Source of the DNA: Paracoccaceae bacterium
GTDB lineage: Bacteria; Pseudomonadota; Alphaproteobacteria; Rhodobacterales; Rhodobacteraceae
NCBI GenBank assembly: GCA_013214635.1
Contig: JABSSC010000002.1
Location: 1 to 43,204, forward strand
Direction: 5' to 3'
DNA: 43,204 nt
In this document: positions 1 to 43,204 of the stretch, one piece after another
Layout of the letters: every line of letters begins with the position of its first letter
Position numbering within the stretch: position 1 is the stretch's first letter
Made by a program: the position numbers and the translations under genes
Notes under the pieces: model-generated
Seen by the model: only the letters and a program-made list of their open reading frames with translations
Databases searched by the model: none
What the model was told of the DNA's origin: nothing

Positions 1-2
1 TT

Positions 3-479
3 GCCCCACGTGACGTGAAAATCTCGCACGAAGCGGAGCAACTTCTTGATACAGGAGGCGGGCTCAAGGCGGCGCGTTCCTATCTCGGGGATGGTGCGAT
101 CGCCACAATCAATCCCGATGTGCTTTGGCTTGGCCCAAACCCCTTAAAGGTTTTGGAAGACGCGTGGGACGGAACAGGAGCCATGCTTCTATGCGTTCCG
201 TTGGATCGCGCCATTGGACGCAGTTCGGGTGATTTTTCTTCAGCCGATGGACGTCACCTGACACGGCAGGGTGACTGGGTTTATGGCGGAGCGCAGATCA
301 TCCAGATGGACGCGGTTGTATCCGTCGATGACACCGTTTTTTCGTTGAACACCGTGTGGAACAATCTGATCGCCGCTCAGCAACTTAAAATGGCCGTTTA
401 TCCCGGCAGGTGGTGCGACCTCGGAACGCCTGAGGCGCTGGCGGCAGGTGAGGCGTTGCTCGCCGAAGAGAGCGTATAA
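3..479 (+). CDS. murU: Nucleotidyltransferase, MurNAc-1-phosphate uridylyltransferase-like (5' end outside window)
   Basis: This is the C-terminal part of a sugar-phosphate nucleotidyltransferase. The frame is open from the first complete codon, so the real start lies upstream. A GTG at 15 sits inside the conserved block DVKISHE...LLDTGGGLK and is not a credible start. Family features visible are the LxTGGGLK segment, then YGGAQII, and a C-terminal PGRWCDLGTPEAL segment typical of NDP-sugar pyrophosphorylases. In MurU these enzymes make UDP-MurNAc in cell-wall recycling. The stop overlaps the addB ATG by one base (TAATG). A nucleotidyltransferase upstream of addB is, from memory, the usual alphaproteobacterial order, after tsaE and amgK. 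The family is secure; the exact sugar substrate is inferred from synteny. Confidence 0.75.
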   Translation, partial: APRDVKISHEAEQLLDTGGGLKAARSYLGDGAIATINPDVLWLGPNPLKVLEDAWDGTGAMLLCVPLDRAIGRSSGDFSSADGRHLTRQGDWVYGGAQIIQMDAVVSVDDTVFSLNTVWNNLIAAQQLKMAVYPGRWCDLGTPEALAAGEALLAEESV

Positions 480-3427
480 TGACTGCCGACCCAAATGTCT
501 TTGCGGTACCGGTAGGCGCCAGCTTTCCCGAAGCGCTTGTCGCGGGTGTGCTTGACCGTTTTGGGTCTGACCCGTTGTCGCTCGCGCGGGTCACTCTGAT
601 CGTCAACACCACACGCATGCAACGCCGCGTGCGCGAATGCTTTGCCAATGGCGGACCGCTTCTTTTGCCGCAGGTGATCACACTGTCGCAATTAGGAAGC
701 GGGCCAGAGTTCCTCGATATTCCTGCTGCAACGCCTGACCTCCGTCGGCGGTTGGATATCATGCGACTGACGTCTGCTTTGCTGGAGCAAGACCCCTCAA
801 TCGCACCAAAAGAAAGCGCCTTCGCGCTGGCAGACGATCTATCGAAGTTGCTGGGCGAAATGCATGGCGAAGGCGTCGCACCCGAGGCGCTTCAGTCAAT
901 CGATGTTCAAGACGCATCCGGTCACTGGGCCAGAAGTCTGAAGTTCTTTGACATCGTCCGTCGCTACAGCGAAGCGCTTGGGCAGGATGCAACCGATGCC
1001 GATCTCAGGCAACGGTTGGTGACCGAACGGATGGTTGACTTGTGGGATGCGTCACCGCCGACGTCCCCGGTCATTCTTGCCGGATCGACCGGATCGCGCG
1101 GCGCAACTTTTGCTTTACTAACGGCACTGGCGAAACTGGAGAACGGATACGTCGTCCTGCCGGGTGTCGACACCGACCTGACCGACGCGGCCTGGAAAGC
1201 AGTTACAAATTCTCCCCTCGAGGACCATCCCCAGTTTCGTTTCGCAGCGCTTTGCAAAGAGCTTGGGTTGAGGCCCGACACCCTGCCAATCTGGGCCGGT
1301 GTTCCGGCGGATGTGCCGCGAAACAGGCTCATGTCGCTCGCACTGCGGCCCGCACCGGTGACGAACGCATGGATTTCCGAAGGCCCAAGTCTGGGCGATC
1401 TTGGGACAGCCACGCGAAACATGACGTTGATTGAGGCCCCCAATCAACGCGTTGAAGCCACAGCGATTGCCCTGCGTATTCGCGAGGCCTTGGATGCCGG
1501 AACACGGATTGCCCTGATCACGCCCGATCGTCAGCTTACCCGGCAAGTCACGGCGGCGCTGGATCGCTGGAACATTGAACCCGATGATAGCGCAGGTCGC
1601 CCCCTTGCCCTGTCACCACCGGGACGCCTTTTCCGACAGATCCTGCGACTTGATTCGCTCCCAATCACCGCCGAAGCTTTGATGGCTCTGCTAAACAACC
1701 CGCTGGTTGCCTCAACCGAAGGCGCGCGCGGGCCGCATATCCTTGCCACGCGCGAGCTTGAATACTGGCTGCGCCAAAAGCGCAGGGCGCATATCACACC
1801 CGAACTCCTTGACGATTGGATCAAAACACAGGCTGACGATCGAGTCTCTGGTTGGCTTGAATGGCTCATAGATTGGATGGCGGGACTGCCGAACCTTTCT
1901 GAGGTCGATGCCCCGACACGATTGAACACGTTGACTGATCTTGCCGAAAAACTGTGCGCAGGTCCTGACGCAGACGGATCGGGCGAGCTCTGGGAAAAGA
2001 AAGCGGGAGAGGAGGCGCGCGCGGCCACGGTCGATCTCAAGGCCGCAGTGTTGACGGATGACGCACTGGATGCGCGGTCCTTCATCGATTTGGTCGATCA
2101 CGTTTTGAACGCACGTGAGGTACGCGACCCCCTGCTGCCCAACGAAGACGCCTTGATCTGGGGAACGCTGGAGGCGCGTGTTCAAGGGGCATCAACCGTT
2201 ATTCTCGGCGGGCTGAACGAAGGCATCTGGCCTCAGCGCCCAGCGCTTGATGCCTGGCTTAATCGGGACATGCGGCGACAAGCGGGACTGCTGCTTCCAG
2301 ACCGGCAAATCGGTCTTTCCGCGCACGACTTCCAGCAGGCCGTGGCCAGCGAACACGTGATCCTGACCCGATCTGTTCGAGACGCCGAGTCCGAGACTGT
2401 AGCCTCACGTTGGGTCAATAGGCTGACCGGGTTGTTGTCTGGTCTCCCCGACCAAGGCGGCACAGCGGCGCTGAAACGGATGCGCACAGAGGGTCAAAAG
2501 TACGTTGATTGGGCCCACACGCTCGATCAGCCAACAACATGTGAGAGTGCAGCCACGCGCCCGTCACCCCGCCCGCCGGTTTCGGATCGCCCCAGATCCC
2601 TATCCGTGACGCAGTTCGAAACACTCGTCCGAGATCCATACGCGATCTACGCGCGCGAAATTCTCCAACTCAGGCCGCTCAACGCGTTCTCTGCACAACC
2701 CGATGCGCGGGATCGCGGAACCCTTCTGCATGAGATAGTCGAAAAGTTTGTTATCAACGGGATCGATCCCTCGGACCCGAAGGCGGCTGACCTGTTGCGC
2801 GGAATTGCGCGTGACGTGTTTGCGGAGGTCGCGGCCTTTCCGCTTATGCAAAAAGGGTGGGAGATTGCCTTTGACCGAATTATCAGCGATTTCCTTGCAC
2901 AGGAGACGCTCAGGCGCCAACGCGGAATACCTCTGAAACCCGAGCAATACGGCACTCTGCCCCTACGCGACGCGAATTTTGAGATACGCGGTTTGGCGGA
3001 TCGTGTGGATCAAACCCCAGACGGGCACCTGATCGTATATGATTACAAATCCGGTGCCGTTCCGACCGAGAAGGAAGTCTTTGCCTTTGACCGGCAGTTG
3101 CTGATCGAAGCGGTAATGGCCCAGAAAGGCGCATTTGACGAAGTGCCAAAAGCAACAGTGACCGAGGTCGTCTATATTGGAATCGGCTCAAAGGCATCGG
3201 AACGCCGTATCCCGCTGGTGCAAGGACCCAAATACGACTTTACAACCGAGACGGCGCACGCGGATCTGCAGAAACTGATCGCGTGGTTTGATGATCGCCG
3301 CAACGGCTACACATCCCGACGCGCCCCTAAGCAGGTCAGGTTTGCGGGTGATTTTGACCAACTGGCGCGGTTTGGCGAGTGGGATGAAAGCATGCCCGCA
3401 ACGCCAGTGGAGGTGGGAAAACCATGA
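479..3427 (+). CDS. addB: Double-strand break repair protein AddB
   Basis: AddB is the second subunit of the AddAB helicase-nuclease, which resects DNA ends and loads RecA, replacing RecBCD in alphaproteobacteria. The 982-residue product has a degenerate helicase-like N-terminal half. Its C-terminal PD-(D/E)XK nuclease domain is recognised by RDRGTLLHEIVEKF (about residue 745) and the core LIVYDYKSG (about residue 857), where Asp and Lys are catalytic. Length fits the alphaproteobacterial AddB type (about 1000 aa). The start overlaps the preceding gene by one base and the stop overlaps addA by four (ATGA), so the two subunits are translationally coupled. The identity is strengthened by addA directly downstream. 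Confidence 0.95.
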   Translation: MTADPNVFAVPVGASFPEALVAGVLDRFGSDPLSLARVTLIVNTTRMQRRVRECFANGGPLLLPQVITLSQLGSGPEFLDIPAATPDLRRRLDIMRLTSALLEQDPSIAPKESAFALADDLSKLLGEMHGEGVAPEALQSIDVQDASGHWARSLKFFDIVRRYSEALGQDATDADLRQRLVTERMVDLWDASPPTSPVILAGSTGSRGATFALLTALAKLENGYVVLPGVDTDLTDAAWKAVTNSPLEDHPQFRFAALCKELGLRPDTLPIWAGVPADVPRNRLMSLALRPAPVTNAWISEGPSLGDLGTATRNMTLIEAPNQRVEATAIALRIREALDAGTRIALITPDRQLTRQVTAALDRWNIEPDDSAGRPLALSPPGRLFRQILRLDSLPITAEALMALLNNPLVASTEGARGPHILATRELEYWLRQKRRAHITPELLDDWIKTQADDRVSGWLEWLIDWMAGLPNLSEVDAPTRLNTLTDLAEKLCAGPDADGSGELWEKKAGEEARAATVDLKAAVLTDDALDARSFIDLVDHVLNAREVRDPLLPNEDALIWGTLEARVQGASTVILGGLNEGIWPQRPALDAWLNRDMRRQAGLLLPDRQIGLSAHDFQQAVASEHVILTRSVRDAESETVASRWVNRLTGLLSGLPDQGGTAALKRMRTEGQKYVDWAHTLDQPTTCESAATRPSPRPPVSDRPRSLSVTQFETLVRDPYAIYAREILQLRPLNAFSAQPDARDRGTLLHEIVEKFVINGIDPSDPKAADLLRGIARDVFAEVAAFPLMQKGWEIAFDRIISDFLAQETLRRQRGIPLKPEQYGTLPLRDANFEIRGLADRVDQTPDGHLIVYDYKSGAVPTEKEVFAFDRQLLIEAVMAQKGAFDEVPKATVTEVVYIGIGSKASERRIPLVQGPKYDFTTETAHADLQKLIAWFDDRRNGYTSRRAPKQVRFAGDFDQLARFGEWDESMPATPVEVGKP

Positions 3428-6400
3428 TATCCGACGCCTCCCGACGCCAGAACCAAGCCTCGCAACCTGATCTTTCAACCTGGCTTTCCGCCAACGCCGG
3501 GTCAGGGAAGACACGCGTTCTGACAGATCGTGTTGCCCGGTTGTTGCTGGCCGGGGCCGACCCGCAAAATATCCTCTGTCTGACGTACACCAAGGCCGCG
3601 GCGAGCGAGATGCAGAACCGGCTGTTCAAGACGCTCGGCAATTGGGCGATGACGCCCGAAGATGAGTTGCGCACCTCGCTCAAGGGTCTCGGAGAGAACA
3701 GCACACCTGACATTGACCGCGCCCGCACGCTTTTTGCCCGTGCCATCGAAACGCCCGGCGGTCTGCGTATTCAAACCATTCACTCCTTTTGCAGCTCGAT
3801 TCTGCGCCGGTTCCCACTCGAAGCGGGTGTGTCCCCAACGTTCACCGAGATGGACGATTCCGTCTCAGAAGCGTTGCGGCGGGAGGTGCTTGAGCGTTTG
3901 ACCGTTGAAGAGCCTCACGTGATTGAGGCTATGCTTGAATTTGCCTCAACCGATCGTCTTCTCGATGTGGCAAGCGCGATGCTCGGAAGCACCGCAAGCT
4001 TTGATGCAAGGACGGAAGCCAAAATCGCAGAAGCGAGTGGAACATCAGTTTCTGAGTCAGCCGTAACCATTGAAGCTGACACATTTCTTGGCGGTGAGAT
4101 GGCGCTTCTGGAACGCCTTGCAGAGGTTTTGGCAACCGGCAGCGACGCGAACCAAAAACAGGCGGAGCGGCTGACCCACATTTTGGCCCGGGGGCTGAGT
4201 TTTGAAACACTCCCGAATCTAGAAGGGATAGTCCTGTTCGGTGCAACGGCGGCTGCACCTTTTGGATCCAAGGCCGGAAGGTATCCGACCAAAGCCTTGC
4301 GCACCGCACTTGGTGACACGTGTGACCCACTTGATGCGCTTATGGACCGCGTGGCGGATGCACGACAGCGCCGATTGGCCTTGGACGTCTTCCGCAAAAG
4401 CATCGCTCTGCACCAGTTTGCGGGAGCGTTCCTCCCTGCCTATTCCCGTGAAAAGACGCGGCGCGGCGTGCTGGATTATGACGATCTTATCCAGAAAACT
4501 CTCCAACTCCTGACCAAAACAAAAGATGCCACTTGGGTGCTCTACAAGCTCGACGGTGACATCGACCACATTCTGATTGACGAGGCACAGGATACCAGCC
4601 CGGCACAATGGCAGGTCATCGGCGCCTTGGCCGAAGACATCGCAGCAGGCGCCTCGGATCGGGAACGTTCGATCTTTGTCGTGGGGGACAAGAAACAGTC
4701 GATCTATTCATTTCAGGGCGCAGATCCGCGCGAGTTTGATCGAATGCAGGCGCATTTTGCGGACCGTCTACGGGAAGGATCTGGCCTCCAGAGCCTTGAG
4801 CTTGAGTATTCGTTCCGTTCCTCAAGCGCTGTACTTTCGGTCGTGGACAACACCTTTGCCGACGTTCCGTCGTTCACTGAACAGGCCGTGACACGGCACC
4901 GTGCCTTTCACACGGATAAACCCGGCCGGGTTGATGTATGGCCCCCGCTTCTCGGTGGCGAAAAACGCCCCGACGACCCTTGGTTCGCACCGCTTGATAC
5001 CGTGTCCGAAGAACACCACGCGCGAAAACTCGCAAATGCTGTTGCAGACGAGATCAAGCGACTGATCGATGACGAACGCCTGCCGATTGATGGCGGTGGG
5101 TGGCGCAAGATTTCGCCGGGCGACATCATGCTGCTGCTTCAGGCGCGGTCGGGATATAACGAACTGTTCTACGCACTTATCGCCGCTTGCAAAGACCGCG
5201 GGATCGACGTTGCAGGCCCGGATCGGCTGTCGCTGATGAATTCCTTGGCTGTGCGCGACATCATTTCGCTTTTGTCATTTGTGGCCCTGCCCGAGGATGA
5301 TCTGTCTTTGGCGACGGCGCTGCGTTCTCCGCTTCTGGGATGGAGCGAGAGTGAGCTTTACGAACTCGCTCAAGGACGCACGGAAACGTACCTTTGGACC
5401 ACGCTGCGAAACAGGGCTGACACATACCCTCGGACACTGGCCATCCTGAACGATCTTCGGCGGAACGGAGACTTTCTGCGCCCCTATGAAATGATCGAGC
5501 GCATTCTCACCCGCCATGACGGGCGGCGTAGGTTGCTGGCTCGGCTTGGGGACGAAGCCGAAGACGGGATCGACGAACTGCTCAATCAGGCGCTCGCGTT
5601 TGAACAAAAGGACGTCCCAAACCTGACCCGCTTTCTCTCGTGGATCGTGTCTGAAGATGTCGAGGTCAAACGGCAGATGGACGCGGCAGGTGACAAAGTA
5701 CGCGTCATGACCGTGCATGGGGCAAAAGGTCTTGAGGCGCCCATTGTTATCCTGCCGGACGCAACCCGTCCGGACCGCAAACGCGCCCCCGACCTCGTCA
5801 TATCTGCGGACGGGACAGCGCTTTGGCCCACGGCCAGAGGCGACGCTCCGGATACGGTGCTTCGCGCTTTGGAAGATCACGACGATAAGCAAGGCGAAGA
5901 GAAATTACGCCTGATGTACGTGGCGATGACCCGGGCCGAAACGTGGTTGATCGTCTGCGGATCAGACAAAGACGCGGGGACTTGGCACGAGCGGATCCAT
6001 AACGGTGCCGCCAAAGCCGGTGCTGCAGATTACTCGTTTGATGTCGGTAAAGGACTGCGCTTGGAGTGGGGCGATTGGACCGGCAATGCCGACACAGATA
6101 CCACCTCCCTAGCGCATGACATTCCACAGCTGCCCGAGTGGGCCTCGTCGGTGGTCGATCCGCCCAAGAAGCAACAGCAATTTGTGTCGCCTTCTGATCT
6201 GGGCGGCGCAAAGGCAATTGCGGGCGCACAGGCCGAAAGCCAGGACGCGTTGGCGCGCGGCACTGCGCTTCATCGATTGTTGGAGGTGCTGCCGGACATC
6301 GATTCGGGACAACGCGAAGCGGTTGGGCGGAAAATTCTCGCCGCCGAAGGCATGACCGACGCCAGCCTTATCGATGATGCGCTTGACGTAATCGGCGACC

Positions 6401-6744
6401 CTGACCTGGCTGCGGTGTTAACCGGTGACGTCCTCCGCGAGGTTGAGGTGGCCGCGCCGCTTGGCGACGGATCGCGGACCATTCTTGGGGCCATCGACCT
6501 TTTGCGGGTCGAAAGTGATCGGGTTCTGGTGGTCGATTTCAAATCAAACGCCGTGCTTCCAGAGACGCCCGATCAGGTTCCTGACGGTTTGTTGCGTCAA
6601 ATGGGAGCCTATGCCCACGCATTGGCGCAAGTCTATCCTGACCACGCAATCGAAACAGCAATTCTGTGGACGTCCGCCCCAAAACTGATGGTGCTACCGC
6701 ACGAGATCGTGAGGAATGCTTTCAACGACGCCGCTATATCTTGA
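3424..6744 (+). CDS. addA: Double-strand break repair helicase-nuclease AddA
   Basis: AddA is the UvrD-like 3'-5' helicase and nuclease subunit of AddAB. In the 1106-residue protein, Walker A is ANAGSGKT (residues 23-30). Motif II is LIDEAQDTSP, motif III includes GDKKQSIYSFQGADP, and motif V is VMTVHGAKGLEAPIV. A RecB-type nuclease domain closes the protein: GTALHRLLE, then LVVDFKSN with the catalytic Asp and Lys. All motifs are intact. Translation is coupled to addB by an ATGA overlap. The next gene is trxA, 57 bp away with its own candidate promoter. No Chi-recognition inference is made. Confidence 0.96.
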   Translation: MISDASRRQNQASQPDLSTWLSANAGSGKTRVLTDRVARLLLAGADPQNILCLTYTKAAASEMQNRLFKTLGNWAMTPEDELRTSLKGLGENSTPDIDRARTLFARAIETPGGLRIQTIHSFCSSILRRFPLEAGVSPTFTEMDDSVSEALRREVLERLTVEEPHVIEAMLEFASTDRLLDVASAMLGSTASFDARTEAKIAEASGTSVSESAVTIEADTFLGGEMALLERLAEVLATGSDANQKQAERLTHILARGLSFETLPNLEGIVLFGATAAAPFGSKAGRYPTKALRTALGDTCDPLDALMDRVADARQRRLALDVFRKSIALHQFAGAFLPAYSREKTRRGVLDYDDLIQKTLQLLTKTKDATWVLYKLDGDIDHILIDEAQDTSPAQWQVIGALAEDIAAGASDRERSIFVVGDKKQSIYSFQGADPREFDRMQAHFADRLREGSGLQSLELEYSFRSSSAVLSVVDNTFADVPSFTEQAVTRHRAFHTDKPGRVDVWPPLLGGEKRPDDPWFAPLDTVSEEHHARKLANAVADEIKRLIDDERLPIDGGGWRKISPGDIMLLLQARSGYNELFYALIAACKDRGIDVAGPDRLSLMNSLAVRDIISLLSFVALPEDDLSLATALRSPLLGWSESELYELAQGRTETYLWTTLRNRADTYPRTLAILNDLRRNGDFLRPYEMIERILTRHDGRRRLLARLGDEAEDGIDELLNQALAFEQKDVPNLTRFLSWIVSEDVEVKRQMDAAGDKVRVMTVHGAKGLEAPIVILPDATRPDRKRAPDLVISADGTALWPTARGDAPDTVLRALEDHDDKQGEEKLRLMYVAMTRAETWLIVCGSDKDAGTWHERIHNGAAKAGAADYSFDVGKGLRLEWGDWTGNADTDTTSLAHDIPQLPEWASSVVDPPKKQQQFVSPSDLGGAKAIAGAQAESQDALARGTALHRLLEVLPDIDSGQREAVGRKILAAEGMTDASLIDDALDVIGDPDLAAVLTGDVLREVEVAAPLGDGSRTILGAIDLLRVESDRVLVVDFKSNAVLPETPDQVPDGLLRQMGAYAHALAQVYPDHAIETAILWTSAPKLMVLPHEIVRNAFNDAAIS

Positions 6745-6769
6745 CCTTGGTCCAACGCATTCCTACTTT
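6741..6769 (+). promoter_or_regulatory. Candidate sigma-70 promoter for trxA
   Basis: A TTGACC hexamer at 6741-6746 is followed, after exactly 17 bases, by TACTTT at 6764-6769, 32 bases before the trxA ATG. The -35 matches the consensus at five of six positions; the -10 is weak (three of six). It overlaps the last codons of addA. Inferred from spacing and position only. Confidence 0.4.
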
Positions 6770-6801
6770 GCGTCCCTAACCAATTTCTCAGGAGATGAGC
6801 C

Positions 6802-7122
6802 ATGGCCACCGTCGCCGTCACAGACTCGACCTTCGACGCCGAAGTCCGCCAAGCGGACGTCCCTGTAATCGTTGACTTTTGGGCCGAATGGTGTGGCCCG
6901 TGCAAGCAAATCGGACCCGCTCTGGAAGAGCTGAGCGCCGAATACGATGGCAAGATCAAGATCGCCAAAGTCAACATCGACGAAAACATGGCCGAAGCCC
7001 AAACGCTCGGCGTGCGCGGTATCCCGGCGCTCTTCATGTTCAAGGACGGTCAGGTTGTGTCGAACAAGATCGGTGCCGCCCCCAAAGCTGCGCTGCAAAG
7101 CTGGATCGAAGAAACGATCTGA
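6802..7122 (+). CDS. trxA: Thioredoxin
   Basis: This is a cytoplasmic thioredoxin of 106 residues, the normal length. It reduces protein disulfides and is itself reduced by thioredoxin reductase. The active site is WCGPC with redox cysteines at 31 and 34, preceded by VIVDFWAE. The cis-proline is in RGIPALFMF and the buried Asp is in VDFWA. The ATG has a good ribosome binding site (AGGAGA, about 7 bases upstream). The gene is flanked by a candidate promoter and a strong intrinsic terminator, so it is probably a single-gene unit although it follows addBA, a common alphaproteobacterial arrangement. Confidence 0.97.
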
Positions 7123-7146
7123 TCCACCTTGGATTTATGTGAATTT

Positions 7147-7169
7147 GGGCGCCTTCGGGCGCCCTTTTT
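7147..7169 (+). terminator. Rho-independent terminator after trxA
   Basis: A perfect 7-bp stem GGGCGCC/GGCGCCC closes a UUCG tetraloop (7147-7164) and runs straight into five T residues (7165-7169). It lies 25 bases after the trxA stop. This is the clearest intrinsic terminator in the window. Confidence 0.9.
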
Positions 7170-7234
7170 CGTTGCAATGGTTGTGAGTGCGGATCATCCG
7201 CTCCATATACCATCCGAAGTTTTCGGAGGCTGAC

Positions 7235-7792
7235 ATGGACAAATCGGAATTCCCCGGCTGGCACGGCACAACGATCGTGGGTGTGCGCAAAGGCGGTGAG
7301 GTTGTCGTCGCAGGCGACGGTCAGGTCAGCCTTGGACAGACCGTCATCAAAGGCTCCGCGCGCAAAGTGCGCCGGCTGTCGCCCGGTGGAACCGAAATCG
7401 TTGCGGGCTTTGCCGGCTCGACGGCGGATGCCTTCGCTTTGCTGGAGCGGCTGGAGGCGAAACTCGAAGCCACGCCGGGTCAGTTGCAGCGTGCCGCCGT
7501 TGAACTCGCCAAGGATTGGCGCACGGACAAGTACCTGCAAAAGCTTGAAGCGATGCTGATCGTCACGGATGGCGCCGAGCTCTATATCGTTACGGGTGCC
7601 GGGGACGTCCTTGAGCCCGAGCACAACGTTGCGGCCATCGGATCGGGCGGCAACTATGCCCTCGCCGCTGCGCGCGCGATGATGGACAGCGATATGGAGG
7701 CCGAAGGCGTTGCCCGCCGCGCGCTCGAAATTGCTGCGGACATTTGCGTTTACACCAACGGCAATCTCACGGTCGAACGCATCGCAAAATGA
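7235..7792 (+). CDS. hslV: ATP-dependent protease subunit HslV
   Basis: HslV is the threonine-protease core of the HslVU (ClpYQ) complex, a double hexameric chamber fed by HslU. The ATG at 7235 is preferred over an upstream in-frame start because it has a CGGAGG ribosome binding site and gives the family N-terminus [16 protein letters not shown]. That yields 185 residues with a short propeptide ending at Gly11. Thr12 would then be the mature catalytic N-terminal threonine. Downstream blocks [31 protein letters not shown] and [13 protein letters not shown] are all present. The stop overlaps the next gene's ATG (ATGA). Unusually, that next gene is a membrane protein rather than hslU. Confidence 0.96.
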
Positions 7793-8868
7793 GCGTGGAA
7801 CGCGACGATCTGCGTGCCGCGGTTGCGGCCGGTTACATAACTGAGGCGCAGGCAGCGTCCGTACTGGCGTTGTCTCAGAGCCGGAAAGGCATGCTCGACA
7901 CAGCGGCACTAGACGAACCGTTCGAGCTTTTTCGTGGATTCAACGAGATCTTTATTGTCGTCGGGCTCACGATCCTCTTCGCCGGATGGTCCGGGTTTGT
8001 TGGCCTGACCTCGCTGGCGAACCTCGGAATGCCATCGCGACATTTCGTGATCTATTCTGTGATCGGGCTGGCTGTCTTGCCCATGCTGGCGACCTATTTC
8101 ACCACCCGTCGTCGAATGGTGGCACCGTCTATCGCGCTTTCGATCATGTTCGCCATCACGGGACTTCAGTTCGGGTTTAGCCTTGGCTGGCAACTTGGGA
8201 TCACCCTGCCCGGTCGTATGGTCTTCATGGGCGCAGTTACAACGACACTCCTTGCCCTTTGGTATTGGCGTTTCCGCATCCCGTTCACGATGGCCCTGAT
8301 CGGCATCGGCGTTTTTCTGACCGCTGGCGCGACGCTTTTACAAAACGGTGCAGGAATCCCGGAACCGAGAGAGTTATTCCTTCTCTCAGCCGAAGGTCCA
8401 TTTGCGGTGATGACATTCGCACTTGGCCTTCTCGGCCTCGCCGTCGCGCTTTGGTTTGACATGTCGGACCCCCACCGCGTGACCCGACGCGCAGCTTCGG
8501 CGTTCTGGCTTCACATCATTGCCGCACCTGCGATTGTGAACACGGTCGCGCTAACGCTCTTCGTCCGCGACACCCCCGGAGCGTTGTTCGCACTCTTGGC
8601 CTTTCTTGCCGCAATGGCCGTCTTTGCGATCATCATTGACCGCCGGTCATTCCTGATCGCAGGCGTTGGCTATGTCATCGCGCTGTCTGCAGGTGTGCTG
8701 CAGGACCAAGCCTATCTCGCCATTCTGATCCTCGGCATCCTGCTCGTTTATCTCGGTGCCCAGTGGGAATGGCTTCGCAACCGTTTGATGAACGCGCTTC
8801 CTGCGTTCCCCGGCAAATCCCGACTTCCACCCTGGGCACACGATGCCAGTGAAGGACACGTATCATGA
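7789..8868 (+). CDS. Polytopic membrane protein (DUF2157-like) between hslV and hslU
   Basis: Unknown function. The 359-residue product starts with about 45 soluble residues that resemble the N-terminal domain of DUF2157-type proteins ([18 protein letters not shown]). About nine or ten hydrophobic segments of 18-22 residues follow, then a short polar tail. No catalytic motif or signal peptide was recognised. The ATG at 7789 overlaps the hslV stop and the TGA at 8868 overlaps the hslU ATG, so the gene is translationally coupled on both sides. Its product should be made in step with the HslVU protease. A role with the protease is inferred only from this arrangement. The family assignment is tentative. 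Confidence 0.8.
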
Positions 8869-10175
8869 CTGACCTGACCCCCCGCGAAATCGTCTCGGAA
8901 CTCGACCGTTTCATCATCGGTCAAAAGGATGCAAAACGCGCCGTGGCCGTCGCCATGCGCAACCGGTGGCGGCGCAAGCAACTGGATGCGGACCTGCGGG
9001 ACGAGGTGTATCCAAAAAATATCCTTATGATCGGGCCAACTGGCGTCGGCAAAACAGAAATCTCCCGCCGTTTGGCCAAGCTTGCAAAAGCGCCGTTCCT
9101 CAAAGTCGAAGCAACCAAGTTCACCGAGGTCGGGTATGTCGGGCGGGACGTTGATCAGATCGTCCGGGATCTCGTAGAGGCCTCAATCACCATGACGCGT
9201 GATCTGATGCGAGATGAGGTTCGCGCCAAGGCACATGAAAATGCGGAAGAGCGTGTAATCGAAGCTGTCGCTGGAAAGGATGCCCGTCAGCAAACCCGCG
9301 ACATGTTCCGCGAAAAGCTGAAGAAGGGCGAGCTGGATAACACCGTGATCGAGCTTGAGGTCGCCGATACCTCGAACCCGTTTGGTGCGATGGAAATTCC
9401 CGGCATGCCGCAGGGCCAAGGCGGGGGGATGATGAACCTTGGCGATCTTTTCGGCAAAGCGATGGGTGGGCGCACAACGCGCAAGAAGATGACGGTCGCG
9501 GACAGCTATGAAGTTCTGCTGTCTGAGGAGGCCGACAAACTTCTCGATGACGAAACAGTCACTAAACAGGCGCTTTCGGCGGTTGAGGAAAGCGGGATCG
9601 TATTCCTCGACGAGATCGACAAGGTCGCAGCGCGGTCGGACGCGCGCGGTGCCGATGTCAGCCGTGAAGGGGTTCAGCGCGATTTGCTGCCCTTGATCGA
9701 AGGGACGTCCGTTTCGACAAAGTACGGTCCGGTGAAAACAGACCACATCCTGTTCATCGCCTCAGGTGCGTTTCACGTTGCCAAGCCATCGGACCTGCTT
9801 CCCGAATTGCAGGGGCGCCTACCAATCCGCGTGGAACTCCGTGCGCTGACCGAGGAAGATTTTGTGCGCATCCTGACCGAGACCGATAACGCGCTGACAC
9901 GTCAGTATTCTGCGCTTATGGCAACGGAAGAAGTGACCGTCAGCTTCTCGGATGACGGTATCGCGGCGCTGGCAAAAATTGCTGCCGATGTGAACCAGAC
10001 CGTGGAAAATATCGGCGCGCGGCGGCTCTATACCGTGATGGAACGCGTGTTTGAGGAGTTGTCGTTCACGGCACCTGACCGAGCCGGCGATACGCTGGTC
10101 GTCGATGCGACATTCGTTGAAGCCAACTTGGGTGCCTTGATGGCATCGGCCGATACCAGCCGTTACGTGCTCTGA
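8865..10175 (+). CDS. hslU: ATP-dependent protease ATPase subunit HslU
   Basis: HslU is the AAA+ unfoldase of the HslVU protease and forms a hexameric ring that feeds proteins into HslV. The 436 residues match the family length. Walker A is GPTGVGKT (57-64), the pore loop is GYVG (90-93), Walker B is IVFLDEIDK, and sensor 2 lies in [14 protein letters not shown]. The intermediate I-domain (about 110-230) is present, including a Gly/Met-rich loop. The C-terminus ends RYVL, resembling the hydrophobic tail that inserts between HslV subunits. Start ATG overlaps the stop of the preceding membrane-protein gene. Confidence 0.97.
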
Positions 10176-10267
10176 GATAACGCTTTCCGCTTAGGCGAAA
10201 CTAAGGATACACAGGTCGGACAAGCGGCGCGCAACGCGTCGCATTTCCAAGACCTTCGGTATCTCGC

Positions 10268-11488
10268 TTGCCTGAGCGCACCACGACATTCCTGCGCAAC
10301 AACGCACCGTTCCTTCTGGCCGGTGTGATCCTTACCTTTTGCTCAAGCTTTGGTCAGACCTTTTTCATCTCGGTCTTTGCAGGTGCGATTCAGGATGAAT
10401 TCGGCCTGAGCCACGGTGCATGGGGCACGATCTATTCCGTCGGAACGATGGCCTCCGCCGCCGCGATGATCTGGGCTGGTGTTCTGACGGACGTTATGCG
10501 CGTTCGGCTTCTCGGGCCGATCGTTCTGGGATCGCTCGCCTGCGCTTGCCTTTTGATGGCGAGCGTCTCGTCGATCTTCATGCTCACGCTCGCTGTCTTC
10601 GCACTACGCCTCGCCGGTCAGGGGATGTCAGTCCATATCGGCGTCGTCGCCGTATCTCGTTGGTTCAACGCCAACCGGGGCAAAGCAATCTCAGTCGTCG
10701 TTCTGGGCGTGGCAGCTGGCGAGGCCCTGCTTCCCCTCATCTTCGCAAGCCTGCTTCCCCATTTTGACTGGCGTGTTTTGTGGGTCCTAGCCGCGTTAAT
10801 CGTGTTGGTTCTGGTGCCCATCCTTTGGCCGCTATTGCGGTTGGAACGCACACCTCAAGCCATCGCGCAGGACCAACAGACGACCGGCATGGATCAAAAT
10901 CAATGGACTCGCCGGAACATGCTCCGCCATCCACTATTCTGGTTCATCCTTCCCGCACTCTTGGCTCCGGCAGCGTTCTCAACGGCGTTCTTTTTCCAAC
11001 AGGTCCATCTGGCCGAGGTCAAAGGGTGGGGACACATCACGCTTGTCGCGCTTTTCCCAGTGTTCACCGCGTCTGCAATAACGTCGATGTTGGTCTTTGG
11101 TTGGCTTATCGACCGCATCGGAACGGCTCGTATCATGCCGTTCTTTCAAATTCCCATGGCTCTTGGGTTCTTGCTGTTCTCGTTTGCGGATTCGATCGCT
11201 GTCGCGGCACTGGCCATGGCACTGATGGGGATGAGCCAGGGTGCAAATTCAACCGTACCAAATGCGTTCTGGGCTGAATTTTACGGAACGCTGCATCTGG
11301 GGTCAGTAAAATCACTCGCGACGGCCTGCATGGTTCTCGGCACCGCCATTGGTCCTGCAATCACCGGACTGGGCATTGATGCGGGTATCCCATTCCCACA
11401 GCAGATGCCGTTCATAAGTTTGTATTTCCTCTGCGCCGCCGCGCTCGTGTATTTCGGCGTCACCCGCTATCGCAGCCTGCTGAGATAG
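10268..11488 (+). CDS. Major facilitator superfamily transporter
   Basis: This is a 406-residue inner-membrane transporter with about 12 hydrophobic segments in two six-helix halves. A longer polar loop near the middle (about residues 195-215) separates them. A degenerate MFS motif follows helix 2 (GVLTDVMRVR), and a second copy lies in the C-terminal half (GWLIDRIGTARI). The substrate cannot be read from the sequence; monocarboxylate/oxalate-type MFS members are one possibility. TTG at 10268 is the furthest upstream start giving an intact first helix; no strong ribosome binding site is visible, so the start is uncertain. The 3' end overlaps the convergent Smr gene by 22 bases. Confidence 0.85.
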   Translation: MPERTTTFLRNNAPFLLAGVILTFCSSFGQTFFISVFAGAIQDEFGLSHGAWGTIYSVGTMASAAAMIWAGVLTDVMRVRLLGPIVLGSLACACLLMASVSSIFMLTLAVFALRLAGQGMSVHIGVVAVSRWFNANRGKAISVVVLGVAAGEALLPLIFASLLPHFDWRVLWVLAALIVLVLVPILWPLLRLERTPQAIAQDQQTTGMDQNQWTRRNMLRHPLFWFILPALLAPAAFSTAFFFQQVHLAEVKGWGHITLVALFPVFTASAITSMLVFGWLIDRIGTARIMPFFQIPMALGFLLFSFADSIAVAALAMALMGMSQGANSTVPNAFWAEFYGTLHLGSVKSLATACMVLGTAIGPAITGLGIDAGIPFPQQMPFISLYFLCAAALVYFGVTRYRSLLR

Positions 11489-12051
11489 ACATAATATGCC
11501 CCTCCTCCTCCGTGGGAGATATGGGCCTGCGACACTTGCAGAACCTTGTCGCGCAAAGGCGGCAAGTCCAACCATTTGGGAACCTGATGCCGCAACACGC
11601 CCACGCGTTCCGGGATCGGACCGAGATCGGGTTTCTCTTTGCCCTTCCCCGTAATCACAAGAACCAAACGCTTTCCGCGCGCATGTGATCCAAGAACAAA
11701 CTGCGTCAGCGCGGTATGGGCGGCGTCTTGCGTCATTCCGTGAAGATCGATCCGCGCTTCGGGTTTCATTTTCCCCCGCGCCATCTTCCGAAACGCCTTT
11801 GTGTCCATCTTGACCGGCGACATCGGGGTGACTGCGGCCATCGTGCCACCCCTCGCCCTTTCACCGACGCGAAACGGTTCAAGCCTTAAGCCGGGCGCGG
11901 GTTTGGAATCAGATGTTTTTTTGACTGCCCGTGGAAGAGGCTCGTCATTCTTCGTGACCTGTTGCTTTTGAAAAGGGCGGGTTGTCTTGGCAACGCGATC
12001 CCACAGGTCTTTTTCCTCAGCGCTCAGCTGGCGGGGTTTCTTGCGCGCCAT
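11467..12051 (-). CDS. Smr (small MutS-related) domain protein
   Basis: The 194-residue protein has a basic, low-complexity N-terminal half (MARKKPRQLSAEEKDLWDRV) and a C-terminal Smr domain. The domain shows RIDLHGMTQDAAHTAL (the LDLHG signature), LVITGKGKEK and a C-terminal HISHGGGGAYYVYL. Smr domains have nicking or RNA endonuclease activity; stand-alone members such as YdaL/SmrA are poorly characterised. The ATG directly abuts the TGA of mltA with no spacer, so it is probably co-translated with mltA in the Tim44-mltA-smr order, which I recall from other alphaproteobacteria. The target of the nuclease is unknown. Confidence 0.9.
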   Translation of the reverse strand: MARKKPRQLSAEEKDLWDRVAKTTRPFQKQQVTKNDEPLPRAVKKTSDSKPAPGLRLEPFRVGERARGGTMAAVTPMSPVKMDTKAFRKMARGKMKPEARIDLHGMTQDAAHTALTQFVLGSHARGKRLVLVITGKGKEKPDLGPIPERVGVLRHQVPKWLDLPPLRDKVLQVSQAHISHGGGGAYYVYLSRLR

Positions 12052-13122
12052 TCATTCTACCGCTTCGGCCAAAGCAAAGGCTTGCTCCAGCGGCAACAAA
12101 ACAACCATGCGTCCGGGGTCACGGATCTCCCCGGCGGCCTTACCCGCATCTTCACCGGTTCCCACGAAAATATCCGCGCGTTGCGCGCCTTTGATCGCGG
12201 CCCCGGTATCTTGCGCAATCACCAATTTTCGCAGTGGGTTTCTGCCATCTTTCTCGATCCAGACCGGCGCACCCAATGGCGTGTATGCTGGATCAACCGC
12301 AATCGATCGACCCGCCGTTATCGATCGGTTCATTGCGCCAAGTGGCCCCAATTCAGACGGAACTTGACTGACTTCACGAAAGAACACGTAAGACGGGTTA
12401 AACCTCAAAAGCTCTGCGCCTGCCGACGGATTGCGCCGCACCCAGTTACGAATGGCTTGCGCAGACACCTGATGCGGTTGGAACGTGCCCCGGCGGATCA
12501 ACTCATTTCCTATCGACCGATAGGGGTGGCCGTTTTTCCCACCATACCCCACGCGAACGCTTTTCCCGTCGGGCAATCTGACCCGCCCAGACCCCTGAAT
12601 CTGGAGAAAGAACTTGTCGACCGGGTCAGACAGCCAAACAATCTCAAGCCCGCGGTTGGACAGAACCCCGCTTTGCTCAATCTGCGCGCGCGTGTACCAC
12701 GCCTGTCCGCGCGGGGCCTCGGGCGGCAATCGATAAAGCGGATAGCGATAGGTGCTTGTTCGAACCCGCGACCCCGGCAATTCAGGTTCGAAATATCCTG
12801 TAAACAACATTGGGTCGCCGTCTTCGATCAAGACAGGTCGAAAGAACAACTCAAAGAACGATCGGGCGTCTGGGTCCGTTCGCGCATATGCGCAGATCGG
12901 CTCCCACACAGGACCATCAAGATCCATGCAAGTATCCAGGAAAACAGAAAGGGCGGCCGAATGATCATCGTCCGCCCAGCCATCCAGGTCTTTGAAATCC
13001 AAAACAGTCGACGTGGTTTCGGCCTGAGCCCCAGTTGCCATCGCGACCGACAGAACGGTGACCTTAGCCGCCTGTGCCCACCAAGCGCCAGTTCGGATCG
13101 TCCACGCCCATGGGGCGCGCAA
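12052..13122 (-). CDS. mltA: Membrane-bound-type lytic murein transglycosylase A (MltA), probably exported
   Basis: MltA cleaves the MurNAc-GlcNAc bond of peptidoglycan, forming 1,6-anhydro ends. Family blocks are FTGYFEPELPGSR, FFLQIQGSGRVRLPDG and YVFFREV. The C-terminal 3D domain is VDPAYTPLGAPVWI...LVIAQDTGAAIKGAQRADIF with catalytic Asp residues. The start is unclear because every candidate overlaps the Tim44-like gene. A TTG at 13122 gives a 356-residue product beginning with a plausible signal peptide ending ATGAQA; a longer TTG start at 13197 is possible. No lipobox cysteine follows the cleavage site, unlike E. coli MltA, so the enzyme is probably periplasmic and soluble rather than a lipoprotein. 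Confidence 0.9.
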   Translation of the reverse strand: MRAPWAWTIRTGAWWAQAAKVTVLSVAMATGAQAETTSTVLDFKDLDGWADDDHSAALSVFLDTCMDLDGPVWEPICAYARTDPDARSFFELFFRPVLIEDGDPMLFTGYFEPELPGSRVRTSTYRYPLYRLPPEAPRGQAWYTRAQIEQSGVLSNRGLEIVWLSDPVDKFFLQIQGSGRVRLPDGKSVRVGYGGKNGHPYRSIGNELIRRGTFQPHQVSAQAIRNWVRRNPSAGAELLRFNPSYVFFREVSQVPSELGPLGAMNRSITAGRSIAVDPAYTPLGAPVWIEKDGRNPLRKLVIAQDTGAAIKGAQRADIFVGTGEDAGKAAGEIRDPGRMVVLLPLEQAFALAEAVE

Positions 13123-13732
13123 AGGTCCAGACGTCTTTTTGACGTTTGATTTCGTTGGGATTTCCTTCAACGATCTCTCCGGCCTCGTTACGAACAACGA
13201 AGGTCAACTCACCGACAAATCGCACTGTCACCTCGGCTTCGGATGACCCGCGGTCGAATTCTGCATCTGCAAGTGCCAGCTCTCGCACACCTACAAAGCT
13301 TGCGTCGACCTCAAGTCCCTGGTCCTTGCGCTGAGTTATAACCGCGTCGAAGGCTTCGGCAATGTCATCAGAAAGAAAGTTCCGGACACTGTCCAAATCG
13401 CCACTCTCGAACGCCATGAGAATCATTTCATAGGCCCCTCGGGCACCTTCAAGGAACTCACTGACGTTGAAGCCCGGCTCAGCCGTTTTCATCGCGCCCA
13501 GCGCCTTGGCCGCATCGGTTCCGTCTTCGACATAATCCGTGATGTCGCGATCCGCGCCACCTTCGATCACATCAAATTCGGGGCGATCGCTGCGTGCACG
13601 CTCTTGCGCGTCAGGCAACTGAACGGGCGGTTTTTCAAACCCTTCACGAGTGCCGAGAACACTGCGCAGACGCAAAATCAAGAAAACTGCGATACCCGCA
13701 AGAACCAGCAGTTGGATGATGGCAGAACTCAT
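13064..13732 (-). CDS. Tim44/TimA family adaptor protein
   Basis: This is a 222-residue membrane-anchored protein. One N-terminal hydrophobic helix (residues 4-21, IIQLLVLAGIAVFLILRL) is followed by an acidic linker. The Tim44-like domain starts at about residue 90, with FNVSEFLEGARGAYEMIL and DLDSVRNFLSDDIAEAFD. In mitochondria the homologous fold recruits Hsp70 to the import channel; bacterial members are membrane-associated with no settled function. The gene is divergent from fxsA, 109 bp apart, and overlaps mltA downstream. From memory, a Tim44 gene between fxsA/secB and mltA is conserved in alphaproteobacteria. Confidence 0.9.
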   Translation of the reverse strand: MSSAIIQLLVLAGIAVFLILRLRSVLGTREGFEKPPVQLPDAQERARSDRPEFDVIEGGADRDITDYVEDGTDAAKALGAMKTAEPGFNVSEFLEGARGAYEMILMAFESGDLDSVRNFLSDDIAEAFDAVITQRKDQGLEVDASFVGVRELALADAEFDRGSSEAEVTVRFVGELTFVVRNEAGEIVEGNPNEIKRQKDVWTFARPMGVDDPNWRLVGTGG

Positions 13733-13841
13733 CGAAACCTCGTGTTTGTCCGGAGACAGAATGGAATATACCCGTCAGGGACCTTATGTAGGGCACGGAT
13801 AGGGGCGAGTCTACTGCGCCACATTGCAACTTGAGGGTCTA

Positions 13842-14327
13842 ATGCCGCTGTTTCTCGTCTTTTTGATCGTGCCGTTGATCGAAATTGGTCTTTTCATTCA
13901 AATCGGAGGCATCATTGGGCTTTGGCCAACGCTGGGCATCGTTGTGCTGACCGCCATCCTCGGGACCTATCTTGTGCGCGAACAAGGGTTGCGGGCTTTG
14001 GCCGATGTCCAACAGTCATTTCAACAACTCGACAACCCGTCTGAACCCCTCGCGCACGGCGCAATGATCCTGTTTTCCGGTGCACTTCTTTTGACGCCGG
14101 GCTTTTTCACAGACGCGGTTGGGTTTGCGCTTCTTGCACCGCCGGTCCGGCGCTGGCTGTATCGCTATATTTCCTCGCGCGTTCAGGCACGCGGAAACGT
14201 GAACATGACCTTCACGACAACAACCGGCGCTGGATCGCGCAATGATCAAACCATCGACGTCGAGTTTGAAGAGGTGGAAATCAAGCCGGGTGATCCAAAT
14301 TCACCGTCAGGCTGGACCAAGCATTGA
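13842..14327 (+). CDS. fxsA: FxsA family membrane protein
   Basis: The 161-residue inner-membrane protein begins MPLFLVFLIVPLIEIGLF. It has about four hydrophobic segments, the family core (GLWPTLGIVVLTAILGTYLVREQG) and a charged cytoplasmic tail. E. coli FxsA (YjeG) relieves phage T7 exclusion when overproduced; its normal role is unknown. The ATG at 13842 is preferred over an upstream TTG because it starts the family N-terminus and has a GAGGG ribosome binding site. A hairpin terminator separates it from secB. Confidence 0.92.
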   Translation: MPLFLVFLIVPLIEIGLFIQIGGIIGLWPTLGIVVLTAILGTYLVREQGLRALADVQQSFQQLDNPSEPLAHGAMILFSGALLLTPGFFTDAVGFALLAPPVRRWLYRYISSRVQARGNVNMTFTTTTGAGSRNDQTIDVEFEEVEIKPGDPNSPSGWTKH

Positions 14328-14335
14328 GACCCCCC

Positions 14336-14367
14336 GCGCGCTCTGTTAGAGACGCGCCCGAGTTTTT
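14336..14367 (+). terminator. Likely intrinsic terminator between fxsA and secB
   Basis: GCGCG-CTCT (14336-14344) pairs with AGAG-CGCGC (14348-14357), with one bulged A and a GTT loop. The T-rich tract AGTTTTT follows. The hairpin lies just after the fxsA stop and about 20 bases before the secB start region. It could end fxsA transcripts or attenuate read-through into secB. Confidence 0.55.
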
Positions 14368-14386
14368 ATTTTAACGGAGTCGCCAG

Positions 14387-14893
14387 ATGGCCGAGACCGA
14401 TACCGCTGCACCAACCGCTGCTGCCCAGCCCAAAATGCAAATTCTTGCGCAGTTCATCCGCGACATGTCCTTCGAGAACAACCTCGCGCGGAAAAGCATT
14501 GACGGAAACGTCACGCCAGACGTTCAGGTACAGGTCGCGCTCGACGGCAAAAAGCGCAACGTCGAGAACCAGTTTGAAGTGATGACAAAGTTCAACATCA
14601 CCTCAAAGAACAAGGGCACAGACGACACTCTGTTCCTGCTTGAGCTTGAATATTCTGGCGTTTTCCTGATTGAGAACGTTCCTGACGAGCAGATGCATCC
14701 ATTCCTTCTGATCGAATGCCCGCGGATGCTCTTCCCATTCGTGCGTCGGATCGTCAGCGACATCACGCGTGACGGTGGATTCCCGCCGCTGAACCTCGAC
14801 AACATCGACTTTATGGCTCTCTACCGCCAGAACCTTGCCCAGCGTCAGGTGCAGGCAGCGGACTCCGGTGCTGGGGACGCACCAGTCAACTAA
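14387..14893 (+). CDS. secB: Protein-export chaperone SecB
   Basis: SecB is a cytosolic tetrameric chaperone that keeps precursors unfolded and hands them to SecA. The 168-residue length is normal. Conserved blocks are AQFIRDMSFEN, VQVQVALDGKK, FLLELEYSGVF, ECPRMLFPFVRRIVSDITRDGGFPPL and the substrate-groove/SecA region. The protein has the usual acidic surface and an Ala/Gln-rich tail. The start ATG follows an ACGGAG ribosome binding site. It converges on dnaQ with an 8-bp overlap of the 3' ends. Confidence 0.97.
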   Translation: MAETDTAAPTAAAQPKMQILAQFIRDMSFENNLARKSIDGNVTPDVQVQVALDGKKRNVENQFEVMTKFNITSKNKGTDDTLFLLELEYSGVFLIENVPDEQMHPFLLIECPRMLFPFVRRIVSDITRDGGFPPLNLDNIDFMALYRQNLAQRQVQAADSGAGDAPVN

Positions 14894-15575
14894 AGTCGTT
14901 CCACAACGCATTTTCAGGCAGCGCGGCCAAAAATTCGGCATGCGCTGCCTTTTCTTTTTCAGTGAGCCGAGGCTTCAAAGGGGTCGGCCGCGCCGCGACT
15001 GTTTGCATCTGTGCAGTTGACCTTTCGGCCGATGCATCCTGACGACCCAAAACAAGGCCCGGCTGCCGCCCACCGATAAGCTCAAGATACACCTCAGCAA
15101 GGATTTCGCTGTCAAGAAGCGCTCCATGCAGTGTCCGCGATGAGTTATCGATCCCGAAACGTCGGCAAAGCGCATCAAGCGACGCAGGTGAACCGGGATA
15201 TCGTTTTCGCGCGATCGCCAAAGTATCGGTTGCCTGCTCAAACGGGATGCCTGGTTTGCCCAGCCACCGAAGCTCTGCATTTATGAATTTCATGTCAAAC
15301 GACGCGTTGTGAATCACCAGCTTTGCATCACCAACGAAATTCACGAATTCATCTGCGATCTTTGCAAACACCGGTTTGTCGGCCAGAAACTCGTCGCCCA
15401 GACCGTGTACCGCAAATGCTTCTGCCGGCATTGATCGTTCGGGATTGATATATTGATGGTAAGTGCGGCCGGTTGGCATGTGGTTGATCAGCTCCACACC
15501 CCCGATTTCAACGATGCGATCACCTGCTTCGGGGTCGAGACCGGTGGTCTCGGTATCCATTACGATTTCGCGCAA
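14886..15575 (-). CDS. dnaQ: DNA polymerase III epsilon subunit (proofreading exonuclease)
   Basis: This is the 3'-5' exonuclease subunit of the replicative polymerase. The 229 residues contain ExoI (MDTETTGLDPE, catalytic Asp and Glu), ExoII (VIHNASFDMKF) and the His-containing ExoIII (TLHGALLDSEILAEVY), all intact. A flexible C-terminal stretch rich in Ala/Gln/Pro ends in a motif expected to bind the alpha subunit. It is the last gene of the maf-aroE-coaE-dnaQ run, two bases downstream of coaE. Confidence 0.97.
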   Translation of the reverse strand: MREIVMDTETTGLDPEAGDRIVEIGGVELINHMPTGRTYHQYINPERSMPAEAFAVHGLGDEFLADKPVFAKIADEFVNFVGDAKLVIHNASFDMKFINAELRWLGKPGIPFEQATDTLAIARKRYPGSPASLDALCRRFGIDNSSRTLHGALLDSEILAEVYLELIGGRQPGLVLGRQDASAERSTAQMQTVAARPTPLKPRLTEKEKAAHAEFLAALPENALWNDFS

Positions 15576-15577
15576 AG

Positions 15578-16168
15578 CTACACCTGTCCCTTGAATGCCA
15601 TCATCAGAGTCTGAACCTGCGCGTGCATGTGTTCAAGACTATCCGTGACAATGATGTGATCCGCCCGGGCGCGTTTTTCTGCATCAGGCATCTGACGGGC
15701 GAGGAGGCGCTCGAAATCCGCCTCCGTCATACCCGACCGTGCAAGAACCCGGTCGCGCTGCGTTTCCGGATCAACGGACACGACAATGGTTTCCGCCATT
15801 TCCTGATCTGCCCCGGTTTCAAACAAAAGCGGGATATCAAAGATGACAACGTCGGCTTCGGAAGATTTTGCAAATGCATCTCGATCGGCCCGTACGAGGG
15901 GATGGATTGCTGCTTCGATCAAAGGGAGAAGCTTGGGGTCTTTGGAAATCGCTTCTTTTAACCGTGCTCGGTCAACCGACCCAGCGACGACCGCATCGGG
16001 CGCAAGTTCGGACATTGCCAGCGCGCCTGGCTGATCCTTGGCGTAAAGGCGGTGTACTGCGGAATCCGCGTCCCAAACATCGGCGCCGAGATCCCGAAAG
16101 GCCGCGGCAGTCGTTGATTTTCCCATCCCGATAGAGCCTGTAAGCCCAATGCGCAGCGGGCCCGTCAT
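15578..16168 (-). CDS. coaE: Dephospho-CoA kinase
   Basis: CoaE performs the last step of coenzyme A synthesis, phosphorylating the 3'-OH of dephospho-CoA. The 196-residue P-loop kinase has Walker A GSIGMGKST (11-19), the substrate motif DADSAVHRLY, the CoA-domain block VIFDIPLLFETG and a lid ARSGMTEADFERLLARQM. The start overlaps the aroE stop (ATGA). Confidence 0.96.
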   Translation of the reverse strand: MTGPLRIGLTGSIGMGKSTTAAAFRDLGADVWDADSAVHRLYAKDQPGALAMSELAPDAVVAGSVDRARLKEAISKDPKLLPLIEAAIHPLVRADRDAFAKSSEADVVIFDIPLLFETGADQEMAETIVVSVDPETQRDRVLARSGMTEADFERLLARQMPDAEKRARADHIIVTDSLEHMHAQVQTLMMAFKGQV

Positions 16169-17001
16169 TCCGCAAGTATCGCCTGCCGCGTCGCGTCCGT
16201 CACCTCAGGCCGTTTTCCAAACCAGCGTTCAAAACCGGGAACAGCCTGATACAGAAGCATTCCCAAACCATCGACAGTTGTGTGACCGCGCGATTTCGCC
16301 TCTTTCAAAAGATCAGTCTCAAGCGGTGTGTAGACGAGATCGGTCACCACGGCCGATTTCGCCAATCCATCGATCGAGATGCGAAACTCCGACTTACCAA
16401 CCATTCCAAGAGAACTGGCATTCACAAGAAGCGTTGCCCCGTCCATTAGATCTCCCACACGCACCCAATCGGTTACGGTAAGCTTGGTACCAAACTCTTG
16501 TCTAAGGGCTTCGGCCCGGGACTTCGTGCGATTGGTGATGCGAATGTCCTGCACGCCGGCGTCCAAAAGAGCTTGGATAACCGCACGCGACGCGCCACCG
16601 GCGCCAACAATCGCCGCAGGACCAGATGCAGGATCCCACTCCGGCGCTCCAGACCTCAAATTCTCAATGAATCCAACACCATCCGTGTTATCAGCGTGAA
16701 CCGTCCCATCAGCCCGAAAAATCAGCGTATTCGCCGCTCCGGCCAGCGCAGCACGATCGGTCACAGCATCGGCGAGCGCCAGCACACGCTCCTTGTGCGG
16801 AATAGTGACATTGGCCCCGACAAATCCCAGCTTTGGAAGCGTCTTCAACGCGTCCGCCAGATTCTCAGAAGAAATATCCATCGGTACGTAATGGCCTTGC
16901 AGGCCATGCGCCTCCAACCAATGCCGGAAAAGACGCGGCGATTTGGAATGCGCAACCGGTGACCCGATAACACCGGCAAGGGGAATTTTCGTGTCGCTCA
17001 T
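16165..17001 (-). CDS. aroE: Shikimate dehydrogenase (NADP)
   Basis: AroE reduces 3-dehydroshikimate to shikimate in aromatic amino acid synthesis. The 278-residue protein shows the shikimate site [16 protein letters not shown], the catalytic Lys in ANVTIPHKE, Asn/Asp in DNTDGVGF, and the Rossmann loop [10 protein letters not shown] basic NADP-binding patch ([10 protein letters not shown]) follows. C-terminal [19 protein letters not shown] is canonical. It overlaps maf upstream and coaE downstream by ATGA junctions. Confidence 0.97.
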
Positions 17002-17594
17002 GCTGGAATCCGTCCTGTCATCGACAGAAAATTCAGAAGCTCCAGAAGTGGCAACCCCTGAATGACAAAATGATCACCCTGTATCCGAGAAAACAACCGA
17101 ACACCTTCGGCCTCGATCATATATCCGCCAACACAATACTGAATGTCGTCCCAGTTTCGGCTCACATAGCTTTCAAGATATCCATCGCTGAAATCCCGCA
17201 TTGTCAGCGTCGCGACACCGACATGCCGCCAAACAGGTTGGCCGTCCTCATAGATAACGGCGGCCGAGTAAAGCCGATGGGACTTTCCGCGCAACACACC
17301 CAACTGTTCCATAAGGTGCTCTGGCGACGTTGGCTTGGACAATAGGCCACCATCATAGGCCAGAACCTGATCCGACCCAATAACAAGCCCGCCGGGTGAC
17401 TTCCCGGCAACCTTGCGCGCCTTCGCTTCTGCAAGCGCATCAGCTATATCGCGGGGTGGCGCACCTTCGGCCTCCAATGAGGCTGTGATCGCATCCTCAT
17501 CTATGCGCGCAGGAACGGCTTCAAAAGCCAGGCCAGCGGCCTGTAGCATTTTGGCGCGGCTTTCAGACGCCGAGGCGAGCGTAAATTCTGACAT
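16998..17594 (-). CDS. maf: Maf-family nucleotide pyrophosphatase
   Basis: Maf proteins hydrolyse non-canonical or modified nucleoside triphosphates (dTTP/UTP or 7-methyl-GTP, depending on subclass) to monophosphates. The 198 residues begin with the signature [12 protein letters not shown], followed by the DED block ARIDEDAI, the AEAKA helix, [12 protein letters not shown] and [13 protein letters not shown]. Which nucleotide this one prefers cannot be decided by eye. It is the first gene of a four-gene minus-strand run, reading away from the putative origin. Confidence 0.92.
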
Positions 17595-17601
17595 ATAACC
17601 C

Positions 17602-17610
17602 TGTGCATAA
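17602..17610 (-). promoter_or_regulatory. DnaA box (perfect consensus)
   Basis: TGTGCATAA on the plus strand reads TTATGCACA on the minus strand, an exact match to the TTATNCACA consensus for DnaA. It is eight bases upstream of the maf start codon, at the left edge of the putative origin. Confidence 0.65.
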
Positions 17611-17623
17611 CTCGAGGACGATG

Positions 17624-17654
17624 GATCTTAAGATGTTGGTAACATCCTTAGATC
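17624..17654. repeat. Two-step inverted repeat in the putative origin
   Basis: Outer arms GATCT (17624-17628) and AGATC (17650-17654) and inner arms GATGTT (17632-17637) and AACATC (17641-17646) are both perfect. They are separated by symmetrical 3-base internal loops around a GGT centre. It could form a cruciform or be a dimeric protein site. Confidence 0.6.
17628..17643 (+). promoter_or_regulatory. CtrA-like binding site
   Basis: TTAA (17628-17631), seven bases, then GTAAC (17639-17643) differs at one position from the TTAA-N7-TTAAC site of the alphaproteobacterial cell-cycle regulator CtrA. It overlaps the inverted repeat at 17624-17654. Position in an origin echoes Caulobacter, but CtrA control of replication is not general in Rhodobacterales. 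Confidence 0.35.
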
Positions 17655-17701
17655 TTGAGCTTCCCAGCTGTTTTGAGAGCGCTGCACATTCTGTTCAAGT
17701 T

Positions 17702-17715
17702 TTTTCCACCGTGGA
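17702..17715 (+). promoter_or_regulatory. Near-consensus DnaA box overlapping a small palindrome
   Basis: TTTTCCACC at 17702-17710 matches TTTTCCACA at eight of nine positions. Its end overlaps the palindrome TCCAC-C-GTGGA at 17705-17715. Confidence 0.4.
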
Positions 17716-17794
17716 GTTCTTGTTTAAGGACTCAGCGAATGAAATGGGGACTTACAAGTTATCCCTGATTTATCCTCTCCCAATGGCCCTCTTA

Positions 17795-17807
17795 AATATC
17801 TGATATT
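17795..17807. repeat. Inverted repeat inside the AT-rich tract
   Basis: AATATC and GATATT flank a single T. The repeat lies in the most AT-rich stretch (17791-17822), a candidate DNA unwinding element. Confidence 0.5.
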
Positions 17808-17829
17808 GTTATAAAAAATTAGGTTCCTG

Positions 17830-17844
17830 CCGGAAGTCTTCCGG
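17830..17844. repeat. Perfect 7-bp-arm palindrome CCGGAAG/CTTCCGG
   Basis: CCGGAAG (17830-17836) and CTTCCGG (17838-17844) surround one T. It stands directly right of the AT-rich tract. It is too compact for a stable hairpin and is more like an operator or replication-protein site. Confidence 0.55.
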
Positions 17845-17877
17845 ATAGTCCACACCGCTTTTTCCGGGGATACTTAT

Positions 17878-17908
17878 GGGGACAACAATGGTGATCCCCA
17901 TTGTCCCC
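17878..17908. repeat. Bulged inverted repeat before hemJ
   Basis: GGGGA (17878-17882) and CAATGG (17886-17891) pair with CCATTGTCCCC (17898-17908), leaving a 3-base bulge on the left arm and a 6-base loop. There is no T-run after it, so it is not an intrinsic terminator. It lies 64 bases upstream of hemJ. Confidence 0.5.
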
Positions 17909-17972
17909 AGCACAACATCAAACACTACTTCTTTTCATTTCTATATTTATATTAATGGTCTAAGGACGGGCC

Positions 17973-18425
17973 GTGACTGATTTTCTGTTAACTTTCTATC
18001 CATGGACGAAGTCCTTGCATGTGATCTCAGTGATCGCGTGGATGGCTGGGTTGTTCTATCTGCCCCGTCTATTTGTTTATCATACCGAGCGCGTTAAGGC
18101 CGGAACAGACACCGATGACATGTTCCAGACGATGGAGCGTCGGCTGTTCAAGGCGATCATGCGCCCCGCAATGATTGCGACGTGGATTTTCGGGCTCTTG
18201 ATGGTCGCAACGCCGGGTGTGGTGGACTGGAGTTCAGCCTGGTCTTGGATCAAGGCGGCGAGCGTGATCGGAATGACAGGCTTTCACGAATGGTGTGGCG
18301 CGACAGTCAAACGCTTTGCCGCTGGCCAGAACGACCGCGAAGGTCGGTATTTCCGCCTGATGAATGAGGTTCCGACCCTTCTGATGATCGTCATCGTCGT
18401 GATGGTGATCGTCAAACCCTTTTAG
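17973..18425 (+). CDS. hemJ: Protoporphyrinogen IX oxidase HemJ
   Basis: HemJ converts protoporphyrinogen IX to protoporphyrin IX in haem and bacteriochlorophyll synthesis, and replaces HemY/HemG in many alphaproteobacteria. The 150-residue protein has four or five hydrophobic helices. His16 lies in the WTKSLHVISVIAWMAGLFYLPR block, followed by YHTER. GFHEWCGATVKRF carries further conserved polar residues. The start is GTG at 17973, after GGACGGG. It is the first plus-strand gene to the right of the putative origin. Haem genes beside the origin are typical of the class. Confidence 0.93.
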   Translation: MTDFLLTFYPWTKSLHVISVIAWMAGLFYLPRLFVYHTERVKAGTDTDDMFQTMERRLFKAIMRPAMIATWIFGLLMVATPGVVDWSSAWSWIKAASVIGMTGFHEWCGATVKRFAAGQNDREGRYFRLMNEVPTLLMIVIVVMVIVKPF

Positions 18426-18439
18426 ATCAAGATTGACTC

Positions 18440-18456
18440 AAGGCCCACGGGCCCTT
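18440..18456 (+). terminator. Possible weak terminator hairpin after hemJ
   Basis: AAGGCCC is followed almost immediately by GGGCCCTT, giving a short GC stem with a very tight loop and no T-run. It lies 15 bases past the hemJ stop. It may only be a transcription pause. Confidence 0.3.
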
Positions 18457-18532
18457 ATGTCCCGACACGTCCGTCCGGACGATGTATTTTCCTACACTTC
18501 CAAAATCCCTCCAACCTGGAGCGTGATCGCTT

Positions 18533-19804
18533 ATGTCCACCGAACGTCTGAATCTGTCCGAGCTCAAATCTCAGAGTCCAAAGGAACTCCTGTCTCTTGC
18601 CGAAGAGCTGGAGATCGAAAACGCATCGACGATGCGCAAAGGGGACATGATGTTCTCGATCCTCAAAGAGAGGGCCGAGGATGGATGGGACATTGGCGGT
18701 GACGGTGTTCTGGAGGTGCTTCAGGACGGGTTCGGATTCCTGAGATCGCCCGAGGCAAATTATCTTCCCGGTCCTGACGACATCTATGTGTCCCCAGACA
18801 TGATCCGCCAGCACAGCCTGCGCACAGGGGATACGGTCGAAGGTGTCATTCGCGCACCAGATGATAACGAGCGTTATTTCGCTCTGATCAAGGTTGAGAA
18901 AATTAACTTTGAAGAACCAGAGCGCGCCCGGCACAAAGTGGCGTTTGATAACCTTACGCCGCTCTACCCGGATGAACGGCTGAATATGGAAATCGAGGAT
19001 CCGACGATCAAGGATCGTTCGGCCCGCATCATCGACCTCGTCGCGCCGATCGGTAAGGGGCAGCGTTCGCTGATCGTTGCACCGCCGCGGACCGGTAAAA
19101 CGGTTCTGCTTCAGAACATCGCACACTCGATCGAAGCAAATCACCCGGAATGCTATCTGATCGTTCTTCTGATCGATGAACGGCCGGAAGAAGTCACTGA
19201 TATGCAGCGCTCGGTTAAGGGAGAGGTGATTTCATCAACCTTTGATGAACCAGCGACTCGTCACGTGGCAGTCTCTGAGATGGTTATTGAAAAGGCCAAG
19301 CGCCTGGTCGAACACAAACGCGATGTGGTTATTCTGCTCGATTCGATCACGCGTCTGGGCCGGGCGTTCAACACGGTCGTCCCATCCTCGGGCAAGGTTC
19401 TGACCGGTGGTGTTGATGCCAACGCGCTTCAACGTCCAAAGCGGTTCTTCGGCGCCGCCCGAAATATTGAAGAGGGCGGATCGCTGACGATCATTGCAAC
19501 TGCGCTGATCGATACCGGCAGCCGCATGGACGAGGTCATCTTTGAAGAATTCAAAGGCACCGGTAACTCGGAAATCGTTCTGGATCGCAAGGTTGCGGAC
19601 AAGCGCGTCTTCCCTGCCATGGACATTCTCAAGTCTGGCACACGGAAAGAAGACCTTTTGATCGACAAAGGTGATTTGCAGAAAACCTTTGTGTTGCGCC
19701 GGATTCTGAACCCGATGGGCACAACGGATGCGATCGAGTTTCTGATCTCCAAGCTTAAACAAACGAAGACAAACTCTGAGTTCTTTGACTCCATGAACAC
19801 CTAA
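18533..19804 (+). CDS. rho: Transcription termination factor Rho
   Basis: Rho is a hexameric RNA-dependent ATPase that ends transcription at non-coding or untranslated RNA. The 423 residues contain the N-terminal Rho helix bundle ([16 protein letters not shown]), the RNA-binding cold-shock fold with DGFGFLRS (about 65-72), Walker A APPRTGKT (183-190), Walker [17 protein letters not shown], and the secondary RNA-binding Q and R loops ([21 protein letters not shown]). No insertion domain is present. A 107-bp leader precedes it. The downstream mnmE start is 21 bp away, suggesting co-transcription. Confidence 0.98.
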
Positions 19805-19825
19805 AGCCTGTTGGGGTCTGGTGGC

Positions 19826-21115
19826 ATGGATACGATCTATGCACTGGCCACGGCCAAAGGTCGCGCCGGCGTCGCGGTTATTCGTGTTTCAGGGCCTTTG
19901 GCGCATAATGTTGCAGAATCACTATCTGGGACACTTCCGCCGATAGGGCAGGCGCGCCTTCGCAAATTTCATGATGCAAACGGCGACCTTCTCGACGAAG
20001 GGTTGCTGATCTGTTTTGGCGCGGGCGCAAGCTTCACAGGGGAACTCGTCGCTGAGTTTCAGATTCATGGAAGTCTTGCGGCCATTGATGCCATGATGAC
20101 GGCCATCTCGGCCCACGAAGGCGTACGACTGGCCGAAGCGGGGGAATTCACGCAACGGGCCTTTCGAAATGAGCGCATGGATTTATCGCAGGTCGAAGGC
20201 CTCGCGGCGTTGATCGATGCCGAAACTGAGGCACAGCGTAAACAAGCGCAGCGCACGCTGACGGGTGAGCTGGGCGTAAAGGTTGAACAATGGCGGCGTT
20301 CCTTGATTGAAGCGGCCGCTTTAATTGAGACGACGATTGATTTTGCAGAGGAGGACGTTCCAGAGGACGTGCTTCCCGAAGCAATCGCAATCTTACGAAT
20401 TCTTCGATCCGATCTTGATCATGAGCGCCAAGGGGTTGGTATTGCAGAACGCCTGCGCGATGGTTTTGAAGTCGCCATCATTGGCGCTCCCAACACTGGA
20501 AAATCTACTCTTATCAACTACTTAGCAAAAAGAGATGTTGCCATAACCTCTGAGATCGCCGGCACGACGCGGGACGTCATCGAGGTGGCGATGGACCTTG
20601 ATGGTTTGCCCGTAACCCTCATTGACACAGCGGGGCTGCGCGAAACCAGTGATCCTATAGAAGCTCAAGGTGTCGCGCGCGGATCCAAGCGCGCGGATCA
20701 GGCTGATCTAAAGATTGTCCTGAAAGATTCATTGATTGATCAAACCGTCGCCGATCCCGATGGCTCCACAATCGAGTTGCTGGCCAAGGACGACGACGGT
20801 GAGTTTGATGATCGGTCAATCTCAGGTGTGACAGGACATGGTGTTTCGGCGCTTTTGGACGCGCTTCGCTCACGTTTGGCGGATCGCGTAAGTTCGATGG
20901 GCGTGGCGTCCACGCGCCGCCAGGAAGTCGCGCTCGAAGCCGCAGTGGGCCATATCGATCTGGCCGTGGCAGAACTTGAGCAGGGGGAAGAGTTTTTGGA
21001 AACGGCTGCTGATCATCTTCGCCGCTCTAATCATGATCTGTCGGCGTTGATTGGACGGGTTGATGTTGAAGACCTTCTGGACCATATCTTCTCCTCATTC
21101 TGTATCGGGAAGTAG
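19826..21115 (+). CDS. mnmE: tRNA modification GTPase MnmE (TrmE)
   Basis: With MnmG, MnmE adds the 5-carboxymethylaminomethyl group to wobble U34 of certain tRNAs. The 429-residue product from ATG 19826 starts [20 protein letters not shown]. It has the folate-binding N-domain, GTPase G1 GAPNTGKST (about 220-228), G2 around EIAGTTRD, G3 DTAGLRE and the C-terminal FCIGK with the essential Cys. The G4 element is not the canonical NKxD; LAKDDDG stands in its place. The upstream TTG at 19811 is rejected because family proteins start at MDTIYA. mnmG follows 11 bp later across a parS site. Confidence 0.96.
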
Positions 21116-21118
21116 AGG

Positions 21119-21134
21119 CGTTTCACGTGAAACA
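21119..21134. other. parS: parS centromere site 1 (overlaps mnmG start codon)
   Basis: The 14-bp palindrome GTTTCACGTGAAAC (21120-21133) is perfect. The 16-bp form differs from the universal parS TGTTTCACGTGAAACA only at its first base. ParB should bind it as the nucleation point for chromosome segregation. The GTG start of mnmG (21127-21129) is inside the palindrome. Confidence 0.9.
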
Positions 21135-22989
21135 TCGTGATTATGATGTCATCGTCGTGGGTGGCGGTCATGCAGGGGCGGAAGCGGCCCACGCTTCGGC
21201 ACGCGTCGGCGCCAGGACAGCGCTTGTCACCATGACGCGCGAGAGTATTGGCGTGATGAGCTGTAATCCCGCGATTGGGGGATTGGGCAAGGGGCATCTT
21301 GTTCGTGAGATCGATGCACTGGATGGCATTATGGGCCGCGTGGCAGATGCCGCCGGTATTCAGTTCCGTTTGCTGAACCGACGTAAGGGGCCAGCAGTTC
21401 AGGGTCCAAGAGCTCAATCGGATCGCGATGTGTACCAGCGCGAAATTCAACGCGAACTCACTTCCCAGGCAAATCTTGAGATCCTCGAAGGTGAGGTGGC
21501 TGATATCAACGTCGTCAATGGCAGCGCGCAGGGCGTTGTGCTAGCTGACGGATCGATCATTGGCGCCAAGTCGGTTGTCTTGACGACCGGTACCTTTCTG
21601 GGCGGCGTGCTGCATATCGGAGAGGAAACGCGCTCGGGTGGGCGCGTCGGAGACGCAGCGTCCAAGGCGCTCGCCGACCGACTGCGCGGCCTAGGACTCC
21701 CTATGGGTCGGCTTAAAACCGGCACACCGCCACGGCTCAGCCGAGCGTCACTAGATTGGGACGCTTTGGAACAGCAACCCGGTGATACGGATCCGGTGAT
21801 GTTTTCATTCCTGTCGGAGCGTCCCGCGCTTGATCAGGTAACCTGTGCGATCACCTATACGAACCCTAAAACGCACGACATCGTTCGCGAGAATATTGGG
21901 CGTACCGCCATGTATTCGGGTCGGATCGACGGTAAGGGCCCGCGGTACTGCCCATCGATCGAAGATAAGATCATGCGCTTCGCGGATAAGGACCAACACC
22001 AGGTTTTCCTTGAACCAGAAGGGGTTAACAGTGGTGTGGTCTACCCGAACGGAATTTCGACGTCGCTTCCCATCGACGTTCAGAACGACTATGTCCGAAC
22101 GATCGTGGGGTTAGAGAACGCCGAGATTCTTCAACCGGGCTATGCCATCGAATACGATTATGTCGATCCTCGCGCGCTTTCGGATCAGCTGGAGCTGACA
22201 GATCTTTCCGGGCTTTACCTGGCTGGTCAGATCAATGGCACGACGGGTTACGAAGAAGCGGCCGCGCAAGGATTGGTTGCGGGTTTGAATGCGGCGAGGC
22301 GTGCGCAGGGGTTGGAGCCTGCCACGTTCTCGCGGTCTGAATCTTATATCGGTGTCATGGTGGACGACCTTGTTACGCTTGGCGTGACTGAACCGTATCG
22401 CATGTTCACCTCAAGGGCCGAGTTTCGTCTGAGCCTTCGCGCAGATAACGCGGACCAACGGCTGACACCCAAAGGGATCGCCGTGGGGTGCGTTGGGGAT
22501 GCGCGGCAAGAGGCATTTCGCGCCAAGTCTGAGCGGCTTGATGAAGCTCGAGACGCATTGACCGAACACGTGCTCACACCAAAACAACTGACTGAGGCAG
22601 GTATTCCCGCGTCACAGGATGGGTCCAAGCGATCGGTATTGCAGGTCTTGGGATACCCGGACGTTCATTGGAAAACCCTGCTTCCGGTGGCCCCAGAGTT
22701 GGAGAGCATCCCGGAAGATACTGTCATCCAGCTTGCGCGGGAATCAAGATATTCCAGCTATGTGGAGCGTCAGGCACGAGATGTTGAGGCCTTGAAGCGG
22801 GATGAGGCTGTTCGGCTGCCCAGCGATATCGACTATCTTTCGCTGAGCGGTTTGTCGGGTGAGCTTGCACGCAAGTTGGCCGATGTGCGTCCACAGACCT
22901 TGGGGCAGGCGGCGCGGATTGAAGGGATCACACCGGCCGCGCTGACGCTGCTTTTGGGTGTGGTGCGCCGTAGCAAAAAATCTGCATGA
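21127..22989 (+). CDS. mnmG: tRNA uridine-5-carboxymethylaminomethyl synthase MnmG (GidA)
   Basis: This FAD enzyme partners MnmE in the cmnm5U34 tRNA modification. The 620-residue product has the FAD Rossmann motif [10 protein letters not shown] (12-21), the GidA signatures [24 protein letters not shown] and [16 protein letters not shown], and [21 protein letters not shown] in the C-terminal part. The start is GTG at 21127, lying within parS site 1, so coding and centromere constraints overlap there. No canonical Shine-Dalgarno precedes it apart from AGAGG. The stop overlaps the rsmG ATG (ATGA). Confidence 0.97.
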
Positions 22990-23600
22990 CCGACGCTGAA
23001 GACCTGTCCGATGTTTCACGTGAAACACGGGAAAAGCTGCGCGCGCTCGAGGCGTTAGTCAAAAAATGGTCGCCCAGGGTGAACTTGGTGGCACCATCAA
23101 CGCTCAAGGATGTATGGACACGCCACATACTTGATTCCGCACAGGTCTTTTCGCATGCGCCTGCGTCGATACAAAGTTGGGCGGATCTTGGTTCGGGTGG
23201 GGGGTTTCCCGGGCTGGTGATTGCCGTGCTAGCGAAGGGTCAGGATATGCCCCTTGATCTGACATTGATCGAATCCGACGCGCGGAAATGCGCCTTTCTT
23301 TCAACGGCAAAGCGCGAACTGGACCTTTCCTTTACAGTTCTGAATGCCCGGATTGAATCTGTGGAGCCATTGGATGTTGACGTCGTCTCAGCAAGGGCTT
23401 TGGCGCCGCTACCAAATCTGATTGAGTTGGCACAGCACCACCTAAATGCAAACGGCGTGTTGCTCGCACCCAAGGGCGCATCTTTTGAGCAGGAGATTGC
23501 TTCTGCACTTGAAAGCTGGTCCTTTCATTGCGAGAAATATCCAAGCAGAACGAGCGAAGGTTCTGCCATTCTTGGGATATCCGAAATTGCCAGGCTCTGA
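22986..23600 (+). CDS. rsmG: 16S rRNA (guanine-527-N7)-methyltransferase RsmG (GidB)
   Basis: RsmG methylates G527 of 16S rRNA using S-adenosylmethionine. The 204-residue protein has the SAM-binding core [18 protein letters not shown], the acidic [12 protein letters not shown] and the family segment [15 protein letters not shown]. parS site 2 lies in codons 9-14 and encodes VSRET, the same kind of in-frame use seen for parS in other bacteria. The start overlaps the mnmG stop and parA begins just after the stop. Confidence 0.96.
23012..23027. other. parS: parS centromere site 2 (inside rsmG)
   Basis: TGTTTCACGTGAAACA is a perfect 16-of-16 match to the universal ParB-binding parS palindrome. 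It lies in the 5' coding part of rsmG, about 1.4 kb upstream of parB. Confidence 0.95.
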
Positions 23601-23604
23601 ACCA

Positions 23605-24402
23605 TTGGTCCTCAAGCGACCCCGCATCATTGCAATTGCAAACCAAAAGGGTGGCGTGGGAAAGACGACGACGGCGATCAATCTTGCGGCAGCGTTGTGC
23701 GAAGAGGGGCTCGATGTCCTGCTCGTTGATTTGGATCCGCAGGGAAATGCCTCGACAGGGTTGGGATCTGAAGCGTCAGAGCGGGGAAAAACGACTTATG
23801 ACCTGCTGATTGAGGGCGCGAAAGTATCTGAGGTCGTTCGTCCGACCAACGTTGAGGGGCTTTGGCTCGCACCGGCGACAACTGATCTGAGTTCCGCTGA
23901 TATTGAGCTTGTCGACAATGAAAAGCGCAGCACGCTGCTTAAATCGGCGTTGCGTGACCCCGCAATCAGCAAATTGAACCTCGATTATATCCTGATCGAT
24001 TGCCCACCGTCGCTCAGCCTTTTGACTGTAAACGCAATGGTGGCTGCGGACTCCGTTCTGGTGCCGCTGCAAAGCGAGTTCTTCGCGCTCGAAGGGCTTT
24101 CCCAACTTATGCTGACGCTGCGGGATGTTCGCGCGGTCGCAAACCCGGCGCTGCGGATCGAAGGCGTTGTGTTGACGATGTTTGATGGTCGCAACAACCT
24201 GAGCCGCCAGGTGGAATCCGATGCGCGGGCGACGTTGGGCGAGCTTGTCTTCGAAACGGTTGTGCCCAGAAACGTTCGCGTCAGCGAAGCTCCGTCGTTT
24301 TCTATGCCGGTTCTTGAGTTCGATCCGTTGTCAAAGGGCAGCGTTGCCTATCGCGCATTAGCGCAAGAAATGGTACACCGAAACGAAACAACCGCAACAT
24401 GA
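23605..24402 (+). CDS. parA: Chromosome partitioning ATPase ParA (Soj)
   Basis: ParA is a Walker-type ATPase that moves ParB-parS complexes apart during chromosome segregation. It has the deviant Walker A KGGVGKT (15-21, counted from TTG 23605), LLVDLDPQGNASTGLG, IDCPPSLSLLTVNAM (Walker B) and VVLTMFDGRNNLS. No ATG fits: the frame runs back into rsmG. TTG at 23605, four bases after the rsmG stop, gives 265 residues, the usual size. TTG at 23587 is an alternative. The weak start and lack of a good ribosome binding site suggest coupling to rsmG translation. Confidence 0.95.
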   Translation: MVLKRPRIIAIANQKGGVGKTTTAINLAAALCEEGLDVLLVDLDPQGNASTGLGSEASERGKTTYDLLIEGAKVSEVVRPTNVEGLWLAPATTDLSSADIELVDNEKRSTLLKSALRDPAISKLNLDYILIDCPPSLSLLTVNAMVAADSVLVPLQSEFFALEGLSQLMLTLRDVRAVANPALRIEGVVLTMFDGRNNLSRQVESDARATLGELVFETVVPRNVRVSEAPSFSMPVLEFDPLSKGSVAYRALAQEMVHRNETTAT

Positions 24403-24409
24403 GGTAGTG

Positions 24410-25291
24410 ATGGCAAAGAACCAACCAAGAAAAGGTCTGGGTCGCGGTCTCTCTGCGCTCATGGCAGATGTTGAACCGCTGGCGCCCACGGATCAGTCGC
24501 CGCCCACGCGGGTTGATGCAAAGGTCCCAATCGACCGTCTGCGTCCCAATCCAGATCAGCCGCGTAAGACGTTTACGGAAGAGCAGCTTTCGGACCTATC
24601 CAATTCGGTTCGGGAAAAGGGCATCATCCAACCTTTGATCGTGCGGCGTATTCCGGGTGACAGTTTGGAGTATGAGATTGTCGCGGGCGAGCGGCGTTGG
24701 CGCGCGGCACAACGCGCACAGATCCATGAGGTTCCGGTCATCATCCGCGACTATTCGGATGCCGAGGTCCTGGAAATTGCGATCATCGAGAACATCCAGC
24801 GCGCGGACCTTAATCCGGTGGAAGAAGCGGCGGGGTACCGCCAGCTTATGGATCGCTTTGGTCACACGCAGGAAAAGATGGCCGAAGCGTTGGGAAAAAG
24901 TCGGAGCCATATTGCAAACCTCCTTCGTTTGTTGACGCTTCCAGACGAGGTGCTGGGCTACCTCCAGCGGGGAGAGCTTACAGCGGGTCATGCGCGCGCG
25001 CTGGTGACGCTGGATGATCCGGTTGCGGCAGCGCGTGAGATACTGAAAAAAGGTCTCTCCGTTCGCGAAGCCGAGTCCTTGGGCAAGCCAAAGAAGAAGA
25101 AGGCCCCGAAAGTGACCCCCGAGAAGGACGCCGATACACGTGCGCTTGAAGGTGATTTGTCTGCGGCGCTGGGGGGCATGCGCGTTACGCTTGATCACCC
25201 AAATGACCAAGGTGCCGGCACAGTCACGATCAAGTACAAGTCGCTCGAAGAACTCGACGACCTGTGCGCCCGTTTGAGTGGGACCGGCTAA
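24410..25291 (+). CDS. parB: Chromosome partitioning protein ParB (Spo0J)
   Basis: ParB is a CTP-dependent clamp that loads at parS and spreads. The 293 residues show the N-terminal ParA-stimulating segment KGLGRGLSALMAD, the CTP-binding boxes QPLIVRR and GERRWRAAQRA, and ENIQRADLNPVEEA. The parS-reading helix-turn-helix (TQEKMAEALGKSRSHIANLLRLL), a Lys-rich linker (KPKKKKAPK) and a C-terminal dimerisation domain follow. ATG 24410 has GAGGTAG just upstream; an adjacent GTG at 24407 is possible. The TAA interlocks with the hemW stop in a CTAA. Confidence 0.97.
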   Translation: MAKNQPRKGLGRGLSALMADVEPLAPTDQSPPTRVDAKVPIDRLRPNPDQPRKTFTEEQLSDLSNSVREKGIIQPLIVRRIPGDSLEYEIVAGERRWRAAQRAQIHEVPVIIRDYSDAEVLEIAIIENIQRADLNPVEEAAGYRQLMDRFGHTQEKMAEALGKSRSHIANLLRLLTLPDEVLGYLQRGELTAGHARALVTLDDPVAAAREILKKGLSVREAESLGKPKKKKAPKVTPEKDADTRALEGDLSAALGGMRVTLDHPNDQGAGTVTIKYKSLEELDDLCARLSGTG

Positions 25292-26430
25292 GACAGCAGA
25301 CGGTTGATCACGGCATTCACGACAGGGCGCCCTTGGTCGGAAAGGCGAAGCCCCGTTGCATCGCGTTCCAGAAAACCGTTTAAAATCAGATCGTTATGTT
25401 CATTTTCGTTGATCTGATCCCAAGGAACACGGCGGTCGGGAAGTCCATCACGCACCCGTAAGCCCATCAGTAAAGCCTCTACACCCACATCCTCGCTGCT
25501 GAGGGTCCGTGATGCAGATTCCCCATTCCCATGGGTCAGAACGGCATTTCGCCAACCCGCAGGATCTAGATACGCCTCTGTCGCGATCCGCTTCCCGTTG
25601 ATCGTTAATCTTCCGTGCGCGCCGGGCCCAATCCCGGCGTAATCACCACCCTGCCAATAGATCAGGTTATGCCGCGCCTCGTTTCCGGGTGTGGCGTGGT
25701 TCGACACTTCATAGGCCGGCAGCCCCGCCGCGTCGCACAATTCCTGGGTTAGCAGAAACATATCGGCGGATGTGTCTTCATCGGGAAGTCCCGGTAGGCG
25801 TCCGCGTCGGTATCTGTCGCCAAACGCCGTGCCATCCTCGATCGTCAACTGGTACAACGACAGATGTCCGGCCGCCCTGCTCAACGCGAGCGAAAGTTCC
25901 TCCCGCCAATCTGTCAGCGTTTGATATTGGCGTGCATAGATCAGGTCAAAGCTGGACCGATCGAACACCAACTGTGCAGCGTCGACCGCTGCCCATGCTT
26001 CTTCAATCGTATGAAGTCTGCCCAATAGTTTGAGTGCTTCGTTATTGGTTGCTTGAACACCGATTGAGACGCGGTTGACGCCTGCATCCTTAAGCGATCG
26101 GAATTTTGCCGCCTCTACGGATGTGGGGTTCGCCTCAAGCGTGATTTCCAGATCGTTTGACGTGCGCCACGCCCCACGCGCTGCTTCGATGATCTTTTGC
26201 ACGACGTCGGGTTGCATCAAGCTGGGTGTGCCACCACCAAAGAAGATCGTCTTCAGAACATGATCAGGCGTTCGTTCAGATTCCCGTTTGATTTCAGTAA
26301 GATAGAGTGGAAGCCACTGATCCTGATCAACCTTGGCCCACACATGGCTGTTAAAATCACAATACGGGCATTTGGCCGCGCAAAACGGCCAATGCACATA
26401 AAGCCCGAATGCAGGCGTTTCAGTCGCCAA
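25288..26430 (-). CDS. hemW: Radical SAM haem chaperone HemW
   Basis: HemW was formerly annotated as coproporphyrinogen III oxidase but is now regarded as a haem-trafficking protein. The 380-residue protein carries a radical-SAM CX3CX2C cluster (Cys17, 21, 24 in FCAAKCPYC), the SAM GGGTPSL loop, and the HemW-type [21 protein letters not shown]. It lacks the extra N-terminal Cys that marks true HemN, as the CPYC follows directly on the N-terminus. The start overlaps the rdgB end by 11 bases; rph-rdgB-hemW form one operon. Confidence 0.93.
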
Positions 26431-27031
26431 AGGCCTTCACCAGTTTTTTGAAAGCGTCAGCCCGATGCGACATACGGGTTTTTTTCCAGCGATCCATTTC
26501 GCCAAAGGTAATGTCATGACCAAGCGGGACAAACATTGGATCATAACCGTGCCCTTGTGTCCCACGCGTGGGCCACGTCAGCGTTCCGTTGGCATACCCG
26601 GGGAACACCTCGTCATGCCCATCAGGCCAGGCGAGAACAAATGTGCAGCAAAAACGCGCGTTCCACGGTTTTGCCGCGCCGTTTTCCAGAAGGGCGTCAT
26701 AAACCTTCTTCATCGCTAGTTCGAAGTCTCGACCATTGCCCGTTTCCGCCCAATCTGCCGTGTAAACCCCCGGCGCGCCGTCGAGTGCGCTGACTTCGAG
26801 ACCGCTGTCGTCGGACAAGGCAGGAAGGCCGGTGGCCTGCGCCGCGGCATGCGCTTTGATCCGCGCGTTTTCGACAAAGGTGGTTCCGGTCTCTTCGGGT
26901 TCGGGGAGATCGTGATCGGTGGCGGACGTCACCTCGATCCCGAAATCGCGCAGCAAAAGCGCGATCTCTTCAAGTTTGCCTTTGTTATGCGTTGCAACGA
27001 GAAGGGTTTTTCCGTCGAACTTGCGCGTCAC
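26420..27031 (-). CDS. rdgB: dITP/XTP pyrophosphatase (RdgB/HAM1)
   Basis: RdgB removes deaminated purine nucleotides (ITP, dITP, XTP) to prevent their incorporation. The 203-residue protein has the nucleotide-binding [11 protein letters not shown], metal-site [34 protein letters not shown] and the C-terminal [10 protein letters not shown], all canonical. ATGA overlap with the rph stop places it in an rph-rdgB-hemW operon, a common alphaproteobacterial order. Confidence 0.96.
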
Positions 27032-27738
27032 GATGTTGCCGCCACCTGTGCCGCAACAAGACGACCAATTCCGGCCTGCGCCAATCCCAGGAGTTCCGAC
27101 ATCTCATCTGTGGTGAATGTTGCACCCTCGGCCGACATCTGAATCTCGATCAGTCTGCCTGAGCCGGTTGCGACAAAGTTGCCATCGACGCCCGCTTCGC
27201 TGTCCTCAGGGTAATCGAGGTCGAGCACGGGTTGCCCGGCATAAATCCCGCAACTTACCGCCGCGACCGGATCGACAAGCGGATCGGAGGTAATGTCACC
27301 TGCTTTCATCAACTTGTTCACAGCCAGCTTTAGCGCGACCCAACCACCTGTGATCGATGCGCAGCGCGTTCCGCCATCGGCCTGAATCACATCGCAGTCA
27401 ATTGTGATCTGCCGTTCACCCAAGGTAACGCGATCCACACCGGCGCGCAGCGATCGTCCAATAAGCCTCTGAATTTCTTGCGTTCTTCCGCTTTGCCCGT
27501 TCTTGGCCTCACGCCGCATACGGGAATGCGTCGCGCGGGGAAGCATGCCATACTCGGCCGTTACCCAGCCAAGGCCCGAATTTTTCATCCAGGGCGGCAC
27601 GCGATCTTCGAGCGAAGCGGTGCACAGGACATGGGTGTCGCCGCATTTGATCAAACAGGATCCTTCTGCGTGGCGCGTGACGTCGGTTTCGATCACAACC
27701 GGTCTCATCTCGTCGGGGGTTCTGCCGGAAGGGCGCAT
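27028..27738 (-). CDS. rph: Ribonuclease PH
   Basis: RNase PH is a phosphate-dependent 3'-5' exoribonuclease that trims tRNA 3' ends. From ATG 27738 it has 236 residues, the typical length, starting [14 protein letters not shown]. An AGGAGA ribosome binding site lies 6 bases upstream, so the longer frame reaching 27867 is not used. Motifs are [14 protein letters not shown], the RNA-binding [27 protein letters not shown] and [17 protein letters not shown]. It is divergent from hrcA, separated by 113 bp. Confidence 0.97.
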
Positions 27739-27800
27739 GGGATCTCCTGTTGACTGGATGGCGACTGATATCCATTTGAGTCCTACCAAGGCAAGTCTGA

Positions 27801-27829
27801 TTGACGGCAGGGCGCTTGTTGCCTTTATT
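27801..27829 (+). promoter_or_regulatory. Candidate promoter for hrcA-grpE
   Basis: TTGACG (27801-27806) and TTTATT (27824-27829) are spaced by 17 bases and end 22 bases before the hrcA ATG. The -35 matches five of six, the -10 is weak. The gene-proximal part could also be read by a heat-shock sigma factor, which cannot be decided by eye. No CIRCE element (TTAGCACTC...GAGTGCTAA) is visible here. Confidence 0.35.
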
Positions 27830-27851
27830 ACGGTGCCGTGGATAGAGCGAC

Positions 27852-28916
27852 ATGAGCAACACATCACCTCTTTTGACCGAGATGAACGACCGCAGCCGCG
27901 AGGTGTTTCGGCGGATTGTGGAAGAGTACCTTTTGACCGGTGAGCCTGTCGGGTCGCGGACGTTGACGCGCACGCTAAGCGAGCAGGTGAGCGCGGCGAC
28001 CGTGCGCAATGTCATGCAGGATCTGGAGTATCTGGGATTGCTTGACAGCCCGCATGTATCGGCAGGCCGATTGCCAACTGAATTGGGGCTGCGGCTGTTC
28101 GTTGATGGCATTCTTGAGATCGATGATCTGAACGACGAAGATCGCGGGCGTCTTGATGCGTCGCTGGGTGAGAACGATACCGACATCACCCAAATGCTCG
28201 ATCGGATAAGTGGCGCACTATCGGGACTGACGCATGGCGCAAGCCTTGTTCTGGCCCCCAAGCAGGAAGCCGCGATCAAGCATATCGAATTTGTCAGCTT
28301 AAGTGCTGACCAGGCGCTGGTCGTGTTGGTGTTTGACGATGGGCAGGTTGAAAACCGCCTGTTCAATCCGCCCCCTGGGCATACGCCTTCTGCCATGCGA
28401 GAGGCCGCGAATTTCCTGAACGCCATGCTGCAGGGAAAGACCCTATCCCAGCTAAAAACCGAGATTTCGGGTCATATTTCAGCCCGTCAGCAAGAGCTGG
28501 ATACGCTGGCACAAAGCCTTGTCGAAGGCGGTTTGGCAGTTTGGCAAAGCTCTGGCGGCGGGTCTGATCGTCTTATCGTGCGCGGACGCTCGAATCTGTT
28601 GGAGGATGCAGCTTCGTCCGAAGATCTTGAGCGCTTCAAAACACTGTTTGATGACCTTGAGCGCAAACGGGATATCGTGGATTTCCTGCAAATGGCTGAA
28701 GACGCCGACGGTGTGCGCATTTTTATTGGTTCAGAGAACCGACTTTTTTCACTTTCGGGTTCCTCTTTGGTGGTCTCCCCATATATGAACGCTGATCGAA
28801 AGGTGATCGGCGCTGTCGGTGTGATTGGCCCGACCCGGCTGAACTATGGACGGATCGTCCCGATCGTGGATTACACAGCCCAGCTTGTTGGCAAGATGCT
28901 GACAGACCGCGGCTAG
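27852..28916 (+). CDS. hrcA: Heat-inducible transcription repressor HrcA
   Basis: HrcA represses chaperone genes through CIRCE operators and responds to GroEL availability. The 354-residue protein has an N-terminal winged helix ([24 protein letters not shown] then [19 protein letters not shown]) and [23 protein letters not shown]-like dimerisation domain follows, ending [30 protein letters not shown]. grpE starts 12 bp downstream, so the two form an operon. dnaKJ are not adjacent. Confidence 0.96.
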
Positions 28917-28928
28917 CAGGTGGTTGAG

Positions 28929-29528
28929 ATGGAAAACGCAAAAGAGCCGAATGGCATGGACGAACAGCGCGATATCCTGGCTGATGCCCTGAATGATGAA
29001 TTTCCCGGCCTCGGTGAAGAGGCGGACGCGTTCGAGGTTGCAGAGGTTTCGGACGATGCAGCCGAAACTATCGAGCGTTTGACCGCCGAACGTGATGATA
29101 TGCGTGATCGTTTTATGCGGGCGATTGCGGATGCGGAAAACTCGCGCAAGCGCAGTGATCGCGACCGCCGCGAGGCCGAGCAGTATGGCGGCAGCAAGCT
29201 CGCCCGCGATATGCTGCCCGTCTATGACAATTTGCAGCGCGCATTGGACACGGTCACGGATGAACAGCGCGAAAGCGGCAAGGCTTTGATCGACGGCATC
29301 GAACTCACGATGCGCGAGCTTCTGTCAGTATTCAAGAAACACGGAATCGAGCCTATTGCACCGGAAAACGGCGATTCCTTTGACCCGAAACTGCATCAGG
29401 CGATGTTTGAAGCCCCGGTTCCGGGGACAAAAGCGGGCGACATCATTCAGGTCATGGCGACCGGCTTTATGCTGCATGAACGCCTGTTGCGTCCGGCGCA
29501 GGTCGGTGTCAGCTCGACCCCCGGCTAA
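28929..29528 (+). CDS. grpE: Nucleotide exchange factor GrpE
   Basis: GrpE releases ADP from DnaK. The 199-residue product from ATG 28929 has an acidic N-terminus, a long coiled coil ([20 protein letters not shown]) and [19 protein letters not shown]. The GrpE signature is [19 protein letters not shown], followed by a beta-domain ending [21 protein letters not shown] at 28920 is in frame but the ATG has the better-placed AGGTGG. The gene is co-transcribed with hrcA. Its TAA interlocks with the mutS stop in a CTAA. Confidence 0.96.
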
Positions 29529-32158
29529 GGCTTTTTCAGAAGCGCCTTTAACTCGTACAGAGCGTCCAACGCGTCCCGCGGTGTCATGCCGTCGGGTTGA
29601 AATGCCCCAAGCGCGTCTTCGAGCACAGAATTGGCGGCGGGGCGCGGTGGTGCTGACTGGGCAACGTCGACGGAAAACAGGGGAAGATCGTCGATAAGCG
29701 CCGGTTTCTTGGCGGTCCCCTCCCGGTCGCCCGCCTCCAACTGATCAAGCACAGCCCGTGCGCGATCCACGACAGATGCTGGTAATCCTGCAAGCCGCGC
29801 AACCTGAATACCATAGCTTCTATCGGCCGCGCCCTTGCGCACCTCGTGAAGGAATATGACTTCGCCTTCCCATTCGCGAACGGCGACGGTCGCGTTTTCG
29901 AGTCCGGGAAGCCGATCCGCGAGTGCCGTCATTTCGTGGTAGTGCGTTGCGAACAGAGCCCGGCACTTGTTCACTTCGTGCAAGTGCTCCAGCGCGGCCC
30001 ACGCGATGGAAAGCCCATCATAAGTTGCTGTTCCGCGCCCGATTTCGTCGAGAATGACCAGTGCACCTGAGTCTGCCTGATTCAGGATCGCCGCAGTTTC
30101 CACCATCTCGACCATAAATGTTGATCGACCGCGCGCGAGGTCGTCCGATGCCCCAACGCGCGAGAAGAGTTGAGTTACGATGCCAATCTTTGCCTCACTT
30201 GCCGGCACGTAAGCCCCCGACTGCGCCAGTATCGCGATGAGCGCGGATTGGCGCAGGAACGTTGATTTACCTGCCATGTTTGGCCCGGTCAGAAGCCAAA
30301 TCGCGGCGGCATTGACTTCGGCGGTTAAATCGCAGTCGTTGGGAATGAATGGAGCATCCCCCGCTTTGCGAAGTGCTGCTTCGACAACAGGATGGCGGCC
30401 CGCCGTAATTTCAAAGCTGCGATCGGAGGACATGACCGGGCGACACCAGTTGTCCCGATGGGCAAGGTCGGCCCAGGCAGCCGCAACATCGAGGTTTGAA
30501 AGATACGTCGCGACCTGACCCAGCGCACCGGTCTCGGCCAGAACACTCGCTCGCAGATGTTCAAAAATGGTGCGCTCAATCTCCAACGCGCGCGCACCTG
30601 AATTGAGGATTTTAGTCTCTAACTCGGCCAATTCGACGGTTGTGAAGCGGACTGAGTTCGCCGTCGTCTGTCGGTGAATGAAGGTTTCATTCAGCGGTTC
30701 AGACAGCATTCTCTCGGCGTGGGTTGCGGTCGTTTCGATGAAATAGCCCAGCACGTTGTTGTGCTTGACCTTCAGCGATGTAACGCCCGCAAGATCGGCA
30801 TAGGATGATTGCAGCGCGGCGATAACGCCGCGGCCCTCGTCGCGAAGTTGGCGCGCATCATCAAGTTCGGCGTCATAGCCATTTGCCACGAACCCACCGT
30901 CGCGAAGTAGTTGCGGGGGTTCGGCGACAAGTGCCGTATCGAGCTGATCGAGAAGGTCCGGCAGTTTGGGTGGGGGCGCAGTCTCGCGAAGATCGGCAAC
31001 ACCGGGCGCGTCCGCAATAGCGTCGGCATGTTCGAGCGCATTTCGAATGGCGGCAAGATCACGCGGCCCCCCACGATCGAGCGATAGTCGAGACAGGGCG
31101 CGTTCAAGGTCAGGCACCGACTTCAAACGGTCGCGCAATGCGTCCCGAACGTCGGACGCTTGAACCAAATCCTCAACCAGATCGTGTTGCGCGGAAATCT
31201 TGCCCAGATCCGTGGAAGGCGCTGACAAACGCCGCACCAAGAGGCGCCCGCCACCCGGCGTGACTGTCCGATCCACAGCGGCCACGAGTGACCCGGCGCG
31301 ACCACCCGACAGCGCATGGGTGATTTCCAGATTTCTGCGCGTTGCGGCATCGATGGACATACTGGTACCAAGCAAGGCCTGCACGGGCGGCAGAAGAAGC
31401 GGGAGTTTTCCCTTTTGGGTCAACTCAAGGTAATCGACGATGGCCCCAAGCGCCCCAAGCTCAGCGCGGTCAAAATTGCCAAAACCGTCGAGAGTTTCCG
31501 TGGAATAGAGACGATTCAGGCGTGTTTCGGCGCTCGCGCTATCAAAGCTTGCGCGAGATAGCGGAACGAACGGGACGGCTGCGTCGTCAACCAAAGATTG
31601 TAGGTCGTCGCCATCTGGGATGAGCACCTCGCTGGGCGCAAGCCGCGCAAGTTCTGCCGCCAAGCGAACACGCGGGCAGGCGAGGACGGTAACCGATCCG
31701 GTGGAGATATCCGTCCACGCAATCGCGGTTTCATCGCGAACCGAGTTGATCGCGGCGAGATAGTTGTTGGTCCGCGCATCTAGGAGCGTTTCTTCGGTCA
31801 GCGTACCCGGTGTGACCACCCGAACGACTTCGCGGCGAACGACGGCCTTTGATCCGCGCTTCTTTGCCTCCGCCGGATCTTCGGTTTGTTCACAGACGGC
31901 GACCCGAAACTTTTTGCGGATCAAAGACAGAAGATACCCCTCGGCCGCATGCACCGGCACGCCACACATCGGTATATCTTCGCCAAGATGCTTGCCGCGT
32001 TTTGTGAGCGTTATGTCCAGCGCCTCTGCCGCGGCGACGGCGTCTTCGAAGAAAAGCTCGTAAAAATCGCCCATCCGGTAAAACAAAAGCGCATCCGGAT
32101 GATCGGCTTTGATCTCCAGATACTGGGCCATCATGGGGGTGACATTCGGCTTCGTCAC
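29525..32158 (-). CDS. mutS: DNA mismatch repair protein MutS
   Basis: MutS recognises mismatches and starts MutL-dependent repair. The 877-residue product has the N-terminal mismatch-contact motif around [15 protein letters not shown] (Phe-x-Glu reads as FYELF), the connector, lever and clamp domains, Walker [10 protein letters not shown] (about 622) and Walker [17 protein letters not shown] (about 703). The C-terminal dimerisation domain is present. It is divergent from maeB, with 134 bp between the two starts and no strong promoter apparent by eye. Confidence 0.98.
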
Positions 32159-32292
32159 GGGCGCGGCTGGGTCCTGTTGGTTTCGGTGGGCATGACGCTA
32201 TCGGGCATACCGACCGGGGAAAAGCCGAAAGCGGTTGTTGGACGGTTCACTCTACGCTTTAACCGGGCAGGGACGAACGGGGAGGAACCGGG

Positions 32293-34548
32293 ATGGCAAG
32301 GCAAAAGTATACGCGTGAAGAGGCGTTGGCGTTCCATATGGAACCCCGTCCGGGCAAGTTTGATATCGTCGCCAGCGTCCCGATGGCGACGCAGCGCGAT
32401 CTGAGCCTTGCGTATAGCCCCGGTGTCGCGGTGCCCTGTGAGGAAATCGCGAAGTCGCCCGAGACGGCGTACGACTATACCAATAAAGGCAATCTGGTCG
32501 CCGTGATCTCGAACGGAACAGCCGTGTTGGGGCTGGGCAACCTTGGCGCGCTGGGCTCAAAGCCGGTCATGGAGGGGAAGTCCGTCCTGTTCAAACGTTT
32601 CGCGGACGTGAATTCCATCGACATCGAGCTTGATACCGAAGATCCGGATGAGTTCTGCAAGGCGGTTCGGCTGATGGGCCCGACCTTTGGCGGGATCAAC
32701 CTGGAAGACATCAAGGCGCCCGAATGCTTCATCATCGAGCAGCGTCTCAAGGAAGAAATGGATATCCCAGTCTTTCATGACGACCAGCACGGGACGGCGG
32801 TGATCTGTGCTGCCGGATTGCTGAACGCGCTGAAGCTGTCAGGAAAGAAGATCGAGGACGTGAAGATCGTTCTCAATGGGGCCGGGGCTGCGGGGATCGC
32901 CTGCGTTGAACTGCTTAAAGCGATGGGCGCGCGACACGAGAACTGCATCGCGTGCGACACCAAGGGGGTGATCTATCAGGGTCGCACCGATGGCATGAAC
33001 CAGTGGAAGTCCGCGCACGCGGTCAAAACCGACAAACGGACCTTGGCCGAAGCGATGGACGGGGCCGATGTGTTCTTGGGCGTGTCGGTGAAAGGCGCAG
33101 TGACGCAGGACATGGTCAAATCGATGGCCCCTGATCCCGTCATCTTTGCGATGGCGAACCCGGATCCTGAAATTACGCCAGAGGAGGCTCAGGAAGTTCG
33201 GCCCGATGCGATCGTAGCGACCGGCCGCTCGGATTACCCCAATCAGGTGAATAACGTGCTTGGGTTTCCGTACCTTTTCCGGGGTGCGCTGGACATTCAT
33301 GCTCGCGCCATCAATGACGAAATGAAAATCGCCTGTGCCGAAGCCCTTGCCGAGCTTGCGCGCGAGGATGTCCCTGACGAGGTTGCGATTGCGTATGGTC
33401 GCAAGCTGAGCTTTGGGCGGGATTACATCATTCCGACCCCGTTCGACCCTCGGCTGATTTTTCGAATTCCGCCGGCTGTGGCCAAAGCGGGTATGGATAC
33501 CGCCGTTGCGCGGCGCCCAATCGTTGACATGGAGGCGTATGAGAATTCGCTTCAGGCCCGCGTCGATCCGACGGCCAGCATCCTGCAAAGCATTCACGCG
33601 CGCGCCCGCAGGGCCCAGGCCCGTGTGATCTTTGCAGAAGGCGATGATCCCCGCGTTCTAAAGGCTGCAATTCAGTACCAACGCAGTGGTCTTGGAAAGG
33701 CGCTTGTTGTTGGGCGTGAGGCAGATGTCGCAGAGAAGCTCGCCGCCGAAGGTCTGGCCGATGCTGTGCCAGAGTTGGAGATCGTGAACGCCGCGAACAC
33801 GCAGTATTTGGAGACCTACAAAGACTTTCTCTACACACGACTTCAACGTGAAGGGTTTGATGCCCAGGATATCCATCGCCTCGCGGCGCGTGACCGGCAT
33901 GTCTTTTCCGCGTTGATGCTGGCGCATGGCCATGGGGACGCGTTGGTCACTGGGGCCACCCGGAAGTCAGCGCATGTGCTGCAGTTGATCAATCATGTCT
34001 TTGATGCGCGGGCGCGGGATGGTGCGGTCGGAGTAACGGCGGTTCTGCGCGGTGGGCGCATTGTTCTGATTGCAGATACCTTGGTGCACGAATGGCCGGA
34101 CGAGAACGATCTCGCCAATATGGCCGAGAAGGGTGCTGCGGTCGCGCGGGGTTTGGGGCTTGAGCCACGGGTTGCGTTCCTGTCGTTCTCGACCTTTGGC
34201 TATCCGGTCAGCGAGCGGGCAGAAAAGATGCACAAGGCTGCATCGGTTCTCGACACGCGGGGTGTGGACTTCGAGTACGAAGGTGAAATGACCGTAGATG
34301 TCGCCATGAACCCTCAGGCGGCAGCGGCCTATCCCTTCTCTCGTTTGACAGGTCCTGCAAATGTCCTGATCGTTCCGGCGCGCCATTCCGCATCGATCTC
34401 GGTGAAGCTGATGCAGGAAATGGGTGGTGCAACCGTGATCGGGCCGATCCTGACGGGGGTCAGCAAACCGATTCAGATCTGTTCGACAGTCAGCACCGTG
34501 AATGACATCCTGAACATGGCCGTTCTTGCAGCAGTGAAAATCGGATAG
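32293..34548 (+). CDS. maeB: NADP-dependent malic enzyme with phosphotransacetylase-like domain
   Basis: The enzyme oxidatively decarboxylates malate to pyruvate plus NADPH. The 751-residue hybrid has a malic-enzyme N-domain (SLAYSPGVAVPCEEI, YTNKGNLVAVISNGTAVLGLG) and FHDDQHGTAVI with catalytic Asp residues. The nucleotide fold is VLNGAGAAGIACVELL. A phosphate-acetyltransferase-like domain begins at about residue 430 and includes RVIFAEGDDPRVLKAA; in characterised enzymes it is regulatory and senses acetyl-CoA rather than being catalytic. GGGAGGAA gives a strong ribosome binding site. An intrinsic terminator overlaps the stop. Confidence 0.96.
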   Translation: MARQKYTREEALAFHMEPRPGKFDIVASVPMATQRDLSLAYSPGVAVPCEEIAKSPETAYDYTNKGNLVAVISNGTAVLGLGNLGALGSKPVMEGKSVLFKRFADVNSIDIELDTEDPDEFCKAVRLMGPTFGGINLEDIKAPECFIIEQRLKEEMDIPVFHDDQHGTAVICAAGLLNALKLSGKKIEDVKIVLNGAGAAGIACVELLKAMGARHENCIACDTKGVIYQGRTDGMNQWKSAHAVKTDKRTLAEAMDGADVFLGVSVKGAVTQDMVKSMAPDPVIFAMANPDPEITPEEAQEVRPDAIVATGRSDYPNQVNNVLGFPYLFRGALDIHARAINDEMKIACAEALAELAREDVPDEVAIAYGRKLSFGRDYIIPTPFDPRLIFRIPPAVAKAGMDTAVARRPIVDMEAYENSLQARVDPTASILQSIHARARRAQARVIFAEGDDPRVLKAAIQYQRSGLGKALVVGREADVAEKLAAEGLADAVPELEIVNAANTQYLETYKDFLYTRLQREGFDAQDIHRLAARDRHVFSALMLAHGHGDALVTGATRKSAHVLQLINHVFDARARDGAVGVTAVLRGGRIVLIADTLVHEWPDENDLANMAEKGAAVARGLGLEPRVAFLSFSTFGYPVSERAEKMHKAASVLDTRGVDFEYEGEMTVDVAMNPQAAAAYPFSRLTGPANVLIVPARHSASISVKLMQEMGGATVIGPILTGVSKPIQICSTVSTVNDILNMAVLAAVKIG

Positions 34549-34569
34549 GGGTTACGACCCCGCTTTTTT
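34548..34569 (+). terminator. Intrinsic terminator for maeB
   Basis: GGGGT (34548-34552) pairs with ACCCC (34557-34561) around a TACG loop. GC and then six T residues follow (34564-34569). It starts on the last base of the maeB stop and extends into the end of the convergent msrA gene. Confidence 0.6.
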
Positions 34570-35235
34570 CGCGAAAGGTGCCGATTTGCCCCACAGTTGA
34601 AGCACGCGCGCATCACGACCGCAGCCTTTGCGGTAGCGTTCATAGGCGGCTGCCTTGGGCAAAGGACCGTAGCGTGTGATCACGATGCCGGTCTGCTTGT
34701 AGTAATCCTGATGGTACTCTTCTGCCGGATAGAAAGTCACCGCATTGCGAATTGGGGTGACGATGGCCGCGCCCAATTCACGCTCGGCGTCTGCTTTGGC
34801 ACGAAGCGCTGCGCGACGCTCGGCCTCGGATCCGACAAAGATTGCTGTGGTATAGACTTCGCCCCGATCACAAAACTGTCCACCCGCGTCGGTTGGATCA
34901 ACCGAGCGAAAAAACATGTGCAAGAGCTTGTCATAGCTAACGATGGCAGGATCGTAGCTGATTTCGACCGCCTCAATGTGTCCGGTTTGACCTTTTGCCA
35001 CGGCGCGATAGGTCGGGTTCTCCCAACGTCCCCCGGTGTAGCCAGAGACGACTTCATTCACACCACGCACGGATTCGAAATCTTTCTCGACGCACCAGAA
35101 GCAACCGCCAGCAAAGATCGCCTTGGCCTCAGCCGCTTGGGCCTGCGCACACTGAGCCATAATGCCCAATGCGATGAATAAGGTCAGTGCGGCGCTTTTC
35201 AGGCCGGATCGCTTTGGCGCAAAGAGTTGTGACAT
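34552..35235 (-). CDS. msrA: Peptide methionine sulfoxide reductase MsrA, exported form
   Basis: MsrA reduces methionine-S-sulfoxide in proteins. From ATG 35235, which has a GGAGGGGG ribosome binding site, the 227-residue product begins with a basic N-terminus and a hydrophobic stretch (LKSAALTLFIALGIMA). A likely signal peptidase site after AQAQA follows, about residue 34. The catalytic motif is GGCFWCVEKDFE with Cys45, followed by GYTGG and the EAVEISYDP segment. Downstream, SYDKLLHMFFRSVDPT is canonical. A periplasmic location is inferred from the signal peptide; most bacterial MsrA are cytoplasmic. Confidence 0.93.
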   Translation of the reverse strand: MSQLFAPKRSGLKSAALTLFIALGIMAQCAQAQAAEAKAIFAGGCFWCVEKDFESVRGVNEVVSGYTGGRWENPTYRAVAKGQTGHIEAVEISYDPAIVSYDKLLHMFFRSVDPTDAGGQFCDRGEVYTTAIFVGSEAERRAALRAKADAERELGAAIVTPIRNAVTFYPAEEYHQDYYKQTGIVITRYGPLPKAAAYERYRKGCGRDARVLQLWGKSAPFAKKAGS

Positions 35236-35377
35236 GGATCCCCCTCCGTTGCCGGACACGATGCTGCGCGTTGACGGATTCCGCAATTCACTCACGCGTG
35301 AACTCACAATCCCGAGAGCGCTTGCTCCGACCAACCTCGGTGGATACCGTTTGCCAAGAGCGGAAGGGGTTTGAGCC
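35236..35377. other. Divergent intergenic region between msrA and the aminotransferase gene
   Basis: These 142 bases separate two divergent genes. The only structure I see is a perfect 10-bp palindrome TCACGCGTGA at 35292-35301, near the middle, which could be an operator. No clear -35/-10 pair stands out. Confidence 0.35.
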
Positions 35378-36289
35378 ATGGATCAGGCGGTCAGCGCGCA
35401 TCAGGCGGAAGAGGACGCGCGGAATCAACATGTGCTTATCCACGTGAACGGTCGTCTTGTTCCTCGGGCAGAAGCCACCGTTAGCGTCTTTGATTCCGGG
35501 TTTATGCTGGGTGATGGTGTTTGGGAGGGGCTGCGGCTCTATGAAGGGTGCTGGGCGTTCGTCGATGAGCACCTCGATCGGTTGTTTGAAGCGGCACTTG
35601 CGGTTGATCTGGATATCGGACGAACGCCGGGGCAGATTTTGGCCGCCTTGGAAGAGCTGCGGACAGCCAACGGAATGAAAAGTGATGCGCATGCGCGGCT
35701 CATGGTGACGCGTGGGGTGAAATCACGCCCGTTTCAGCATCCGGCCTTGTCGAAATCCGGCCCGACCTTTGTGATCATCGCGGAACATTCGCGTCCAACC
35801 TTGCCGCGGCCCATTCGGCTTGCCACCGTGCCGCATCTGCGCGGTCTGCCCATGACGCAGGACCCAAAGCTCAATTCCCATTCCAAGCTGAACTGCATTC
35901 TCGCAGCAATTGCGGCAGAGAAGGCCGGTGCGGACGAAGCGCTGATGTTGGACATCAATGGGTTCGTCAATACGACGAATTCCTGCAACTTCTTCATTGT
36001 GCGCAAAGGTGCCGTTTGGACTTCAACCGGCGATTACTGCATGAACGGCATCACGCGGCAGAAGGTGATCGATCTGTGCCGTGCCAACAACATCCCGGTG
36101 TTTGAACGCAATTTCTCTCTCGTCGATGTCTATGGTGCGGACGAGGCTTTCCTAACGGGCACCTTCGGCGCGCAAACACCGGTGAGTGAGATTGACGGGC
36201 GCATGATCGGCGGTGGGACGATGGGGCCTGTGACCGGGCAACTCCGTCAGCTTTACAAGGCCCTCATCCGGGAGCATGTCAGCCAGTGA
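35378..36289 (+). CDS. Class IV (branched-chain/D-amino acid type) PLP aminotransferase
   Basis: This is a fold-type IV PLP enzyme of 303 residues. The family blocks are VFDSGFMLGDGVWEGLRLYEG, LMVTRG and the PLP-lysine region LNSHSKLNCILAAI. DEALMLDINGFVNTTNSCNFF corresponds to the E-G-x-x-S-N loop. A conserved C-terminal DEAFLTGTFGAQTPV closes the domain. It could be a branched-chain aminotransferase (IlvE-like), a D-amino-acid transaminase or an aminodeoxychorismate lyase relative; the sequence alone does not decide, so no gene symbol is given. Its stop overlaps the next gene's GTG (GTGA), which links it to the sulfotransferase-like protein. Confidence 0.88.
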   Translation: MDQAVSAHQAEEDARNQHVLIHVNGRLVPRAEATVSVFDSGFMLGDGVWEGLRLYEGCWAFVDEHLDRLFEAALAVDLDIGRTPGQILAALEELRTANGMKSDAHARLMVTRGVKSRPFQHPALSKSGPTFVIIAEHSRPTLPRPIRLATVPHLRGLPMTQDPKLNSHSKLNCILAAIAAEKAGADEALMLDINGFVNTTNSCNFFIVRKGAVWTSTGDYCMNGITRQKVIDLCRANNIPVFERNFSLVDVYGADEAFLTGTFGAQTPVSEIDGRMIGGGTMGPVTGQLRQLYKALIREHVSQ

Positions 36290-36996
36290 TCATCGCGATG
36301 TGGTCCGGGCCACGAAACCTATCGACCGCGATGATGTACGCTTTCGCCCAGCGCGCCGGGATGGAGGTTGTGGATGAGCCGTTTTACGCCGCCTATCTTG
36401 CCGCGACCGGGCTGGATCATCCGATGCGGGATGAGGTTTTGGCCTCACAGCCTCAGGACCCTCGCCTGGTTGCTGACCAAATAAGTAGCCAGCCCCCCAG
36501 TGGAAACCGATTTCTCAAGCTGATGACGCATCACATGCTGCCGGAGTTTCCAACAGACTGGATGGCACAAGCACGGCATGTTTTTCTGATCCGACACCCG
36601 GCGCGTGTTATCGCGAGCTATGTTCAGAAACGCGAGACCCCAACACTGGAGGATCTGGGATTCACGCAACAGATGCAGCTTTTTGACGCCGTCCGAGTAC
36701 TTGGGCGAGAGCCTGTGATTATCGATGCGGACGAAGTTCTGACTGATCCAGAAGCAAGCCTGCGCCAGCTCTGCAGTGACCTTGGTTTGGCGTGGGACGC
36801 AAAAATGCTCACTTGGCCCAAGGGTGGAAACAAGTCCGATGGTATTTGGGCACGTCATTGGTACAATGCTGTACATGAAAGTACCGGGTTAGCGCCGCGT
36901 GTTTCCGCGTTGCCCGAGGTTGCATCGCGGGATCTGGGGCTGCTCGACTTGGCGATGCCGTATTATGAGTCACTCAAAGCGTTCGGACAGGATTAG
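36286..36996 (+). CDS. Sulfotransferase-like P-loop protein
   Basis: The 236-residue protein begins with a sulfotransferase-type phosphate-binding loop (MWSGPRNLSTAMM). Its VFLIRHPARVIASYV resembles the 3'-phosphate-binding Arg/Ser motif of PAPS-dependent sulfotransferases. It lacks a signal peptide or membrane segment, so it is cytosolic. Substrate and even sulfotransferase activity are unproven. It is translationally coupled (GTGA) to the aminotransferase, which suggests the two act on the same small molecule or amino acid. The start codon is GTG. A putative Hint-domain gene follows 17 bp downstream. Confidence 0.8.
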   Translation: MIIAMWSGPRNLSTAMMYAFAQRAGMEVVDEPFYAAYLAATGLDHPMRDEVLASQPQDPRLVADQISSQPPSGNRFLKLMTHHMLPEFPTDWMAQARHVFLIRHPARVIASYVQKRETPTLEDLGFTQQMQLFDAVRVLGREPVIIDADEVLTDPEASLRQLCSDLGLAWDAKMLTWPKGGNKSDGIWARHWYNAVHESTGLAPRVSALPEVASRDLGLLDLAMPYYESLKAFGQD

Positions 36997-37013
36997 GGGA
37001 TCATCGTCCAAAG

Positions 37014-38009
37014 ATGGGCACGAACATCGTTTTGAACTCTTCTGACGCGGCAGAAGCCGGGGGTGACCCCGGCGACCCGGATTATGTCTATACCTTCACG
37101 CTTGGCGAAGGCCGGGATGGCGAGGTCGTCGTGGATCTGTTCGAGGAGGTTGGCGCTGGGTTTCCCGAAGTTCCTGTGGATCAGTATTTGTTTGCCGGCC
37201 TGACCGCGGATGAAATCGACGCGATCGATTTTCAACTCGACGGAGGTACAATCGACCCAGACGGTACTGGCTCAACCACGACCGGCGGATTCAGTTTCTC
37301 GATCAACGTAAAGCAACTGGTGGGACAAACGGACCCCATCGTGATCGAATTCACGGTGACCGGCCAAGGCGGGTTGGCCGAGGATACCGATACGGTCACG
37401 ATCATCCTTCAGGTCTGCGTTGCTGCTGGAACGGGGATTCTGACACCTGATGGCTATCGTGCAGTCGAAACACTCGAGGTGGGCGATCCGGTCGAACTGG
37501 CAGACGGTCGCATCGAGCCCGTTCGATGGATCAACTCCCGCTATCTTGATGCGGCGGCGCTTCGCCACCAACCGAATCTTCGCCCGATCCTTATCCGGAA
37601 TGGGGCGTTTGGACCGGGCCGCCCATATCGAGATTTGCGGGTGTCTCCCCAGCATCGGATCGCGTTGGAAGGATGGCGGACGGAGCTTCTTTTTGGCGAG
37701 CCGTGCGTTTTAGCGTCTGCGAAGAGTTTGATTGATGACAACTCGGTTTGCGTGGACCACGCCTCGGAGAGCGTCGAATACTTCCACATACTCTTTGAGC
37801 GTCACGAGATCATGGTGACCGACGGCTTGGCCACAGAAAGCTTTTTCCCGGGGCCTTACAGTCTGGCCGCAGTTGACCGTCCGGTTCTGGAAGAGCTTTA
37901 CACACTCTTTCCGGAGCTTCGGGAAAATGGTGCAAGTTACGGCAAGATGGCTGTGCGAGGGCTTAAGGCATGGGAGGCGCAGATCTTTCAGGATCCGCCC
38001 GCCGAATGA
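37014..38009 (+). CDS. Hint (hedgehog/intein) domain protein
   Basis: The 331-residue protein has an acidic, beta-rich N-terminal part (residues 1-130) resembling Ig-like repeats of secreted alphaproteobacterial proteins. A Hint_2-type autoprocessing domain follows. The putative nucleophile Cys135 is in VCVAAGTGILTPDG, followed by VETLEVGDPV and RPILIRNGAFGPG. His214 is in VSPQHRIAL, and FHILFERHEIMVTDGLATESF (His258, His264) is near the end. No signal peptide and no RTX GGxGxDxxx repeats are seen. The stop overlaps the acyltransferase ATG. Autocleavage is expected of the family but unproven here. Export, if any, would need a non-Sec route. Confidence 0.85.
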   Translation: MGTNIVLNSSDAAEAGGDPGDPDYVYTFTLGEGRDGEVVVDLFEEVGAGFPEVPVDQYLFAGLTADEIDAIDFQLDGGTIDPDGTGSTTTGGFSFSINVKQLVGQTDPIVIEFTVTGQGGLAEDTDTVTIILQVCVAAGTGILTPDGYRAVETLEVGDPVELADGRIEPVRWINSRYLDAAALRHQPNLRPILIRNGAFGPGRPYRDLRVSPQHRIALEGWRTELLFGEPCVLASAKSLIDDNSVCVDHASESVEYFHILFERHEIMVTDGLATESFFPGPYSLAAVDRPVLEELYTLFPELRENGASYGKMAVRGLKAWEAQIFQDPPAE

Positions 38010-38518
38010 GAGAGCTTTTTGATGAAACAGGCCAAAAGCTCCCTGCGCGGGAAAGCCCGACCGAGGATGCACTTCGAAATCTTGGCGATCTGATGTTTCT
38101 GGCGGCGCGCAGCGACCGTCACCGGCGTATGTCCGTGGCGCAACTCCAAGCGGTTCTTGAGCCACCCGTCGCGCTTGATCAGTGCCGAATATTCCGTTTC
38201 GACGGCGTGCCGCGCGGTGCCATGACCTGGGCGCGTATGTCGCGGGATGCCGAAAAGCGGTTGGTTGGCGGTCATGCGATCCGGGATGGTGACTGGCAAT
38301 CGGGCGACCGCCTTTGGATCGTGGATTTGATTGCGCCGTATAAAGGTATGACTGCATCCATTGTACGCTGGGTCATGCAGCCCGGAAATTTTGCGCAGAC
38401 AGACTTCTATTTCCGGCGGATATCGGGTGATCGTGACACGCGCCGCATTGTGCACATCGATTTCAACAGGCCCGAAGGCCTGTCAAAGATCCTGACGAAT
38501 GAAGACTTTTTAGGATGA
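38006..38518 (+). CDS. HlyC-like toxin-activating lysine acyltransferase
   Basis: The 170-residue protein resembles HlyC, which transfers fatty acids from acyl-ACP to lysines of RTX proteins in the cytoplasm. The catalytic His is proposed as His39 in SDRHRRMSV. The Asp is Asp107 in [12 protein letters not shown], matching HlyC His23/Asp92. ATG 38006 overlaps the Hint-gene stop (ATGA), and a longer upstream frame is rejected because it would start inside that gene. The Hint protein is the obvious candidate substrate, but it lacks RTX repeats. The 3' end overlaps convergent argG by 9 bases. Confidence 0.85.
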
Positions 38519-39733
38519 GCGATTGCGCTTGTCGCGCATCGCCAAAAGCCGCAGCCGCAGCGCGTTCAGCTTGATAAAGCCTGCCGCATCTTTCTGATCA
38601 TAGGCGCCTGCGTCTTCTTCGAAGGTCACGTGTTCCTCAGAATAGAGCGACTGATCGGACCACCGCGCCACCGTGCGGGCCAAGCCCTTGTACAGCATCA
38701 CGCGTACTGTGCCCGACACATGCTCCTGGCTTTTGTCGATCAGCGCCTGAAGCATCTCGCGCTCAGGCGAGAACCAGAAGCCGTTGTAGATCAGTTCGGC
38801 ATAGCGCGGCATGATATCGTCTTTGAGATGTGCTGCGCCGCGGTCCAGTGTGATCTGCTCAATGCCCCGATGGGCTTCTAACAGGACGGTACCGCCGGGC
38901 GTTTCATAGATGCCGCGCGATTTCATGCCCACAAAGCGGCCTTCGACCAAGTCCAGCCGCCCGACACCGTGCTTTCCGCCCAGCTCGTTGAGCCGCGTTA
39001 GGACCGTGGCCGGGGTCATGGCTTCGCCGTTGATTGCGACCGCATCGCCCTTTTCAAAGGTGATTTCGACGTATTCCGGCTCATCCGGGGCGACGCGCGG
39101 GTCGACCGTGCGCTGATAGACATAGTCGGGAGCCTCGACTGCGGGATCTTCCAGAACCTTACCTTCGGAAGATGTATGCAGAAGGTTGGCATCAACGGAA
39201 AACGGCGCTTCGCCGCGCTTGTCTTTGGCGATTGGAATTTGATGCTGTTCGGCAAATTCAATCAGCTTTGTCCGGCTTCCAAGATTCCATTCGCGCCAAG
39301 GTGCGATGACCTTGATATCGGGGTTCAGCGCATATGCCGACAATTCGAAACGAACCTGATCGTTACCCTTGCCGGTGGCCCCGTGCGCTACAGCGTCCGC
39401 ACCTGTTTCTTCAGCGATTTCGATCAGGCGCTTTGAGATCAGCGGTCGCGCAATAGAGGTGCCTAGCAAATACAGCCCTTCATAAAGCGCGTTGGCTCGA
39501 AACATCGGGAATACAAAGTCACGCACGAACTCTTCGCGAAGATCCTCGATATAGATCTCGGACACGCCCAAAAGCTCAGCCTTTTTGCGCGCAGGCTCAA
39601 GTTCTTCCCCCTGACCAAGGTCAGCGGTGAACGTCACCACTTCGCAGCCATACTCGGTTTGCAACCATTTCAGAATGATCGAGGTGTCCAGTCCGCCCGA
39701 ATAGGCCAGGACGACTTTCTTTGGATTTTCCAT
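38510..39733 (-). CDS. argG: Argininosuccinate synthase
   Basis: ArgG joins citrulline and aspartate with ATP in arginine synthesis. The 407-residue product begins [18 protein letters not shown] with the PP-loop AYSGGLDTS (10-18), followed by [15 protein letters not shown] and [13 protein letters not shown]. The C-terminal [23 protein letters not shown]-type region is conserved. ATG 39733 is chosen over an upstream start because it begins the family N-terminus. It is probably a single-gene unit. Confidence 0.97.
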
Positions 39734-39805
39734 CGGATATCCCGCCGCTGATTCAACGGCGCGGTGTAGTCTCAATTCAGGGCATTCACAACCCGAGAGA
39801 CACCG

Positions 39806-40114
39806 TTAAGCAGCCAGATCAAGCTCGTCCAAAAACTTCGTTTTCGAATTGCGGTAGATCGATGGAAGATCAGACAGATCCATTGCCCCGTCTTCGGATT
39901 GTTCGGCGGTCAGGCAGGCCAGTGCCAAGCCGCGAAAGCCAAGATTCAGCGCGGATCCCTTGAGGAAGTGCAGCTCTTCGCGCACGTTTTCAGGAGCGGT
40001 GGCAAGGCGATCCAGTGCCGCCTCTACTTCTTCAAGGAAAAGCTCCACGACCTCGGCAAAGTCTTCATCGCCGACCTCGTCCCGGAGTTCCTGAACCCTT
40101 GACCAAAGAATCAT
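39806..40114 (-). CDS. Hpt domain phosphotransfer protein
   Basis: This is a single-domain histidine phosphotransferase of about 102 residues. The phospho-accepting His49 (in the 102-aa numbering) lies in REELHFLKGSALNLGF, the Hpt signature. An acidic helix FAEVVELFLEEVEAAL precedes it. The start is uncertain: ATG 40114 is assumed, while TTG at 40168 would add 18 residues. It is divergent from a receiver-PP2C gene about 122 bp away, its obvious partner as phosphate donor. No kinase gene is present nearby. Confidence 0.85.
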   Translation of the reverse strand: MILWSRVQELRDEVGDEDFAEVVELFLEEVEAALDRLATAPENVREELHFLKGSALNLGFRGLALACLTAEQSEDGAMDLSDLPSIYRNSKTKFLDELDLAA

Positions 40115-40236
40115 CTCATCACCCAATTCAACTTTCGACGACGGTGATAGATCAGAAGGATTTCCCAAGATTTAACGGCAGAAAATCAATCAGGATTCAC
40201 GCCACTTTAAGACCAGTGGCGCCATGACGGCCTGTG

Positions 40237-41508
40237 ATGACGGTAAACGTGAAGAAATCTGATGTGGCCGACGCTGCCCCCGATATCGATTGGGGTCGGC
40301 GGGTTTTGGTTGTCGATGACAGCGCGGTACAGAGGCGTCTGTTGACGGCCATTCTGCGACGACGCGGTTACGACGTGTTTGAAGCGGCCTCGGGGATGGC
40401 GGCGCTTGATCTGATGGCCGGTCAGCCGATTGATTTTGTCATCAGTGATTGGATGATGCCGGGGATGACGGGGCCGGAGCTGTGCGAGGCAATGCGTGCT
40501 CAGCAGTCCGAGAGTTATGCTTACTTCATTCTTTTGACGACCAAAGCCGAGCGGGAAGATGTCGCTGAAGGGCTGGAGCGTGGGGCCGATGATTTTTTGT
40601 CAAAGCCCGTAAACGTCTCAGAGCTTTCAGCGCGGTTGAAAGCGGGTGCGCGTATCCTGTCAATGCATCAAGCGATGGCGGAGAAGAACGTGCAACTGTC
40701 CGAAGCGCTTGGTCGGCTGAACGAGGCGCAAGAGGCGATGAACCGCGACCTTGCCGACGCGCGGCATCTTCAGCAATCGCTTGTGCCCGAACGGCAGCGC
40801 GCGGTCCTTGGTGGCGTCGTTTCGCTTCACTTGCGACCCAGCGGGGCCGTCGGTGGGGATCTTGTCGGATCGTTTCGCGTCAACGATACGCGGTTGGGTC
40901 TATTTGCGATCGATGTGGCCGGGCATGGTATTGCCTCGGCGCTGATGACGGCGCGGCTGGCCGGCAATCTGACGTCAAGCTCGCCAGAGCAAAACATCGC
41001 GCTCACCATCGATGATATGGGCCTTTACTCCATGCAGCCACCGCCGGATGTCTGCACCCTTTTGAACAATATGGTTCTAGAGGATATGACCACCGACCTC
41101 TATTTCACGATGCTCATCGGAGAGTGCAATTTGAAGACCGGGAAGATTGAGCTTGCTCAGGCGGGCCACCCCGCCCCGGTCATTCAACGACAAGGCGGCG
41201 CGATCGAGTTTGTCGGTCAGGGTGGCCTCCCCGTTGGGTTGGTGCCGGGTGCGGACTATCAGTCGTTCTCGGTTAAACTCGAGCCCGGTGATCGTATCCT
41301 GTTTTACTCTGACGGCGTGACCGAGGCCGAAGACAAGGCAGGTGCTCAGCTTGATGAAGAAGGGTTCTGCCGGATTTTGACGTCCGTTGCCGAGCTGTCC
41401 GGAACTGACTGCCTCGACAAGATCGTGTCCTATCTGGTCGAGTTTGCGGGTACGGATGACTTCACCGATGACGTCTCAATCGCGATGTTCGAATACGCCG
41501 GACTCTAA
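40237..41508 (+). CDS. Response regulator with PP2C/SpoIIE-type phosphatase output
   Basis: The 423-residue protein has an N-terminal receiver domain (RVLVVDDSAVQRRLL, phospho-acceptor Asp in FVISDWMMPGMTGPEL, Lys in DDFLSKPVN). A short coiled-coil (about 145-175, KNVQLSEALGRLNEAQEAM) leads to a PP2C/SpoIIE phosphatase domain. Metal-binding motifs there are GGDLVGSF, LGLFAIDVAGHGIASALMTA, LAQAGHPAP, FYSDGVTEAEDK and TDDVSIAMF. Such proteins dephosphorylate STAS anti-sigma-factor antagonists in partner switching. I recall the R. capsulatus RbaY protein, which affects gene transfer agent production, having the same architecture. GTG 40234 is an alternative start. Confidence 0.9.
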   Translation: MTVNVKKSDVADAAPDIDWGRRVLVVDDSAVQRRLLTAILRRRGYDVFEAASGMAALDLMAGQPIDFVISDWMMPGMTGPELCEAMRAQQSESYAYFILLTTKAEREDVAEGLERGADDFLSKPVNVSELSARLKAGARILSMHQAMAEKNVQLSEALGRLNEAQEAMNRDLADARHLQQSLVPERQRAVLGGVVSLHLRPSGAVGGDLVGSFRVNDTRLGLFAIDVAGHGIASALMTARLAGNLTSSSPEQNIALTIDDMGLYSMQPPPDVCTLLNNMVLEDMTTDLYFTMLIGECNLKTGKIELAQAGHPAPVIQRQGGAIEFVGQGGLPVGLVPGADYQSFSVKLEPGDRILFYSDGVTEAEDKAGAQLDEEGFCRILTSVAELSGTDCLDKIVSYLVEFAGTDDFTDDVSIAMFEYAGL

Positions 41509-41945
41509 CCGTTCAGGTACTGCTCCAAGGCGTCACGATCCCCGGTGCTCGCCACTGCGGAAACGGCTGCCGCCGCCGGTAGCCAGACTGCGGTATGACC
41601 TTCCTCAACCGGGTCAGAGACACGGCGCACGGGATGGGCAACATAAACCGTGCATAGCTTTTCGGCCCATCGATCATACTCGGGCATATACGTGAAGCGC
41701 CGATAAACTGCGAACCGACGCGGCCGGGCGATCGTCCAGCCGGTTTCTTCCAGGACCTCGCGGTATAGCGCAGGAAGAACGTTCTCGCCCGGATCGATCC
41801 CGCCACCGGGAAGCTGGAACTCAGGCCGCGGTGCCTCCTGAAAGGTCAAAAGCACGCGACCGGCCCGCGGAAGGATGACATACGCGCCCGGTCTGAGCCG
41901 GTATTGAATGCCCTTTCGGACGTTTTCGCCAAGCCTTGGGATCAT
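41505..41945 (-). CDS. Nudix hydrolase
   Basis: The 146-residue protein has a Nudix box GGGIDPGENVLPALYREVLEETGW matching GX5EX7REUXEEXGU (residues about 53-75), with intact metal-binding Glu residues. N-terminal RPGAYVILPRAGRVLLTFQ and the substrate region RRFTYMPEYDRWAEKLCTVYVAHP suggest a small nucleotide or nucleotide-sugar pyrophosphatase. The substrate cannot be named. ATG 41945 is assumed; TTG 41996 is possible. It converges on the phosphatase gene with an interlocked CTAA stop. Confidence 0.9.
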   Translation of the reverse strand: MIPRLGENVRKGIQYRLRPGAYVILPRAGRVLLTFQEAPRPEFQLPGGGIDPGENVLPALYREVLEETGWTIARPRRFAVYRRFTYMPEYDRWAEKLCTVYVAHPVRRVSDPVEEGHTAVWLPAAAAVSAVASTGDRDALEQYLNG

Positions 41946-42019
41946 CGGGGGTCTTGTACGTTGAGTTGCGATACCTATCTGGTCGCGGTATGCCAATCTC
42001 TAGCTGGCTAGGAAACCCC

Positions 42020-43015
42020 ATGACACTTGGAAATCGCATCGCGTGGGACGATACGGTCCTGCCGTTTCAACTTGATCGCCCGGATATTCGCGGGCGCATT
42101 GCGCGCCTCGACGGCGTTTTGGATCAGGTGCTGTCGCAGCACGACTATCCGCCACTGATTGAACAGTTGGTGGCAGAGATGGCTTTGCTCACCGCACTGA
42201 TCGGGCAAACGATCAAGCTGCGCTGGAAACTGTCGCTGCAAGTGCGCGGCGACGGGCCGGCACGGCTGATCGCAACGGATTACTACGGGCCGACCAAAGA
42301 TGGTGAGCCCGCAAAGATCCGTGCCTATGCAAGCTATGATGCCGAGCGGTTGGATGAGACCGCTGACCCGTTTTCGCAGATCGGGAGCGGTTACTTCGCC
42401 ATTCTGATCGATCAGGGCGAAGGCATGGTGCCGTATCAGGGCATCACGCCGATTGCAGGTGGATCGCTGTCGTCTTGTGCCACGACCTACTTTGCGCAGT
42501 CCGAGCAGATCCCGACGCGTTTTGCGCTCAGCTATGGTCGGTCTCAAGAGCCAGGTCGCCCAGAATCGTGGCGCGCGGGTGGGGTCATGATTCAGCACAT
42601 GCCGAAAGCGTCGCCCTTGGCAAAAGATGCACCGGCACCGGAGTCGCTTCTTCAGCCTGAGGATTTTCTCGATGAAGAAGGCGGTGAAAACTGGGGCCGC
42701 GTGAATATTCTGCTCGATACGGTCGAGGATCTGGAGTTGATTGGGCCGAGCGTTCCGACCACGGACCTTCTTGTGCGGTTGTTCCACGAAGAAGAGCCTC
42801 GGGTCTTTGAGGCGCAGCCGGTTAAGTTTGGATGTACCTGTTCCGAGGAAAAAGTTCGGCAAAGCCTCTCGATTTATTCGGCACGGGATATTGCGCACAT
42901 GACGACAGCAGAAGGTGTTGTGACGGCCGACTGTCAGTTCTGCGGCGCGCATTATGAGCTTGATCCCAAGACACTTGGCTTTGAGGCGGAGACTGCCGTT
43001 CCGGATGACGAGTGA
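42020..43015 (+). CDS. hslO: Redox-regulated chaperone Hsp33
   Basis: Hsp33 is a cytosolic holdase activated by oxidative stress through loss of zinc from its four cysteines. The 331-residue product has the N-terminal core (VAEMALLTALIGQTIKLRWKLSLQ, GDGPARLIATDYYG), a charged linker and the C-terminal zinc site CTC (FGCTCSEEKV) and CQFC (VTADCQFCGAHYELD), all four Cys present. ATG 42020 has an AGGAAA ribosome binding site and is chosen over ATG 41990. The stop overlaps the following Nudix gene's start region by 11 bases. Confidence 0.96.
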   Translation: MTLGNRIAWDDTVLPFQLDRPDIRGRIARLDGVLDQVLSQHDYPPLIEQLVAEMALLTALIGQTIKLRWKLSLQVRGDGPARLIATDYYGPTKDGEPAKIRAYASYDAERLDETADPFSQIGSGYFAILIDQGEGMVPYQGITPIAGGSLSSCATTYFAQSEQIPTRFALSYGRSQEPGRPESWRAGGVMIQHMPKASPLAKDAPAPESLLQPEDFLDEEGGENWGRVNILLDTVEDLELIGPSVPTTDLLVRLFHEEEPRVFEAQPVKFGCTCSEEKVRQSLSIYSARDIAHMTTAEGVVTADCQFCGAHYELDPKTLGFEAETAVPDDE

Positions 43016-43204
43016 TCTGAATTCAAGGTTAAGTGCCGCCACAGAATTCGTGGCGGCCGGGACTTCAGACTTTGATCTGAACCCAAACGCGCGGCCGCGG
43101 CGGGATACCCTGCGCGCGGCCGCGGTTCTTTTGGGTGTCGGTGGCCCGGATCACGCGCCGACGGTTTGGTTGACCAAGCGGTCAAGCGTTTTAAAGCACC
43201 ACCC
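43005..43204 (+). CDS. Nudix hydrolase, CoA pyrophosphatase-like (3' end outside window)
   Basis: The frame is open from ATG 43005 to the window edge (66 codons plus two bases). The visible protein starts MTSDLNSRLSAATEF and contains RPRRDTLRAAAVLLGV and WLTKRSSVLKHH, the N-terminal part of NudL/CoA-pyrophosphatase-type Nudix enzymes, in which the Nudix box comes next. The box itself is outside the window. It begins 11 bases before the hslO stop, so it is translationally coupled. Function is inferred from the N-terminal segment only. Confidence 0.65.
   Translation, partial: MTSDLNSRLSAATEFVAAGTSDFDLNPNARPRRDTLRAAAVLLGVGGPDHAPTVWLTKRSSVLKHH

Follow-up and report, generated by a model that had tools for sequence, protein, structure and literature searches.

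A predicted chromosomal replication origin in the maf-hemJ gap of a Paracoccaceae draft genome

Where does chromosome replication start in a bacterium whose genome is available only as a draft, and is the gap between maf and hemJ that place? We analysed a 43,204-nucleotide stretch of a Paracoccaceae bacterium (the window; contig JABSSC010000002.1 of GCA_013214635.1), which belongs to a draft assembly of 348 contigs and whose genome alone represents its genus. The original prediction had placed a probable chromosomal origin in this gap, and we find its position, skew, parS sites, conservation and single copy by computation; the skew minimum, the parS pair, the conserved position and a single-copy module all agree with that placement. 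The gap (17595-17972) is thus very probably the chromosomal replication origin (oriC) and lies where an origin would be expected in this group; initiation itself is a prediction from sequence.

The maf-hemJ gap and its counterparts in relatives

The 378-bp gap contains no genes and is bounded by the divergent genes maf on the left (16998-17594, minus strand) and hemJ (UPF0093; 17973-18425, plus strand) on the right. As originally proposed, no other gene-free stretch of the window is as long, and genes diverge on both sides, hemJ being the first on the right; the larger gaps contain small genes (e.g., trxA, 6802-7122). It was also correct that hemE is absent from the window, as hemE was located on contig C283 and dnaA on contig C338, both off the contig of the window. 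Elsewhere in the window, a short open reading frame (39806-40168, minus strand) that resembles, and may encode, an Hpt-type phosphotransfer protein diverges from the gene of a response-regulator/SpoIIE-type phosphatase (40234-41508, plus strand).

The order dnaQ-coaE-aroE-maf, gap, hemJ-rho-mnmE-mnmG-rsmG-parA-parB was constant in 80 named related loci as far as their contigs extend (in L079, dnaQ lies further off), and the gap measured 355-449 bp in 77 of them. In the remaining three (L054, L059, and L082), hemE separates the gap from hemJ; L054, with maf-COG1806-gap-hemE-hemJ, has the Caulobacter arrangement, while L113, L102, and L219 have kept COG1806 and not hemE. Since relatives retain one or both of COG1806 and hemE, the gap and the classical origin are one locus, and hemE is missing beside it because this gene has moved away in the lineage of the window, which is a lineage-specific relocation and not counter-evidence. 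Origin loci with COG1806 and/or hemE retained or missing form a graded series (L054, L102, L113, L219, L059, L100, and L220), which represents repeated loss of neighbouring genes while the origin stayed in place. A blastn search with the gap against 298 family genomes gave nothing useful, its one 24-bp match falling at a locus without any of the flanking genes.

DnaA boxes and a conserved module within the gap

The strongest DnaA box, TTATGCACA (17602-17610, minus strand), occupies the same end of the gap as the left box does in relatives. It had been described as perfect, which is true against the relaxed TTATNCACA only, as it carries one mismatch against TTATCCACA; it is the sole such site in 43 kb, where 0.48 would be expected, and its count alone is not significant. 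Weaker box-like sites, each with two mismatches, follow at 17634-17642 (TTACCAACA, minus strand), 17702-17710 (TTTTCCACC, plus strand; mismatches counted against TTATCCACA), 17770-17778 (TTATCCTCT, plus strand, with a box near the same place in relatives), and 17846-17854 (TAGTCCACA, plus strand). The second of these is the 8-of-9 box of the original prediction when scored against TTWTNCACA. Further to the right, TGATCCCCA (17892-17900) and TTGTCCCCA (17901-17909) form a tandem pair on the plus strand, and a weak TTGTCCCCA site on the minus strand (17877-17885) is the inverted partner of the latter. Together, eight sites with at most two mismatches were found in the gap, compared to 1.5 ± 1.2 in shuffled sequences, and this is the maximum for any 378-bp stretch of the window.

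This cluster of DnaA boxes, as expected of an oriC, exceeds chance, but a single box comes as close as one mismatch to TTATCCACA, compared to a mean of 3.1 in relatives, of which about one-tenth have one or none; the boxes of relatives occupy position-conserved places in the gap. Altered DnaA-box specificity was considered as a cause of the weak boxes and rejected, as domain IV of DnaA in the window genome is unchanged and of the usual type. Many weak boxes of the gap end in CCCCA rather than CCACA, and the same was seen in some relatives (TTATCCCCA). We read the window origin as probably consisting mostly of low-affinity DnaA sites.

Other elements of the gap were largely as first described. 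A single GANTC (CcrM-type) site was found at 17729-17733, and the AT-rich tract at 17791-17822 has the 27 A/T of 32 counted before, while our settings returned four inverted repeats in place of the five claimed. This tract coincides in position with the central IHF-like site of relatives: an IHF-like site, TATCAGATATTTA (17793-17805, minus strand; one mismatch against WATCAANNNNTTR), is centrally placed as it is in them, where such sites numbered 7 perfect versus 0.46 expected, and 34 versus 6 expected at one mismatch or fewer.

A sequence profile (R1) was built from the right-hand module of 42 relatives with the window left out. It gave one good match in the window genome, about 90 bp long at about 17869-17956 on the plus strand (28 bits, E 3e-6), and the runner-up scored 11 bits (E 0.56), these E-values being rough. 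Of 101 family genomes, 82 gave matches, nearly always one apiece, so the profile locates the origin in most of the family, and by this measure the module occurs once per chromosome, as an oriC should. Weak matches in two small genomes (L221 and L222) were dropped, as none of the flanking genes occur there. The module is built of tandem boxes, a short spacer, and a DnaA-trio-like T-rich tract; in relatives its consensus is TAATCCACAnTATCCACnGnCCCTACAACATCATCATCTTTT, after which comes a T-rich stretch, and in the window it reads TGATCCCCA-TTGTCCCCA, 15 nt, and the run CTA CTT CTT TTC ATT (17925-17939, plus strand), with trios read on the top strand by convention (PMC8235120). The likely unwinding site is placed at 17892-17956; the original prediction made no mention of it or of the module, the most telling part of the gap. 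With the most constrained part of the gap identified, the unwinding site of these bacteria becomes directly testable.

Could this region be a mere divergent promoter or leader for maf and hemJ-rho, with the module serving as the hemJ leader? Genes do diverge from the gap, and about 16 bp separate the end of the module from hemJ; we nevertheless regard this reading as very unlikely. The module contains DnaA boxes, is single-copy, and lies at the skew minimum. Moreover, where hemJ is missing from the locus, the order maf-module-rho is kept (five of five genomes examined), and in genomes retaining hemE the module lies upstream of that gene. As the module stays put without hemJ and beside hemE, it belongs to the gap, and so to the origin, rather than to a neighbouring gene, and a role as hemJ leader was rejected. 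In the five family genomes L213-L217, hemJ has gone from the origin locus, the module directly precedes rho, and only weak hemJ-like matches occur elsewhere.

Skew and segregation sites around the gap

The cumulative GC-skew minimum of the window falls at 17941, within the gap and near its right end, and the keto-skew minimum at 17535, 60 bp to its left. GC3 skew is -0.156 and -0.036 on the left of the gap and +0.036 and +0.099 on the right, and its sign depends on which side of the gap a gene lies, whatever its strand; gene direction alone is therefore an insufficient explanation. Because the window genome is so fragmented, whole-chromosome skew was sampled at 40 stretches in each of two complete relatives, G003 and G298. 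The sampled cumulative minimum of G003 adjoins the orthologous gap at 3.477 Mb, and its maximum lies opposite on the chromosome, at about 1.55 Mb. The skew of G298 reverses at the gap as well, although this genome has another, slightly lower minimum at about 2.74 Mb. A skew minimum, as expected of an oriC, thus marks the gap both in the window and in G003, with G298 ambiguous. The region at 2.74-3.21 Mb of G298 (NZ_CP045201) holds two nearly equal GC-skew minima, and this pairing suggests a large inversion or rearrangement next to the origin.

Two parS sites and the parA and parB genes (23620-25291, plus strand) lie to the right of the gap, as had been claimed. Both sites are on the plus strand, one with a single mismatch (21119-21134) and one perfect (23012-23027), at 3.1 and 5.0 kb from the gap, and no other parS occurs in the assembly. 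Each overlaps coding sequence, the first at the start of mnmG and the second in the start region of rsmG.

A rival reading takes this locus as a parS/centromere region only, the true origin lying at dnaA or the relocated hemE, whose distances from the gap are hidden by the draft assembly. We consider this even less probable than the promoter reading, as the skew minimum lies at the gap in both the window and G003, dnaA of G298 is about 165 kb away from the gap at which its skew flips, and the sole good R1 match of the window genome is the gap itself. Extra replicons are frequent in related bacteria, but that the gap serves a chromid or plasmid rather than the main chromosome is the least credible reading, as conserved core genes that keep their chromosomal order flank it, the only canonical parS sites of the genome are here, and no Rep gene adjoins the gap.

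Proposed mechanism and comparison with known origins

For the gap as chromosomal origin, we infer that DnaA, IHF, and melting come into play in the following order. DnaA would bind one moderate and several weak boxes in the gap, and the central IHF-like site would probably bend the DNA. From the tandem boxes (17892-17909), DnaA would then extend onto the adjacent T-rich, trio-like strand at 17925-17956, which would be melted for helicase loading. Forks would depart both ways from the gap, and the new origins would be segregated by ParB at the two parS sites, which lie 3-5 kb to its right. As the origin, the gap would matter to the cell, and its recognition places an origin within the draft genome of a marine alphaproteobacterium.

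The predicted origin belongs to a known type and occupies the same site as in relatives. By synteny, it is the locus of the Caulobacter crescentus Cori and Rickettsia origins (COG1806-ori-hemE), and it resembles them in its DnaA boxes and higher AT content and possibly in an IHF site, for which the gap offers one candidate with a single mismatch, located where such sites are in excess in relatives (PMC1914354). Unlike those origins, it is flanked by maf and hemJ rather than by hemE and COG1806. Caulobacter Cori has five CtrA sites (PMC1914354), whereas no TTAA-N7-TTAA site was found in the window gap, leaving CtrA control of the gap unsupported; such a site was found in 14 of 84 gaps of the comparison set. 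Within the family, Rhodobacteraceae origins were previously predicted in bulk with Ori-Finder from the skew minimum, local GC minimum, and parAB proximity (PMC6699656), and R. sphaeroides OriC1 has been described (PMC6315104). As far as the available text of these two papers goes, their criteria are the same as those used here, while the internal layout, given here for the window gap, is not described in it.

The right-hand module further resembles the basal unwinding system of B. subtilis and H. pylori in its tandem boxes, short spacer, and top-strand repeated NTN triplets, although the boxes of the window are weak in comparison. The rule for that system asks for a box with at most two mismatches, a spacer of at most 16 nt, and at least three trios (PMC8287927); the window has TTGTCCCCA with two mismatches, a 15-nt spacer, and five trios, a run with a null probability of about 0.04 by itself. 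Strictly applied, the trio rule is passed by 53 of 84 gaps, because the family consensus CCCTACAACATCATCATCTTTT, in a departure from the basal unwinding system, breaks between CTA and the ATC repeats, and the strict contiguous rule was set aside as too strict for many relatives. Among the papers searched, we found none linking DnaA-trios with Rhodobacterales origins. In distant alphaproteobacteria, a similar module lies upstream of hemE, in some with clear CTACTACTACTT repeats, which could serve to define an unwinding module for the whole class; L199, L204-L206, and L210 have DnaA boxes and then CTACTACTACTT-like repeats at this place. We tentatively propose, as a possibility somewhat short of an even chance, that the TAATCCACA-TATCCAC-spacer-CCCTACAACATCATCATCTTTT module represents a so far undescribed form of the basal unwinding system in alphaproteobacteria, one that stays fixed while COG1806, hemE, and hemJ come and go, and that in the lineage of the window combines unusually weak boxes with an ordinary DnaA.
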